Origin: Egibacteraceae bacterium
GTDB lineage: Bacteria > Actinomycetota > Nitriliruptoria > Euzebyales > Egibacteraceae
Assembly: GCA_030446745.1 (NCBI GenBank)
Contig: JAUJMS010000011.1
Location: 17,423 to 81,422, forward strand
Direction of reading: 5' to 3'
DNA: 64,000 nt
Shown here: positions 1-64,000 of the stretch, piece by piece
Layout of the letters: each line of letters begins with the position of its first letter
Numbering within the stretch: position 1 is the stretch's first letter
Program-made: the position numbers and the translations under genes
The notes under the pieces: generated by a model
What the model was told of the DNA's origin: nothing
Database searches by the model: none
The model's input: only the letters and a program-made list of their open reading frames with translations

Positions 1-1118
1 TCCTTGAACAGCCACCGCAGCGGCTCGACGAGCTCGAAGGTCATGTCGGCGGGCAGGCCACCGACGTTGTGGTGGCTCTTGATCGTCGCGGCCGTCCCGT
101 GCCCGGACTCGATGACGTCGGGGTACAGCGTCCCCTGGACGAGGAAGCGGGCGTCGCCGGCGTGCTCGCGGGCCGCGTCCTCGAAGGTGCGGATGAACTC
201 GGTACCGATGACCTTGCGCTTCTGCTCGGGGTCGCTCACGCCGGCGAGCCGTTCGAGGAACCGGTCAGCGGCCTTGACGGTGATCAGGCGCGCCTTGGAG
301 TGGACGCCGAAGGCCTCCTCGACCTGCTCGGCCTCACCCTGGCGCAGCAGGCCGTGGTCGACGAAGACGCAGGTCAGCTGGTCGCCGACGGCGGCGTGGA
401 CGAGCGCCGCCGCGACCGCCGAGTCGACGCCCCCTGACAGCCCGCACAGCACCTGCGCGTCGCCGACCTGGGCGCGGATCGCCTCGACGGACGCCTCGAT
501 CACCGAGTGCGCGGTCCACGACGGACGCACCCCCGTCGCGCCGAGGAACGACCGCAGCACCTCCATGCCGTAGGGGGTGTGGGTGACCTCCGGGTGGAAC
601 TGCACGCCGTACAGGCCGCGCTGCGGGTCCTCGAACGCCGCGACCGGCGTGGCCGCCGTCTCGCCGACGACGCGGAAGCCCTCCGGCGCACGGACGACGG
701 CGTCGTTGTGGCTCATCCACACGGTCTGCTCGGGCGGCAGGTCGCGCAGCAACACGCTGTCGACGGCGCCGCGCAGCGTCGTCTTGCCGAACTCGGCCTG
801 CCCCGTTCGCGCCACCTCGCCACCGAGGGTCTGCGCCATCAGCTGCTGGCCGTAGCAGATGCCGAGGACCGGCACGCCGAGCTCGAACAGGCCCGGATCC
901 ACACTCGGCGCCCCAGGGCTGTAGACCGACTTCGGGCCGCCCGACAGCACGATCGCCGCCGGACGCCGCGCGCGGAGCGCCTCGGCCGGCGTGTCGCACG
1001 CGACGATCTCGGAGTAGACGTGGCACTCGCGCACACGACGCGCGATCACCTGCGCGTACTGGGCTCCGAAGTCGAGCACCAGGACGGTGTCGAGGTCGTC
1101 GCGCAGTGCGGCTGCCAC
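1..1118 (-). CDS. guaA: GMP synthase (glutamine-hydrolysing), 3' end cut
   Basis: This enzyme converts XMP to GMP with glutamine-derived ammonia, the last step of cytosolic GMP synthesis. The visible 372 residues hold the class I amidotransferase domain ([11 protein letters not shown] at 58-68, GICYGQQ with catalytic Cys88, and an FHPEV motif) followed by the ATP pyrophosphatase loop LSGGVDSA. The family is about 510-530 residues, so the C-terminal dimerisation domain lies beyond the window. The start is a GTG seven bases after GGAGA. A guaB3 gene on the same strand about 3 kb upstream fits the usual actinobacterial purine neighbourhood. Confidence 0.97.
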
Positions 1119-1143
1119 GGGCGGTCTCCTGTCGCCGCGGGAC

Positions 1144-1845
1144 TCAGGCGCAGTCAGGAGCGCGCTCGAGCAGCCGCGCCAACCGCCGGCCGCCTGGCGT
1201 CTTGTCGAAGTCGCGCTCGATGATCGAGAACGCCTCCTGGATCCCGTTCAGCGGTGCCTCCGCCCTGTTCAGCGCTGCGAGGAATTTTTGGCGATTGCCG
1301 GTTGGCAGGTCGCGCGCTCGTTGGAGCGTCTGTTCGAACCTGGCGAAGGCTTCGTCCAGCGCGCCATTGAGCTGGCGGATCAGCTGGTCCCCGCGGGCGA
1401 CGTCCGGGATGCCGGCCGCATCGAGGTCGGCGCGCAGCTCCTCGTTCGCCTCGACGGTGTTGCTGAGGAACTCGACGAGCACACGTTTGACCTGTGCAGG
1501 GTTGCTGCTGCCCCCGGCGAGCTTCTTGGTGAACTTGCGGTTGTCGTCCTGGATGCCGCCGACCCAGCTGTTGATGGACCCGCAGAAGTCGTTGACCCAC
1601 ATCTTCGCCGGAACGACGCCGGCCGTCTGCGTTTCCTCGGAGGCCTCGTCGGTCGGCTCCTCGGTCACCGCCTCCGAGGGCGCCGCCTCGGACGCCTCGG
1701 ACGCCGGCGCCTCCGACGTCGCGCCCTCAGACGGGGCGGTCGCGGCACTGGGCTGCTGCGCGGTCTCGGGATCCGCCGGCGGAGACGAACACGCCGCCAC
1801 CAGCAGGCCCGCGACCAACGCCAGCGCCGTCGCTCTCCAGGTCAT
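1144..1845 (-). CDS. putative secreted lipoprotein
   Basis: The product has 233 residues and an unknown function. It opens with a lipoprotein signal peptide ending in VAAC, so Cys19 would be lipidated and the protein anchored outside the membrane. A Ser/Glu/Ala-rich linker (about residues 35-75) precedes a helical domain with one Cys near its start ([11 protein letters not shown]) and one at the extreme C-terminus (PDCA), which could form a disulfide. The ATG used here follows GGAG by seven bases and places the signal peptide correctly; an upstream in-frame start would add 40 residues that do not look coding. It lies 25 bases upstream of guaA on the same strand. Confidence 0.8.
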
Positions 1846-1973
1846 CGCGGGCTCCAACCGGAACAGCGCGGCCCGCTGCCGCACGTCGCGCGGATGGTAT
1901 CGGCTGCGGTGGTTCGCTGCGACGCCCCGGCGGCGGTTGGCGGTCCGACAGGCGGTGCGCGACACTCCCGGCG

Positions 1974-2882
1974 ATGCCCTCCTACGAGCTGTCCCACCTG
2001 CGCGCGCTGGAAGCCGAGGCCGTCCACATCATGCGCGAGGTCGCCGCTGAGCGGGAACGCCCCGTGCTGCTGTTCAGCGGCGGCAAGGACTCGATCGTCA
2101 TGCTGCGCCTCGCCGAGAAGGCCTTCCGCCCGGCGCGCTTTCCGTTCCCGATCATGCACATCGACACGGGTCACAACTTCCCGGAGGCGCTGGAGTTCCG
2201 CGACCGCAAGGTCGCCGAGCTGGGCGAGCGGCTCATCGTCGCGAGCGTGCAGGCCTCGATCGACACCGGTCGGGCGGTGGAGGAGACCGGCCCACGCGCC
2301 TCGCGCAACCGCCTGCAGACCGTGACGCTGCTCGACGCGATCGCCGAGCACGAGTTCGACGCGGCCTTCGGCGGGGCGCGTCGTGACGAGGAGCGGGCCC
2401 GCGCCAAGGAGCGCGTGTTCAGCCACCGCGACGAGTTCGGCCAGTGGGACCCGAAAAACCAGCGCCCCGAGCTGTGGAGCCTCTACAACGGCCGCGTCCG
2501 CAAGGGTGAGCACCTGCGGGTCTTCCCGTTGAGCAACTGGACCGAGCTCGACGTCTGGCAGTACATCCGCGCCGAGGACATCGAGATCCCGTCGCTGTAC
2601 TACGCCCACGAGCGTGAGGTGTTCCGCCGCGACGGGATGCTCTACGCGGTCAACGAGTTCCTGCCGCTGCAGGACGGCGAGGAGCCGTTCATGGCCAAGG
2701 TTCGCTTCCGCACGGTCGGGGACATGACCGGCACCGCCAGCGTCGAGTCGTCCGCCGCGACCGTCGACGACGTCATCGCCGAGGTCGCCGCCGCGCGCAT
2801 CACCGAGCGGGGCGCCACCCGGGGCGACGACCGCTTCAGCGACGCCGCCATGGAGGACCGCAAGAAGGAGGGCTATTTCTGA
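1974..2882 (+). CDS. cysD: sulfate adenylyltransferase subunit 2
   Basis: CysD is the adenylylating subunit of ATP sulfurylase; with the GTPase CysN it makes adenosine 5'-phosphosulfate from sulfate and ATP, the entry to assimilatory sulfate reduction. The 302-residue product has full family length. The PP-loop SGGKDS is at 35-40, followed by the conserved MHIDTGHNFPE, FGGARRDEE and FPLSNWTELDVWQYI segments. Its TGA stop overlaps the ATG of a 25-codon ORF that in turn overlaps cysN, so the three frames are chained. No cysC or cysH is visible in the window. Confidence 0.97.
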   Translation: MPSYELSHLRALEAEAVHIMREVAAERERPVLLFSGGKDSIVMLRLAEKAFRPARFPFPIMHIDTGHNFPEALEFRDRKVAELGERLIVASVQASIDTGRAVEETGPRASRNRLQTVTLLDAIAEHEFDAAFGGARRDEERARAKERVFSHRDEFGQWDPKNQRPELWSLYNGRVRKGEHLRVFPLSNWTELDVWQYIRAEDIEIPSLYYAHEREVFRRDGMLYAVNEFLPLQDGEEPFMAKVRFRTVGDMTGTASVESSAATVDDVIAEVAAARITERGATRGDDRFSDAAMEDRKKEGYF

Positions 2883-2959
2883 TGAGGGCCGCTACCGCCT
2901 TCGGCTACTTGAGCGGCCTAGTGAAGGCCGCTACCGCCTCCGGCTACGTGAGCGGCTGA
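2882..2959 (+). CDS. 25-residue tandem-repeat ORF linking cysD and cysN
   Basis: A short frame starts at the ATG overlapping the cysD stop (TGATG) and ends in a TGA overlapping the cysN ATG (TGATG). It encodes two near-identical 13-residue periods of the form (K/R)AATA-(F/S)-GY-(L/V)-SG. The DNA is a 34-bp unit repeated after 39 bp (2884-2917 and 2923-2956, 31 of 34 bases identical); each unit can also fold, because GCCGCT pairs with AGCGGC. Translation would carry ribosomes from cysD into cysN. No homologue is recognised. It could be a real small peptide, a coupling element, or an inserted repeat that happens to keep the frame. Confidence 0.45.
   Translation: MRAATAFGYLSGLVKAATASGYVSG
2884..2956 (+). 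repeat. two 34-bp direct repeats, 39-bp period
   Basis: The units 2884-2917 and 2923-2956 differ at three positions. The period of 39 bases is exactly 13 codons, so the repeat keeps one reading frame open. Each unit contains an inverted GCCGCT/AGCGGC pair. The repeat fills the whole space between cysD and cysN. Confidence 0.9.
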
Positions 2960-4212
2960 TGGACCTCCTGCGGTTTTCGACGGCGGGCAGCGTCGACGAC
3001 GGCAAGTCGACGTTGATCGGCCGGTTGCTGTACGACACCAAGACGATCTTCGAGGACCAGCTCGACCACGTCGAGCAGACCAGCCGCCGGCGCGGCGACG
3101 CGGAGACGAACCTCGCGCTGCTTACCGACGGTCTGCGCGCGGAGCGCGAGCAGGGCATCACCATCGACGTCGCCTACCGCTACTTCGCGACGCCCCGGCG
3201 CAAGTTCATCATCGCCGACACCCCAGGCCACGTGCAGTACACCCGCAACATGGTCACCGGCGCGTCGACGGCGAACCTCGCGCTCGTGCTCGTCGACGCG
3301 CGCAAGGGCCTGCTCGAGCAGTCCCGCCGCCACGCGTTCATCGCGTCGCTGCTGCGCATCCCCCACGTCGTCGTGTGCGTGAACAAGATGGACCTCGTCG
3401 ACTGGTCCGAGCAGCGCTACGAAGAGATCGTCGCCGACTTCAAAGCGTTCGCGACGAAGCTCGAGATCCCCGACATCTCCTTCATCCCCGTGTCGGCGCT
3501 GCGCGGCGACAACGTGGTCGACAAGTCCACGAACATGTCGTGGTACGGCGGGACGCCGCTGCTGTACCACCTCGAGCACGTGCACATCGCCAGCGACCGC
3601 AACCTCGTCGACGTGCGCTTCCCGGTGCAGTGGGTGATCCGCCCCCACTCGTCCGAGCACCACGACTACCGCGGCTACGCCGGGCAGGTCGCGGGCGGCA
3701 CCTTCCATCCGGGCGACGAGGTCGTCGTCCTGCCCTCCGGGATGACGACGACCATCCGCGGGATCGACACCTACGACGGACCGGTCGACGAGGCGTTCCC
3801 CCCGATGTCGGTCACGCTGCTGCTCGACGACGACCTCGACATCTCCCGCGGCGACATGATCTGCCGGGTCAACAACCACGCGACCGCGTCGCAGGAGCTC
3901 GAGGCGCTGGTGTGCTGGATGATCGACAAGCCGCTCGCCCCGCGCAGCATGTACGCGATCAAGCACACCACCCGGTCGGCGCGCGCGATGGTGACCGACC
4001 TGCGCTACCAGATCGACATCAACTCGCTGCACCGCGACGAGTCAGCGACCTCGCTGGGCCTGAACGACATCGGCCGGGTCAGCCTGAAGACCACCCAGCC
4101 GCTGCTGCACGACGCCTACAGCCGCAACCGCATGACCGGCAGCTTCATCCTCATCGACGAGGCGACGAACAACACCGTCGGCGCGGGGATGCTCCTCGGC
4201 GACCGGACCTGA
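2959..4212 (+). CDS. cysN: sulfate adenylyltransferase subunit 1 (GTPase)
   Basis: CysN is the regulatory GTPase of ATP sulfurylase; GTP hydrolysis drives APS formation by CysD. The 417-residue product has the G1 loop GSVDDGKST (10-18), the G3 motif DTPGH and the G4 motif NKMD, then beta-barrel domains like those of elongation factor Tu. The length matches a stand-alone CysN; no APS kinase (CysC) domain is fused at the C-terminus, so PAPS, if made, needs a separate kinase. The start ATG overlaps the stop of the small repeat ORF upstream. The gene ends 13 bases from the convergent guaB3. Confidence 0.97.
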   Translation: MDLLRFSTAGSVDDGKSTLIGRLLYDTKTIFEDQLDHVEQTSRRRGDAETNLALLTDGLRAEREQGITIDVAYRYFATPRRKFIIADTPGHVQYTRNMVTGASTANLALVLVDARKGLLEQSRRHAFIASLLRIPHVVVCVNKMDLVDWSEQRYEEIVADFKAFATKLEIPDISFIPVSALRGDNVVDKSTNMSWYGGTPLLYHLEHVHIASDRNLVDVRFPVQWVIRPHSSEHHDYRGYAGQVAGGTFHPGDEVVVLPSGMTTTIRGIDTYDGPVDEAFPPMSVTLLLDDDLDISRGDMICRVNNHATASQELEALVCWMIDKPLAPRSMYAIKHTTRSARAMVTDLRYQIDINSLHRDESATSLGLNDIGRVSLKTTQPLLHDAYSRNRMTGSFILIDEATNNTVGAGMLLGDRT

Positions 4213-4225
4213 CGGCGGCGGCGCG

Positions 4226-5392
4226 TCAGCGGCGCCCCATGCCGACGCCCTGGCTGCGCTGGTAGTGCTTGCCCTCGGTCTGCAGTGACGGCGCGACCAT
4301 CACCTCGGCGCGCTGGAACTCCTTGATGGTGGCGTAGCCGCAGGTCGCCATCGAGGTGCGCAGCGCGCCGAACAGGTTCAGCGTGCCGTCGTTCTGCAAC
4401 GCAGGCCCGACGAGGATCTCGCGCAGGGACCCGATCTGGTCCACGCGGACGCGCGCCCCCCGCGGCAGGTCCGGGTGGAACGTCGCCATCCCCCAGTGGT
4501 AACCGCGGCCCGGTGCCTCCGCCGCCCGCGCGAGCGGGCTGCCGAGCATCACCGCGTCGGCGCCGCACGCGATCGCCTTCGCGACGTCGCCCCCCGTGCG
4601 CATCCCACCGTCGGCGATGATGTGCACGTAGCGACCGGTCTCCTCCAGATGGCGGCTGCGCGCGCCGGCGGCGTCGGCAATCGCCGTCGCCTGCGGCACG
4701 CCGATGCCGAGCACCCCGCGCGAGGTGCAGGCGTTGCCCGGGCCGACACCGACGAGGATGCCGGCGGCACCCGTGCGCATCAGGTGCAGGGCGCTCGCGT
4801 AGGACGCGCAACCGCCGACGACCACCGGCAGGTCGTAGCGGGCGATGAAGTCCTTGAGGTTCAGCGGCTCGCTGCGCGTGGACAGGTGCTCGGCGGACAC
4901 GACGGTGCCCTGGATGACGAGGATGTCGAGACCGGCGTCGAGGGCGTGCTTGTGCCAGCCCTCGACGCGCTGTGGGGTCAGGCTCGCCGCGACGGTCACA
5001 CCCGCCGCCTTGATCTCGGCGATCCGCCGGCCGATGAGCGCCTCGTCGACCGGCTGCTTGTACAGCTCCTGCATCCGCGCGGTGGCGACCTCGGGCGCGA
5101 GCTCGGCGATCTCGTCGAGCACCGGCTCGGGGTCCTCGTAGCGGGTCCACAACCCTTCGAGGTTGAGCACCGCGAGGCCACCGAGGCGGCCGAGCTCGAT
5201 CGCGCTGCGGGGCGACACGACCCCGTCCATGGCCGACGCGAGCAGCGGCAGACCGAACTCGTAGGCGTCGATCTGCCAGCGGATGTCGACGTCCTCGGGG
5301 TCACGCGTGCGCCGCGACGGGACGATCGCGATGTCGTCGAAGCCGTACGCCCGCCGGCCGCTCTTGCCGATGCCGATCTCGATGTCCGCCAC
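4226..5392 (-). CDS. guaB3: GuaB3-type IMP dehydrogenase family protein
   Basis: This is a TIM-barrel protein of the IMP dehydrogenase/GMP reductase family. It carries the loop [10 protein letters not shown] with candidate catalytic Cys222, the phosphate-binding [12 protein letters not shown] and a flap region, but no CBS domains. The length of 388 residues fits the actinobacterial/cyanobacterial GuaB3 group; at least one cyanobacterial member has been reported to act as a GMP reductase, so IMP dehydrogenase activity should not be assumed. The GTG start five bases after GGAGGT is preferred over an upstream start that would add nine unlikely residues. It is divergent from the DUF5319 gene. Confidence 0.92.
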
Positions 5393-5415
5393 CGCGCACC
5401 TCCGCGAGTAAGGGA

Positions 5416-5448
5416 ACACCCGGCCGCCGTGACGCGCTGGCCGGGTGT
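5416..5448. other. perfect 10-bp inverted repeat between guaB3 and the DUF5319 gene
   Basis: ACACCCGGCC (5416-5425) and GGCCGGGTGT (5439-5448) are exact inverse complements around a 13-base loop. The element sits just 5' of the guaB3 ribosome-binding site and about 60 bases before the divergent gene. It could be a leader hairpin, an operator, or a terminator-like insulator. No T tract follows in either direction. Confidence 0.6.
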
Positions 5449-5496
5449 GGTCTCCGTCATGGTAGCGCAGGCGGTCGGCGCAGCGCGGACAGCCGA

Positions 5497-5502
5497 TACC
5501 CT
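5497..5502 (+). promoter_or_regulatory. -10 element of a probable leaderless promoter (DUF5319 gene)
   Basis: TACCCT lies exactly six bases before the ATG at 5509, that is at -12 to -7 if transcription starts at the A of ATG. There is no Shine-Dalgarno sequence in front of the ATG. The same spacing recurs at egtA and at the 3-hydroxyacyl-CoA dehydrogenase gene in this window, which supports leaderless transcription. Confidence 0.5.
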
Positions 5503-5508
5503 TCCCGG

Positions 5509-6057
5509 ATGCCAGACGACTTCGACGACGACGACGACCGCGAGCCGGTCAGGCTCGACCGCCACGAGATGGCGCGCGTGCGCCGCGACCTCGACGACCT
5601 CGCGAAGTTCCGCGCCACCTTCGAGAACCAGGGGTTCCGCGGCGTGAGCATGTTCTGCGCCGACTGCGCGGAGGAGCACTTCTACGACTGGGCGATCATC
5701 GCGCAGAACCTCGAGGCGTTGCTGGTGTCCGGCGAGGTGCCCGTCCACGAGCCGGCGTACGACCCGCAGCCTGACGAGTACGTCGACTGGGAGTACGCCG
5801 GCGGCTACCTCGACGGACTCGCCGACGCGCTCACCCCCGTGCTGCCCGTGCCGGGCGCGGAGACCGGCGGCTGCCCGTTCTGCGGCCGTCCGCTGCCCGA
5901 CGGTGGCACCGCCCCGTACTGCCCCGGCTGCGGAACGCACCTTGGGCCGGCGCGCATGGCGCGGGCGCTGCTCGAGCGGGGGTGGACGTCGGAGGCGGTG
6001 TCCGAGCTGCTGCGCGGGGCGCGGGTGCCGCCGCTACGCAGCCTGCCGCCGGGCTGA
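5509..6057 (+). CDS. DUF5319 family protein with C-terminal zinc ribbon
   Basis: The product has 182 residues. The central part (about 12-105) resembles the actinobacterial DUF5319 family: an FCADCAEEHFYDW segment with Cys50/Cys53 and an EPAYDPQPDEYVDW motif very like that of mycobacterial Rv3412. In mycobacteria this family also sits beside guaB3, so the pairing is conserved. Beyond the usual length, residues 122-141 form a treble-clef-like zinc ribbon (CPFC and CPGC pairs), an addition to the short family form. The function is unknown; metal binding and a nucleotide-metabolism link are inferences. Confidence 0.8.
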   Translation: MPDDFDDDDDREPVRLDRHEMARVRRDLDDLAKFRATFENQGFRGVSMFCADCAEEHFYDWAIIAQNLEALLVSGEVPVHEPAYDPQPDEYVDWEYAGGYLDGLADALTPVLPVPGAETGGCPFCGRPLPDGGTAPYCPGCGTHLGPARMARALLERGWTSEAVSELLRGARVPPLRSLPPG

Positions 6058-6097
6058 CACGACGGCCGGGCCCCCAGACCCACGCGTTTCGCGCGGC

Positions 6098-7999
6098 CTA
6101 CCGCCACGCCGCGAGCGACTCGACCGGCGGCAGTGTCTCGGGCAGCGCGTCCGGGGACAGCAAGACGGTCAGCCGCAGCCGGCTCGCGCTGCGGGCGTCG
6201 CGGGCGCTGGTGTAGGTGCGCACCATCAGCCGCGACACGCCGGCGTTCGTCGCCTCCGGCGCGCGTCGCGCGGCGCTCGCGACGGTGAACCGCGCCGTCG
6301 CGTCACTCGGCGCGAGGATGCGCGCGACGAGGCGCCGGCCCCCACGCCGCAGCACCGCTTGCTTGCCGTCGTCGCTGATCGCGATCCGCGCGCGGGTGTG
6401 CATCGTCCAGTACACCCACGTCGGCCGGCCGGTGACGACCTCGTCTTGGACCAGCACGTCGCGCTCGTCGAGCAGCGCGACGCCGCGCTGCGCCGACGCC
6501 GCGGCGGGGTACGCGTCGGACAGGTGCACGACCGCCTCGCTCCGACCGCGCTCGCGGTCGAGGTGGGTCACCGGGGCATAGGCGCTTTGCGGTTGCTCGT
6601 CGCCGTCGATCACCAAGGTGTTCTGCCCCGCGGTCGACACGCGGTAGTACCGCGACCGCGTCGACCAGTCCCAGTAGCCCGGAAGGTTGTAGTCGTCCAA
6701 GCCCAGGTCGACGCCCCACCGCCGACCGCCGGCGTCGAGCACGAACGACCCCAGCTCGGGTTGCGCGTGCGACACCGCGTTGGTGCCGCCCTTGAGCGCC
6801 ACGTACGTCGCGGACTTGCGCCAGTGCCCGCGAAGGTGCGCCGTCTGTGGTCGGCTGAACACGCGGGCGCGGGCGACACCGGCGGTTTCCGGGTCCATCG
6901 TCGCCGGCGAGTACCACAGCAGGTGCAGCGGCGAGCCGTCGCGACCCGCCAGCCGTCGCGCGAGCCACGCGTCGACGGGACGTCCGAAGCGGCGCGCGAG
7001 CCAGTACAGGTGGGCGGTGGACTTCAGGAGCGGCCGGGTGTCGGCGAAGTTGGCGACCTGGCCGGTGGGACCGACGTTGTGCAAGGCGTACGCGCCGGTC
7101 CGCGAGAACCCGGGCGTGGACGCGAGCCCGAAGTCGCGGCCCAGCGCGGCGTCCAGCGTCGCGACGAGCTTGCTGGCGTGCTCGGTCGCGTAGCGCCAGT
7201 AGCCCGGGCCTTCCGGGTACGCGCCGTCGGCGCCGTACGCCGACAGGGCGGGGCGGATGCTCGCCGTCGCGCCGTCGAGCACGGTCGCCGCCAGGCGGGG
7301 ATGGGTGTCGCCGACCGCGAGCGCCCCGATCGCGAGACCCGCGTTGGTGACGATCCCCCAGTTCGACGTGCTGTGCACCGGGCCGACGCCGCGGGCGTAC
7401 TGGCACAGCGACGTCCGCAGGCCTTTGCCGACGATCGCGCGCCGGATCGTGCGCCGGGCGTCGCGCGTCAGGCCGTCGAAGACCCACGAGTAGCCGGTCG
7501 CGGTCGCCGCCGTCATCTCGGCGGTGTCGAGGTAGTGCGACGGGTTCCAGTCGGGGTAGCGAGCGGCGGCGAGCAGCTCGCGCTGCGCCTGCCGCGCGTA
7601 GCGACGATCGCCCTCCAGCCGCCACGCCATGCCGAGCGCCACGACACGCTTCTTGTAGTCGAAGAACTGCAGGCGCGGCCCGATCTTGTGATAGATCGTC
7701 GGCGGCTCGCCGACCAGCGCGTCGGCCTCGCGACGCACGGCCTCGCGCCACCGCGCGGCGGTCGCGTCTTGTTCGGTCAGCGCCCGAACCCGGCGGAAGT
7801 CCGCGGGGTTGGCGAGGATGCGCGGGTGCCCGCGCCGCAGCGTGTACAGCCGCGACAGCTGCGCCGCTGACGGCGACGGGGCGCAGCTCGACGTCGCACC
7901 CCCGGCGGGGGCGCCGCCGAGCGCCGTCGCGAGCGACACCACCGCGACGAAGGCGGCGACGAGCCGGCCCGCACGCGGTGATCCCCCCAACGACGTCAT
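6098..7999 (-). CDS. secreted heparinase II/III family protein
   Basis: The product has 633 residues. An N-terminal signal peptide (basic residues followed by a hydrophobic Ala/Val stretch to about residue 35) indicates export. The first half is an alpha-helical barrel like alginate lyase/heparinase N-domains, with the TSNWGIVTNAG segment typical of the family; the second half (from about residue 390) resembles the heparinase II/III beta domain, including SHAQPELGSFVLDAGG. Such enzymes cleave uronic-acid polysaccharides by elimination. Substrate and activity cannot be told from sequence. It stands alone between divergent and co-directional neighbours, not in a visible polysaccharide utilisation locus. 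Confidence 0.8.
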   Translation of the reverse strand: MTSLGGSPRAGRLVAAFVAVVSLATALGGAPAGGATSSCAPSPSAAQLSRLYTLRRGHPRILANPADFRRVRALTEQDATAARWREAVRREADALVGEPPTIYHKIGPRLQFFDYKKRVVALGMAWRLEGDRRYARQAQRELLAAARYPDWNPSHYLDTAEMTAATATGYSWVFDGLTRDARRTIRRAIVGKGLRTSLCQYARGVGPVHSTSNWGIVTNAGLAIGALAVGDTHPRLAATVLDGATASIRPALSAYGADGAYPEGPGYWRYATEHASKLVATLDAALGRDFGLASTPGFSRTGAYALHNVGPTGQVANFADTRPLLKSTAHLYWLARRFGRPVDAWLARRLAGRDGSPLHLLWYSPATMDPETAGVARARVFSRPQTAHLRGHWRKSATYVALKGGTNAVSHAQPELGSFVLDAGGRRWGVDLGLDDYNLPGYWDWSTRSRYYRVSTAGQNTLVIDGDEQPQSAYAPVTHLDRERGRSEAVVHLSDAYPAAASAQRGVALLDERDVLVQDEVVTGRPTWVYWTMHTRARIAISDDGKQAVLRRGGRRLVARILAPSDATARFTVASAARRAPEATNAGVSRLMVRTYTSARDARSASRLRLTVLLSPDALPETLPPVESLAAWR

Positions 8000-8084
8000 G
8001 CAGCGATGCTCGGCGTCTTTCGGGCCGACCTGAGTGGTTGTTGGGCGCCACTCCCCTCGCCCGCTCCATCACCTGATGGGCGTC

Positions 8085-8396
8085 TCAGCCGTTCGGCGGA
8101 AGGCCCTTGCCGCCCACAGTGCGCAGCTCGAGTCGATCACCCATCCCGGCGATGATGGGTTTCGCTCGCGCGATCAGCTGCTGGATGGGCTCGAGTTGCA
8201 GCGATGCCTGATGCGCCCCCTCGTCGTCCCAGACTTCGACGATGTGCACGGTCTCAGGCTCGTCCGGGAGCCGGCTGACGACGTAGAGGTGACAGGTCGG
8301 CACCGCCTCGAGCTGTTCGGCGGCCTCGATCAGGTGCTGCTCGAGTTCGTCGCCCCTGCCTGGGGCAGCCGTCAGCGTTCCAACCAGTCCGAACAT
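8085..8396 (-). CDS. antibiotic biosynthesis monooxygenase (ABM) domain protein
   Basis: A 103-residue single-domain protein of the dimeric ferredoxin-like ABM/YgiN fold. It begins FGLVGTLTAAPGRGDELEQHL and has the typical HIVEVWDDEGAHQASL strand-helix unit. Family members range from quinol monooxygenases to heme-degrading enzymes, and no catalytic assignment is possible here. The ATG at 8396 follows GGAG closely and is preferred to a start 12 codons upstream. It begins 16 bases after ugd ends on the same strand, so it is probably the last gene of an SCP2-ugd-ABM unit. Confidence 0.8.
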   Translation of the reverse strand: MFGLVGTLTAAPGRGDELEQHLIEAAEQLEAVPTCHLYVVSRLPDEPETVHIVEVWDDEGAHQASLQLEPIQQLIARAKPIIAGMGDRLELRTVGGKGLPPNG

Positions 8397-8412
8397 GCCA
8401 CTCCTTGTCGTC

Positions 8413-9747
8413 TCAGGATTGCGCGGCGGCATCGGTGGGGCGGCCGACGGTGGCGACCGTCAGGCCGGCGGCGACCAGGGCGTCGTGGTCCCACACCGCG
8501 CGGGCGTCGACGACGACGGGGTAGACGAGCAGCTCGGCCAGGCGCTGCGGCGCGATGGCGCGGTACTCGTCCCACTCGGTGCACACCACGACGGCGTGCG
8601 CGTCGCGCAGCGCGTCCTCCGCCTTGTCGCAGAACACGGCGTCGGGGTAGCGGTCGCGGACACCGTCGAGCGCCACGGGGTCGTGCAGGCGCACCCGCGC
8701 CCCGTCCGCGATGACCGCGTCGATGACGTCGAGCGCGGGCGCGTCGCGCACGTCGTCGGTGCCGGGCTTGAACGCGACGCCGAGGACCGCGATCTGCTTG
8801 TCGGCGACGTTCCACAGCAGCCGGCGCAGCTGGCCGAGCGGCCACTGCTTCGCCTCACGGTTGATCCGGTCGGTCTCGCGCAGCAGGCCGAAGTCGTAGC
8901 CGAGCTCCGCGGCGATGTGGACGAACGCCTCGACGTCCTTGGGGAAGCACGAGCCGCCGTAGCCGAGGCCGGCGTTGAGGAACGCGCGGCCGATGCGCGC
9001 GTCGTGGCCCATCGCGTCGGCGACGGTGTGCACGTCGGCGCCCGCGAGCTCGCAGATGCGCGCGACGGCGTTGATGAAGCTGATCTTCGTCGCGAGGAAG
9101 GCGTTCGAGGCGTGCTTGATCAGCTCGGCGGTGCGCACGTCCGTGGCGACGTAGGGGCACGGGTGGCGCTCCAGCAGCGGCTCGTACAGCGCCCGCATCG
9201 CCGCGTGCGCCCCCGCCGAGTCAGCACCGACGACGACCCGGTCTGGGCGCAGGGTGTCAGCGACGGCGGTGCCCTCCTTGAGGAACTCGGGGTTGGACAC
9301 CACCTCGTGGCCGAGGTCGTCGCCGCGCGCCTGCGCCTCCAGGCGCAGGGCCTGGCGGATCCGCTCGCCGGTGCGCACCGGCACGGTGGACTTCTCGGCG
9401 ACGACGACCGGACCCGTCGCGTGCGTGGCCACCGACGCGGCGGCCGCCTGGACGTAGGACAGGTTCGGTGACCCGTCCTCGCGGCGGGGGGTCCCGACGC
9501 AGATGAACACGACCTGCGCTCCGGGCACCGCGTCGGCGGTCTCGTCGGTGAACCGCACCAGTCCCGCGTCGACGCCGGCGCGCAGCAGCTCGGGCAGCCC
9601 GGGTTCGTAGAACGGCACCGAGCCCACCCGAAGGGACGCGATCTTCGCCGCGTCGTCGTCCATCCCGACGACCTCGTGGCCGAGGTCTGCCATGCACGCG
9701 GCCGTGACGAGCCCGACGTGACCGACTCCGACGACGGCGATCCTCAC
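8413..9747 (-). CDS. ugd: UDP-glucose 6-dehydrogenase
   Basis: This enzyme oxidises UDP-glucose to UDP-glucuronate with two NAD+. The 444-residue product has the N-terminal Rossmann motif VGVGHVGLVTA, the catalytic loop GGSCFPKDVEAF with the active-site Cys, the central dimer helix and the C-terminal UDP-binding domain ending about residue 430. The GTG start lies four bases after GGAGG and overlaps the upstream SCP2-like gene by GTGA. A UDP-glucuronate decarboxylase (uxs) lies across a 49-base divergent gap from that partner, so the neighbourhood can supply UDP-glucuronate and UDP-xylose. Confidence 0.95.
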   Translation of the reverse strand: MRIAVVGVGHVGLVTAACMADLGHEVVGMDDDAAKIASLRVGSVPFYEPGLPELLRAGVDAGLVRFTDETADAVPGAQVVFICVGTPRREDGSPNLSYVQAAAASVATHATGPVVVAEKSTVPVRTGERIRQALRLEAQARGDDLGHEVVSNPEFLKEGTAVADTLRPDRVVVGADSAGAHAAMRALYEPLLERHPCPYVATDVRTAELIKHASNAFLATKISFINAVARICELAGADVHTVADAMGHDARIGRAFLNAGLGYGGSCFPKDVEAFVHIAAELGYDFGLLRETDRINREAKQWPLGQLRRLLWNVADKQIAVLGVAFKPGTDDVRDAPALDVIDAVIADGARVRLHDPVALDGVRDRYPDAVFCDKAEDALRDAHAVVVCTEWDEYRAIAPQRLAELLVYPVVVDARAVWDHDALVAAGLTVATVGRPTDAAAQS

Positions 9748-10160
9748 GTGTCCTCCAACCAGGTCGTCTCCACGTCGCCGAGCGCGTGGACCAGCGGCTG
9801 TGCGCTCGACAGGCTGCCGCGCAGCGACGTCAGGTCCCCCGACACCTTCAGCCGCCGGAGCATCACCGCGATGCCGACGTCGAGCTCGCGGCGGATCAAC
9901 TGCTGCCAGCGCGTGTAGTCGGCCGCCAGCGTCAGGCGCGGCTGCTCGTGGGCCTCGCCTTCGAGGACGCCGATCTGGGCCCCGGCGCCCGTCGGGCGGA
10001 TGCCGATGTCGTAGTGCCGCGGTGTGGTCAGCGGTCCGGCCGGCTCGACGACGAAGCGGTAGACGCCGTCGAGCGCCGACGCGACCTGCTCGGCGTCGGG
10101 ATGGACCCGCAGCGCGTCGCAGAACGCGACCATCCACTCGGTGCTCGGGAACAGCGGCAT
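9744..10160 (-). CDS. SCP2 sterol-binding domain-like protein
   Basis: A 138-residue protein that looks like a stand-alone SCP2 (sterol carrier) fold: a start region [16 protein letters not shown], a central beta sheet, [14 protein letters not shown], and the C-terminal helix with [12 protein letters not shown]. Such domains bind hydrophobic ligands and are common beside lipid or nucleotide-sugar genes in actinobacteria. The ATG at 10160 was chosen because the domain begins there; longer frames read into the divergent uxs leader. The stop overlaps the ugd start by four bases, implying translational coupling. The ligand is unknown. Confidence 0.7.
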
Positions 10161-10209
10161 GCGAGCGGTCCTGGTCCTCGGCGGTGCGGGCGCGTGCGAG
10201 GCTACAACG

Positions 10210-11175
10210 ATGGCTGACGACCACACCCCGTTCGAGGGCCGCTGCGCGGTCGTGCTCGGCGGCGCCGGGTTCCTCGGCTCGCACCTGTGCGATCGGCTCG
10301 TCGCCGCGGGGGCGCGGGTGACCGCGATCGACAACCTGCTCACCGGCGACGCCGACAACGTCGCGCACCTCGTCGGACGCGACGGCTTCCGGCTCGTCGA
10401 CTCCGACGTCACCAACTACCTCCATGTCCCCGGTCCGGTCGACTTCGTCCTGCACTTCGCGTCGCCGGCGTCGCCGGTGGACTACCTGCGCTGGCCGATC
10501 CAGACGCTGAAGGTCGGGTCGCTGGGCACCCACAAGGCGCTCGGGTTGGCGCGAGCCAAGGGGGCGCGGCTGCTGCTCGCCTCGACGTCGGAGGTCTACG
10601 GCGACCCGACGGTCAACCCGCAACCCGAGTCCTACTGGGGCAACGTGAACCCGATCGGCCCTCGGGGGGTGTACGACGAGGCGAAGCGCTTCTCGGAGGC
10701 GATGGCGCTCGCCTACCACCGCGAGCACGGCGTCGAGGTCCGCATCGCGCGGATCTTCAACACCTACGGCCCGCGGATGCGCCTGGAGGACGGCCGAGCG
10801 ATCCCGGCGTTCTTCCAGGCCGCACTGCGCGACACGCCGCTGCCGATCCACGGCGACGGCAGCCAGACCCGCTCGCTGTGCTACGTCGACGACGAGGTGG
10901 AGGGCCTGCTGCGGCTGCTGGTGTCCGACGCCACCGGACCGGTCAACATCGGCAACCCGCAGGAGGTCACGGTCCTCGAACTGGCGCAGGCGGTGCAGGA
11001 CGCGGTGGGTCGGCATCCGGGCGTCGTGTTCCATCCCCGCCCCGTCGACGACCCGACCGTGCGCCGCCCCGACACGACGCTCGCCGAGTCGCTGCTGGGC
11101 TGGAAGGCCGAGATTCCCCTCGCCGAGGGGCTTGCGCGCACCGGCGCGTGGTTCCGCGCGCGGCTGGGTGCGTGA
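10210..11175 (+). CDS. UDP-glucuronate decarboxylase / UDP-xylose synthase-like SDR
   Basis: A 321-residue extended short-chain dehydrogenase. It has the NAD loop GGAGFLG (17-23), [10 protein letters not shown], the catalytic STSEVYG serine/threonine segment and the YDEAK pair Tyr155/Lys159, with [14 protein letters not shown] typical of UDP-glucuronic acid decarboxylases. The reaction would give UDP-xylose (or the 4-keto intermediate) from the ugd product. The ATG at 10210 is preferred over an upstream in-frame start because the Rossmann fold begins right after it. The stop overlaps the amidase start by GTGA. Confidence 0.88.
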
Positions 11176-12410
11176 CCGGCGACGACCCGTACGGCGCCGT
11201 CGTCACCTGGCTGCGGCGCCCCGGCGGTCCGGGGCCACTCGCCGGGGTGCGCGTCGGCGTCAAGGACCTCATCGCGGTCGCCGGCGCCCCCCGCCTGTGC
11301 GGGGCGCCTGGCATCGCCGACCCGTCGCCTCAGCCCCGCGACGCCGCCTGCGTCGCGCGGCTGGTCGCGGCGGGCGCGGCGCTGGTCGCGACGACCGCGA
11401 CGCACCAGTTCGCCTACGGCATCGTCACGCCCCAGACGCGCAACCCGCGGGCGCCTGACCGCATCGCCGGCGGCTCGTCGGGCGGCTCGGCGGCGGCGCT
11501 CGCCGCCGGGCTGGTCGACGGGGCGCTGGGCACCGACACCGGCGGCAGCGTGCGCATCCCCGCCGCCTGCTGTGGCGTCGTGGGTCTCAAGCCGACCTAC
11601 GGGCGCATCCCGGTCGACGGCGTGCAACCGCTGGCGCCGAGCCTGGACACGGTCGGCCCACTCGCGCGCGACGTCGCCACGACGGCGCGCCTGTTCGCGG
11701 TGCTGCTCGACGCCCCGGTCGTCCCGCGGTTGCCGTCGCCGCTGCGGGTCGGCGTGCCGGCGCAACTGACCGACAGCCGCGTCGACGAGGACGTCCGCTC
11801 GGTGTGGCACGCGGTGCTCGACGACCTCGCCGCCGCCGGTGCGGTCGTCGCCACGGTCGACCTGCCGACCTTGCCGCGGGCACCGACCGCGAACGGACGG
11901 ATCCTCGCCGCCGAGGCGCTGGCGGTTCACGGTGACGCCTACACCGCCGACCCGGCCGGCTTCGCCGCGGACGTCGGTGCGCGGCTCGCGGCCGCGCATG
12001 ACCTCGACCCCGCCGCCGTCGACGCCGCGCGCGTGACGGCCGCGCGGCTGGGCGACGAGCTGCGCGCGGCGTTCGCGCGCGTCGACGTGCTGGTGGTTCC
12101 GACGCTGCCGTGCCGCGTGCCACCGGTCGGCGTCGACCCGATCGTCGTCGATGGTGTCGAGGAGGCCGTCGTGCGAGCGATGACCCGCGGGACGAACGCG
12201 TGGAACCTCACCGGGGTCCCCGCCGGCTCCGTGCCAGCCGGCCACGACGGCGGCGGCGCCCCCGTGGGCGTGCAGGTCGTCGGCGCGCCGGACGCGGAAG
12301 CGACGGTGCTCGGCGTCATGGGACTCGTGGAGCGGCTGCGCGGAGGACCGCAGCCGCCGATCGCCGACGCCGGTCAGTCCGCCGGCACGCCGAGCACGAC
12401 GGCGAAGTAG
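11172..12410 (+). CDS. amidase signature family hydrolase
   Basis: A 412-residue amidase-signature enzyme, hydrolysing a C-N amide bond. The catalytic triad is visible: Lys31 in [11 protein letters not shown], the cis-Ser in [12 protein letters not shown] (about 102) and the nucleophile Ser126 in [13 protein letters not shown]. The length suits a single-domain amidase. The gene begins with a GTG inside the stop of uxs (GTGA), so the two form one unit. Its last 37 bases overlap the convergent egtD 3' end. No gatB or gatC is nearby, so a role in Glu-tRNA amidation is unlikely; the substrate is unknown. Confidence 0.88.
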
Positions 12411-13369
12411 TCCCGCTCGTCGGTGTCCCAGCGCCGCAACGTCAGACCGGCGCCGGCGAACAGCGCCTCCACGCGTTCGCGGGTGAACTTGCACGACATC
12501 TCGGTGCGCAGGTGCTCGCCCGCGGCGAACGGCACCGACAGGCCAAGGCTCGGAATGTCGATGACGACGTCGCGCTCCGCGCGCAGCAGCATCTCGATCC
12601 AGGCGTGCTCGGCGTCGTAGCGCGCGACGTGGGTGAACGCGTCCACGTCGATGCGCGCCCCGAGCTCACGGCACAGCACCTCGAGGACGTTGCGGTTGAA
12701 CGCCGCCGTCACGCCGGCCGCGTCGTCGTAGGCGGCTTCGAGGACCGCGACGTCCTTGACGAGGTCGACGCCGAGCAGCAACCCGTCGCCGGGGCGCAAG
12801 GACCCCGCGACGTCGCGCAGGAAGCGGCCGTGCTCGTCGGGGTGGAAGTTGCCGATCGTCGAGCCGAGGAACGCGACGAGCTTGCGCTCGTCGCCGTGCG
12901 GGATGTCGGCGAGGTGGTGGTCGAAGTCGCCGACGACCCCGTCCACGCGCAACCATGGGTAGTCGCGGCACAGCGCGTCGGTCGCCTCGCGGATGGCGTC
13001 CTCGCTCACGTCGAACGCGACGTAGCGGTCCCCCGACCCGAGCCGGTGCATCGCGGTGAGCAGGAGCCGCGTCTTGCGTGACGCCCCTGAACCAAGCTCG
13101 ACGATCTCCGCGGGCGCGATCGCGGCGACGACGTCGTCGACGACCCGCTCGAGGATCGCCGTCTCGGTGCGGGTCTGGTAGTACTCGGGCAGGCGCGTGA
13201 TGTCCTCGAACAGCTGCGAGCCGCGGGCGTCGTAGAAGTACTTCGGCGGCAGGCAGCGCGGTCGCGCGGTCAGCCCGACCCGCGCGTCTCGGGCGAGCTG
13301 GGTTCGCAGATCCTCGGCGTCGGCCAGGCGGGTCAGCGTGGCGCGGCCGGTGGTGTGCGGGTCGGTCAC
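12374..13369 (-). CDS. egtD: histidine N-alpha-methyltransferase
   Basis: EgtD trimethylates histidine to hercynine using three S-adenosylmethionines, the first committed step of ergothioneine synthesis. The 331-residue product shows PPKYFYDARGSQLFEDIT, the tyrosine-rich YYQTRTE substrate region, the SAM motif ELGSGASRKT and FLGSTIGNF, all typical of the family. The GTG start at 13369 overlaps the stop of the egtC remnant by four bases (GTGA). It is the last gene of the egtA-egtB-(egtC)-egtD operon and overlaps the convergent amidase gene at its 3' end. Confidence 0.95.
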   Translation of the reverse strand: MTDPHTTGRATLTRLADAEDLRTQLARDARVGLTARPRCLPPKYFYDARGSQLFEDITRLPEYYQTRTETAILERVVDDVVAAIAPAEIVELGSGASRKTRLLLTAMHRLGSGDRYVAFDVSEDAIREATDALCRDYPWLRVDGVVGDFDHHLADIPHGDERKLVAFLGSTIGNFHPDEHGRFLRDVAGSLRPGDGLLLGVDLVKDVAVLEAAYDDAAGVTAAFNRNVLEVLCRELGARIDVDAFTHVARYDAEHAWIEMLLRAERDVVIDIPSLGLSVPFAAGEHLRTEMSCKFTRERVEALFAGAGLTLRRWDTDERDYFAVVLGVPAD

Positions 13370-13437
13370 GTCAACAGCCTCGGCAGCGGCAGCGGCGGCG
13401 TGCCGAGGTCGGCGAGGACGCCGGCGAGGCGGCACAC
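13366..13437 (-). pseudogene. egtC: egtC remnant (23 codons)
   Basis: Between egtB and egtD, where egtC normally lies, a 24-codon frame (with stop) starts at GTG one base after the egtB stop and ends in a TGA overlapping the egtD GTG. It encodes VCRLAGVLADLG followed by a Pro/Leu stretch and RLLT. Class II amidotransferases such as EgtC begin Met-Cys-Arg and have a similar Leu-rich first helix, so this looks like the extreme N-terminus, including the Cys2 nucleophile, with the remaining roughly 200 residues deleted. It cannot be functional. The assignment rests on position and a short motif. Confidence 0.6.
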
Positions 13438-13438
13438 G

Positions 13439-14767
13439 TCAGCGGCCGGAGGCCGGCGCGTCCGGCGCCCACGCGAGCCGCACCCCGGCGAAGATCTGAC
13501 GGCGGTACGGGTGGTCCCAGTTGCGGTAGCTGTTGCGGGTCACGCAGGCGCGCGACGCCCACGACGCGCCGCGCAGGACGCGGTAGTCGCCGCCGAAGAA
13601 GACCTCGCTGTACTCGGGATACGGGAAGGTCGCGTAGCCGGGGTAGCCCGCGAACGGCGACGCGGTCCACTCGTAGCCGTCGCCGAGCAGCTGCTCCACG
13701 CCGTACGCCGACGCCCCCGCCGGGTGGCTGCCCACGGGCGCCGGACCCCAGCGCGTTCGGGCGACGTTCGCGCGCGCCGGCGTCGGCGGCGCCTCGCCCC
13801 ACGGGTAGGTCCGCGACCCGCCGGTGGCGGGGTCGTGCGCGGCGGCTTTCTCCCACTCCGCCTCCGTCGGCAGCCGCCCGCCGGCCCAGCGGGCGAACGC
13901 CTCGGCCTCGAACCACGACACGTGCTCGACCGGCTCGCGCGGGTCGAGCGCCGACAGCGCGTGGAAGCGCCGCACGAGCCAGCCGCCGTTGGCGCCGCGG
14001 ATCCAGCCCTGCGGGGCGGTGACGTCGTGCTCGCCACGCCAGGCCCAGCCCCGCTCGCCCCACAGCTCCGGGCGGTCATAGCCGCCGTCGGTCAGGAACG
14101 CGGCCCAGCGCCGGCAGGTCACGGGGTAGCGGTCCAGTGCGAACGCCGGCAGGTCGACGCGGTGGGCGGGGCGCTCGTTGTCGTACACCGTCGTCGCGTC
14201 GGTGCCCATGGTGAACGGTCCCGCGGGAACGGCGACGCGCTCGGTGTCGTCGACACGCCGGCCGGTGGCGCCGACCGGGGTGGTCGCGCGCGGGTACGCC
14301 TGCGCGTCGGGGCGCAGGTCCAGGGCCTGGAGCATCGTCTCCTGGTGCTGCGCCTCGTGCTGCTCGACCAGGGCGTAGACGAAGCCGTCGGCGAGCAGCG
14401 GCGCGTGCGGGTCCAGCGGGGTGGCGCGCAGCCGGCGCCGCACGGCGGCGCGGACGTCGCGGAGGTACTCGACCGCGTCCGCCCTCGGCAGCAACGGCAG
14501 GTCGGCCCGAGTCCATCGCGGGTTGTCGAAGGCGTCGTAGATGCGGTCAAGCCGCGCGTCGGCGAAGGAGTCGTCGCCGAGCTTGCGCAGCAGCCACAGC
14601 TCCTCGTAGTTGCCGACGTGCCCGAGGTCCCACACCAGCGGGCTCATGATCGGGTCGGTCTGGCGGTGCACCGCGTCGTCGTCCAGCGGCGCGAGCAGGC
14701 GGAAGGTTTCCCGCCGTCCCGCGTCCAGGCGGCGCGCGATGCGCTCCTTGAGCGCGGTGTCGTCCAT
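13439..14767 (-). CDS. egtB: ergothioneine sulfoxide synthase
   Basis: EgtB is the non-heme iron enzyme that joins hercynine to gamma-glutamylcysteine (or cysteine) with O2 to give the sulfoxide. The 442-residue product has an N-terminal DinB-like four-helix domain carrying the iron ligands His50 (WDLGHVGNYEEL), His137 and His141 (EQHEAQHQETM), then a formylglycine-generating-enzyme/C-lectin domain (VPAGPFTMGTD to GVRLAWAPD). The ATG follows GGAGAG by four bases. The stop is one base before the egtC remnant. Substrate choice (gamma-Glu-Cys or Cys) cannot be told, and it matters because egtC is gone. Confidence 0.95.
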   Translation of the reverse strand: MDDTALKERIARRLDAGRRETFRLLAPLDDDAVHRQTDPIMSPLVWDLGHVGNYEELWLLRKLGDDSFADARLDRIYDAFDNPRWTRADLPLLPRADAVEYLRDVRAAVRRRLRATPLDPHAPLLADGFVYALVEQHEAQHQETMLQALDLRPDAQAYPRATTPVGATGRRVDDTERVAVPAGPFTMGTDATTVYDNERPAHRVDLPAFALDRYPVTCRRWAAFLTDGGYDRPELWGERGWAWRGEHDVTAPQGWIRGANGGWLVRRFHALSALDPREPVEHVSWFEAEAFARWAGGRLPTEAEWEKAAAHDPATGGSRTYPWGEAPPTPARANVARTRWGPAPVGSHPAGASAYGVEQLLGDGYEWTASPFAGYPGYATFPYPEYSEVFFGGDYRVLRGASWASRACVTRNSYRNWDHPYRRQIFAGVRLAWAPDAPASGR

Positions 14768-14778
14768 CGTCTCTCCGC

Positions 14779-16149
14779 TCAGACCGCGGTCAGGGTGTCC
14801 ACCGGGTCCGCGGCCCACGCGAGCGCCGTCGCCGGCGACACCGCCAGGCGCTCGCGCAGTTCGTCGGCCGGGCAGCGGCCCTGGAGCGTGAAGCGGTCGA
14901 GGAAGGCCTCGACGGCGACGAGGTCGCCGCCGCGGAAGTACCCGGGCGGCAGGCGGCGGGCGCCGGCCAGCGCCAGCGACCACGTCTCCACGGCCAACGC
15001 GCAGACCTCGGGTTCGGCGACGCCGGTGACGGCGGCGCGGCGGGCGAGCTGCGGCAGGACGCCGCGGTGGCGTTCGAGCACCGCGCGGACGGCGGCGCGG
15101 GCACGATCGTCGTAGAGCAGACCGGCGAGCAGCACCACCGGCACGCCGCGCCAGCGGGCGGGGAGCGCGTCGACGCTGCGCAGCTCGAGAAAGCCGCGCA
15201 CGCGGACCTCCGGCCACAGCGTGGACAGGTGGTACGCGAGGTCGTCGGCGGTCGGCCGGCCGTGGACCGGGTGGCCGTCGCGCAGCCAGTCGCGGAACGC
15301 AAAGCCTGGGCGTCCCGGCGTCATCGCGCGGCCCGGCGCGCGGAACAGCAGCACGTCGGCGTCGAGCGCCGCCGCAGCCAACCACCCGACCGGGTCGTCG
15401 TCGTTCCCGCCGGCGAGCAGCCCTGCCGCGAAGCGCGCTCGCGTCGGGTCGAGCGCGTCCCAGGCGAGGAACCGACCGCACACCGCGTTCGGAAGCGGGC
15501 TGGTCGCGAACGTCGCGACGAGCAGCGGCGCGACGAGGTTCGCGACGATGAGGCGCTCACGCGCCACCGCGGCGGGGCCGAGGTCGAGGTTGACCTGGAT
15601 CGCGCAGGTGTGGCGCATCATCACCGCCCCGGGCCCGGTGTCGCCACCGCGCGCGGCGAAGTAGGCGGCCATCGCTTGGTAGCGCGGCACGGCGATCTGC
15701 TGCGGCACGTCGCTGACCTCGTGCCACACGTCGATGCCCGTTCCGGCGAGCACCGCGCCGCGCTGTGCCGCGACCCCCGCCAGCGCCGCAACGCCGCGCT
15801 CGACGTCGTGCAGGGCGGCGGCCGCGGTGGCGTGCGGCGGCGTGGCGTACTCCAGCTGACCACCCGGCTCGAACGTGACGCTCGCGCCATCCGGCAGCGA
15901 CCAGCACGGCAGCAGCCCGCGGTCTGGCGCGGTGGGACCGAACCGCTCGTCGAGCGCCGCGGCGGCGTCGGCGAGGGGCACCCGGCCGGCGCTGGCGCCG
16001 TCGAGGGCGACGCGCACGGGGAAGCTTTCGACCTCGATCCCGACGGCGCCGACGGCCGCAGCGTCGGGGCGAACCGGCCAGCACAACGCCGCGATGAGCG
16101 GTTCGACGTCGTCGCTCGTCAGCGCGGTCCGTCCCGTCGGGTCCGGCAT
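14779..16149 (-). CDS. egtA: glutamate-cysteine ligase EgtA
   Basis: A 456-residue member of the plant/actinobacterial glutamate-cysteine ligase family (GCS2), which makes gamma-glutamylcysteine for ergothioneine assembly. Visible features are GIEVESFPV, FEPGGQLEYATPP and MMRHTCAIQVNLDLG, all in the active-site sheet of this family. It is the promoter-proximal gene of the operon egtA-egtB-(egtC)-egtD; a TAAGGT -10 hexamer lies exactly six bases before the ATG, and there is no Shine-Dalgarno sequence, so the mRNA is probably leaderless. Confidence 0.92.
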   Translation of the reverse strand: MPDPTGRTALTSDDVEPLIAALCWPVRPDAAAVGAVGIEVESFPVRVALDGASAGRVPLADAAAALDERFGPTAPDRGLLPCWSLPDGASVTFEPGGQLEYATPPHATAAAALHDVERGVAALAGVAAQRGAVLAGTGIDVWHEVSDVPQQIAVPRYQAMAAYFAARGGDTGPGAVMMRHTCAIQVNLDLGPAAVARERLIVANLVAPLLVATFATSPLPNAVCGRFLAWDALDPTRARFAAGLLAGGNDDDPVGWLAAAALDADVLLFRAPGRAMTPGRPGFAFRDWLRDGHPVHGRPTADDLAYHLSTLWPEVRVRGFLELRSVDALPARWRGVPVVLLAGLLYDDRARAAVRAVLERHRGVLPQLARRAAVTGVAEPEVCALAVETWSLALAGARRLPPGYFRGGDLVAVEAFLDRFTLQGRCPADELRERLAVSPATALAWAADPVDTLTAV

Positions 16150-16155
16150 CGCGCC

Positions 16156-16183
16156 ACCTTAACCAGCGGCCTTGCCTCCGCAA
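16156..16183 (-). promoter_or_regulatory. egtA operon promoter
   Basis: On the minus strand TTGCGG (16178-16183), a 16-base spacer and TAAGGT (16156-16161) form a plausible vegetative promoter. TAAGGT is six bases before the egtA ATG, at -12 to -7 for a leaderless transcript starting on that ATG. The -35 part overlaps the hairpin that ends the upstream gene. Confidence 0.55.
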
Positions 16184-16186
16184 GGC
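16169..16186 (-). terminator. hairpin after the 16243-17054 lipoprotein gene
   Basis: GCCTTGC and GCAAGGC form a perfect 7-bp stem with a 4-base loop between the upstream lipoprotein gene and egtA. It lacks a T tract, as is common in high-GC actinobacteria, and it overlaps the egtA -35 region. The terminator role is inferred from position. Confidence 0.4.
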
Positions 16187-16242
16187 AGCGGCGCCGTTGC
16201 CCGTGGCTGTTCACAAGTTCGCCGGCCACGCCGATGCCGCCC

Positions 16243-17054
16243 TCAGCGCAGCAGCGACCGCAGGTCGGCGACACGGTCCTGCAACGTGCGGGCGGCCGTC
16301 GCGACGCGCGACGCGTCGCGCCAGCACGCCCGGTCAGCGGCGTCACGGCGCAGCGGGTCCTCGCCGAGCGGCTGGCGGCGGTACGCGTCGCGCAGCTCGT
16401 CGTAGGTCGCCCCACCCTCGCTCGTCGCGTTCGCGGCGAGCCGCTGCGTGCGCGCGCGCACCGTCTGCGCCCACGCGACCCGGGCGTCGCGCAGCGCCGG
16501 GCACGCGCGTGGCACCGGGTCGATGCGCGCCGCTCGCGTCCGCAGCGCGCGCAGCGCGTCCGCCTGCGCGCCGAGCCGCGCGCGCTGCTCGCTCTGGCTG
16601 CCCGGCTCGTCCCACGCAGCGGCGGCCCGCGCCAGCCGTACGTCGACGGCGCTGAGCGACGCGAGGAACGCCGCTTCGGCGTCGGCAGCGTCGGCGGCGG
16701 CGCGGGCGTCGTCGGCGGCCTCCGCGGCGAGGTCCGCCGCTGCGGCGACCGGCGCGTCGGCCGCCGCCCGTTGCGCGCGGTCGGCCGCCCGGCGCAGCGC
16801 GCGGCGGCGTCGCGCCGGATCGTCGGCAGGGCCTCGCGCACCGCCGTGCCGCGCGGCCGCTCGTGGCGGACGGTGTCGAGGTCGTCGGCGAGCACGACCG
16901 CCGCCTCGGCGAGCGCCACGAGCGGCTCGCCCAGCGCCTCCCGCGACGCGATCACCGCGCCCGACCTCGTCGGCTGCGCGACGGGCAGCGGCGGCGGCGC
17001 GGAGGTGCACGCCGCGGCCGCGGCGACGGCCGCGACGACCAGCCGGATGCGCAC
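16243..17054 (-). CDS. putative lipoprotein, frameshifted in this sequence
   Basis: The first frame (GTG at 17054) begins RIRLVVAAVAAAAAC, a lipoprotein signal with Cys16 in the lipobox. It then reads coding-like to about 16805. The remainder, an Ala/Arg/Asp-rich helical segment with many heptad-like repeats ending VADLRSLLR, is in another frame down to the stop at 16243. One inserted base near 16797-16806 restores a 270-residue protein. The two halves together look like one membrane-anchored coiled-coil lipoprotein of unknown function. It is divergent from the 3-hydroxyacyl-CoA dehydrogenase gene with a 29-base gap. The break is probably a sequencing error. Confidence 0.6.
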
Positions 17055-17071
17055 CGCGTGATCATCGTCTC

Positions 17072-17077
17072 TACGCT
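17072..17077 (+). promoter_or_regulatory. -10 element of a probable leaderless promoter
   Basis: TACGCT ends six bases before the ATG at 17084, the same geometry as at egtA and the DUF5319 gene. No Shine-Dalgarno sequence precedes the ATG. Confidence 0.5.
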
Positions 17078-17083
17078 GCGGCG

Positions 17084-17969
17084 ATGCAGATCAGTGTGCT
17101 CGGAGCAGGGACGATGGGGGCGGGCATCGCCTACGTCGCGGCGGCCGCCGGGATGGACGTGGGGCTGTACGACGTCGGCGACGATCCGCTGGAGCGCGGC
17201 GTGCGACAGCTCGGCCGCGACCTCGACGGCGCCGTCGCGCGGGGCGAATGTCCGCGGCTGACGCGGAGGGTGCGCGCGCCAGGGTGACCGCGACGACCGA
17301 CCTCGACGCCGCCGTCACCGGCAGCGAGCTCGTCGTCGAGGCGGTCGTCGAGGACATGACCGTCAAGCGCGACCTGCTCGCCCGCGCCGAACGCTGCGTC
17401 GCCGCGACGACCGTGCTCGCGACGAACACCTCGGCGCTGTCGGTGACCGAGATCATGGCGGCGCTGGACGACCCGTCCGCGGCGTGGGGATGCACTTCTT
17501 CAACCCGGTGCGCGCCATGCGCCTGTGCGAGCTCGTCGTCGGGCTGGAGACCTCCGAGGCGGCCGTCGTCGCCGCCGAGCGCGCAGCCGCGGCGATGGGC
17601 AAGCAGACGGTGCGCGTGCGCGACGTCGCCGGCTTCGCGACCAGCCGCATCAACGCGGTCATCGGCAACGAGGCGTTCTTCATGCTCGCCGAGGGCGTCG
17701 CGTCGGCCGCCGACATCGACACCGCGGTCAAGCTCGGCCTCAACCATCCGATGGGGCCGCTGGAGATGGCCGACATGGTCGGGCTCGACGTGCGCCTGGC
17801 AGTGCTCAACGAGCTGCGCCGCAGCCTGGGCGACAAGTACCGCCCCGCCCCGCTGATGGAGACCTACGTCCGAGCGGGACGCCTGGGGCGCAAGGTCGGC
17901 CGGGGCGTCTACGACTACGACGCCGACGGCAACCGGGTCCCCGGCGACGCCGGCGGAACTCAGGGCTAG
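17084..17969 (+). CDS. 3-hydroxyacyl-CoA (3-hydroxybutyryl-CoA) dehydrogenase, frameshifted
   Basis: Three consecutive frames together give a complete enzyme of about 290 residues. The N-terminal NAD loop LGAGTMGAGIAYVAA is in frame one, the VVEAVVEDMTVKRDLLA and ATNTSALSVTE segments in frame two, and MHFFNPVRAMRLCE with the C-terminal domain (GLNHPMGPLEMADMVGLD) in frame three. The breaks lie at GGGG runs at 17241-17244 and 17486-17489, and adding one G at each restores the frame. The enzyme would oxidise 3-hydroxyacyl-CoA with NAD+. The spared active-site motifs suggest sequencing error, not decay. Its stop overlaps the stop of the convergent gene. Confidence 0.85.
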
Positions 17970-18802
17970 GCCAGCAGCGCGGCCGCGGGCGGGCGCCGCA
18001 GCGCCGCGGCGCGCAGGTCGGCGGGCAGCGTGTCGACGACGACCCGCAGGACGTCCGCGGCGACGCCCCGGTGCTGCGCGGCGGCGCCGTCGTCGCTAAG
18101 GGCCGTCGCCGCGTCGGCGGCGACGAGCGCCGCCGGCCACACGACCGGCAGCGCGCGGAGCGACCGCGCCAGACGTCCGGCAGCCACGGCGACCCGCAGC
18201 GCCGTCGCCGCGTCGCCCCGAGCGTTGCCGGCCGCGGCGGCGAACGCGAGCGACTTGGCCTCGTGGCGGCGGGCGCCGTTGCGGCGCGCCACCGCGACCG
18301 CCTCTTCGAAGCTGGCGGTCGCGCGGTCCCAGTCGCCGGTGACCACGGCGACCTCGCCGGTGACCCACGCCAGTCGCAGGCGTTGCCGCCAGGCGGGGGC
18401 GGCCGCGGTCGCGGCGCGCGTCGCCGAGGCGTCGCAGCAGCGTCGCCGGATCGCCACCGCACCCGACCGCGTCCGCGACCAGGCCGATGCGCAGCGCCGC
18501 CGTCACCTCGGCCGTTGCGTCGACCGAGGTCCTGTCGCCGCCGCCGCCGACCGGTCCGAGCCGCGCGAGGCCGTCGCGGTCGGCGTCCTCGGCGCGGTCA
18601 TGGAGGCTGACCTGGCGCAGGATCGCGGCGCGTGTCGCGCACGCGGCGGCCGCGACCACACCGGCGGTCGGGGCGCCGTCGAGCGCGGCCAGCGCCGCGC
18701 CGTAGCGCCCCAGCGCCGTGAGCAGCCACCCGCGTTCGTAGCCGTCCGACGCCGCGGACAGCGCACCGAGGACGTCCCCCGGAGCGCGCGTTGCGACAGC
18801 AT
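17966..18802 (-). CDS. putative helical-repeat (TPR-like) protein, frameshifted
   Basis: The frame from ATG 18802 joins, after one added base at the CCCCC run 18776-18780, an Ala-rich helical region (GALSAASDGYERGWLLTALG and onward). A second shift around 18410-18440 leads to a C-terminal half with WVTGEVAVVTGDWDRATASF and FEEAVAVARRNGA, which look like TPR-type helix pairs. Together they give about 279 residues of alpha-helical repeats with no signal peptide or recognised catalytic motif. It lies downstream of groEL on the same strand beyond a hairpin. Function unknown; both breaks are probably sequencing errors. Confidence 0.5.
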
Positions 18803-18851
18803 CGCCCCAGTGAACCGCGCACGGGCGGTATGGGACGTGGGTACAGCGACA

Positions 18852-18876
18852 GGGCGGCGCCGGATCGGCGCCGCCC
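18852..18876 (-). terminator. groEL terminator hairpin
   Basis: GGGCGGCGCCG and CGGCGCCGCCC form a perfect 11-bp GC stem with a 3-base loop, 36 bases after the groEL stop. No T tract follows. Position and stem strength support a terminator of the groES-groEL transcript. Confidence 0.7.
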
Positions 18877-18912
18877 CGTCGGGTGAAGCGGTGGTGCGAG
18901 AGGCGAGACCTC

Positions 18913-20990
<2,078 letters not shown>

Positions 20991-21041
20991 CTCGTGGTGG
21001 GCGAACTTGCGCCTTCTGCGCTCAGGTCTGCGTGCGGCCAA

Positions 21042-21121
21042 TCCGTCGGTCCGACGCCAGGCTCCGCTCCGGCGGGGACCCCGGCCCCGTGGTCGCTGCG
21101 CCTGGCGTCGGGCCCGACGGA
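21042..21121. repeat. 20-bp inverted repeat with 39-base loop
   Basis: The arms 21042-21061 and 21101-21121 are inverse complements except for one extra base and lie between the divergent groES and bldD promoters. It cannot terminate either gene, since both read away from it. It may be an operator, an insulator or the relic of an inserted element. Confidence 0.55.
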
Positions 21122-21131
21122 CCCCGCAAAC

Positions 21132-21235
21132 GGAACGCAGCGAGGAGGGTCGTTTACGTAGCGTCACCCGGTGTTATCCTTAGGGAACGCTGCGAGGAGG
21201 GTCGTTTACGTAGCGTCACCCGGTGTTATCCTTAG
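21132..21235 (+). repeat. 52-bp tandem duplication in front of bldD
   Basis: The units 21132-21183 and 21184-21235 are adjacent and differ at one base (A21139 versus T21191). Each contains the palindrome CACC-C-GGTG and a promoter-like TTTACG ... TATCCT pair. The near identity implies a recent duplication or strong selection on both copies. Confidence 0.95.
21205..21232 (+). promoter_or_regulatory. bldD promoter (proximal copy; second copy at 21153-21180)
   Basis: TTTACG (21205-21210), a 16-base spacer and TATCCT (21227-21232) look like a vegetative promoter; the upstream 52-bp unit carries the same pair at 21153-21158 and 21175-21180. The palindrome TCACCCGGTGT sits between the boxes. Its TCACC half-site resembles half of the known BldD box, so autoregulation is possible but unproven. 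Confidence 0.45.
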
Positions 21236-21269
21236 TCACGACCGCGACAGCACGACGAAGGGTCCCGCC

Positions 21270-21755
21270 GTGTCCGACTACCAGCGCCGCCTCGGTGGTC
21301 GCCTGCGCGCGATCCGCCAGCAGCAGGGGCTGACCTTGCAGCAGGTCGAGGAGGTGTCGGCCGGCAAGTGGAAGGCGGTCGTCGTCGGCTCGTACGAGCG
21401 GGGCGACCGGGCGGTGTCGGTGGCAAAGCTCGCCGAGCTGTCGGAGTTCTTCAACGTCCCGGTGTCCGAGCTGCTGCCCAAGGAGGATCTCCCCGGTGCG
21501 CCGGCCAGCGCCAACGCCGCCGGGCCGTCGCGGGTGATGCTCGATCTGCGCCGCCTGTCGCGCTCCGACCTCGACCCGGACCTGCGCCCGGTGTCGCGCT
21601 TCGCCCACACGATCCAGCTCCAGCGCGGCGACTACAACGGCAGCGTGTTGACGATCCGCGGGGAGGACCTGCGCGCGCTGTCGGTGATCTACGGCACCGA
21701 CCCCGAGGACCTCGTCATCCGCCTGGAGGACGAAGGCGTGCTCGCCTCGGTCTGA
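21270..21755 (+). CDS. bldD: BldD-like transcriptional regulator with c-di-GMP motif
   Basis: A 161-residue regulator close to Streptomyces BldD. Residues 5-70 are a helix-turn-helix domain with the hallmark KWKAVVVGSYERGDRAVSV. The C-terminal domain carries QRGDYNGSVLTIRGED, in which Arg119-x-Asp121, eight residues, then Arg130-x-x-Asp133 match the RxD-X8-RxxD signature by which BldD binds tetrameric c-di-GMP. In Streptomyces the loaded protein represses sporulation genes. The GTG start follows AAGGG and begins directly before the HTH domain; upstream in-frame sequence is the duplicated promoter. The targets in this organism are unknown. Confidence 0.9.
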   Translation: MSDYQRRLGGRLRAIRQQQGLTLQQVEEVSAGKWKAVVVGSYERGDRAVSVAKLAELSEFFNVPVSELLPKEDLPGAPASANAAGPSRVMLDLRRLSRSDLDPDLRPVSRFAHTIQLQRGDYNGSVLTIRGEDLRALSVIYGTDPEDLVIRLEDEGVLASV

Positions 21756-21764
21756 TCCTCCCGG

Positions 21765-22625
21765 TCACCGCAGCGCGAGCGTCCACGCTCCCCGGTCACG
21801 AAACCCGGCGCGGCGGTACGCCGTGATCGCGGCGGGGTTGTCGGCGCGGACGTGCAGGGTGACGCCGGGCAGCCCGTCGATCATCAGGTTTCCCGCGAGC
21901 GCGGCGACCGCCCCGGCGGCGATCCCCTGGCCACGGTAGGCGGGCATGACGTAGACCCCGGCGATCTGCGCCCCCCGCCGGCGGCTGCGCAGGGACAGGT
22001 CGAGCTTGGCGACCGCGACGCCGTCACGCTCGACGACGAAGGTCAGGCCGCGCACGACGCTGTCGGCCATCCGTGCGCGCACCGCGGGACGGTTGCTGCG
22101 CGCGATCGGCGGGCCCATGCGGTCCTCGACGTGCAGGCGGCACGCCAGCTCGGTCAGCACGTCGACGTCGCGGGCGACGGCGGGCCGGTAACCCTCGGGT
22201 GGCGGCCGCAGCACGAGCTCGCCGCCCACGATCATGAGCCGCTGGCGGCGCGCGCTGGGCCGGCGTCGCAGCAGCCCGCGCGGGTAGGCCTCGAGGATCG
22301 CGTCGGCGATCGGCGCGTCGCCGACGAGGACCCGCCACCCGCTGTGCTCGGTCGCCGCCGCGAACGCGGGGCCGGCGGCGGCGCTGCCGGCCGGGACCAG
22401 CGTTCCCGACGGCGAGGTGTAGAGCACCGCGGCGGGGTCGTCGCCGGGCCACACGACGCAGCGGTCGCGCTCGCCGCGGTCGAGGGCGGCGAGCAGCACC
22501 TGGTTGGCCAGGATGCCGTCGTCGAGGGTGCGCCGGCCGAAGTCGCGCTCGAGCCGGGCAACCAGCTCGCTGACGCCGGCGGCCTCCAGCTGACGCACGC
22601 GCGTGGTGGCGGGGGTCGTCGTCAT
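21765..22625 (-). CDS. GNAT family N-acetyltransferase
   Basis: A 286-residue protein with the acetyl-CoA fold in its second half: AGVYVMPAYRGQGIAAGAVA contains the R/Q-x-x-G-x-G/A pyrophosphate loop, followed by LHVRADNPAAITAYRRAGF. The first half (to about residue 150) is a less conserved N-lobe typical of two-domain GNAT proteins in actinobacteria. It overlaps the tsaD stop by ATGA and ends the tsaE-tsaB-rimI-tsaD series, so it is transcribed with tRNA-modification genes. The substrate is unknown. Confidence 0.85.
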   Translation of the reverse strand: MTTTPATTRVRQLEAAGVSELVARLERDFGRRTLDDGILANQVLLAALDRGERDRCVVWPGDDPAAVLYTSPSGTLVPAGSAAAGPAFAAATEHSGWRVLVGDAPIADAILEAYPRGLLRRRPSARRQRLMIVGGELVLRPPPEGYRPAVARDVDVLTELACRLHVEDRMGPPIARSNRPAVRARMADSVVRGLTFVVERDGVAVAKLDLSLRSRRRGAQIAGVYVMPAYRGQGIAAGAVAALAGNLMIDGLPGVTLHVRADNPAAITAYRRAGFRDRGAWTLALR

Positions 22626-23662
22626 GCCGGCGCCCCGGGTGCCGCACCGGTGGGGACGCCCGACAGCGCGAGGTTGGGGTCGACCTCGACGTCGAGCGGC
22701 GTCCGTTCCCCGGCGGCCAGCCGGTTCCAGCCGGCGGCGGCGATCATCGCGCCGTTGTCGGTGCACAGCGCTGGCGCGGGGACGAGCAGGCGCCGACCGG
22801 CCACCGCGCACGCGGCGGACAGTCGTTCGCGCAAGCGCGAGTTCGCGGCCACCCCGCCGACCACCGTGACGCGTTCGACGTCGTGCGCCTGCGCGGCGGC
22901 CATGGTCTTGGTCACCTGCACGTCGACGACCGCCTCCTGGAACGACGCAGCGACGTCGGCCAGGTCGATGTCCTCGCCCGCGGCCTCGCGCCGGCGCAGC
23001 TCGCGCACCACGGCGGTCTTCAGCCCCGACAGCGAGAAGTCGTAGGTCCCGTCGCCGGCCAGCGCCCGCGGGAAGGCGATCGCCGCCGGATTGCCGTGAC
23101 GCGCCAGCGCGTCGATCTCGGGACCCCCGGGGTAGGGCAGCCCGAGGAAGCGGCCGATCTTGTCGTACGCCTCCCCCGCGGCGTCGTCGATCGTCGCGCC
23201 CAGCGGCGTGAACGCGCCGGTGGCGTCGAGCAGCACGAGGCTCGTGTGCCCGCCGCTGACGATCAACGCGAGCAGCGGCGGCTCCAGCGGCCCGTACTCG
23301 AGCTGGGTGGCGCAGACATGGCCTTCGAGATGGTTCACGCCGATCAACGGCAGGTCGTGGGCGAGCGCGAGGGCCTTGGCGGCGGCGACGCCGACGAGCA
23401 GGGCGCCGACGAGCCCGGGTCCGACCGTGACCGCGACGCCCTCGACGTCGTCGTAGACGCAACCGGCCTCCACCAGCGCGCGGTCGAGAACCGGGAGCAG
23501 CAGCTCGAGGTGCGCGCGGGCGGCGATCTCGGGCACGACGCCGCCGTACGGGCGGTGGCGCTCGACCGACGAGCCGACGACGTTGGCGCGCACGGTCGCC
23601 CCGTCCTCGACGAGCGCGACGGCGGTCTCGTCGCAGGACGTCTCGATGCCGAGGACGAGCAC
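22622..23662 (-). CDS. tsaD: tRNA N6-threonylcarbamoyladenosine transferase TsaD
   Basis: TsaD transfers the threonylcarbamoyl group to A37 of ANN-decoding tRNAs, with TsaB and TsaE. The 346-residue product has LGIETSCDETAVALV, the metal ligands His111 and His115 in GVNHLEGH, SGGHTSLVL and the C-terminal TDNGAMIAAAG. The start is a GTG three bases after the rimI stop. The stop overlaps the downstream GNAT start. Confidence 0.97.
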   Translation of the reverse strand: MLVLGIETSCDETAVALVEDGATVRANVVGSSVERHRPYGGVVPEIAARAHLELLLPVLDRALVEAGCVYDDVEGVAVTVGPGLVGALLVGVAAAKALALAHDLPLIGVNHLEGHVCATQLEYGPLEPPLLALIVSGGHTSLVLLDATGAFTPLGATIDDAAGEAYDKIGRFLGLPYPGGPEIDALARHGNPAAIAFPRALAGDGTYDFSLSGLKTAVVRELRRREAAGEDIDLADVAASFQEAVVDVQVTKTMAAAQAHDVERVTVVGGVAANSRLRERLSAACAVAGRRLLVPAPALCTDNGAMIAAAGWNRLAAGERTPLDVEVDPNLALSGVPTGAAPGAPA

Positions 23663-23665
23663 CCG

Positions 23666-24325
23666 TCAGCCTCCGCCGCCGTCGAGGCCGACGCGCTCCT
23701 TGACCCACGGCACCGGCAGGTCCGGCGCCCCGCTGTCGCCGCCCGGCCGGTCGAGCAACGCCGCCTGCTCGGCGAGACGCGCGGCGAAGGCGGCGCTGCG
23801 CAGCTCGTGGGCCCACATGATGAGCGCGTCCTCCCCCGTCTCGGCGTAGTAGCCGGGCCGCACCCCGGCGGGCACGAAGCCGAAACGGGCGTACAGCCGC
23901 TGCGCGCCGTGGTTGGCGACGCGGACCTCCAGCGTCGCCGCCTCGGCTCCGAGGTCGAGCGACTGGCGCAGCAGCGCGACCAGCAGGCGTGACGCGACCT
24001 TGCGCCGGTGGTGGTGGGGATGCGTCGCGACCGTCGTGATGTGGGCCTCGCCCACGGAGACGAGCACGCCGGCGTAGCCGACGACGCGGGCGGGCCGCAA
24101 CGACCGTGCCGCAGCAGGCGCGAGCGCGACGAGGTAGCGGCGGGTGTCGGGCTGGCCGAGCTCGGACGCGAACAGCGCCGCCGTCCACGGTCGCGGGTAG
24201 ACCAGGTGCTCGATGGCGAGGACGCCGCGCAGGTGGCGGCGGCGCATCGGGGCGACGGTGACCGCGGCGAGTGCGGGTCGCCCGCCGGGCGGCCGAACCC
24301 GCGAGCCGTCGGGTTGCACGGCCAT
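23666..24325 (-). CDS. rimI: ribosomal protein S18-alanine N-acetyltransferase-like RimI
   Basis: A 219-residue GNAT protein at the place RimI usually occupies between tsaB and tsaD. It has PMRRRHLRGVLAIEHLVYPRPW, the CoA loop THPHHHRRKVASRLL and LEVRVANHGAQRLYARFGF, then YYAETGEDALIMWAHEL, the RimI-type C-terminus. About 40 extra residues follow. The CoA loop has HRRKVAS where the consensus is Q/R-G-x-G, a slightly unusual version. The ATG overlaps the tsaB stop (TGATG). Confidence 0.88.
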   Translation of the reverse strand: MAVQPDGSRVRPPGGRPALAAVTVAPMRRRHLRGVLAIEHLVYPRPWTAALFASELGQPDTRRYLVALAPAAARSLRPARVVGYAGVLVSVGEAHITTVATHPHHHRRKVASRLLVALLRQSLDLGAEAATLEVRVANHGAQRLYARFGFVPAGVRPGYYAETGEDALIMWAHELRSAAFAARLAEQAALLDRPGGDSGAPDLPVPWVKERVGLDGGGG

Positions 24326-25059
24326 CAGCGCACCATCGTGGCGCCGTCGGGCGCCTTGCCGCCGAGCAGCGCGCCGCGGTTGCGCCAGCTGATGCGGGCG
24401 TCGGCCTGGCGGATGTAGAGGGGTCGCAGGTCCTCCGGGCGCTGGGTGTCCTCGCGCAGGAAGCGCGGCAGGCTGAGCTCCACCAGCGCCTCCGCGGTCG
24501 GTGTGCCCATCGACGGCGAGCCGACCTCGGCCCCGGTCGATTCGAGCACGGACCGGTACGCGCACGCCCCGTCGCCGACGCACAGCACGTCGTCGGGCAC
24601 CGCCTCGATCTCGCCGGCGAGCTTGGCGGGCGGTCCGACACGGAACTCGGTCACCCGCTGCACGCCACCGGGAGCCGGCCGGTAGAACGCCCAGAACAGC
24701 TCGCCGCGGCGCGCGTCGAGCACCGAGCAGACCAGTCGGCGGACGTGGCGAACGGGGAAGGCCAGCAGGTCGAGCGACGTCTGGCCGACCACCGGCAGCC
24801 GGCGCGCGTGGGCGAGCGTCGCCGCGGTCGCGATGCCGACGCGCATCCCGGTGAACAGCCCAGGGCCGACGGTCACGGCGACGCCCGCGACCGCGCCGAT
24901 GGGCTGGCGCGCCTGCGCGAGACAGAACGCGATCGCCGGCGCGAGAAACTCGCCGTGGGCGTTTCCGCGGCCCAGTGCGGCGCTGGCGAGCAGCCCCTGT
25001 TCCGTCCCCAGGCACACGCTGGTGTGCGGGGTGCACGTCTCGATACCCAGCACGAGCAT
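24325..25059 (-). CDS. tsaB: tRNA threonylcarbamoyladenosine complex subunit TsaB
   Basis: TsaB is the non-catalytic partner of TsaD, an ASKHA-fold protein. The 244-residue product shows LGIETCTPHTSVCLG, VAGVAVTVGPGLFTGMRVGIA and LLAFPVRHVRRLVCSVLDARRGELFWAFY. It lacks the His-x3-His metal site of TsaD, as expected. It overlaps tsaE upstream and rimI downstream by one base each (TGATG). Confidence 0.93.
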   Translation of the reverse strand: MLVLGIETCTPHTSVCLGTEQGLLASAALGRGNAHGEFLAPAIAFCLAQARQPIGAVAGVAVTVGPGLFTGMRVGIATAATLAHARRLPVVGQTSLDLLAFPVRHVRRLVCSVLDARRGELFWAFYRPAPGGVQRVTEFRVGPPAKLAGEIEAVPDDVLCVGDGACAYRSVLESTGAEVGSPSMGTPTAEALVELSLPRFLREDTQRPEDLRPLYIRQADARISWRNRGALLGGKAPDGATMVR

Positions 25060-25601
25060 CAGGCGGGATCCGGGGTGCGCCAGGGCTGAAGATCGCCAGC
25101 GAGCGCGCCGAGCCGGCGCAACCAGTCGGCGCCGTGAGGGCGCACGGTGATGCGCCGAGGTTCCGCGGCAGCGTCGCCGTCGTGGTCGCCCGAGTGCGGG
25201 GCGACCTCCGGCGGCGGGAGGCGCAACTCGACCTCGAGGTACTCGGGTGGCAGCAGCGGGCTCATCGCGTCGCCCCACTCGATGAAGGTGATCCGGTGGC
25301 GGTCCAGCGCCTCGTCGTAGCCGAGGTCGACGACCTCCGCGAGCGTGTCCAGCCGGTAGACGTCGAGGTGGAGGACGGGGACGCGCCCACGGTACTCGCG
25401 GCGCAGCAGAAACGACGGGCTGGTCACCCGCTCGGTGACGCCGAGCGTGGCGGCCGCGCCCTGCACGAAGCAGGTCTTGCCCGCGCCCAGCTCGCCGGTG
25501 AGCGTGACGACGTCGCCGGGGCGCAACGCCGCGGCGACCGTCGCCGCCAGCGCGCGCGTCTCGGATGCGGTCCGCGAGACGAGCACCACCTCGGCGGACA
25601 T
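25059..25601 (-). CDS. tsaE: tRNA threonylcarbamoyladenosine complex ATPase TsaE
   Basis: TsaE is the P-loop ATPase that resets the TsaB-TsaD complex. The 180-residue product has GELGAGKT (36-43), the TSPSFLL segment, HLDVYRL and FIEWGDA. A C-terminal tail with [19 protein letters not shown] extends the usual length of about 150. The ATG at 25601 follows AGGAG; longer in-frame extensions run into the divergent gene's leader. It is the first gene of the five-gene tRNA-modification operon. Confidence 0.93.
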
Positions 25602-25701
25602 CCGCGTCGCTCCTGTTCGTCGCGTCGTCCAACCCGTCCCCGGACGCCGCGGCAGCGTAACGCCCACTACGCTGCGCGGCCCCAACTGACGAGGAGCCGT
25701 G

Positions 25702-26457
25702 ATGGCGAAGGTCCGCGTCGACACCCACGACGACGGTGTGCGCCTGGTGACGCTCACCGACCCGGACCGGCGCAACGCGATGGACGACGCGATGGGCGCC
25801 GAGCTGATCGCCGCGACCACGGCGTTGCGCGACGACCCGGCGACGCGCGTCGTCGTCGTCACCGGCGAAGGCCGCGCGTTCTGCGCCGGCGCCGACCTGC
25901 CGGCGCTGTTCGGCGACGCCGAGGTGCCGGTGCCCGCCCGTGCGGAGCGCCTTTCGGGCTACTACCGCGCGTTCTTCAGCGTGCTCGAGCTGCCGCTGCC
26001 GACGATCGCGGCGGTCAACGGTCCCGCCGTCGGGGCGGGGCTCAACCTCGCTATGGCGTGCGACGTGCGCATCGCCGGTCCGCAGGCGGCGTTCGGGGCG
26101 ACGTTCACGAACATCGGCCTGCACCCGGGCGGTGGCTGCACCTGGTTTCTGGTGCAGGCGCTCGGCGCGAGCCGGGCGCTGCGCACGCTGCTGCTCGGTG
26201 AGACGCTCGACGCCGAGACGGCCGTCGCGGCGGGGCTGGCCGACGGGGTCGAGCCCGACCCGGTCGCGGCGGCCCTCGATCTCGCCGGGCGCTTCGCGCA
26301 GGTCGAGCCGGCGCTGGCGCGGGCGGTGAAACGCAGCGTCAAGATCGCGGTCGACACCGGCGACCTCGAGGCCGTGGTCGCCTTCGAGACGTGGGCGCAG
26401 GCGGCCTCGGCGTCGTCGCCGCGGCTGCAGGAGTGGGTCGCGCGCTTCCGGCGGTGA
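25702..26457 (+). CDS. enoyl-CoA hydratase/isomerase (crotonase) family protein
   Basis: A 251-residue crotonase-fold protein with the oxyanion-hole segments FCAGADLPAL and AVNGPAVGAGLNLAMACD. The two glutamates used by classical hydratases are not seen: the position of Glu144 is Asn in GAGLNLAMACD, and the segment before GLHPGGG lacks the second Glu. The product may therefore be an isomerase, thioesterase-like or other crotonase rather than a hydratase. The ATG at 25702 is five bases after GAGGAG; a GTG one codon earlier is too close. It is divergent from tsaE and convergent with the hydrolase gene. Confidence 0.85.
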   Translation: MAKVRVDTHDDGVRLVTLTDPDRRNAMDDAMGAELIAATTALRDDPATRVVVVTGEGRAFCAGADLPALFGDAEVPVPARAERLSGYYRAFFSVLELPLPTIAAVNGPAVGAGLNLAMACDVRIAGPQAAFGATFTNIGLHPGGGCTWFLVQALGASRALRTLLLGETLDAETAVAAGLADGVEPDPVAAALDLAGRFAQVEPALARAVKRSVKIAVDTGDLEAVVAFETWAQAASASSPRLQEWVARFRR

Positions 26458-26470
26458 CGGTGCGCGTCGC

Positions 26471-27517
26471 TCAGCCGGCGGCGGCGAACACGCGCGCCGC
26501 GAAGCGCCGGAGCAGCTGCGACACGGCGGCGTGGGCTTCGAGCATGGTGGTGTGCCCGACGCCGGGCAGCTCGACGAGCTCGGCGTCGGGCAGCAGCGCG
26601 GCAAGCTTCGCCGCCTGCGCCGGTGGGGTGAGGCGGTCCTTCTCGCCGACGACGACGAGCGCCGGGGCGGTGAGCAGCGGCGCCGCCGCGCGCAGGTCCA
26701 GTGAGGTGAACAGCGGCCCGATCGCGGCCTTGATCGACGTGGGGCAGTCGAGGACCAGCTGCTCGACGAAGGCGACGTGCGCCGGCGACGCGTTGGCGTT
26801 CAGGCCCAGCGCCCGCGTGATCAGAAACGACAGGTCCGTGGAGGCGGCGTACGCGCGGTCGGCATAGCGCGCGCCGCGGTCCAGCGCCCGAAAACCGCGT
26901 TGGACGGAGCTGTTGCGCAGGATCTCGACCGCGGCGATTCCCGTCGACGCCACGCCGCCGGTCACGATGTCGCTGCCACTGGTGCCCAGGAACACCGCGC
27001 CGGCGACGCGGTCGGCGACGACCTCGGGAAACTGGTCGACGTAGGCGAGCAACGTCATCCCGCCCAGCGAGTGGCCGACGAGCACGACGGGGTGCCCGGC
27101 CGGTGCGGCCGCGTCGACGACCGCGGCGAGGTCGCGCCCGAACGCCTCGATCGAGTAGTCGCCGGAGGCGGCCTCCTCGCTGCCGGCGTGCCCGCGCTGG
27201 TCGTACAGCACCAGCCGGTACGCGTCGGCGAGGTCGCGACGCTGGTAGTGCCAGACGTGCTGTGACAAGCCGAAGCCGTGCGCGAACACCAGCGTCGGCG
27301 CGTCGTCGCGGCCGAGCACTTCGGCGTACAACGCCGTGCCGTCGAACGACTCGACGGTCAGCGGTCGCCCGCGCACCGGCCGGCGCAGCTCGGCGGCCTC
27401 AGGGTCGTCCCCCTGGGTCACGCCGCGCAGCGCCCGGCGTTCGCCGAGCCAGCCCAGCGCCGCGCCGCCCGCAGCGGTGGCGGCAAACGCGGCCCAGCCC
27501 AGGGCGGTGCGTCTCAC
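26471..27517 (-). CDS. alpha/beta hydrolase, membrane-anchored
   Basis: A 348-residue serine hydrolase. It starts with a hydrophobic helix (about residues 5-24), likely a signal anchor. The core has the HGFG oxyanion turn (80-83), VLYDQRGHAGS, the nucleophile elbow VGHSLGG with Ser150, an Asp in VVVGEKDRLTPP and a His in GVGHTTMLE. The GTG start overlaps the alr stop (GTGA), so it ends the glmS-acpS-nnr-alr unit; the same pairing of alr with such a hydrolase is common in actinobacteria. The substrate is unknown. Confidence 0.88.
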   Translation of the reverse strand: MRRTALGWAAFAATAAGGAALGWLGERRALRGVTQGDDPEAAELRRPVRGRPLTVESFDGTALYAEVLGRDDAPTLVFAHGFGLSQHVWHYQRRDLADAYRLVLYDQRGHAGSEEAASGDYSIEAFGRDLAAVVDAAAPAGHPVVLVGHSLGGMTLLAYVDQFPEVVADRVAGAVFLGTSGSDIVTGGVASTGIAAVEILRNSSVQRGFRALDRGARYADRAYAASTDLSFLITRALGLNANASPAHVAFVEQLVLDCPTSIKAAIGPLFTSLDLRAAAPLLTAPALVVVGEKDRLTPPAQAAKLAALLPDAELVELPGVGHTTMLEAHAAVSQLLRRFAARVFAAAG

Positions 27518-28665
27518 GTCGCGCCGGCGGCGCCGACGTAGACGCGCGGCACGCGCCGGCCGATGCCGCACACCACCTCGTAGTTGATGGTGTCCAGCCA
27601 GCTCGCCCAGTCGTCGGCGGTCACCGCGACGCCGTCCTGCTCGCCGAGCAGGCACACGTCGTCGCCGGCGGCCAGCGGCAGGTCGTCGCCGTCGACCAGG
27701 CACTGGTCCATGCACACCGTCCCGACCAGTGGCACGCGGACCCCCCGCACGACGACTTGCCCGCGGTTGCTCAGCCGCCGGGTCACCCCGTCGGCGTAGC
27801 CGGCGGGGATCGTCGCGACGGTCGTCGTGCGCGGTGCGGTCCAACGCAGCCCGTAGCTGACGGCCTCGCCGGCGGCGAGCCGCTTGACCAGCGACAGGCG
27901 CGTCCACCACGACAGGGCGGGGCGCAGCGGCGTGCCGGCGGCCAGCCCCGGCGCCGGCTCCAGGCCGTACACCGCCAGCCCGGGGCGGACCATGTCGTAG
28001 TCGGCGCTCAGCGACCGCGCGAGCGCCAGGCCGCGCGCGAACTCGCCGGCCTGGGCCGCGATGAACGGGTGGTGCGGCTCGTCGGCGACGGCGAAGTGGC
28101 TCCACAGCCCGGCCAGGCGCAGCGCCGCGCTGTCGCGCACGCGGGTGATCGCGTCGCGCCAGTCGGCCTGGGGCACGCCGACGCGCCGCATGCCGGTGTC
28201 GAGCTTGAGGTGCACGCCGACGCGCCGGCCCGCGCCGGCCGCCGCGGCGTCGAGCGCGGCGGTGAACCCGGGGCTGTAGACGGTGGCGGTGAGGTCGGCG
28301 GCGAGCAGCGCGCCGGCGGCGTCGGGAGGCGGCTCGGTCAGTACGAGCACGGGGGCGTCCACGCCGGCGTCGCGCAGTGCCCGCCCCTCCTCGACCAGCG
28401 CGACGGCGAGCCAGTCGGCGCCGCCGGCCAACGCCGCCCGCGCCGCCGGGACCAGGCCGTGCCCGTAGCCGTCGGCCTTGACGACCGCCATGAGCGCCGG
28501 CGCCGCCGCCTGGTCCTTGAGCGCGGCGACGTTGGCCGCGATGGCGTCGCGGTCGACCTGCGCCCAGGTGGGGCGGGCGTCCGGCGGTTGGCTCGCGGCG
28601 TAGCGCCGCGGCGCGGCGCCGCCGGTCAAGGTCGTCGGGGACTCGGCCGGACCGGCGGCCGTCAT
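27514..28665 (-). CDS. alr: alanine racemase
   Basis: This PLP enzyme interconverts L- and D-alanine for peptidoglycan. The 383-residue product carries the PLP lysine Lys63 in AVVKADGYGHG, the second-base tyrosine in AVSYGLRW, LKLDTGMRRVG, YDMVRPGLAVYG and TVCMDQCLVD. Roughly 30 extra residues precede the barrel. The ATG overlaps the nnr stop by ATGA and the stop overlaps the hydrolase start by GTGA. Confidence 0.96.
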   Translation of the reverse strand: MTAAGPAESPTTLTGGAAPRRYAASQPPDARPTWAQVDRDAIAANVAALKDQAAAPALMAVVKADGYGHGLVPAARAALAGGADWLAVALVEEGRALRDAGVDAPVLVLTEPPPDAAGALLAADLTATVYSPGFTAALDAAAAGAGRRVGVHLKLDTGMRRVGVPQADWRDAITRVRDSAALRLAGLWSHFAVADEPHHPFIAAQAGEFARGLALARSLSADYDMVRPGLAVYGLEPAPGLAAGTPLRPALSWWTRLSLVKRLAAGEAVSYGLRWTAPRTTTVATIPAGYADGVTRRLSNRGQVVVRGVRVPLVGTVCMDQCLVDGDDLPLAAGDDVCLLGEQDGVAVTADDWASWLDTINYEVVCGIGRRVPRVYVGAAGAT

Positions 28666-30179
28666 GCGGCCGCTCCGAGCGTGCGCAGCGCCGCGGGCAC
28701 AGCCGCGGCGATGTCGGCGGCCGTGGCCGACCGTGCGGCACGCCCTGCGCCGGCGAGCTGACCGGCGAGCCCGTGCAGCCACACCGCCGCGGCGACCTGC
28801 TCGGCGTCGGGGCGCTGCGCGACCGCGGCCACCGCCATGCCGGTGAGCACGTCGCCGGTTCCGCCGGTCGCCAGCGCGGGGCCGCCGGTGGGGTTGATCC
28901 AGACCCGTCCGTCGGGCGCGGCGACGAGCGAACCCGGCCCCTTCGCGACGACGACGGCGTCCCAGCGCCGCGCCCGCTCGGGAAGCGCGACGCGCTCGGC
29001 GGCGACCGCGTCTGGCGCCGCACCGACGAGACGCGCCAACTCGCGCCCGTGCAGGGTGCACACCAACAATCGGCTCGCGTGGACGGCGAGGGCGTCGCCG
29101 TCGCCGCGGAAGGCGTTGAGGCCGTCGGCGTCGAGCACGAGCGGCAGGTCGACCTCGGCGACGACCCGGCGGACGAGCGCGACGGCGGCGTCGTCGTGGC
29201 CGAGTCCTGGGCCGACGGCGAGCGCGTCGGCACCGTCGAGCCGGCCCGCGAGCCGGGCGAACGCCGCGTCCGGGTCACCGTCGGGCAGGTCGACGGTGAG
29301 CGCCTCGGGGACCGTCGCCGCGACGAGGTCCCGGGCGGCGGCCGAGGTCGCCACGGTCACCAGCCCCGCCCCGAACGCCATCGCGCCGCGCGCGACGAGC
29401 GTCGCGGCGCCGCTCATTCCGGGAGAGCCGGCGAGGATGACGACGACGCCGCGGGTGCGCTTGTCGGCGTCCGCCGGCGGCGCCGGCACCAACCTTGCGA
29501 CGTCGTCGCGCTCGAGCGCGACGGCCGCCGGCGGTGTCGTCGCGACCGCGAGCCCGAGGTCGCCCAGCACGATCCGCCCGCAGTGCCCGCGTGCCGGCTC
29601 GAGCCACAGGCCGCGTTTGTGCGCCCCGAGGGTGACCGTGACGTCGGCGCGCACCGCGACGCCGGGCACCGCGCCGGTGTCCGCGTCGACCCCGGACGGC
29701 AGGTCGCAGGCGACGACGGCGCGGTGCGGCGTGCCGGCGTCGTTCAGCGCGCGGATCGCGCCGGCGTACGGCTCACGCGGCGCGCCGGCCGCACCGGTGC
29801 CCAGCAGGCAGTCCACCGCGACGGCGGCGCCGTCGAGCGCCGCCGCGGCGTCGGCGACGACGCGTCCGCCGGCGGCGCGGTAGCGGCGCAGCGCCGCCGC
29901 TGCGGGCGCCGACAGGTCGGTCTCGCCGCCGACGAGGCACACGCGCGGCTGCGCCCCGGCGTCGAGCAGCCGAATGCCGGCGGTGAAGCCGTCGCCGCCG
30001 TTGTTGCCCTTGCCGCACAGCAGCGCGACGCGCAGCCCGTACCCACGCCCGCCGGCGGCGACCGCCGCACGGGCGAGGTGGCCACCGGCGCGCGCCATGA
30101 GCGCGTCCACCGAAACGCCGCCGGCGACGGCACGGGCGTCGAGGTCGCGCACCGCGGCCGGGCGCAACAGCGGGATCAC
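28662..30179 (-). CDS. nnr: bifunctional NAD(P)H-hydrate repair enzyme (epimerase/dehydratase)
   Basis: It repairs damaged NAD(P)HX: an N-terminal YjeF_N epimerase domain (to about residue 215, with [14 protein letters not shown] and [12 protein letters not shown]) is fused to a ribokinase-like ADP/ATP-dependent dehydratase (from about 225, with [21 protein letters not shown] and the [12 protein letters not shown] loop). The length of 505 residues is normal for the fused form. The GTG start overlaps the acpS stop and the stop overlaps the alr start, four bases each. Confidence 0.95.
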
Positions 30180-30552
30180 GCCTCGGCCACGGCGGTCGCA
30201 ACGGCGATCGCGGTCGACGTCGACAGCGACAGGTGCACGCGCGCGACGCCACGCCGCGCCGCGACGTCGGCCGCCGCGCCGTGCAGGGTGACGTGCGGCT
30301 TGCCGAGCTCGTCGTTGCCGACCTCGACGTCGCGGAACGAAAAGCCGCGCACCCCGTGCCGAGCGCCTTGGCGACGGCCTCCTTGGCAGCGAAGCGCGCT
30401 GCGAGGCCGCCGACTTTGACGTCGCCGCAGCGAGACGTGCACGCCGCCCGCTCCCGCACGGTGAACAGCCGGTCCGCGAGGCTCGGCGTTCGCGCCAGCG
30501 CCGTCCGGACGCGCTCGATCTCGATCGCGTCGACGCCGACGCCGAGGATCAC
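30176..30552 (-). CDS. acpS: holo-[acyl-carrier-protein] synthase, frameshifted
   Basis: AcpS attaches the 4'-phosphopantetheine arm to acyl carrier proteins. The N-terminal frame from GTG 30552 gives [26 protein letters not shown] and the catalytic [17 protein letters not shown]; the C-terminal frame gives [21 protein letters not shown] to the stop at 30176. The two meet at a C run, 30352-30355 (GGGG on the coding strand), and one added base restores about 125 residues with the normal family order. Since acpS is essential, a sequencing error is likelier than decay. It overlaps glmS and nnr by four bases each. Confidence 0.88.
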
Positions 30553-32396
30553 TCGACGGTCACCGTCTTTGCGAGGTTGCGGGGCTGGTCGACGTCGCGG
30601 CCGAGCACCACGGCGATGTGGTAGCTGAGCAGCTGCAGCGGCACGACGGTCAGGATCGGATAGAGCAGCTCGTGCACCTCGGGCACGTAGACGACGTGGT
30701 CGGCGTGCTGCTTGATCTCGGTGTCGCCGTCGGTCGCGACGGCGAGGACGACGGCGCCGCGGCCTTTGACCTGCTGGATGTTGCTCACGACCTTGTCGCG
30801 GACGTGGCCCCGCGTCGCGAGCGCGACCACCGGGCCGCCGTCCTCGATGAGCGCGATCGGCCCGTGCTTCATCTCCCCTGCGGGGAAGCCCTCGGCATGG
30901 ATGTAGCTGATCTCCTTCAGCTTCAGCGCACCCTCCAGCGCGATCAGCAGGCCCACGTGGCGGCCGAAGAACATCACGTAGCCGGCGCCGGCGAACTGGC
31001 GCGCGAGCGCGGCGATCGCCGGCTCTTGCTCGAGCACCTGCTGCATCAGCATCGGGAGTGCGTCCATCCGCGCCAGGTGATCGCGGCACTCGTCGGGGAA
31101 CAGCGCGCGGCGCAGCTGCGCCAGGTACAGCGCGAGGATGTCCAGGGCGACAATCTGGGTCGTGAAGGCCTTCGTCGAGGCGACCGCGATCTCGGGCCCG
31201 GCGCGCGTGTACAGGACCGCGTCGGCCTCGCGGGCGAGCGTGGAGCCCACGACGTTGCTGATCGCGAGGACCTTCGCGCGCTGGTCGCGGGCGTGGACGG
31301 CGGCGGCGATGGTGTCGCTGGTCTCCCCCGACTGGCTGATGGCGACCACGAGTGTGTGTGGCGTCAGGAGTGGATCGCGGTAGCGGAACTCGCTGGCGAT
31401 CTCCACCTCGACCGGGATGCGGGCCCAGTGCTCGATCGCGTACTTGGCGACCATCCCGGCGTGGTAGCTGGTGCCGGAGGCGACGACGTAGACCTTGTCG
31501 ACGTGGCGGAGGTCGTCCTCGACCGCGGGGCCGCCGCGCAGCTCGTCGACGACGATGCGGCCGTCGGCGTCGGTGCGGCGAAGCAGCGTCTCGGCTACCG
31601 CGCGCGGCTGCTCGTGGATCTCTTTGAGCATGAAGTGGTCATAGCCGGCCTTCTCCGCCGCCGACACGTCCCAGTCGACGTGATAGCGATGCCCCTCGGC
31701 CGGGTTGCCGTCGAGGTCCGTGACGGTCACGCGCCCCGGCTCGAGGACGGCGACCTGACCGTCCAGCAGCGCCTCGACGTCGCGGGTGTGGGCGATGAGC
31801 CCGGCGACGTCGCTGGCGAGCAGGCTGGCGTCGTCACGGCGGCCGAGGATCATTGGCGCCGCGCGGCGGGCGGCGACGATCGCGGTCGGGTCGCGGCGGT
31901 CGATGACGGCCAGCGCGAAGGCGCCGGTCACCCGGTGCAGTGCCGCGCGAACCGCGTCGGCGAGGTCGCCGGTCTGCTCCCGCAGCGCGCCGATGAGGTG
32001 GGCGACCACCTCGGTGTCGGTGTCGGACGTGAAGGTGTGACCGTCCGCCGCCAGCTCGGCCTTCAGGTCGGCGTAGTTCTCGAAGATGCCGTTGTGGATC
32101 ACGGCGAGGTCGCCCGACGCGTCGACGTGCGGGTGGGCGTTGTTGTCGGTGGGGTGGCCGTGCGTCGCCCAGCGGGTGTGCCCCAGGCCGGTCGTGCCGG
32201 GCAGCGCCTGGCCGTCCAACGCGGCGCGCAGGTTCGACAGCTTGCCCGCGCACTTGACGACGGACAGGCCGTTACCGCCGGGCGCGACCACCGCGACGCC
32301 CGCCGAGTCGTAGCCGCGGTACTCCAAGGTGGCCAGTCCGTCGACCAGGACGTCAAGCGCCGGGTCCGGACCCGTGTAGCCGATAATGCCGCACAT
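30549..32396 (-). CDS. glmS: glutamine-fructose-6-phosphate aminotransferase (isomerising)
   Basis: GlmS makes glucosamine-6-phosphate from fructose-6-phosphate and glutamine for the cell wall. The 615-residue product begins with the class II amidotransferase nucleophile Cys2 (MCGIIGYTG), followed by GHTRWATHG and NNAHPH, then two SIS sugar-isomerase domains ([18 protein letters not shown] and the C-terminal LAKTVTVE). Only 51 bases separate it from the upstream gene, too little for a glmS ribozyme, and none is seen. The stop overlaps acpS by four bases. Confidence 0.98.
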
Positions 32397-32447
32397 GGGC
32401 GCGATGGTAACGGTGCCCCGGCGCCGGCCGACCTGTCCGCCGTCGAA

Positions 32448-33317
32448 CTACCTGTCGGTGGCCGCCTCACTGGCCTCGCCGGCGCTCTCGCTCGCGGCTT
32501 CGCTGGCGGCCTCGCTCGCCCCGTCGCTCGCGCCCTCGTTGGCCTGCGTCGGCGAGGTTCCCAGCGGTGGCAGCAGCAGGTCCTTGCCCTCCGGGTCCAG
32601 GGTGCCGTTGCCGGCCTGGAGGTGCGGCGCCAGGGTCTTCTCCGGGGCGATGCCCGCGCCGCTGTGGTGGGCGGTCAAAAAGACGTCGGCGATCTCCTCG
32701 TCGAACTGCTCGCACAGCTGGCGGAAGCTCCACGCCACGTAGGCGAAGTTCGCCTCGTCGGGCAACTGCTCGCCCCAAGGCGCGACGATGAGCTTTTGGA
32801 ACCGCCCGTCGATCTGGGTCTGCGCGTACGACTTCAGCGCCTCGACCTCGTCGTCGGGCGCGTCCTCGTCGTAGTAGGCGACGACGTAGCCGTGTTCGAG
32901 GTTGTGCACGAGAATGCGCTCGTCGACGCGCACGTCGTAGACGCCGGTCTTCAGCCAGTTGCCGAAGTGCATCCCCGAGGTGGCGGGGCGGTCCGGGTAC
33001 AGGACGTCAGGCGGCTGGGTGGCGAGATCCTGGGCGCCGAGGTGGCCCTGTCCCGTGTTCGGCTGCTCGGTGTCGGGCGTGCAGCCGACCTCGTCGAGGC
33101 GCGCCTCGGCGGCGGCCCGTCGCTGCGCGACCTCCTGGCGCTGGCGCACCTGATTCGCGATGGCGGCACCCACCAGCCCGGCGACGAGCACGCCAAGGGC
33201 GACGAACGCGAGCAGCCGGTTGCGCCGCGCCTTTGCGGCCTGGGCGCGCTGCTCGCGCAGCTTCACCTCACGCCGCTGCTTCTGGCGCTCGCGCTTGCTC
33301 GGGCTGTCGTCGGCCAC
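32448..33317 (-). CDS. DUF3105 family membrane-anchored protein
   Basis: A 289-residue protein. A charged Arg/Lys/Gln-rich cytoplasmic head (1-32) precedes one membrane helix (about 35-57). The outer domain carries the DUF3105 signatures RPATSGMHFGNWLKTGVYD and ILVHNLEHGYVVAYYDEDA, with His residues that could bind metal, and HLGAQDL. A Glu/Ala/Ser repeat tail (SEAASEAASES) ends the protein. The GTG at 33317 is five bases after GGAGG; a TTG one codon earlier is too close. The function of the family is unknown. Confidence 0.85.
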   Translation of the reverse strand: MADDSPSKRERQKQRREVKLREQRAQAAKARRNRLLAFVALGVLVAGLVGAAIANQVRQRQEVAQRRAAAEARLDEVGCTPDTEQPNTGQGHLGAQDLATQPPDVLYPDRPATSGMHFGNWLKTGVYDVRVDERILVHNLEHGYVVAYYDEDAPDDEVEALKSYAQTQIDGRFQKLIVAPWGEQLPDEANFAYVAWSFRQLCEQFDEEIADVFLTAHHSGAGIAPEKTLAPHLQAGNGTLDPEGKDLLLPPLGTSPTQANEGASDGASEAASEAASESAGEASEAATDR

Positions 33318-33351
33318 CAAGTCCTCCGGCTGCGTCGGGTCGGGCCGCAGT

Positions 33352-34332
33352 CTATCGACGCTCCTGCGGGCGGCCCGCCGCGACGTCGAGCCCGCCGTCG
33401 TGCGTGCGCGACCACCTCACCGCGTGGCCGAGGTCGACCAGCGCCGCCGCCACCAGCGCCCCGGCAACGGGGTCGGCGACGTACAGCCGCGTCGGCGGAC
33501 CCGAAGCGGCGACGGTCAGGTCGGGAGCCAGCCGGCGCAGCGACTGCAGCTCCTCCGCGGTCACCGAGGCGTGGCCAGCCGACGGTTCGGGGGCGTCGAG
33601 CAGCGCGCTGACGAGCATCCCGCGCCCGCGCGGGAACAGGTCGAGGTCGGGCGTGCGGACGAGCCGACGGGCGTTGGCGTCCTCGTCGGCGGTATAGCGG
33701 ACACCACGCACGACGACGGCGGGGATCCCGTCGGCTTTGCGCCGAACCAGGTCGGCCGCGGCCGCGAGCTGGTCGGCGATGGCGACCTCGGTCACCGTCA
33801 GCGTCGTTCCTTCGCGGTCGACGCCGCCGCGCTCGTCGCGCAGCGGGGCGAGGCCGGCGACGCCGATCGCGACGTCGGTCTGGCCGACGCGCCACGGGCG
33901 GCCGAAGCTGTCGGCGACGACGACGGCGACGTCGGCGCCGGTGCGCGCGCGCAGGTCGTCGCGCAGCCGCCGGGCGCTGGCGTCGGGGTCGGCGGGCAGC
34001 AGGCACAGCCGTCCCCCCGGCACGTTCGACGCGTCGACGCCGGCGTTGGCGCACACCAGGCCGTGCGCGGTCTCCACGATCAGCGCGTGCGGTGTGTCGG
34101 CGACGACACGCACCGCCTGCTCGTACGCGACGCGCCGGCGGGCGGCGTCGCGATCCTCGCCGGGTGCCGGCTCGACAAACGCCCCCTCGGCCTTGGACAC
34201 GATCTTCTGCGCGACGACGACGACGTCGCCGTCGCGCAGCTCGGCGGCGGCCGCGATGAGCGCTGCCAGGTCGGCGCCGGCGGTGACCTCGGGCAGCCCG
34301 GCCACCGGGAGCAACTCGACGCGGCCGTTCAC
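33352..34332 (-). CDS. cofE: coenzyme F420-0:L-glutamate ligase
   Basis: CofE adds glutamates to F420-0 with GTP. The 326-residue product has VVVAQKIVSKAEGAFVEP, the core QTDVAIGVAGLAPLRD and GIPAVVVRGVRYTADEDANARRLVR. About 75 further residues (ASVTAEELQSLRRLAPDLTV onward) follow, far short of the FMN-reductase domain that makes mycobacterial FbiB about 450 residues, so the reduction of dehydro-F420-0 needs another protein. The GTG start overlaps the cofD stop by GTGA. Confidence 0.92.
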   Translation of the reverse strand: MNGRVELLPVAGLPEVTAGADLAALIAAAAELRDGDVVVVAQKIVSKAEGAFVEPAPGEDRDAARRRVAYEQAVRVVADTPHALIVETAHGLVCANAGVDASNVPGGRLCLLPADPDASARRLRDDLRARTGADVAVVVADSFGRPWRVGQTDVAIGVAGLAPLRDERGGVDREGTTLTVTEVAIADQLAAAADLVRRKADGIPAVVVRGVRYTADEDANARRLVRTPDLDLFPRGRGMLVSALLDAPEPSAGHASVTAEELQSLRRLAPDLTVAASGPPTRLYVADPVAGALVAAALVDLGHAVRWSRTHDGGLDVAAGRPQERR

Positions 34333-35258
34333 CGGGCCAGGTCCAGCGTGAAGCGGGCGAGGGACTCGGCGACCGCCACGGTGTCCATGACGCTCGCGGT
34401 GACCCCCGTGCGGACGCCGAGCGCCGCCACCTCGTCGGCGCGCTGGGCGTCGGCCGTGTCCAGGACCCAGGCGTCCAAAAAGTCGGCGTACCCCTTCGCC
34501 ACCGCGGCGGCATCGACGGCGACGCCGACCGCCGGCAGCAGCCGGTCCGCCATGCCGCGCACCACCCGGCCGCCCACGATGGGCGAGACCCCGACGACCG
34601 GCCCGGCGTCGCGCAGTGCGGCACGAATCCCCGGTACGGACAGGATCGTGCCGATCGACACGACAGGGTTCGAGGGGCACACGACCACGACGTCGGCGTC
34701 GGCGATGGCGTCGAGCACCCCGGGCGCCGGCTGCGCTGCCGCGGCGCCGGCGAAGGTCACGGCGGCGACGTCGGGGCCTGCCCGCTCCCCGACCCACCAC
34801 TCCTGGAAGTGCAGTTGTCGGCCGTCGACCGTGGTGATCGTCGTGGTGACCGGGTCGTCGGTCATCGGCAGCAGCCCGCAGCCAAGCCCCCAGGCGCGCG
34901 CCAACTCGGCGGTGACCTGCGACAGCGACGCTCCCGCGGCCAGGCGCTCGCTGCGCACCAGGTGCGTCGCGAGGTCGCGGTCGCCCAGGGTGAACCAGTC
35001 CGGGGCGCCGTAGCGGTCCCGCAACTCCCCCGCGACCGTCAGCGTGTCGTCGGCGCGCCCCCATCCCTGCGTCGGGTGGATCCCGCCGCCGAGGGTGTAC
35101 ATGACGGTGTCCAAGTCGGGACTGACGTGCAAGCCGTGCAAACGCAGGTCGTCGCCGGTGTTGCCCACGACGGTCACGTCGGCCGGGTCGACGGCGCGCA
35201 CCAGGCCGCGCAGGAACCGCGCCGCCCCGACACCGCCGGCCAGCGCGGCCACCTTCAT
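34329..35258 (-). CDS. cofD: 2-phospho-L-lactate (PEP-type) transferase, F420 pathway
   Basis: CofD/FbiA joins the 2-phospholactyl or phosphoenolpyruvyl guanosine donor to the deazaflavin Fo. The 309-residue product shows LAGGVGAARFLRGLV, VVGNTGDDLRLHGLHVSPDLDT, QEWWVGERA, CPSNPVVSIGTIL and GVSPIVGGRVVRG, all family hallmarks. The ATG follows AGGAG by five bases. It precedes cofE with a four-base overlap; fbiC lies about 5 kb away on the other strand. The guanylyltransferase (CofC/FbiD) is not in the window. Confidence 0.95.
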   Translation of the reverse strand: MKVAALAGGVGAARFLRGLVRAVDPADVTVVGNTGDDLRLHGLHVSPDLDTVMYTLGGGIHPTQGWGRADDTLTVAGELRDRYGAPDWFTLGDRDLATHLVRSERLAAGASLSQVTAELARAWGLGCGLLPMTDDPVTTTITTVDGRQLHFQEWWVGERAGPDVAAVTFAGAAAAQPAPGVLDAIADADVVVVCPSNPVVSIGTILSVPGIRAALRDAGPVVGVSPIVGGRVVRGMADRLLPAVGVAVDAAAVAKGYADFLDAWVLDTADAQRADEVAALGVRTGVTASVMDTVAVAESLARFTLDLAR

Positions 35259-35338
35259 GCCTGCTCCTGCCGTCACGACAGCGGATCGTCGCGGCTGCGC
35301 GCCATGGCCGCGAGTCGCGCAGTTGCGGTAGAGAGAAG

Positions 35339-35357
35339 TCAAGTAAGGTTGCCCTCA
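35339..35357 (+). promoter_or_regulatory. possible DtxR/IdeR iron box
   Basis: The 19 bases starting TCAAGTAAGG match about 13 positions of the actinobacterial iron-box consensus TTAGGTTAGGCTAACCTAA. It lies 43 bases before the start of the FEA1-like lipoprotein gene. The match is moderate, and the iron link of the gene is what makes it worth noting. Confidence 0.35.
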
Positions 35358-35399
35358 CTGCGGCGGAGCGGTCCGCCGCGCGGGCGACGAGGGGCAGTC

Positions 35400-36578
35400 G
35401 TGTCGAGTTTCCTGCGGCGGTTCGGCGCCATCGTGGCCACGGTCATCGTGGTGGCTGCGTGCGGGACCGACGACGGCGCCGGGGTGCGAACGCTGAACAG
35501 CGGCGGATCGGCGTCAGGGTCGGGCTCCGGGTCGGCGTCCGGCGTGGGGTCCGGCTCGGCGTCCGGATCGGTGCCGGCGTCGGGTTCGGTGCCGGCGACC
35601 GCGTCGGCCGCCCCGGCCGGGTCCGAGGGTGCCAGCGGGGCGCTCGGCGGCTACACCCCCGTGTCCGACGTGAGCAGCCACGCTGCCGTGACGCAGGACG
35701 TCTGCGCCGTCAACGCGGCGCTCGACGCCGCGCCGGCCGACTTCGAGGCCGCCGCGGCGGCCTACCGCGAGGGCGGCGCCTCGGTCGACAGCGAGGGGAG
35801 GGTCCGCACGCTCGCCGGCTTCGCGACAGAGGAACGCGACGAGGCGATCTGGAACGACTACGCCGACTACTTCGGCGACCCGGCGTGGCTGGACACCTTC
35901 GTCACCTCGGCGCTGGAGGGCAGCGGCGAGTTCGAGGGCGCCGCCGACGACGTGCGGCGGCAGGGCGTCGCGAAGGGGGTCCAGAACCAGGTGCTCGTCG
36001 CGTGGGTCCTCCACGAGCTCGTCGCGGCACGCGACAAGGTCGCCGCCGGCGAGACCGACCCGGCCGAGGGCGCCCCGCACAACGTCGACGAGGCGTGGGC
36101 CTTCTACCACGGCGCCCAGCCGGACTGCGCCCCGTTCGCGACCGCGGCCAAACGCGGCGAGGACTTCGGCACCGGCTCGACCGTCAACGACGCGATCCTC
36201 GCCGCGATGACCGACGCGCAGCGCGCCGCCGGCGAGGGCGACGCCGAGGCGCTGGCCGTCGCCTCCGACGAGGTCGTGCGCCAGCTCGTCGTGACCTACG
36301 TCCAGGCGACGCGCAAGTACGCCACCACCGCGGCGCAGGCCGCCGCCGACGGCGACGCCGAGGGCGCCCGCGTCGAGCAGGCCGAGGGCCTGGCGTTCTT
36401 CCGCGTCATCGCCCCCCTGGTCGCCGCCACCGACGCGGGCGCCGCCGAGACGGTGACCGTGGTGCTGTCGCTGGACAACCCGCCGGCCGAGGACGGCGGC
36501 GAGCGCGTCGCGACCGCGCTCGAGTCGGTCTACGACAAGCTCGGCATCACCGCCGACCAGGTCGGCACCTTTCAGTAG
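35400..36578 (+). CDS. FEA1-like (low-iron-inducible) lipoprotein
   Basis: A 392-residue exported protein with a lipobox ending VVAAC (Cys21) and a Gly/Ser-rich linker (about 35-70). The rest is an all-helical domain with AWVLHELVAARDKVAAG, HNVDEAWAFYHG and QPDCAPFATAAKRGEDFGTG, which resemble the FEA1 family first described as low-iron-inducible periplasmic proteins. A role in iron capture is inferred from the family and from a moderate iron-box match upstream. The GTG start follows GAGGGG. Its end overlaps the convergent small membrane-protein gene. Confidence 0.6.
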   Translation: MSSFLRRFGAIVATVIVVAACGTDDGAGVRTLNSGGSASGSGSGSASGVGSGSASGSVPASGSVPATASAAPAGSEGASGALGGYTPVSDVSSHAAVTQDVCAVNAALDAAPADFEAAAAAYREGGASVDSEGRVRTLAGFATEERDEAIWNDYADYFGDPAWLDTFVTSALEGSGEFEGAADDVRRQGVAKGVQNQVLVAWVLHELVAARDKVAAGETDPAEGAPHNVDEAWAFYHGAQPDCAPFATAAKRGEDFGTGSTVNDAILAAMTDAQRAAGEGDAEALAVASDEVVRQLVVTYVQATRKYATTAAQAAADGDAEGARVEQAEGLAFFRVIAPLVAATDAGAAETVTVVLSLDNPPAEDGGERVATALESVYDKLGITADQVGTFQ

Positions 36579-36784
36579 CGGTCCTGCGGCGGTTCACCCC
36601 AGTCCTGCGGCGGTTCACCCCGTCTCCGAAGCAAAAAGAACACCGTGCCCATCACCGCGCCGGAAGCACAACCGGCAAGCACCGCGTGCCACCAGTTCAT
36701 GCCAAGCAATCCGGCGACCACGGCAAAGGCCACCGCATTCCCCGCCGCCGCGCCAACCACAGGTCGTGCTGACCGTTCTGCCAT
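36572..36784 (-). CDS. small two-helix membrane protein
   Basis: A 70-residue protein with two hydrophobic segments (about 8-29 and 32-53) separated by MNWWHA, followed by Arg-Arg-Arg and a C-terminal duplication GEPPQDW-GEPPQDR. No family is recognised. The ATG follows GGGAGG by about nine bases. The stop lies inside the convergent FEA1-like gene's last codons. Composition and the signal-like helices support a real gene, but homology is lacking. Confidence 0.5.
   Translation of the reverse strand: MAERSARPVVGAAAGNAVAFAVVAGLLGMNWWHAVLAGCASGAVMGTVFFLLRRRGEPPQDWGEPPQDRY
36581..36621 (-). repeat. 21-base tandem repeat in the 3' end of the small membrane-protein gene
   Basis: A 20-base block at 36581-36600 recurs exactly at 36602-36621, a period of seven codons. 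It encodes the doubled EPPQD motif. It begins three bases after the stop codon of the convergent FEA1-like gene. Confidence 0.9.
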
Positions 36785-37024
36785 CGTTTCTGCCCTCCCG
36801 GTGGCGGCTGCTCGACCGGGCGCTGTGGGTCGTTCGTCACGGTAGTCGGCCGTCTCGCCCAACCAAACACGCTCGGCGCTCCATTTGCGTTCCAACAACC
36901 GCTCATACAGTCGCCCACACGTCAACGTGGCCGCGGAGAGCCCACGGGACACAACGCCACGTGCCGCGCGCCGCTCGCCCCGCCCCGTATCCTGCCGCCA
37001 GATCGGCGACAGCGGGAGGCCGGG

Positions 37025-38434
37025 ATGGCAACGAGGGTGGCAGGCAGCGGCCAAGGCGGGGCGCTCGAACGGCGGTTCCGCGTGGCCGAGCGCGGCTCGG
37101 ACGTGCGGACCGAGGTCGTCGCCGGCGTCACGACGTTTCTGACGATGGCCTACATCCTGTTCGTCAACCCGGCGATCCTCGGCGGCGAGGGCGGCCTGCC
37201 GTTCCCGCAAGTGCTCACCGTCACGGCGCTCGTGGCCGGCGTGATGACGATCGCCATGGGCGTCGTCGCCAACTACCCCTTCGCGATCGCGAGCGGCCTC
37301 GGCCTCAACGCGGTCGTCGCGTTCCAGCTCGTCGGGGCGCAGGGGCTGACCTACCCGGAGGCCATGGGTGTCGTCGTCACCGAGGGGCTGATCATCACCG
37401 TCCTGGTGTTGACCGGCTTCCGCGAGGCGGTGCTCAACGCCATCCCGCTCGCCCTGAAGAAGGCGATCGGGGCGGGCATCGGGCTGTTCATCACCATCAT
37501 CGGCTTCGCGGCCTCCGGGCTGAGCGTCCCGGGTCCCGGCTCGCCGCTGCTGCTGCGCGGCGACGTCGACTCCACCCGCGTCGTCGTGTTCATCGTCGGT
37601 CTGCTGCTGACCGCGCTCCTCGTCGCGCGGCGCGTCAAAGGCGCGCTGCTCGTCGGCATCGTCGCGACGACGGTGCTCGCGGTCGTCGTCAACGCCGTCA
37701 GCGGTGGGCAGCTGTGGACCGCGGTCGGTCCGGGCGTCGCGAAGGTGCCGACCGACGTGGTGGCGCTGCCCGACTTCTCACTGCTCGGCCAGTTCTCCTT
37801 CGGCTACGTCGCCAAGATCGGGCTGTTGGGCGGGCTGCTCGCCGTGTTCACGCTCATGCTCGCCGACTTCTTCGACACGATGGGCACCGCGATCGCGCTG
37901 GGCAACGAGGCCGGCTTTCTCGACGAGAACGAGCGCCTGCCCGGCGTGAACCGAGTGCTGCTCGTCGACTCGGTCGCCGCGGCCGTCGGCGGCGCGGCCT
38001 CCGCGTCGAGCGCGACGACCTACATCGAGTCGGCCAGCGGCATCGCCGCCGGCGGGCGCACCGGGCTGGCGAGCGTCGTCACCGGCGGGCTGTTCCTGCT
38101 CGCGCTGTTCCTCAGTCCGCTCGCGGGGGTCATCCCGCCCGAGGCGACGGCGCCGGCGCTGGTCCTCGTCGGCTTCTTCATGCTGTCGGTCACCCGCGAC
38201 CTCGACTGGGACGACGCGTCCGTCGCGATCCCCGCGTTCCTCACGATGGTGACGATGCCGTTCACCTACTCGATCACTGACGGCATCGGGGCCGGCTTCG
38301 TGTCCTACACCGTCATCAAGCTCGCGACCGGACGCGCCCGCGACGTCCACTGGATGATGGCGCTGGCCAGCGCGGCGTTCGTCGTCTACTTCGCCATCGA
38401 CCCGATCAGCCGGCTGCTTGGCCTCGGCGGCTGA
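37025..38434 (+). CDS. NCS2 family purine permease (AzgA type)
   Basis: A 469-residue membrane protein with about 12 hydrophobic segments and the AzgA/PbuG signatures GVTTFLTMAYILFVNP, GLGLNAVVAF, the DFFDTMGTAIALG helix and SASSATTYIESASGIAAGGRTG. Family members import guanine, hypoxanthine or adenine with protons. The ATG at 37025 follows GGGAGG. A TATCCT hexamer at 36988-36993 could be its -10 box. The 240 bases upstream hold no other recognised feature. Confidence 0.92.
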   Translation: MATRVAGSGQGGALERRFRVAERGSDVRTEVVAGVTTFLTMAYILFVNPAILGGEGGLPFPQVLTVTALVAGVMTIAMGVVANYPFAIASGLGLNAVVAFQLVGAQGLTYPEAMGVVVTEGLIITVLVLTGFREAVLNAIPLALKKAIGAGIGLFITIIGFAASGLSVPGPGSPLLLRGDVDSTRVVVFIVGLLLTALLVARRVKGALLVGIVATTVLAVVVNAVSGGQLWTAVGPGVAKVPTDVVALPDFSLLGQFSFGYVAKIGLLGGLLAVFTLMLADFFDTMGTAIALGNEAGFLDENERLPGVNRVLLVDSVAAAVGGAASASSATTYIESASGIAAGGRTGLASVVTGGLFLLALFLSPLAGVIPPEATAPALVLVGFFMLSVTRDLDWDDASVAIPAFLTMVTMPFTYSITDGIGAGFVSYTVIKLATGRARDVHWMMALASAAFVVYFAIDPISRLLGLGG

Positions 38435-38458
38435 CGAACAAACCGGCGACCGCGGCGT

Positions 38459-38729
38459 TTACCCGTCGTTGCGGCCGGCCTGCTGCGCCGCACGCACGAG
38501 CCGACTGCGGTACGACTCCCACCAGTCGCGGTCGCCTGGCGCCAATTGTCGGTGCTCTCGCGCAGCCCGACGGCGCCATCGATGAGCTCCCGGACGACGT
38601 TGGTGTGCCCCGCGTGCCGGTGGATTTCCGCGTTCAGATGCACCGGGGCCTGTCGAGCTTCCAGACCACAGCGTCGCGACCGGCCTGCAGGTAGCGGTGG
38701 AGGTCCGCCTTCGGATCTGGCCCGTCCAC
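38459..38729 (-). pseudogene. DUF664/DinB-like remnant
   Basis: The N-terminal frame from GTG 38729 gives DPKADLHRYLQAGRDAVVWKLD, which matches the start of DUF664 DinB-like proteins. It then jumps to HLNAEIHRHAGHTNVVRELI and DGAVGLRE, the conserved metal-site helix near their C-terminus. About 100 residues of the middle are missing. A second break near AATT at 38544-38547 shifts the frame before GDRDWWESYRSRLVRAA and the TAA. The deletion cannot be a homopolymer error, so this is a true pseudogene. Confidence 0.75.
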
Positions 38730-38734
38730 GTTGA

Positions 38735-39145
38735 CTACGCCGCGCCGGCGCCTTCGTCGTCGAGCGTGAGCGCGACCGAGTTGATGCAGTACCGCTGGCC
38801 GGTGGGGGCGGGCCCGTCGTCGAAGACATGGCCGAGGTGCGAGTCGCAGCGCGCGCAGACCACCTCGGTGCGGCGCATCCCGTGGCTGTCGTCGGGGTGC
38901 AGGGCGACGCTGTCGTCGCTGGCCGGTGACGTGAAGCTCGGCCAGCCCGACCGCGAGTCGAACTTGGTGTCCGAGACGAACAGCTCGGCGCCGCAGGCGG
39001 CGCAGCGGAAGGTGCCGTGCGCCTTCGCCGTCGCGTACGCGCCGCTGAACGGCGGCTCGGTGCCCTTGCCGCGCAGCACGGCGTACTGCTCGGGGGTCAG
39101 CTGCTCGCGCCACTCCTGCTCGGTCTTCGTCACCTTCGCGGTCAT
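38735..39145 (-). CDS. msrB: peptide-methionine (R)-S-oxide reductase
   Basis: MsrB reduces methionine-R-sulfoxide in proteins. The 136-residue product has [10 protein letters not shown], the zinc cysteines Cys48/Cys51 and Cys97/Cys100, the SGWPSF motif and the catalytic Cys120 in RYCINSVAL (Cys, not selenocysteine). It is complete and stands next to the DUF664 remnant, five bases away. Confidence 0.95.
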
Positions 39146-39266
39146 GGTTTGTCCTTGTCCTCGCGGCCCAGGGGCCCGTCGGCGTCCGGGCCAGCCTACG
39201 GACCACCGGACCGCTCGGCTGTGAACGCGGCATTACGATGCGCCCCCGCGACGAACGGCCGAGTGG

Positions 39267-41840
39267 ATGACGACGAGCGCCCCGCTGCGCGACCTGCCAT
39301 CGCCGCTGCGCCGCGCCCTCGCGCGCGCCGACGCGGGCAAGACGCTCACCGTCGCCGAGGCCGCGGAGCTGCTCACCGCCGAAGGCGCCGCGCTCGACGC
39401 GCTGACCACCACCGCCGCGCGCATCCGCGACGCCGCACACGGCAGCCGCATCACCTACAGCCGCAAGGTGTTCGTGCCGCTCACGCACCTGTGCCGCGAC
39501 GCCTGCGGCTACTGCACCTTCGCCTGGCCGCCGCAGGGCGACGTGGCGCCGTACCTGTCCGTCGAGCAGGTGCTCGCCATCGCGCGCGCCGGCGCCGCCG
39601 CCGGGTGCAAGGAGGCGCTGTTCACCCTCGGCGACAAGCCCGAGCAGCGCTATCCCGCCGCGCGCGAGTGGCTGGCGACCCGCGGGTACGCGACCACGCT
39701 CGAGTACCTGCGCGCCGCCGCCATCGCCGTGATCGAGGAGACGGGGCTGCTGCCGCACCTCAATCCCGGCGTGCTGACCTGGCGCGACCTCGCCGCGCTC
39801 AAGCAGGTATCCGCCTCGATGGGGCTGATGCTCGAATCCGCCAGCCCGCGGCTGCTCGTCAAGGGCGAGGCGCACTGGCAAGCGCCCGACAAGGACCCGG
39901 CGGTGCGCCTGCGCACGCTCGAGGACGCGGGGCGGCTGTCGGTGCCGTTCACCTCCGGGATCCTGCTCGGCATCGGCGAGACCGTCATGGAGCGGGCCGC
40001 GGCGCTGTTCGCGCTGCGCGACGTCGCCCGGCGCTACGGCGGTCTGCAGGAGGTGATCGTCCAGCCCTTCCGCGCGAAGGCCGACACGGCGATGCGCGCC
40101 CACCGGGAGCCGACCGCGGACGCGCTGCTCGCCGCCATCGCCGTCGCGCGCATCGTCCTGCCTACCCGGGTGCACCTGCAGGCGCCGCCCAACCTGTCAC
40201 CCGACGACGTCGAGCGCATCGTGGGCGCGGGCATCGACGACTGGGGTGGCGTGTCCCCGGTGACGCCCGACCACGTCAACCCGGAGCGGCCGTGGCCGCA
40301 CCTCGACGAGCTCGCCGCGCGCACCGCCGCCGCGGGCTACCGGCTCGCCGAGCGCCTGTGCGTCTACCCCGAGTACGTCGCGCGCCCCGACCCGTGGCTG
40401 TCCGGGCGGATGCGCCGTCCCGTTGCCGCGCTCGCCGGCCCGGACGGCCTGGCCGTGCCGGGGCGCCGCCCGACCGGTGTCGCGTGGCAGGACCCTGACA
40501 CGCCGGTGGTGGGCGGCGACGACGGCCGCTGGCGTGACGCGCCGGCCGGCGCGGGCGTTGTCGCCCCGGCGCGCGGCACCGGCCTGCGCGCCGACGCTGA
40601 CGCCGTCTACGGCGACACCGGCCTCATCGCCGCCGAGACGCTCGGCAGCGGCGGGCCGCGGGAGCGCGCGGTCGCGCCGCGCTCGCGCGTCCGTGCCGAG
40701 GTCGCCGCGATTCTGCGCGCCGCCGCGGCCGGTCGCGCCCCGACCGAGGCGCACGCGCTGGTGCTGTTGGACGCCGCGGGGCCGGAACTCGCGGCGCTGT
40801 GCGCCACCGCCGACGAGGTCCGTGCCGCCCGCGTCGGCGACGTCGTGACCTACGTCGTCAACCGCAACGTGAACTTCACCAACGTCTGCTACACGGGCTG
40901 CCGTTTCTGCGCGTTCGCCCAGCGCCGCGACGACCCGGACGCCTACACCCTGTCGCTGGCGCAGGTCGCCGACCGGGCGCAGGAGGCGTGGGACGCCGGG
41001 GCGACCGAGATCTGCATGCAGGGCGGCATCCACCCGGATTTCGGCGGCGACCACTACCTCGCGCTGCTGCGCGCGGTCAAGCAGCGGGTGCCCGACATCC
41101 ACGTCCATGCGTTCAGCCCGATGGAGGTCGTCAACGGCGCCGCCCGCCTCGGGGTCGAGATCGGCGAGTTCCTGGCGCGTGCGAAGGACGCCGGGCTCGG
41201 CACGATCCCCGGCACCGCCGCCGAGATCCTCGACGACGACGTCCGCTGGGTCCTGACGAAGGGCAAGCTGCCGACCGACGCCTGGATCGAGGTCGTCACC
41301 GCCGCGCACCGCCTGAGCATCCGCTCGTCGTCGACGATGATGTTCGGCCACGTCGACGAGCCGCGCCACTGGGCGGCGCACCTGCATCTGCTGCGCCGGC
41401 TCCAGCAGCGCACCGGCGGGTTCACCGAGTTCGTACCGCTGCCGTTCGTCCACCGCCAGGCCCCGATCTACCTCGCGGGGCACGCCCGACCGGGTCCCGG
41501 CTTCGACGACGTACTCCGCGTCCACGCCGTCGCCCGCCTGGTCTTGCAGGGCGCCATCGACAACGTCCAGCTGTCGTGGGTGAAAGTCGGGCTCGAGGGC
41601 GCCGACGCGCTGCTGCGCGCCGGGGCGAACGACCTCGGCGGGACGCTGATGGACGAGACGATCTCCCGGATGGCCGGGTCCGACCACGGCGTGCGCCAGG
41701 ACCCCGAAACCCTGCGCGACATCGCCAGGGCGGCGGGGCGGACGCCCGCCGAGCGCACCACCGACTACGGCCGCATCGAGCCCGACGGCATCCGCTACCG
41801 CTTCCCGCGTCCTACGGTCGCCGCGAACGGCCGGCCGTAG
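39267..41840 (+). CDS. fbiC: F420 Fo synthase (fused CofG-CofH)
   Basis: FbiC makes the deazaflavin Fo from tyrosine and the pyrimidine 5-amino-6-ribitylamino-uracil by two radical-SAM reactions. The 857-residue product carries both clusters: Cys76/Cys80/Cys83 (CRDACGYC) in the CofG half and Cys541/Cys545/Cys548 (CYTGCRFC) in the CofH half, with TEICMQGGIHPDFGGD after the second. The fused form is typical of actinobacteria. The ATG at 39267 fits the family start. A long open frame on the opposite strand (40197-42026) is a composition shadow. Confidence 0.97.
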   Translation: MTTSAPLRDLPSPLRRALARADAGKTLTVAEAAELLTAEGAALDALTTTAARIRDAAHGSRITYSRKVFVPLTHLCRDACGYCTFAWPPQGDVAPYLSVEQVLAIARAGAAAGCKEALFTLGDKPEQRYPAAREWLATRGYATTLEYLRAAAIAVIEETGLLPHLNPGVLTWRDLAALKQVSASMGLMLESASPRLLVKGEAHWQAPDKDPAVRLRTLEDAGRLSVPFTSGILLGIGETVMERAAALFALRDVARRYGGLQEVIVQPFRAKADTAMRAHREPTADALLAAIAVARIVLPTRVHLQAPPNLSPDDVERIVGAGIDDWGGVSPVTPDHVNPERPWPHLDELAARTAAAGYRLAERLCVYPEYVARPDPWLSGRMRRPVAALAGPDGLAVPGRRPTGVAWQDPDTPVVGGDDGRWRDAPAGAGVVAPARGTGLRADADAVYGDTGLIAAETLGSGGPRERAVAPRSRVRAEVAAILRAAAAGRAPTEAHALVLLDAAGPELAALCATADEVRAARVGDVVTYVVNRNVNFTNVCYTGCRFCAFAQRRDDPDAYTLSLAQVADRAQEAWDAGATEICMQGGIHPDFGGDHYLALLRAVKQRVPDIHVHAFSPMEVVNGAARLGVEIGEFLARAKDAGLGTIPGTAAEILDDDVRWVLTKGKLPTDAWIEVVTAAHRLSIRSSSTMMFGHVDEPRHWAAHLHLLRRLQQRTGGFTEFVPLPFVHRQAPIYLAGHARPGPGFDDVLRVHAVARLVLQGAIDNVQLSWVKVGLEGADALLRAGANDLGGTLMDETISRMAGSDHGVRQDPETLRDIARAAGRTPAERTTDYGRIEPDGIRYRFPRPTVAANGRP

Positions 41841-41873
41841 GATGCCCCGTCCCGGCGAGGCGAGGAGCCGACC

Positions 41874-42263
41874 ATGAGCCAGTTCGACCCGGCGGCGAAC
41901 GCCGCCGCCGACGCGGACGCCCGCCAGTGGGCGATGTTCGCTCACCTGTCGGCGCTGCTCGGGGCGTTCGTGGCGCTCGCGTTTCTCGGGCCGCTCGTGG
42001 TGTGGCTGCTGAAGAAGGACGCGCACCCGTTCGTCGCCGACCAGGCCCGCGAGGCGCTGAACTTCAACCTGTCGATGCTGCTCTACGGCGTCGTCGCGAC
42101 TGCCGTCACGTTCGTGCTCACGTTCGTGCTCGTCGGCTTTCTGCTCCTTCCGCTGCTCGCCGCCGGTGGCATCGCCTGGCTCGTCCTCGTCGTGATCGGC
42201 GGCGTCAAGGCGAACGAAGGCGTGGCCTTCCGCTACCCGTTCACGATCCGCTTCGTCAACTGA
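41874..42263 (+). CDS. DUF4870 (Tic20-like) membrane protein
   Basis: A 129-residue protein with a short polar head, then WAMFAHLSALLGAF, a KKDAHPFVADQAREALNFN loop and two or three further membrane helices ending in YPFTIRFVN. This is the DUF4870 pattern. The function is unknown. It follows fbiC by 33 bases on the same strand after GAGGAG, so it may be co-transcribed. Confidence 0.88.
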   Translation: MSQFDPAANAAADADARQWAMFAHLSALLGAFVALAFLGPLVVWLLKKDAHPFVADQAREALNFNLSMLLYGVVATAVTFVLTFVLVGFLLLPLLAAGGIAWLVLVVIGGVKANEGVAFRYPFTIRFVN

Positions 42264-42293
42264 CGCTGTGCCGAACCCCTCGGCTGGGCGGGG

Positions 42294-43231
42294 TCAGGGA
42301 AGCTGGAGACGCAGCGCCTCGGCGACGGCCAGCGGGTAGCCGTGCACCGCGCCGTGGTCTCGACGCTCCACAGCTCCGACAGCACCGCCTTGGTGAACCC
42401 CCACGCCGTCACCCGGGCACGGTCCAGGTGCAGCTCGTCAGCGAGCTGCCCGGTGCGGCGGGTCACGAGCGCGCCGACGCCGCCGGTGCGTAAGCGCATC
42501 GGGTTGTGCAGCAGCGAGGCGGTGTCGTACGCGGGGTCGCCGGCCACGCCGGCGGGATCGACGGCGAGCCAGCCGCGCGACGCCGAGAGCACGTTGTCGT
42601 GGTGCAGGTCGCCGTGGAGCACGACCCGCGTGGTCGTCGTGGCGACGAGCTCGGCGAAGACGTCACCAGCGTGGTCGACGAGGTCGGCGGGCAGCGGGCC
42701 GCCGTCGCGGTACGCACTGCGGTAACGGGTGAACGCGCCCGCGAGATCGCCCACGTCGGGCAGCGGAGGCGGCTCGCCGGCGGGTCGCCACAGTGCCCTC
42801 ACGACGCCGGCCGCGACGGTCGTCGCCGCGCGGTCGTCGTCGGCGACCAGCGACGTCAACGCCACGCCGGGCTCCGCGCGCTCGAGCAGCAGCGCGCCGC
42901 GTGGGAGGTCGGCGTCCAGCAGCCGGACGGCGCCGTGGCCGTCGAACCAGCGCAACGCCGCGGCCTCGCGCGCGAGCGCCGCACCGGGCGGGCCGAGCTT
43001 CAGCACGCAGCGCATCCCGTCGGCTCGCTCGCCGGTCACGACGTAGTGGTACGTCAGCGGGTACGCGAACCCCAGTCGCACCCGCCAACGCCGTGCGCAC
43101 TCGTCGCGCAGCTGCGGCAGACGGCGCAGCCACCGAGCGCCGGCCTCGCCGTGCACGTCGGTCACGGCGCGCACGAACGCGGCGGGCAGCTCCGGCGACG
43201 TCGCGGTCAAGCCCTCCGGCGCCGCGGTCAC
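42294..43231 (-). CDS. aminoglycoside 6-phosphotransferase (streptomycin kinase) family, frameshifted near 3' end
   Basis: A kinase-fold protein with the APH motif VVLHGDLHHDNVLSASRGW (catalytic Asp), WLAVDPAGVAGDPAYDTASLL and LERAEPG, like APH(6)/hydroxyurea-resistance kinases. Residues to about 292 are in one frame; at GG near 42356 (a lost base) the last residues, HGAVHGYPLAVAEALRL, continue in another to the TGA at 42294, giving about 312 residues. A host metabolite kinase is possible; resistance is not implied by sequence. It begins one base after its upstream neighbour's stop. Confidence 0.75.
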
Positions 43232-43232
43232 G

Positions 43233-43763
43233 TCAGGCGCACGCCGCTCCGCCTGCGAGCTCGTCTTGGCGGTAGCGCACGACGACGGTGGAGCGCCACA
43301 GGCGAGCTTCCTTGCCCGTTGGCGATCGCCATTCGAGTCCGATGTCGCGGCACTCTGCCTGCCCCGGCCCCTTGTTGACGAACGTGAACGAGAACGATCG
43401 TTGGCCGTTTTGCGGATTGAACTGCGCGCGACCGGGCTGCATGATCTTGCCGCTGTCCCGGACCCGAACCTGCACCGGCGCACGTGTGAAGTTCCCACTG
43501 AACGTCACGGTCACCGCGCCACCGGACACGAACGAGATCGAGTCGGGCGCCGGCGTGGCGGTGTCGTTGCCGCGTGCCGTGAGCAGCAGCCCGGTCCATT
43601 GCTTGCTCGAGGTCGACTGCGGGTTGTCGCGACGCCAGATGAAGGCCTCACGGTTGAGGGCCTGCCCCCGCGACCTCCCGGTTCCCGACGACGATGCCGC
43701 GAGGACCACCGCGGGCACCGTCAGCGCTGCGATCACGAGAACGGCCAGCACGCGACGCTTCAC
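43233..43763 (-). CDS. secreted protein of unknown function
   Basis: A 176-residue protein beginning KRRVLAVLVIAALTVPAVVLA, a signal peptide. The mature part has a beta-rich pattern (VTVTFSGNFTRAPVQVRVRDSG, FSFTFVNKGPGQAECRDIGLEW) and two Cys that could pair. No family is recognised. The GTG at 43763 follows GGAAGG; an earlier start would add 34 Arg-rich residues. It ends one base before the kinase gene start, suggesting an operon. Confidence 0.65.
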   Translation of the reverse strand: MKRRVLAVLVIAALTVPAVVLAASSSGTGRSRGQALNREAFIWRRDNPQSTSSKQWTGLLLTARGNDTATPAPDSISFVSGGAVTVTFSGNFTRAPVQVRVRDSGKIMQPGRAQFNPQNGQRSFSFTFVNKGPGQAECRDIGLEWRSPTGKEARLWRSTVVVRYRQDELAGGAACA

Positions 43764-43861
43764 AGGTCTGCCTTCCGCCAGCGGCCTTCGCCGTGGCCGC
43801 GCCCGCGCGGCCCTTCGAACCCGATTGTGCACCGTTCGAGTGGCGGAGGGAGCCTGAATCG

Positions 43862-45205
43862 TCACGGTGCGTCACGGCGGAGTTCGGCGCGGACGACGTC
43901 GGCGAGGCGGTCGGCGACCGCACGGGCGCGTGACTCGGCGTCGGCCTCGACCATGACCCGAACAAGCGGCTCGGTGCCTGAGGCACGCACGAGGATGCGC
44001 CCCTCGCCGTTGAGCGTCGCCTCCTCCTCCGCCACCGCCTTCCAGAGGCGCTCGGCGTCGGGCAGGCGGTCGCGGTCGACCCCTGGCACGTTGACCAGCA
44101 CCTGCGGCAAGCGCCGCATCACCGTCGCCAGCTGCGACAGCGGCCGCCCCGACTCCGCGACCGCGGCGAGCAACTGCACCGCCGAGAGGATGCCGTCGCC
44201 GGTGGTCGCGTGGTCGAGCAGGATGACGTGGCCGGACTGCTCGCCGCCGATGGGGTGCCCGCCGGCGCGCATCGCCTCGAGCACGTAGCGGTCGCCGACC
44301 TGGGTCTCGACGACCTCGACGCCGAGGCGCTGCATCGCCTGCTTGAAGCCGAGGTTGGTCATCACCGTCGTGACGACGCTGCGGATGCCGCGCTGCTCGC
44401 GCAGGCGTTGGACGAGGATCGCCAGGATCGCGTCGCCGTCGACGACGGTGCCGTCCGCGTCGGCGGCGATCAGGCGGTCGGCGTCCCCGTCGTGGGCCAG
44501 TCCCAGGTCGGCGCCGTGCTCGACGACCGCGGCCGCGACGACGTCGGGGTAGGTCGAGCCGCAGCCGGCGTTGATGTTCGTGCCGTCGGGCTCGGCGTGC
44601 AGCGCGACGACGTCGCAGCCGAGCCGGCGCAACAGCGTGGGGGCCACCGCCGCGGCGGCGCCGTTCGCGCAGTCGACGACGACCCGCAGGCCTGACAGGT
44701 CCGTGACCACGGTGCCGGCGAGATGGTCGACGTAGCGGGTGACGGCGTCGGGGCGCACCGTGAGCCGGCCGATGGCCGCGCCGGTGGGGCGGTCCTCGTA
44801 CGTGCGCTGGAGCAGCTCCTCGACGCGGTCCTCCTCGGCGTCGGTCAGCTTGTAGCCGCCGGGGCCGAAGAACTTGATGCCGTTGTCGGCGACGGGGTTG
44901 TGGCTGGCCGACAGCACGGCGCCGAGGTCAGCGCCCGCCGCGACGGTGAGGTACGCGACGGCCGGCGTCGGCACGACCCCGACCGACGTGACGTCGCCCC
45001 CCGCCGAGGTGATCCCGGCGACGAGCGCCGCTTCGAGCATCTCACCGGACGCCCGCGGGTCGCGCCCGACGAGCACCGCCGGTCTGGGGATGCCCTCCTC
45101 GCGCAGCGTGCGGACGACCGCGCGGCCCAGCCCCACCGTGAACTCCGGCGTCAACTCGGTGTTCGCGACACCACGGATGCCGTCGGTCCCGAACAGCGAC
45201 CCCAT
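43862..45205 (-). CDS. glmM: phosphoglucosamine mutase
   Basis: GlmM converts glucosamine-6-phosphate to glucosamine-1-phosphate for UDP-GlcNAc synthesis. The 447-residue product has FGTDGIRGVAN, the phosphoserine loop SASHNP (Ser101), the metal loop HDGDADRL, GGEQSGHVI and RILVRASGTEPLVRV. It follows rpsI on the same strand, the common actinobacterial order; glmS, the preceding enzyme of the pathway, lies about 11 kb downstream. Confidence 0.97.
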   Translation of the reverse strand: MGSLFGTDGIRGVANTELTPEFTVGLGRAVVRTLREEGIPRPAVLVGRDPRASGEMLEAALVAGITSAGGDVTSVGVVPTPAVAYLTVAAGADLGAVLSASHNPVADNGIKFFGPGGYKLTDAEEDRVEELLQRTYEDRPTGAAIGRLTVRPDAVTRYVDHLAGTVVTDLSGLRVVVDCANGAAAAVAPTLLRRLGCDVVALHAEPDGTNINAGCGSTYPDVVAAAVVEHGADLGLAHDGDADRLIAADADGTVVDGDAILAILVQRLREQRGIRSVVTTVMTNLGFKQAMQRLGVEVVETQVGDRYVLEAMRAGGHPIGGEQSGHVILLDHATTGDGILSAVQLLAAVAESGRPLSQLATVMRRLPQVLVNVPGVDRDRLPDAERLWKAVAEEEATLNGEGRILVRASGTEPLVRVMVEADAESRARAVADRLADVVRAELRRDAP

Positions 45206-45241
45206 CGCGAGGTCAGCCCGCGCGCGCCACCGGCACGGCGC

Positions 45242-45631
45242 TCAGCGCTTGCTGTACTGCGGCGCCTTGCGAGCCTTCTTCAGGCCGTACTTCTTGCGCT
45301 CGGTCTTGCGCGCATCGCGGGTCAGCAACCCGGCGCTCTTGAGCGGGCCGCGCCGCTCGGGGTCCTCGCCCTCGAGCGCGCGGGCGATGCCGTGGCGCAG
45401 CGCCCCGGCCTGGCCGGCGACGCCACCGCCCGAGATCCGCGCGATGACGTCGTAGCGGTCCTCGGTGTCGGTGACGCGGAACGGCTCGAGCACCGCCGCC
45501 TGGAGGGTTTCGATGGGGAAGTAGTCCTGCAGCGGCCGGCCGTTGAGCTTGAACTGCCCGCTGCCGGCGACGACGCGTACCCGCGCGACCGACGTCTTGC
45601 GGCGACCGGTGTAGATCTTGGTGTCGGGCAT
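45242..45631 (-). CDS. rpsI: 30S ribosomal protein S9
   Basis: A 129-residue S9, whose C-terminal tail reaches the P-site tRNA. It has [34 protein letters not shown] and the conserved end [17 protein letters not shown]. The ATG overlaps the rplM stop (TGATG). Confidence 0.98.
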
Positions 45632-46059
45632 CAAAGCTCCAGCGTTGTGGGCTGCTGCGCCGCGTGCGGGTGCTCGCCGCCGGCGTAGACCTTCAGCTTG
45701 CGCAGCTGCGACCGGCCGATGGTGTTCTTCGGCAGCATGCCGCGCACCGCCTGCTCGACGAGACGCTCCGGGCGCGTCTCGAGCAGCCGCCCGAACGAGA
45801 TCGACCGAAGGCCGCCGGGGTAGCCGGAGTGGCGGTGCGACAGCGACTGGACCGCCTTGGCGCCGGTCAGGCGGACCTTCGCGGCGTTGACCACGATCAC
45901 GTGGTCGCCCATGTCCATGTGCGGCGCGAAGGTCGGCTTGTGCTTGCCGCGCAGGACGTGCGCGACGCGCGTGGCGAGCCGTCCGAGCACGACGTCGGTC
46001 GCGTCGACGACGAACCAACGCCGGTCGATGTCGGCTGGGCGGGGCGAGTACGTGCGCAT
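45631..46059 (-). CDS. rplM: 50S ribosomal protein L13
   Basis: A 142-residue L13, an early 23S rRNA assembly protein. It has [21 protein letters not shown], the [16 protein letters not shown] core and [12 protein letters not shown]. The ATG at 46059 gives the canonical N-terminus ([15 protein letters not shown]); upstream in-frame sequence is not conserved. It overlaps rpsI by one base. Confidence 0.98.
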
Positions 46060-46193
46060 GCGTCGGGTTCCGGTCTCGAGCGGCGAGCGGGCGCGGGGGC
46101 GGGCAGGCGAACGCCGCCACGGCGTCCCCGCACCGGCGGCTAGGGTACGCGCGGGCACGAACGACGGTCAAACGGGCGAAGTCAGGAGCGCGA

Positions 46194-47075
46194 ATGGCGC
46201 TGGTCGACGACGTCGTCACGTCGTGCGAGGCGACGGTCAACGGCATCCGGCTGCACTGGGTGGAGGCGGGCAGCGGGCCACTCGTGGTGCTGCTCCACGG
46301 GTTCCCCGAGTTCTGGTACTCATGGCGCCACCAGATTCCGGCACTCGCTGCGGCGGGCTACCGCGTCGTCGCGCCCGACCTGCGCGGCTACGCGCAGTCC
46401 GGCAAACCGGCCGGTTACGACTCGTACACCGGGGCGGCGCTGACCGGCGACGTCGCCGGCTTGGTCGCCGCCTGCGGCGCCCAGCGCGCCACCGTGGTCG
46501 GCCACGACTGGGGCGGCGTGATCGCGTGGCTGACGGCGTTGACCCGCCCCGAGGTGGTCGAGCGCCTCGTCGTGCTCAACGCCCCGCACCCGGCGGTGTT
46601 CGCGCGCGCCGTGCGCAACCCGTGGCAGGCAGTGCGGTCGGCGTACATGGCGCTGTTCCAACTGCCCGTGGTGCCCGAGGCGATGCTGCGCGCCAACGAC
46701 TTCGCGATGCTGCGACTGGCGCTGCGCGCGATGAGCGTACGCCCCGACGCGTTCACCGCGTCGGACCTCGACCGCTACGCCGAGGCCTTCGCGCGCCCCG
46801 GCGCGCTCACCGGGGCGCTCGCCTACTACCGCGTCCAGGGCCGGTCGCTGGCGCGGGCGGCGCGCACGGCACGGACACCGCGGACCGTGACCGCGCCGAC
46901 GCTGGTGATCTGGGGACGCCGCGACCCCGTGCTCGGCGTCGACCTCGCCGACCCGGGTCCCGACCGGGTGCCCGACCGGCGCGTCGAAGTCGTCGACGAC
47001 GCCGGCCACTTCGTGCAGGCCGACGCGCCCGAGGAGGTCAACAGGCTGCTGCTCGAGTTCCTTGCGGCTCAGTAG
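46194..47075 (+). CDS. alpha/beta hydrolase, epoxide-hydrolase type
   Basis: A 293-residue hydrolase with the HGFPE oxyanion motif (35-39), [11 protein letters not shown], the nucleophile elbow VGHDWGG with Asp105 (Asp, as in epoxide hydrolases and haloalkane dehalogenases) and [10 protein letters not shown] with the catalytic His. Substrate unknown. Its last five codons and stop lie inside the upstream copy of the truA-end repeat. It is opposite in strand to rplM and truA and interrupts their usual adjacency. Confidence 0.88.
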
Positions 47076-47127
47076 CACGCCGAGCAGCGTCCGCCCGCGG
47101 GCCGGCGCCATCCAGCCGGCAGCGGCC
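47061..47127. repeat. direct repeat of the truA 3' end, left copy
   Basis: The 67 bases match 48034-48102 at 57 positions (about 85%) with one 2-base gap. The block includes the last codons of the hydrolase and a diverged copy of the last 60 or so bases of truA; in the truA frame it reads MAPARGRTLLGV against [12 protein letters not shown]. The two copies bracket the HEPN-MNT pair. Confidence 0.85.
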
Positions 47128-47146
47128 GGCTCACCGCGGCGGGGAC

Positions 47147-47614
47147 GTGGCGTCCGCCAGCGTGCGCACTGTCGTGGATGACAGTGGTGGCATCGTCGAC
47201 GACCGCGAGTTCGCGCGATGGCGGCGATCGGCCGCCGAGGCGCTCGCCGGTGCTCGTGCCCAGCAGGCGGCCGGGTTGCCGCACTGGGCGTGCTTCCTCG
47301 CCGAGCAGGCGGCACAACTGGCCATGAAGGCACTCCTCCATGGCGTGGGCGCCGGCGCTTGGGAACACGACCAGGTCGAGCTGGGATCGACACTCGAGGC
47401 TCAGTTCGCCACCCCCCTGCCGGCGGATGTCGCCGCGGCGCTGCGGCGCCTGTCGCGTCACTACATCGCGACGCGCTACCCGGACGCCCACCCGGCGGCC
47501 ACGCCGGGCGTGCACTACGGCGAGGAGGACGGGAACACAGCCATCGCGGACGCCGAGCGGCTCACGTCGTTCGTCGATGCCGAGTGGGCGCAACTCGCGC
47601 CGGGACCACCGTGA
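47147..47614 (+). CDS. HEPN domain protein (probable toxin of a HEPN-MNT pair)
   Basis: A 155-residue helical HEPN protein: SAAEALAGARAQQAAGLPHWACFLAEQAAQ and ALKALLHG-type helices, then RRLSRHYIATRYPDAHPA. Arg110-x4-His115 (RYPDAH) fits the R-x(4-6)-H ribonuclease motif of HEPN toxins. The GTG at 47147 is the first in-frame start after the repeat; there is no strong ribosome-binding site and later GTG codons (47162 or 47174) are possible. Its stop overlaps the MNT start by GTGA, the usual layout of this toxin-antitoxin type. Confidence 0.82.
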   Translation: MASASVRTVVDDSGGIVDDREFARWRRSAAEALAGARAQQAAGLPHWACFLAEQAAQLAMKALLHGVGAGAWEHDQVELGSTLEAQFATPLPADVAAALRRLSRHYIATRYPDAHPAATPGVHYGEEDGNTAIADAERLTSFVDAEWAQLAPGPP

Positions 47615-47973
47615 ACGTCGACGCGGTCCTCGCCCGGCGCCAAGCGGAGCGTGAGGCGCTGCTCGGCCGCGCGCGGCGCTTCGCCGAGGACCTCGACTCC
47701 TCGCTCGGCGTACGCGCTGTCGTCGTGTTCGGCTCCGTCGCCCGCGGCGACTTCAACCGGTGGAGCGACATCGACGTGCTCGTCGTCGCCGACCGCCTGC
47801 CGGAGCGGGCGTTGGAGCGTCTGGACCTGCTCCCGCCGTGGCCCGGCCGCGTCCAACCCGTGGCGTGGACGCCGGCGGAGTTCGCGCACAACGTGGCGCG
47901 CGGCAACCCGATCGCGGTCGAGGCGGCCGAGTGCGGCGTGTGGCTTCGGGGGGAACCACCGGCCGGCGGATGA
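47611..47973 (+). CDS. MNT nucleotidyltransferase (antitoxin partner of HEPN)
   Basis: A 120-residue minimal nucleotidyltransferase. VVFGSVARGDFNRWSDIDVLVV holds Gly41-Ser42, ten residues, Asp53-x-Asp55, an exact match to the GS-X10-DxD signature. MntA-type antitoxins use this site to AMPylate and silence the HEPN partner. The GTG start overlaps the HEPN stop. Confidence 0.85.
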   Translation: MNVDAVLARRQAEREALLGRARRFAEDLDSSLGVRAVVVFGSVARGDFNRWSDIDVLVVADRLPERALERLDLLPPWPGRVQPVAWTPAEFAHNVARGNPIAVEAAECGVWLRGEPPAGG

Positions 47974-48033
47974 CCAGGTCGGCCGCAGCGCCGAGGACCA
48001 GCGGGTCACGCAGCGTCGAGACCGGCGCTGAAG

Positions 48034-48102
48034 CTTGCGGTTCAGTAGCGCACGCCGACCAGGGTCAGCCCGTGTGCCGGCGCCACCGGACCGGCAGCGG
48101 CC
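48034..48102. repeat. direct repeat of the truA 3' end, right (native) copy
   Basis: This copy contains the functional truA stop (48042-48044) and its last codons. It matches 47061-47127 as described there. The interval between the copies, about 900 bases, holds only the HEPN-MNT pair and about 60 unassigned bases (47974-48033). Confidence 0.85.
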
Positions 48103-48806
48103 CGGTCGCGCGCGGCAAGCACCTCGCCGACCCAGCCGGGACCGTGTCGAGCCTGGCCGACCGCGACGAGGCAGCCGGTGACCGAACGCACCATCTGGTG
48201 GCAGAACGCTGCCCCGGCGACGTCGACGACGACGAGGTCGGCGCGCAGCCGGCGGACCGTGAGCCCGTCGACGCGCCGGACCAGGTGCTGGCCGTCGCGG
48301 CGGCGGCAGAACGACGCGAAGTCGTGCTCGCCGAGCAGGTGCGCCCCACCCGCGGCCATCGCGCCGACGTCCAGGCGCGGCGCGCCGACGTGCCAGGTGT
48401 CGTGGCGCCACTTCGGTGCCATCGCGACCGCGTCGCACAGGCGGTAGCGGTAGCGCCGCTGGGTCGCGGAGAACCGCGCGTCGAACGTCGCGGGAACCCG
48501 GCGCACCCGCCACACGGTGATCGCCGGCCCGCACAGCCGGTCGAGTGCCGCGCGGGCAGCGGCAAGGTCGCCGGCGAGGCGTCCCGCCGCCGGCACGTCG
48601 GCGTGGACCACCTGCGCGTCGGCGTGGACGCCGGCGTCGGTCCGTCCGGCGCCGACCGTCGCGACCGGCGCGCCGGCGAGCCGCGCGAGGGCGTCGTCGA
48701 GCACGCCCTGCACCGTCGGCTGATCGCGTTGGCGCGCGAAGCCTCGGAACCCCGCGCCGTCGTACGCGAGGTCGATGCGCAGCCGAACGGTGGCCAGGCG
48801 GGTCAG
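48042..48806 (-). CDS. truA: tRNA pseudouridine(38-40) synthase
   Basis: TruA modifies positions 38-40 of tRNA anticodon arms. The product has [19 protein letters not shown], the catalytic [30 protein letters not shown] and [17 protein letters not shown]. Family alignment places the start five to nine residues before [10 protein letters not shown], but no ATG, GTG or TTG lies there. A CTG at 48806 overlaps the rplQ stop as CTGA, the same geometry as the many GTGA/ATGA couplings here, and gives 254 residues. An undetected base error is the alternative. Confidence 0.92.
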
Positions 48807-49573
48807 GCCTGGTCCGGCGGGCGCTCCTCGGCCGGCGCGTCCTGCTCGTCGGCGGGAACCGGCGCGTCGGTGATCGGCCCGTCGTCGGGGTCGTCGACGG
48901 GCGCGTCGGCCTCGCTGTCCTGCGCGGCGAGACGGCGTTCGACCTCGGCGGGGTCCGCCTGCGGCGCGTCGCCCTCTGGCGCGGTTGCCGTTCCGGGAAC
49001 CGTCTCACGGTCCATCGTGCCGATCGGCACTGCCTCCGCCGGGTCGCCCGAGGCGTCCGGGTCGACGGCGGGCTCGAGGTCCTCGCCGCGGTCGACGGCC
49101 GCCTGGCGCTCTTCGGCCTGGTCGCGCGCCGTCGTCGACAGCGTCCCACCCTTGCGCCGGCGCAGGCTCCAGCGGCGCCGCGGCTGCTCCTCGAGGTCGC
49201 CGACGCCTTCGACCCGCACGCCCTCAACCAACTCGATCAGCGCCATGGGCGCCGCGTCGCCCTTGCGGGGGCCGAGCTTGAGCACGCGGGTGTACCCGCC
49301 GTTGCGCTCGGCGAAGGCCGGGCCGACGTCGGCGAACAGCTTGTGCACGACGTCCTTGTCGCGGACGACGCGCAGGACCTGCCGGCGTGCCGCCAGGTCG
49401 CCCTGCTTGGCGAACGTGATCATCCGCTCGGCCAACGGCTGGACCGTCTTCGCTTTCGCCAGCGTCGTGCGAATCCGCCCATGGCGGATCAGCTCCGTGG
49501 CGAGGTTGGCCACCATCAGGTTGTGGTGGGCCGGCGAGCCACCGAAGCGGCCGGCCTTGCGCGGCTGTGGCAT
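48803..49573 (-). CDS. rplQ: 50S ribosomal protein L17 with acidic C-terminal extension
   Basis: Residues 1-125 are ordinary L17: [62 protein letters not shown]. About 130 further residues follow, starting with an Arg-rich patch ([12 protein letters not shown]) and then a long Asp/Glu/Pro/Ala-rich, probably disordered tail. Bacterial L17 is normally about 115-200 residues. It lies between rpoA and truA as usual. Confidence 0.97.
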
Positions 49574-49583
49574 CGCGGCGCTC

Positions 49584-50540
49584 CTACGTCGAGTAGCCGT
49601 AGTCGGCCAGCGACAAGCCGCGCTCCGCGAGCTTCTGCTTGACCTCCTCGATGGACTTCTGCCCGAAGTTGCGCACGTCGAGCAGGTCCTGCTCCGTCTT
49701 TTGCACCAGCTCGCCGATCGTGGCGACGCCCTCGCGCTTGAGGCAGTTGTACGAGCGTACTGACAGGTCCATGTCCTCGATCGGCAGCATCAGGTTCGGC
49801 GACGTCGCGACCACCGGACCGGGGCCCTCGCCGATCGACAGGCCGCCCGGGCCGCTCTCCTCGAACTCGGAGAACAGCTGGAACAGGTCGCGCAGCGTCT
49901 CGCCGGCGCTGGCGAGCGCCTGGGCCGGCGTCACCGACCCGTCGGTCTCGACGTCGACGATCAGCCGGTCGTAGTTGGTCATCTGCTCGACGCGCGTCGG
50001 CTCGACGCGGTAGGTCACCCGCCGCACCGGCGAGTAGATCGAGTCGACCGGGATGACGCCGATCGGCTGATCGGCGTGCTTGTTGCGCTCGGCGGGCGCG
50101 TACCCACGGCCCTGCTCGACCGTGAGGTACATCTCGACGCGGCCGCGGCCGTTCAGCGTCGCGATGTGCAAGTCGCGGTTGAGGATGTCGATCTCGCTCG
50201 GGGCGGTGATGAAGTCCGCGGTGATCTCACCGGGCCCCTCGCCGCCGAGAAAGATCTCCACCGGCGAGTCGCTGGTCGACCGCAGCACCAGCTCCTTGAG
50301 ATTGAGAATGATGTCGGTGACGTCTTCCTTGACGCCCTCGATCGAGCTGAACTCGTGGAGCACGCCCTCGATGCGCACGCTCGTCACGGCGGCGCCGGGA
50401 ATCGACGACAGCAGCGTCCGCCGCAGGCTGTTGCCCAGGGTGTAGCCGAACCCCGGCTCGAGCGGCTCGATGCTGAACGCGGACCGGGTGCCCTCGGCGA
50501 GCCGCTCCTCAGAGATGGTGGGACGCTGAACGATCAGCAC
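49584..50540 (-). CDS. rpoA: DNA-directed RNA polymerase alpha subunit
   Basis: A 318-residue alpha subunit. The N-terminal assembly domain has [25 protein letters not shown] and [10 protein letters not shown]-type strands ([15 protein letters not shown]); the C-terminal domain (from about 245) has [20 protein letters not shown] and [14 protein letters not shown] for promoter and activator contacts. The GTG at 50540 gives [12 protein letters not shown]; it lies 11 bases after GGAGG, rather far, but an earlier start adds non-conserved residues. Confidence 0.98.
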
Positions 50541-50655
50541 GTCAGAAATCGCCTCCTGCGAAGCGTGGTAGCGGGAAACGGGCGAGACAACAACGGTGCA
50601 AAAGCCAGCCGCGCCCACGACGCCGGATGAGGGTCCGAGCCGCGCGCGGGAACGC

Positions 50656-51282
50656 CTACTTCGAGTACAGCTCCACGATGAGCTGTTCTTGGACCGGCAC
50701 GTCGATCTGGCCGCGCTTGGGCAGGTCGAGCACGCTGATCTGCAGCTTGGTTTGGTCCGTCGACACCCACGACGGGATCTGCTTGGCGCCGATCAGCTCG
50801 AGCGAGCCGAGGATCGGCACGAAGTTGCGGGCGCGGTCGCGCACGGTGATGACGTCGCCGACGCGCACGCGGTACGACGGGATGTTCACGGTGCGGCCGT
50901 TGACCTGGAAGTGGCGGTGGCGCACGAGCTGGCGCGCCTCGTCGCGCGAGCGCGCGAGACCGCCGCGGAACACCGTGTTGTCCAGGCGGGTCTCGAGCAG
51001 CACGAGCAGGTTCTCACCGGTCAGTCCACCCTGGCGCGACGCCTCTTGGTAGTAGTTGCGGAACTGGCGCTCCAGCACGCCGTAGATGCGGCGGGCCTTC
51101 TGCTTCTCGCGCAGCTGCAGGAGGTACTCGCTCTCGCGGATGCGGCCGCGACCGTGCTCGCCCGGCGGGTACGGGCGCTTCTCGATGGCGCACTTGGGAC
51201 CCTCACAGCGGGTGCCCTTCAGGTACAGCTTCTGCCGCTCGCGGCGGCACAGCTTGCAGTCAGGTCCGGTGTAGCGAGCCAT
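50656..51282 (-). CDS. rpsD: 30S ribosomal protein S4 (zinc-binding form)
   Basis: A 208-residue S4, a primary 16S binder and assembly initiator. It has the zinc cysteines Cys9, Cys12, Cys26 and Cys31 (the C+ form) and the S4 domain with [21 protein letters not shown] and [15 protein letters not shown]. Confidence 0.98.
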
Positions 51283-51318
51283 GAGTTCGGGTTCCTTGGT
51301 GTCGTGCGGGTCGTGCGG

Positions 51319-51732
51319 TCAGACGCGGCGGCGCTTGGGGGGCCGGCAGCCGTTGTGCGGGATCGGCGTGACGTCGCGGATGGCCGCGACCTCGAGGCCG
51401 TTGGCCTGCAGCGAGCGGATCGCTGTCTCGCGCCCCGAGCCCGGGCCCTTGACGTACACGTCGACCTTGCGCACCCCGTAGTCCGCGGCGCGTCGGGCGG
51501 CCTGCTCGGCCGCGAGCTGCGCGGCGAACGGCGTCGACTTGCGGCTGCCCTTGAACCCCACGTTGCCCGACGACGCCCACGACAAGACGTTGCCCTGCTG
51601 GTCGGTGATCGAGATGATCGTGTTGTTGAACGAACTTTTAATGTGCGCCTGGCCGTAGGCCACCTGACGCCGCTCCTTCTTGCGGGCGCGGCTCTTGGCC
51701 TTGCTGCCGCCTTGCTTTTTCTGCTGTGCCAT
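51319..51732 (-). CDS. rpsK: 30S ribosomal protein S11
   Basis: A 137-residue S11 of the platform. It has [45 protein letters not shown] and [24 protein letters not shown] Lys/Arg-rich N-terminal tail is usual. The gene lies between rpsM and rpsD in the alpha operon. Confidence 0.98.
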
Positions 51733-51765
51733 GGTCTCGCTTCCGTCACGACGCGCGTGCGCGGC

Positions 51766-52146
51766 CTACTTCTTGATCTTCTTCTTCAGCCCGCCCACGG
51801 TGCGCTTGGGACCCTTGCGCGTACGGGCGTTGGTGTGGGTGCGCTGCCCCCGCACCGGCAGGCCGCGGCGGTGGCGGATGCCCTGGTAGGACCCAATCTC
51901 AACCTTGCGCTTGATGTTCTGCGCCACCTCGCGGCGCAGGTCGCCCTCCACCTTGAAGCTCGCGTCGATGTAGTCGCGCAGGCGCTTGACCTGGTCCTCG
52001 CTCAGATCCCGCACGCGCACCGACGGGTCGACCCTCGTGGCGACGAGCGTGTGCAGCGCACGCGTACGCCCCACGCCGTAGATATAGGTCAGCCCGATCT
52101 CGACGCGCTTCTCGCGCGGCAGGTCGACGCCGGCGATCCGTGCCAT
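51766..52146 (-). CDS. rpsM: 30S ribosomal protein S13
   Basis: A 126-residue S13 of the head, contacting tRNA and L5. It has [20 protein letters not shown] and [21 protein letters not shown] with the basic C-terminal KKKIKK tail. It follows rpmJ in the alpha operon. Confidence 0.98.
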
Positions 52147-52203
52147 GACAACCGCTCCTGTGGTCGGGTGTTCCCGCCGGCGACGCCGTCGCCGGACGCC
52201 GTT

Positions 52204-52317
52204 TTAGCCCTGGCGCTGCTTGTGCCGGGGATTGCTGCAGATGACCATGACGCGGCCGTGCCGCCGGATCACGCGGCACTTCTCGCAGATCGGCTTCACC
52301 GAGGGCTGGACCTTCAC
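52204..52317 (-). CDS. rpmJ: 50S ribosomal protein L36
   Basis: A 37-residue L36 with the zinc ligands Cys11, Cys14, Cys27 and His32 ([27 protein letters not shown]). The GTG start at 52317 follows GGAG and gives the canonical [11 protein letters not shown]. The usual upstream infA is absent: only 111 bases separate rpmJ from map. Confidence 0.97.
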
Positions 52318-52428
52318 GTCGACGCTCCTACCAGATCGTCGCGCCCGCTCACGGCGCGGCGGGCAGCGCAGACGGCCTGTTGCGGGCACGCCGAAGCGCG
52401 GACCCGTCCAGGCCGAACGGCCACGCTA

Positions 52429-53274
52429 TCACCGGGCCTGCGCTGCGTCCAACGCGCGCGGCACGCGGCTGGGGTCGCGCAACGGCCACGCGGGTTCGTC
52501 CGCGCGCGCGGTGAGCACCCACGGCCCGTCGTCGGTGACCGCGACGGTGTGCTCCCAGTGCGCCGACAGCGCCCCGTCCGCGGTGACGACGGTCCAGTCG
52601 TCGGCGAGCGTCTCGGTGTCGGCGGTGCCGAGGTTGAACATCGGCTCGATCGCGAGCACGAGGCCCGACAGCAGCCGCGGTCCGCGCCCCGGCCGCCCGT
52701 AGTTGGGGACGTGGGGATCCTCGTGCAGCGAGCGTCCGATGCCGTGACCGACGTACTCCTTGACGACGCCGTAGCGGTGCGGCAGTGCGCGGGCCTCGAC
52801 CGCGGCCGAGATGTCGCTGAGCCGCGCGCCGGCCGTCGCCGCGCACACCCCGGCCCACAGCCCGGCGCGCGTCCGCTCCACCAGCGCGGCGACCTCGTCG
52901 TCCACGACGCCGGGGTTGTCGCCGTAGGCGTTGCCCACGATCCAGGTGACCGCCGAGTCGCCGTGGTAGCCGTCGACGATCGCGCCGGCGTCGATCTTGA
53001 TCAGGTCGCCCTCGCGCAGGACGACGTCGCGCGACGGGATGCCATGGACGATCTCGTGGTTGACCGACGTGCACAGCGTCGCCGGGAAGCCGCGGTAGCC
53101 CTTGAACGACGGGACGGCGCCGCGGCTGCGAACCTCACGCTCAGCGATCTCGTCGAGCTGCATGGTCGAGACGCCGGGACGCACCGCCTCGCGCAGGACC
53201 TCGTGCAGGTCGGCGACGACGCGGCCGGCGCGAGCCATCACCGCGACTTCGCCCGGCGACTTGCGCACGATCAC
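52429..53274 (-). CDS. map: methionine aminopeptidase, type I
   Basis: It removes the N-terminal Met of new proteins. The 281-residue product has KSPGEVAVMARAGRVV, the metal ligands Asp95 and Asp106 (KIDAGAIVDGYHGDSA), His in EYVGHGIGRSLHEDP, Glu in LAIEPMFNLG and a Glu in SAHWEHTVAV. The GTG start overlaps the adk stop by GTGA. Confidence 0.97.
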   Translation of the reverse strand: MIVRKSPGEVAVMARAGRVVADLHEVLREAVRPGVSTMQLDEIAEREVRSRGAVPSFKGYRGFPATLCTSVNHEIVHGIPSRDVVLREGDLIKIDAGAIVDGYHGDSAVTWIVGNAYGDNPGVVDDEVAALVERTRAGLWAGVCAATAGARLSDISAAVEARALPHRYGVVKEYVGHGIGRSLHEDPHVPNYGRPGRGPRLLSGLVLAIEPMFNLGTADTETLADDWTVVTADGALSAHWEHTVAVTDDGPWVLTARADEPAWPLRDPSRVPRALDAAQAR

Positions 53275-53936
53275 GCCGCGTCGCCGTCCGCGAGGCCGTC
53301 GAGCAGGTCGAGCGTGCGCCGCGTCACGTCGTCGACCGACCCGCACGAGTCGACGTCGCGCAGCAGCCCCCGCTCCGCGTAGAACGCTTCCAGCGGCTCC
53401 GTCTTGGCGTGGTACTCCTCGAGACGGCGGCGCACCACCGCCTCGGTGTCGTCCTTGCGGTGGACCAGCGGCGTGCCGCAGATGTCGCAGACCATGTCGC
53501 GCTTCGGCGGCGCGTACTCCAGGTGGTAGACCTCGCCGTCGTTGGGGCACGACCGCCGGTTCACGATGCGCCGTACGATCTCCGACTCCGGCACGGTGAA
53601 GCGCACGACGACGTCCAGCGGCCGGCCGACCGCGGCGAGGTAGTCCTCGAGCGCCTCGGCCTGCGGCACGGTGCGGGGGAAGCCGTCGAGCAGGAAGCCG
53701 TTGCCGGCGTCGGGCTGGTCGAGGCGCTCGGTGATCATCGCGATGACCACCTCGTCCGGAACGAGGTCACCACGCTCCATGTACGCCTTCGCGGCCCGCC
53801 CCAGCTCGGTCTCGCGGCCGACGTTGTGGCGGAAGATGTCGCCCGTCGCGATCCTGGGCACGGCGAACGCGCGCTCGATGTACAGCGCCTGGGTGCCCTT
53901 GCCGGCACCCGGCGGACCGAGCAGGACGAGACGCAC
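53271..53936 (-). CDS. adk: adenylate kinase
   Basis: It equilibrates ATP and AMP with ADP. The 221-residue product has the P-loop GPPGAGKGTQ (7-16), ATGDIFRHNV, GFLLDGFPRT and a full-length LID with CPND and CDICG; the first pair is Cys-Pro-Asn-Asp rather than Cys-x2-Cys, so the zinc site would use three Cys plus another ligand. The GTG at 53936 gives VRLVLLGPPG; a TTG six codons upstream is less likely. It follows secY. Confidence 0.96.
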   Translation of the reverse strand: MRLVLLGPPGAGKGTQALYIERAFAVPRIATGDIFRHNVGRETELGRAAKAYMERGDLVPDEVVIAMITERLDQPDAGNGFLLDGFPRTVPQAEALEDYLAAVGRPLDVVVRFTVPESEIVRRIVNRRSCPNDGEVYHLEYAPPKRDMVCDICGTPLVHRKDDTEAVVRRRLEEYHAKTEPLEAFYAERGLLRDVDSCGSVDDVTRRTLDLLDGLADGDAA

Positions 53937-53984
53937 GCGCGCGGCCTTTCGCAACGACGGGTCGCGACCGGTGACACCGGCCGC

Positions 53985-55278
53985 CTAGGTCTTGAGGAAG
54001 CCTTCGTAGTGACGCTGCAGCAGCTGTGACTCGAGCTGCTTCATCGTCTCGAGCCCGACACCGACGACGATCAGCAGCGTCGACCCACCGAGCGGGAACT
54101 GCACCCCCGCGGCACCGAGCACGATCGCCGGCAGGACCGCGAGCAGGGCGAGGTAGATCGATCCCGGCAAGGTGATGCGCGTGAGCACCCGGTCGAGGTA
54201 CTCCGCGGTTGGCCGCCCGGGCCGGATGCCCGGGATGAACCCGCCGTACTTCTTCATGTTGTCGGCGACGTCGATGGGGTTGAACGTGATGGCGGTGTAG
54301 AAGAAGGCGAAGAACACGACCAACCCGAACAGCAGCGCGATGTAGGCGGGGTGCGCGCCGGTCGTGAAGTAGCGGTTGACGAAGTCGGTGAAGCCGGGCG
54401 GTTGATGATCGACGACGCGAGGGTCGGCAGGTACAGCAGCGACGACGCGAAGATGATCGGGATCACGCCGGACTGATTGACCTTGAGCGGGATGTACGTC
54501 GAGGGCCGCCGTAGGTGCGCCGGCCGACCTGGCGCTTGGCGTACTGCACGGGGATGCGCCGCTGACCCTGCTCGACGAACACCACGGCCACGATGAGGAT
54601 GAGCCCGACCAGCAGGAACAGTGGGAACAGCAGCCGTCCGCCCTCGCGCTGGAGGATCGCGTTGCCCTGGCTCGGCAGCTGGGCCACGATCGCCGAGAAG
54701 ATGATCAGCGACATGCCGTTGCCGATGCCGCGCTGCGTGATCAGCTCGCCCAGCCACATGATGAACGCGGTGCCGGCGGTCAGCGTGAGCACCATGAGCA
54801 TCTTCGTGGGCACCGTCGGGTTCGGGATCAACCCGGTCGCGCCCGGGATGCCCTGGAACAGCTGACCGGACTGGATCAGCACGATCAAGCCGGTCGACTG
54901 CAGGATCGCGAGGACGACGGTGAGGTAGCGCGTCATCTGCGTGATGCGCTTCGTCCCGCTCTCGCCCTCCTTCTGCCACTCTTCGAGCTTGGGGATCACC
55001 ACGGTGAGCAGCTGCATGATGATGCTCGCGGTGATGTACGGCATGATCCCCAGCGCGAAGACGGCAAGCTGGCTCAGCGCCCCGCCGGAGAACAGGTTGA
55101 GCAGCTGGCCGATCCCCGTCGCGGAGAACTGCGCGAGGACGTCCTGCAGCACGCCGTAGTCGACACCCGGGATGGGCACGAACGAGCCGAACCGGTAGAC
55201 CGCGATGATCGCGAGCGTGAACAGGATCTTCCCGCGCAGGTCGGGGATCTTGAAGGCGTTGGTGAACGCGCGCAGCAT
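53985..55278 (-). CDS. secY: protein translocase subunit SecY, frameshifted twice in this sequence
   Basis: SecY is the channel of the Sec translocon. The N-terminal frame from ATG 55278 gives [25 protein letters not shown] and four or five helices to [19 protein letters not shown]; a middle frame gives [24 protein letters not shown] and SSIINRP; the last gives [27 protein letters not shown] to the stop. The breaks lie at GGG runs near 54503-54505 and 54396-54398. Adding two bases gives 431 residues, a normal SecY. As it is essential, these are almost surely sequence errors. Confidence 0.96.
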
Positions 55279-55343
55279 CGCGGTACCTCTCGTCGTGGCC
55301 TCAGGCCGGCAGGCCGCTACTCATCGTCCAAGGCTAGCGGTGC

Positions 55344-55808
55344 TCACACCCCCGCCGACGGCCGGCGCGGGATGTCGCGAACGGTTCCGCCGCCGGCGGT
55401 GACCTTGTCGCGGGCCGTGGCGGTGAACGCGTGGGCCGCGACGGTCAGCGACTTCGTCAGCTCGCCGTCGCCGAGGATCTTGACCGGCGCGCTGCCGCGG
55501 CGGACAAGCCCGCGTTCGCGCAGCGCGTCGGGCGTCACCTCGGCGCCGTCGTCGAACGCGGCGTCGATGCGTCCGACGTTGACGGTCGCGTACTCGACGC
55601 GGTTGCGCGACGTGAAGCCGGCGAGCTTGGGCAGGCGCCGCTGCAGCGGCATCTGGCCGCCCTCGAACCCCACCGGGGTCGTCTTGCGCGCGCCGGTGCC
55701 CTTCGTGCCGCGTCCGGCGGTCTTGCCCTTGCCCGCCGCCACGCCGCGGCCCTTGCGGCTCTTCGCCTTGTGCGCGCCGGGCGCGGGCTTGAGGTGGTGG
55801 ACCTTCAT
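55344..55808 (-). CDS. rplO: 50S ribosomal protein L15
   Basis: A 154-residue L15. It has [44 protein letters not shown] and [14 protein letters not shown]. The ATG overlaps the rpmD stop by ATGA. A 65-base gap separates it from secY. Confidence 0.97.
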
Positions 55809-56017
55809 CGCTGCTCCTTCGCGCCGGGCGTCACCGTGACGAGGTGCGCGACCTTCGCGATCATTCCGCGGATCTCGGGACGGTCAGGCTGGGTGACGGT
55901 ATGGCGGATCCGCCGCAGGCCGAGCGCGCGCACGGTGCGGCGCTGGTCGAGCTGCGAGCCGATGAGCGACCGCACCTGGGTGATCTGCAGCGTCGCCTCT
56001 GTCGTGTCGGCGGCCAT
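55805..56017 (-). CDS. rpmD: 50S ribosomal protein L30
   Basis: A 70-residue L30. It has [27 protein letters not shown] and [22 protein letters not shown]. The ATG overlaps the rpsE stop (TGATG). Confidence 0.96.
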
Positions 56018-56612
56018 CACGCACGCGCCCGGAGGTTGGCGAGCATCTTCGCCGGGAGCATCTCTTCCAGCTCGAGGCCGCGCAGCTCCGCCACCTTCGC
56101 CGGCTCGCGCAGCGACTGCAGTGCGGCGACGGTGGCGTGCACGACGTTGATCGGGTTCGACGTGCCAAGCGACTTCGCGAGCACGTCGCTGATCCCGGCG
56201 CACTCGAGCACGGCGCGGACCGGCCCCCCGGCGATGACGCCGGTGCCGGGCGCCGCCGGCTTGAGCACGACCTTGCCGGCGCCGGACCGCCCGAGCACGG
56301 GGTGGACGATCGTGCGCTGGATCATCGGGACGGTGAAGAAGCCCTTCTTGGCCTCCTCGACCCCCTTCTGGATCGCGGCCGGCACCTCCTTCGCCTTGCC
56401 GTAGCCGATGCCAACCGTGCCCTTCGCGTCCCCGACGACGACGAGCGCGGTGAACGAGAAGCGCCGCCCGCCCTTGACGACCTTCGCGACGCGGTTGATC
56501 GCGACGACCTTCTCCTCGTACGGCGAGCGCTCCTCCTCGCGACCGCCGCGCCGGTTGCCGTCGCGGCCGCCGCGGCCGCCGCGCTGCGGGGCCCTCCTCC
56601 TGGTCCTGCCAT
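56017..56612 (-). CDS. rpsE: 30S ribosomal protein S5, frameshifted in this sequence
   Basis: S5 shapes the decoding centre. The first residues from ATG 56612 are a Gly/Arg/Pro-rich lead; one added base in the GGGCCCC region near 56588-56594 then joins [31 protein letters not shown] and [18 protein letters not shown] to the main frame that ends [17 protein letters not shown]. The repaired product has 198 residues. This essential gene is broken only by the single-base loss. Confidence 0.95.
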
Positions 56613-56652
56613 GGTCGCTTCCTTGGGTCCGGTGTCGGGTGGAGCGCGGTAC

Positions 56653-57015
56653 TTAGAAGTCGAGGCCGCCCTCGCGCGCGCCGTCGGCAAGGGCTTTCAC
56701 GCGGCCGGTGTAGCGGTTACCGCCGCGGTCGAACACGACCGCCGCGACGCCGGCGGCTTTCGCACGCTCAGCGACGAGGCGACCGACCGCCGCCGCGACC
56801 CCGACCTTACCGGCGCCGTCGGACGCGAGCGATTTGTCCAGGCTCGAGGCCGCGGCGAGCGTGCGGCCCGCGCGGTCGTCGACGACCTGGGCGTAGATGC
56901 CCGTATTCGAGCGGTACACGACCAGGCGCGGGCGCTGCTCCGTCCCGCGGACGCGCTGGCGCACGCGGCTGTGACGGCGCTCGCGCGCGACGCGCTTTCT
57001 CGTTGCTGCTTCCAT
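56653..57015 (-). CDS. rplR: 50S ribosomal protein L18
   Basis: A 120-residue L18, a 5S rRNA binder. It has [35 protein letters not shown] and [28 protein letters not shown]. Confidence 0.97.
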
Positions 57016-57062
57016 CGCTGATGGGTCTCCCGGTGACGACGATGGTCGTTGTCGTGTGCGTG

Positions 57063-57599
57063 TTAGCCGGAGGCCTTGCCGGACTTGCGCCGGACCTGCT
57101 CGCCGGCGTAGCGGATCCCCTTGCCCTTGTAGGGCTCAGGCTTGCGGATCGCGCGGATGTTCGCCGCGACCTGGCCGACGAGCTGCTTGTCGGCGCCCGA
57201 CACCGCGATCCGGGTGGGGCTGGCGACCTCGAAGGTGATGCCCTCCGGGGCGGGGAACTCGACCGGGTGGCTGTAGCCCATCTGGAAGGTCAGTCCCGTC
57301 CCGCTGGCCGCGGCGCGGTAGCCCACGCCGACGATCTCCAGCCGCCGCGTGTAGCCCTCGGTCACACCGACGACCATGTTCGCGATGAGCGAGCGGAACA
57401 GGCCGTGCAACGCGCGGTGCTCGCGCTCGTCGTCGTCGCGCGTCACACGGACTTCGCCGTCGGCGACGGTGACGGTGATGTCGGGGTGCACCTCTTGGGT
57501 CAACGTCCCCTTGGGGCCCGACACCGTCAGCGTCGTGCCGGACAACGAGACGTCGACCCCCGCGGGGATCGGGACGGGTTGCTTGCCGATGCGACTCAT
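57063..57599 (-). CDS. rplF: 50S ribosomal protein L6
   Basis: A 178-residue L6 near the factor-binding site. It has [37 protein letters not shown] and the C-terminal [20 protein letters not shown]. Confidence 0.97.
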
Positions 57600-57605
57600 G
57601 GCGCC

Positions 57606-58004
57606 CTACCAGACGTAGGCGAGGACCTCGCCGCCGACGCCCGCCTTGCGCGCCTCACGGTCGGTCATCAGCCCGGACGAGGTCGAAAGGATCGCGATGC
57701 CGAGGCCCCCCAGGACGCGGGGCACCTCGTCGCGCTTGGCGTACACCCGCAGCCCCGGCTTGGAGACCCGGCGCACGCCTGACAGCGACCGCTCGCGCTC
57801 GCGCGAGAACTTCAGCGCCAGCTGGAGCGTCGCCTGCGGCTTCGTCGGCTCGACGAGGTAGTCGCGGATGTACCCCTCGCGCTTGAGGATGTCGGCGATG
57901 TTCGCCTTCAGCTTCGAAGACGGCATGCTGATCTGCTCCTTGTACGCGATGTTCGCGTTGCGGATGCGCGTGAGCATGTCCGCCACGGGATCCGTCATCG
58001 TCAT
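57606..58004 (-). CDS. rpsH: 30S ribosomal protein S8
   Basis: A 132-residue S8, a primary 16S binder. It has [41 protein letters not shown] and [26 protein letters not shown] 58004 (MTMTDP) is 12 bases after GGAG; ATG 57998 is an equally possible start two codons later. Confidence 0.96.
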
Positions 58005-58047
58005 GACGTAGCAGCGCTCCTCGGACAGTGGTACGGACGGGGTGCGG

Positions 58048-58233
58048 TCACCACGACGCCTTCTTGATGCCCGGCAGGTCGCCGGTGTGCGCGAGCGAGC
58101 GGAAGCACACCCGGCACAGCATGAACTTGCGGTAGACCGCCCGCGGGCGCCCGCAGCGGTTGCAGCGGGTGTAGCCACGCACGGCGTACTTCGGCCGGCG
58201 CGCGGCCTTGGCGATCATCGACTTCTTGGCCAT
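58048..58233 (-). CDS. rpsZ: 30S ribosomal protein S14 type Z
   Basis: A 61-residue zinc form of S14 with Cys24, Cys27, Cys40 and Cys43 ([20 protein letters not shown]) and the [14 protein letters not shown] end. Type Z is the zinc-dependent, usually vegetative version. Confidence 0.98.
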
Positions 58234-58243
58234 GGGTTGCCTC

Positions 58244-58828
58244 TCAGGCGCCGGAGCGGCTGGGGGTCGTGCCGACGAACGGGAAGCCGTAGGCGCTCAA
58301 CAGCGCCCGGCCCTGCTCGTCGGTCGTCGCGGACGTCACGATCGTGATGTCCATGCCGCGGACGCGGTCGATCTGGTCGTAGTCCACCTCGGGGAAGATG
58401 AGCTGCTCGGTGACGCCGAAGGTGTAGTTGCCGCGGCCGTCGAAGCTGTTCGCCGGCAGCCCGCGGAAGTCGCGGATGCGCGGGAGCGCGACCGACAGGA
58501 GCCGGTCGAAGAAGTCCCACATGCGGTCGCCGCGCAGCGTCACCTTGGCGCCGATGAGCATTCCCTGGCGCAGCTTGAACCCGGCGATCGACTTGCGCGC
58601 CGCCCGCGGTGACGGCTTCTGGCCGGTGATCGTCGCGAGGTCGCGCATCGCGCCGTCGAGGGCCTTGGCGTCGGAGACGGCGTCGCCGACGCCCATGTTC
58701 ACGACGATCTTCTCCAGCCGCGGCACCTGCATGACGTTGGCCAGTCCGAGCTGCGCTTTGAGCTGGTCGCGGATCTCGTCGTGGTAGCGCGCCTTCAGGC
58801 GCGGGACGTAGGTCTCGGTGTCGGTCAT
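58244..58828 (-). CDS. rplE: 50S ribosomal protein L5
   Basis: A 194-residue L5, a 5S rRNA and P-site contact. It has [60 protein letters not shown] and [13 protein letters not shown]. The ATG at 58828 gives [11 protein letters not shown]; the longer frame upstream is inside rplX. Confidence 0.97.
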
Positions 58829-58833
58829 GGCGG

Positions 58834-59157
58834 TCAGAACTCCGAACCGCAGTCGGGGCGCTTGCACACCCGGGCGCGCTTGCCCTCGACGACCCTGCTG
58901 CCGGTACGGGTCGGCCTGCCGCACTTCGGGCAGATCGGCATGACGTTGGACAGGTGGATCGGGGCCTCCTCGTGGATCAGGCCACCCTCACGGGCGCCGG
59001 TGCGCGTCGCGCGCTGGCGCTGGTGTTTGGTGATGCGGTTGACGCCCTCGACCATCACTCGCTCGCGCGAGCGGTAGACCTGCACGACGCGGCCTTCCTT
59101 GCCGGCGTCTTTGCCGCTGATCACGCGCACCGTGTCGTTTTTCTTGACGCGCTCCAC
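58834..59157 (-). CDS. rplX: 50S ribosomal protein L24
   Basis: A 107-residue L24, an assembly initiator with a KOW motif ([20 protein letters not shown]). The C-terminal [14 protein letters not shown] and CKRPDCG form a zinc-ribbon-like end, as in many actinobacteria. The GTG start lies one base after the rplN stop. Confidence 0.97.
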
Positions 59158-59158
59158 G

Positions 59159-59527
59159 TCACAGCACCTCCGGGGCCAGCGAGACGATCTTCATGAACTT
59201 GCGCTCGCGCAGCTCGCGCCCGACGGGTCCGAAGATGCGGGTGCCGCGCGGGTTGCGCTGCTCGTTGATCAAGACGCAGGCGTTGTCGTCGAAGCGAATG
59301 TAGGTGCCGTCGGGGCGCCGGCGTTCCTTGCGCACCCGGACGACGACGGCCTTGACGACGTCGCCCTTCTTGACGTTGCTCGCCGGGATCGCGTTTTTCA
59401 CCGTCCCGACGATGACGTCGCCGATCGACGCGTAGCGCCGCCCCGACCCGCCGAGCACGCGGATGCACAGCACCTCGCGCGCGCCGGTGTTGTCGGCGAC
59501 TCTGAGTCGGGTTTCCTGCTGGATCAT
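59159..59527 (-). CDS. rplN: 50S ribosomal protein L14
   Basis: A 122-residue L14. It has [44 protein letters not shown] and [21 protein letters not shown]. It is complete, with family length. Confidence 0.98.
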
Positions 59528-59572
59528 CGCTGCCTCTGGAAGTTGAAAGAAACGCCTGAATGGTGGGCGCGC

Positions 59573-59860
59573 CTACTTCGCCCGCTCGACGACCTCGACG
59601 ACGCGCCAGCGCTTGGTGCGCGACAGCGGCCGGGTCTCGGCCACGCGGACACGGTCGCCGACGTGGACGTCGTTGGTCTCGTCGTGGGCATGCAGGCGTT
59701 CGGAGCGCGTGACCGTCTTGCGGTACAGCGGGTGGGTGGTGCGGCGCTCGACGAGCACGACGACGGTCTTGTCCATCTTGTCGCTGACGACGACGCCCTG
59801 GCGCACCTTGCGCTCGCCGCGCGCCGCGGCGGTCCCGGCGGGAGTCTCGCTGGTGGTCAT
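59573..59860 (-). CDS. rpsQ: 30S ribosomal protein S17
   Basis: A 95-residue S17. It has [57 protein letters not shown] and a short Thr/Ala/Gly-rich N-terminal lead. Confidence 0.97.
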
Positions 59861-59868
59861 GGTCGCTC

Positions 59869-60084
59869 CTACGCCTGGTCGCGTTCGGCGGCGAGCTGAC
59901 GCTGCCGCTGCACGGTGCGCACGCGCGCGATGTCGCGACGCGCCCGCTGCAGTAGTCGGGGGTTGTCCAGCTGTCCGGTGACGTTGGCGAAGCGCAGGTT
60001 GAACAGCTCCTGCTTGAACTGGGCGTGCTTTTCGACCAGCTCGGCGTCGGACAGGTCTCGCAGCTCGGAGGCCTCCACGGTCAC
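59869..60084 (-). CDS. rpmC: 50S ribosomal protein L29
   Basis: A 71-residue L29 at the tunnel exit. It has [26 protein letters not shown] and [10 protein letters not shown]-type helices ([23 protein letters not shown]). The GTG start overlaps the rplP stop by GTGA. Confidence 0.97.
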
Positions 60085-60494
60085 TGCCCCTCCCGCGCCA
60101 TGAAGCGGCTCTTCACCGGCAGCTTGTGCGAGGCCAGGCGCAGCGCCTCACGCGCGACCTCCTCGGAGACCCCGGACAGCTCGAACATCACGCGCCCCGG
60201 CTTGACGACCGCGACCCAGCCCTCCGGCGAACCCTTGCCCGAGCCCATGCGCGTCTCGGCCGGCTTCTTGGTGAACGGCTTGTGCGGAAACAGGTTGATC
60301 CACACCTTGCCGCCACGCTTCATGTAGCGGGTCATCGCGATACGCGCCGCCTCGATCTGGCGGTTGGTGACCCAGCCGTGCGTCGTCGCCTGGAGGCCGT
60401 AGTCGCCGAAGTGGACGTCGCTACCACCCTTGGCGAGCCCGCGCATGTTGCCGCGGTGCTGCTTGCGGTGTTTGACCTTGCGAGGAGACAGCAT
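60081..60494 (-). CDS. rplP: 50S ribosomal protein L16
   Basis: A 137-residue L16. It has [67 protein letters not shown] and the [12 protein letters not shown] loop at the A-site. Confidence 0.98.
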
Positions 60495-60503
60495 GGCAGG
60501 CTC

Positions 60504-61493
<990 letters not shown>

Positions 61494-61497
61494 GGGG

Positions 61498-61923
61498 CTA
61501 CTCCTTGCCGGCCGACGCGTCGCGCGCCGGAGCGGTCGTGGCGGCATCCGGACGCGCCGCGGGGCGCCGGTTGCCGCGCGGCGACGCGGCGGTGTCGGTG
61601 CCGACCGCGATCGTGATGTGGCTGGTGCGCTTGCGGATGCGGTACGCGCGCCCCATCGCGCGCGGCTGGAACCGCTTGAGCTGCGGCCCCTCGTCGATGA
61701 CGGCCGCGGTGACGAACAGGTCGTCGGCGTCCAGGTCGTGGTTGTGCTCGGCGTTGGCGACCGCCGAGTTCAACGTCTTGAGCAGCTGCTCCGCGACGCC
61801 CTTGGGCGACAGCTGGAGCACGCGCTGCGCATCCGACACCTTGCGGCCCCGGATGTGCGCGGCAACCTGCCGCACCTTGTTCGGCGCGACCCGCACGTAG
61901 CGGGCGGTCGCCTTGACCTGCAT
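61498..61923 (-). CDS. rplV: 50S ribosomal protein L22
   Basis: A 141-residue L22 lining the exit tunnel. It has [38 protein letters not shown] and [19 protein letters not shown] short Ala/Arg-rich C-terminal tail extends the usual 110 residues. It ends four bases before the rpsC start. Confidence 0.97.
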
Positions 61924-61953
61924 CGCTTGCTCCCTCGTCGCTGCGCTGACCGC

Positions 61954-62250
61954 CTAGCGGCGGCCGCCGCGCACCTTGGTCTGCTGTTTCTCGCCGGCAC
62001 CACGCCACTTGATCGCCCGCGTCGGGGCGAACTCGCCGAGCTTGTGGCCGACCATCGACTCCGACACGTAGACGGGCACGTGCTTGCGCCCGTCGTGCAC
62101 CGCGATCGTGTGGCCCACCATGTCAGGCGAGATGTCCGAGCGACGCGACCAGGTCCGGATCACGCGCTTGTCGCCCTTGGCGTTGAGCTCGTCGACCTTG
62201 CGAGCCAGGTGCTCGTCGACGAACGGGCCCTTCTTGAGACTGCGGGGCAT
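61954..62250 (-). CDS. rpsS: 30S ribosomal protein S19
   Basis: A 98-residue S19 of the head. It has [52 protein letters not shown] and [11 protein letters not shown]. Confidence 0.98.
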
Positions 62251-62291
62251 GGCTGCTGCCTTCCTACCGGACGTGCGGTTCGCGCACGAGG

Positions 62292-63122
62292 TCAGCGCCG
62301 GCGCTTGCCGCGGCGGCGAATGATCTCGGCGTTGGACGCCTTGTTCTTCTTGCGAGTACGCCCCTCGGGCTTGCCGGCGGGGTTCGTGGGGTGGCGGCCA
62401 CCGGAGGTGCGGCCCTCGCCGCCGCCGTGGGGGTGGTCGACCGGGTTCATCACGACGCCGCGCACCGTCGGCCGCTTGCCCTTCCAGCGCGAGCGGCCGG
62501 CCTTGCCGACGTTGATGATGTCGTGCTCGGCGTTGCCGACGGCGCCGATCGACGCGCGACAGGTCGACAGTACCGTGCGGATCTCACCCGAGGGCAGGCG
62601 GAGCGCGGCGCGGTTGCCCTCCTTGGCGAGCAGCTGGATGCGGTTGCCCGCGCTGCGGCCGAGCTTCGCGCCACCGCCAGGGCGCAGCTCCACGGCGTGG
62701 ACCACCGTGCCCACCGGGATGTTGCGCAACGGCAAAGCGTTGCCCGGCTTGATGTCGGCCGCCTCGCCCGACTCGACGCGGTCGCCGACGCGCAGGCCCT
62801 CGGGGGCGAGGATGTAGCGCTTCTCGCCGTCCAGGTAGTGCAGCAGCGCGATGCGCGCCGAGCGGTTGGGGTCGTACTCGACGGTGGCGACCTTGGCGGG
62901 CACCCCGTCCTTGTTGCGGCGGAAGTCGATGAGCCGGTAGCGCTGCTTGTGCCCGCCGCCCTGGTGGCGGGTCGTGATGCGGCCGTTGGCGTTGCGCCCG
63001 GCGCGCTTGGGATTGGGGCGCGTCAACGCCTTCAGTGGCTTGTCGGTCGTGACGGTGTCGAAGTCGGACACGCTCATGTCACGACGCGCCGGCGTCGTCG
63101 GTTTGTACTTGCGGATGCCCAT
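62292..63122 (-). CDS. rplB: 50S ribosomal protein L2
   Basis: A 276-residue L2 of the peptidyl-transferase centre. It has [44 protein letters not shown] and [25 protein letters not shown], where the conserved His-Gly-Gly-Gly-Glu loop lies. Confidence 0.98.
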
Positions 63123-63158
63123 CGCGGTGTCCTTACGCAGCGCCGTCGTCGGCCAGGC

Positions 63159-63449
63159 CTACAGCCCGCCCTCGAAGATGTCGATCGACTCGCCCGGCGC
63201 GAGCCGGACGATCGCGCGCTTGGTGTTCTTGCGCTGGCCGAACGACGCCCCGAACCGCTTGCGCTTGCCCTTGCGGTTCAGGGTGTTCACGTTGGCCACG
63301 GTGACGCCGAAGATCGACTGCACCGCTTGTTTGATCTCGGTCTTGTTCGCCGACGGGTGGACGACAAACGTGTAGCGGCCCTCGTCGAGCAGCGCGTAGC
63401 TCTTCTCGCTGACGACCGGGGCGATGATGACGTCGCGGGGGTCCTTCAT
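63159..63449 (-). CDS. rplW: 50S ribosomal protein L23
   Basis: A 96-residue L23 at the tunnel exit. It has [43 protein letters not shown] and [23 protein letters not shown]. The ATG overlaps the rplD stop by ATGA. Confidence 0.98.
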
Positions 63450-64000
63450 CGCGGGAGCCTGTCTGCGGGAGCGGCCTGAGCGGCACGCTCGCTGCGCCGC
63501 TTCGCGCGGTTGGCGCGGTTCTTGCGCTGCGCCGGCGGCGGCTGCGGCCGCCCGGCGCGCGTCGCCTTCGTGCGGACCGGCGGATCGACCGCGACGAGGT
63601 CGTCGCGCGTCCCCTTGCCGACGTGCGGGAGCGCCGCACGCTGGAACACGACGACGTCGCTGACCAGGACGTCGTAGGTGTTGAGCTGGTCCACGGGCAG
63701 CAGGTGCACGCGGCGCTCGCCGAGGTTGCGGAAGCTGCGGCCGACCGCCTCGTCGCGGGTCGCGAGGACCAGCAGGACGCGCCGGTCCGCCAGGCCCAGC
63801 GCCTCGAGGAAGGCGACCGCGTCCTTCGTGCGGGGCGCGTCGAACGTCAGGTCGTCCACGACGCGGATGTCGCCGGACCGGGCACGGTCGGACAACGCCG
63901 AGCGCAGCGCGACGCGCTTGAGCGCCTTGGAGACACGCTTGGTGTAGTTCTGCTCGCCGCTGGGGCCGTGGGCGATGCCGCCGCCGACCCATTGGGGGCG
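63446..64000 (-). CDS. rplD: 50S ribosomal protein L4, 5' end cut
   Basis: The frame is open to the right edge. The visible part starts [21 protein letters not shown], goes on [20 protein letters not shown]-type sequence, then [21 protein letters not shown] and [23 protein letters not shown], which is the C-terminal two thirds of L4. About 40 extra basic/Pro-rich residues follow the conserved domain. The N-terminus lies beyond the window. Confidence 0.96.

Follow-up and report, generated by a model that had tools for sequence, protein, structure and literature searches.

In Streptomyces coelicolor, BldD represses its own gene (PMC5650626). The protein recognizes a pseudo-palindromic box with the consensus 5'-TNAC(N)5GTNA-3', and its c-di-GMP signature is RXD-X8-RXXD (PMC4151990). 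The bldD promoter of S. coelicolor is also bound at GTNAC repeats by the response regulator MtrA, which represses bldD and whose sets of sites overlap there, with one half-site in common (PMC5650626). In three genomes in which BldD is 99% identical to our Streptomyces query, the box search used here as a positive control found two perfect boxes upstream of bldD in each case. The locus analyzed in this work lies in a 64-kb stretch of DNA (hereafter, the window), and its segment 21132-21235 is probably an autoregulated bldD promoter that is present twice, with binding and repression by BldD being suggested by homology and motif conservation.

The bldD gene and the duplication upstream of it

The product of the gene at 21270-21755 consists of an XRE-type HTH fused to a BldD-like C-terminal domain, which places it within the family (PF21179, BldD-like_C, 80.8 bits; HTH_3 also above cut-off). 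Its relatives of solved structure are BldD domains, including the DNA-binding domain from S. coelicolor. With regard to the Streptomyces comparison sequence, identity is 59%; the recognition region is kept, and the WKAVVVGSYERGDRAV segment is unchanged. Furthermore, the stretch RGD YNGSVLTI RGED fits the c-di-GMP signature. By these sequence features the protein is a BldD orthologue, and c-di-GMP binding is predicted from the kept motif; since its score against the NCBIfam BldD equivalog NF050110 is below the cut-off (203.4 vs 250 bits), we use the terms orthologue and family member and not the strict equivalog label. No second PF21179 protein turned up in the genome, in which five strong GGDEF matches, a partial one and six EAL matches were also detected.

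Upstream of this gene, Tandem Repeats Finder reported 21132-21235 as an array with a period of 52, 2.0 copies and a 98% match, by a wide margin the top-scoring tandem array of the window, and a second repeat search concurred. Both units are identical at 51 of 52 bases, as originally predicted, and the sole mismatch (A/T at unit position 8, 21139/21191) falls outside the promoter and the boxes. The array occurs at a single place in the draft genome, and the duplication is confirmed as a genuine sequence feature. It is unlikely that it represents an assembly artefact or a mix of strain variants: although the assembly is a draft (2.71 Mb in 59 contigs, 85.5% complete, 4% contamination) and the genus is represented by one genome in our comparison, so that no independent copy is available, 104 bp fit inside ordinary short reads, and the one-base difference between the units is unlike a simple assembler duplication. 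The coordinates of all features are compiled in Table 1.

Table 1. Features of the bldD-groES region, in window coordinates.
Feature	Position	Strand	Basis
groES, next to bldD and divergent from it throughout the order	20571..20879	-	relatives' loci
52-bp unit 1	21132..21183	+	repeat searches
-35-like TTTACG, unit 1	21153..21158	+	sequence; layout conserved in relatives
Putative BldD box 1, unit 1, TTACGTAGCGTCA	21154..21166	+	consensus match (PMC4151990)
Putative BldD box 2, unit 1, TCACCCGGTGTTA	21164..21176	+	consensus match
-10-like TATCCT, unit 1, inside extended TGTTATCCT	21175..21180	+	sequence; relatives' layout
52-bp unit 2 (T in place of A at its position 8)	21184..21235	+	repeat searches
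-35-like TTTACG, unit 2	21205..21210	+	sequence; relatives' layout
Putative BldD box 1, unit 2	21206..21218	+	consensus match
Putative BldD box 2, unit 2	21216..21228	+	consensus match
-10-like TATCCT, unit 2 (putative gene-proximal promoter)	21227..21232	+	sequence; relatives' layout
Fourth half-site GTCAC, carrying the 10-bp register on 3' of unit 2	21235..21239	+	sequence; one-mismatch double box here
Likely bldD ribosome-binding site, GAAGGG	21257..21262	+	sequence
bldD orthologue, 161 aa, GTG start, c-di-GMP motif RGD-X8-RGED	21270..21755	+	domains, alignment

Candidate promoter and BldD boxes within each unit

The predicted pair TTTACG-N16-TATCCT is present in both units, at 21153-21180 and 21205-21232, and its -35/-10 region is spanned in each by two full 13-bp BldD boxes, TTACGTAGCGTCA and TCACCCGGTGTTA, with zero mismatches to TNAC(N)5GTNA. 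These two boxes are offset by 10 bp and overlap by 3 bp, giving the combined pattern TNACN5GTNACN5GTNA, in which the left half-site belongs to the -35-like TTTACG and the right half-site to the extended -10 (TGTTATCCT). The original prediction had thus understated the operator content of the units: the CACC-C-GGTG palindrome that it placed between the promoter hexamers, likening one half of it to half of a BldD box, is the core of the full box 2, and each unit holds two complete, overlapping boxes. A plain sigma-70 scan made no call on the TTTACG-N16-TATCCT pair in either unit, because TTTACG matches TTGACA weakly, and a terminator scan was likewise uninformative.

Genome-wide motif statistics were derived from pattern searches. 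Of the six perfect BldD boxes in the window, four lie within 75 bp at the duplication and two elsewhere. In the 2.71-Mb draft assembly, the exact 23-bp double box is confined to the two duplication sites, and a few further sites appear when one mismatch is allowed. One of the latter (G000:C12:43005-43027; L053 at 1501) precedes a response-regulator/EAL gene by about 94 bp; a conserved feedback loop through this gene was rejected, as its orthologues in relatives are devoid of the double box, save for one single box in L073. A stricter pattern, TNACNCWGNGTNA, was dropped because it showed no genome enrichment (two sites vs three for the reversed control) and missed the real boxes.

Conservation across the order and neighbourhood

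The search for related loci covered the family (21 genomes) and the order (30 genomes) and yielded 28 bldD loci, with that of the window included. At least one perfect BldD box was found upstream of bldD in 26 of them. The exact double box is present in five relatives (L006, L007, L009, L010 and L014), and nine more carry it with one mismatch. Once near-identical loci had been reduced and the window was represented by a single unit, 29 pairs of GTNAC-type half-sites showed a distance of exactly 10 bp, compared to 1.7 +/- 1.3 (maximum 6) in shuffles, and none of the other distances from 6 to 21 came near this value. When aligned at the -10, the layout TTNAC...GCGTGAC...GTGTTANNNT recurs in each of the order's three families; this comparison is descriptive, since each -10 was picked by eye, while the half-site spacing test is independent of that pick. 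In some genera, box 2 is degraded. Moreover, box 1 coincides with the -35 and box 2, through its right half, with the extended -10, so that conservation of the boxes may partly reflect that of the promoter. Given the presence of a box in 26 of 28 loci and the recurrence of half-sites at 10 bp, the unit is a conserved, promoter-embedded operator through which BldD-(c-di-GMP) most likely represses its own gene, as it does in Streptomyces. In two related species (L009 and L010), the double box is preceded, at a distance of 25 bp, by a third perfect box, TCACGGACGGTGA, which represents another route of adding sites.

It is unlikely that this operator is read mainly by MtrA, a binder of GTNAC repeats, and not by BldD. 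Such a reading would be in line with the MtrA sites of the S. coelicolor bldD promoter, which are also GTNAC repeats in overlapping sets sharing one half-site (PMC5650626), and, because GTNAC is self-complementary, direct and inverted readings overlap and the two proteins are not fully separable by sequence. The 5-nt spacers between the GTNAC half-sites also fall within the 5-6 nt of direct MtrA repeats, but the outer half-sites are degenerate. MtrA repeats usually have a period of 11 bp (6 + 5), whereas that of the window and its relatives is 10 bp throughout; the S. coelicolor bldD-a MtrA site is, for its part, also one base shorter than usual (PMC5650626). In addition, the outer half-sites mostly lack the preceding G or the following C that MtrA repeats carry, and MtrA failed to bind the bldD promoter of S. 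venezuelae (PMC13189361).

Divergent orientation of bldD and groES was observed in all 27 loci covering both genes. A CIRCE-like element, TTGGCACTC-N9-GAGTGCCGA, precedes groES in the window (20930-20956), and 20 of 27 loci examined share its core GCACTC-N9-GAGTGC, a conservation that suggests HrcA control adjoining the BldD operator. Between the groES and bldD promoters, a conserved inverted motif GAGC...GCTCA was found at about 21000-21030 of the window and in L033, L034, L036 and L037 (in L037, TGAGCCTGATGCGCTCA). The same intergenic region of the window contains a very stable hairpin (21042-21121; -62 kcal/mol, z -5.7) that was not matched at any bldD locus of the relatives and is a dispersed repeat, with two more copies (92% and 89%) on another contig (G000:C31:4550-4626 and 5368-5441), both in the opposite orientation, about 0.8 kb apart and flanking an acetyltransferase-like gene; it was thus rejected as part of the BldD system. 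Rfam searches gave sub-threshold matches only.

The doubled promoter and its comparison with known systems

That a promoter with its operator is doubled in front of a bldD orthologue, as had been proposed, held up, and the layout of the unit is conserved across the order. A count of units in relatives, suggested along with that proposal, revealed that they keep a single promoter/operator unit, and that the doubling is absent from the 27 other loci. Here, the upstream self-repeat comparison gave 30/30 bases in the window and at most 20/30 elsewhere; in L003, only 99 bases upstream were covered, so that a more distal second unit might have escaped notice. Among the genomes compared, therefore, the doubling is private to one species and the single unit is the conserved state.

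Each unit would constitute a complete promoter, with its -35 and -10 overlaid by the two overlapping boxes, and the three GTNAC-type half-sites, 10 bp apart, would lie on about one helix face. At high c-di-GMP, BldD paired via a c-di-GMP tetramer would bind the boxes, cover the region from -35 to -10 and silence its own gene, and a drop in either c-di-GMP or BldD would open the promoter. Two boxes with a common half-site may not be occupied simultaneously. The duplication of promoter and operator, most simply through slippage or unequal recombination, would provide two alternative starts 52 bp apart. Since this offset is close to five helical turns, the four boxes would be in rough helical phase, an arrangement expected to make repression tighter or more cooperative.

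What the doubling itself brings about, be it such repression, the originally proposed rise in dosage, two starts or nothing, is speculation. As no compared relative has a doubled unit, ordinary control does not require it, and it may be neutral: a recent slippage product in which the operator works as proposed, the gene-proximal copy alone counts and expression is similar to that from a single unit. We give this possibility slightly less than an even chance and regard it as about as likely as tighter or more cooperative repression. Its restriction to this species, the 51 of 52 identical bases, which fit a recent event, and the sufficiency of single units in 27 other loci are in line with neutrality; in contrast, the sole difference lies outside the promoter and the boxes, and the copy has retained the whole promoter and operator in phase, although both circumstances could be due to chance. 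A bolder and quite improbable conjecture is that BldD in this order acts not on isolated palindromes but on a ladder of shared half-sites in helical phase, perhaps spreading along the DNA through c-di-GMP-bridged dimers, and that the doubling extends this ladder over two promoters in the present species, giving an unusually steep c-di-GMP switch.

If the unit is the BldD operator that its conservation points to, the autoregulatory BldD-(c-di-GMP) loop known from sporulating Streptomyces would extend to a distant actinobacterial order, in which the operator layout is different and conserved. Recognition of overlapping boxes by BldD could then be compared directly between the two layouts, and the naturally doubled promoter would allow single and double units to be compared with regard to cooperativity of a c-di-GMP switch. 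The single-unit bldD promoters of the order resemble that of the window in their boxes, their register to the -10 and the divergent groES neighbour, but possess one unit each, whereas the window has two. The Streptomyces bldD promoter likewise harbors two perfect TNAC-N5-GTNA boxes shortly upstream of the gene; these are, however, 15 bp apart and non-overlapping, while those of the window overlap at a 10-bp offset across the -35 to -10 region, and there the whole unit is doubled. Based on the upstream boxes of the Streptomyces promoter and its reported autorepression, the same function, with a different operator layout, is expected for the promoter described here.
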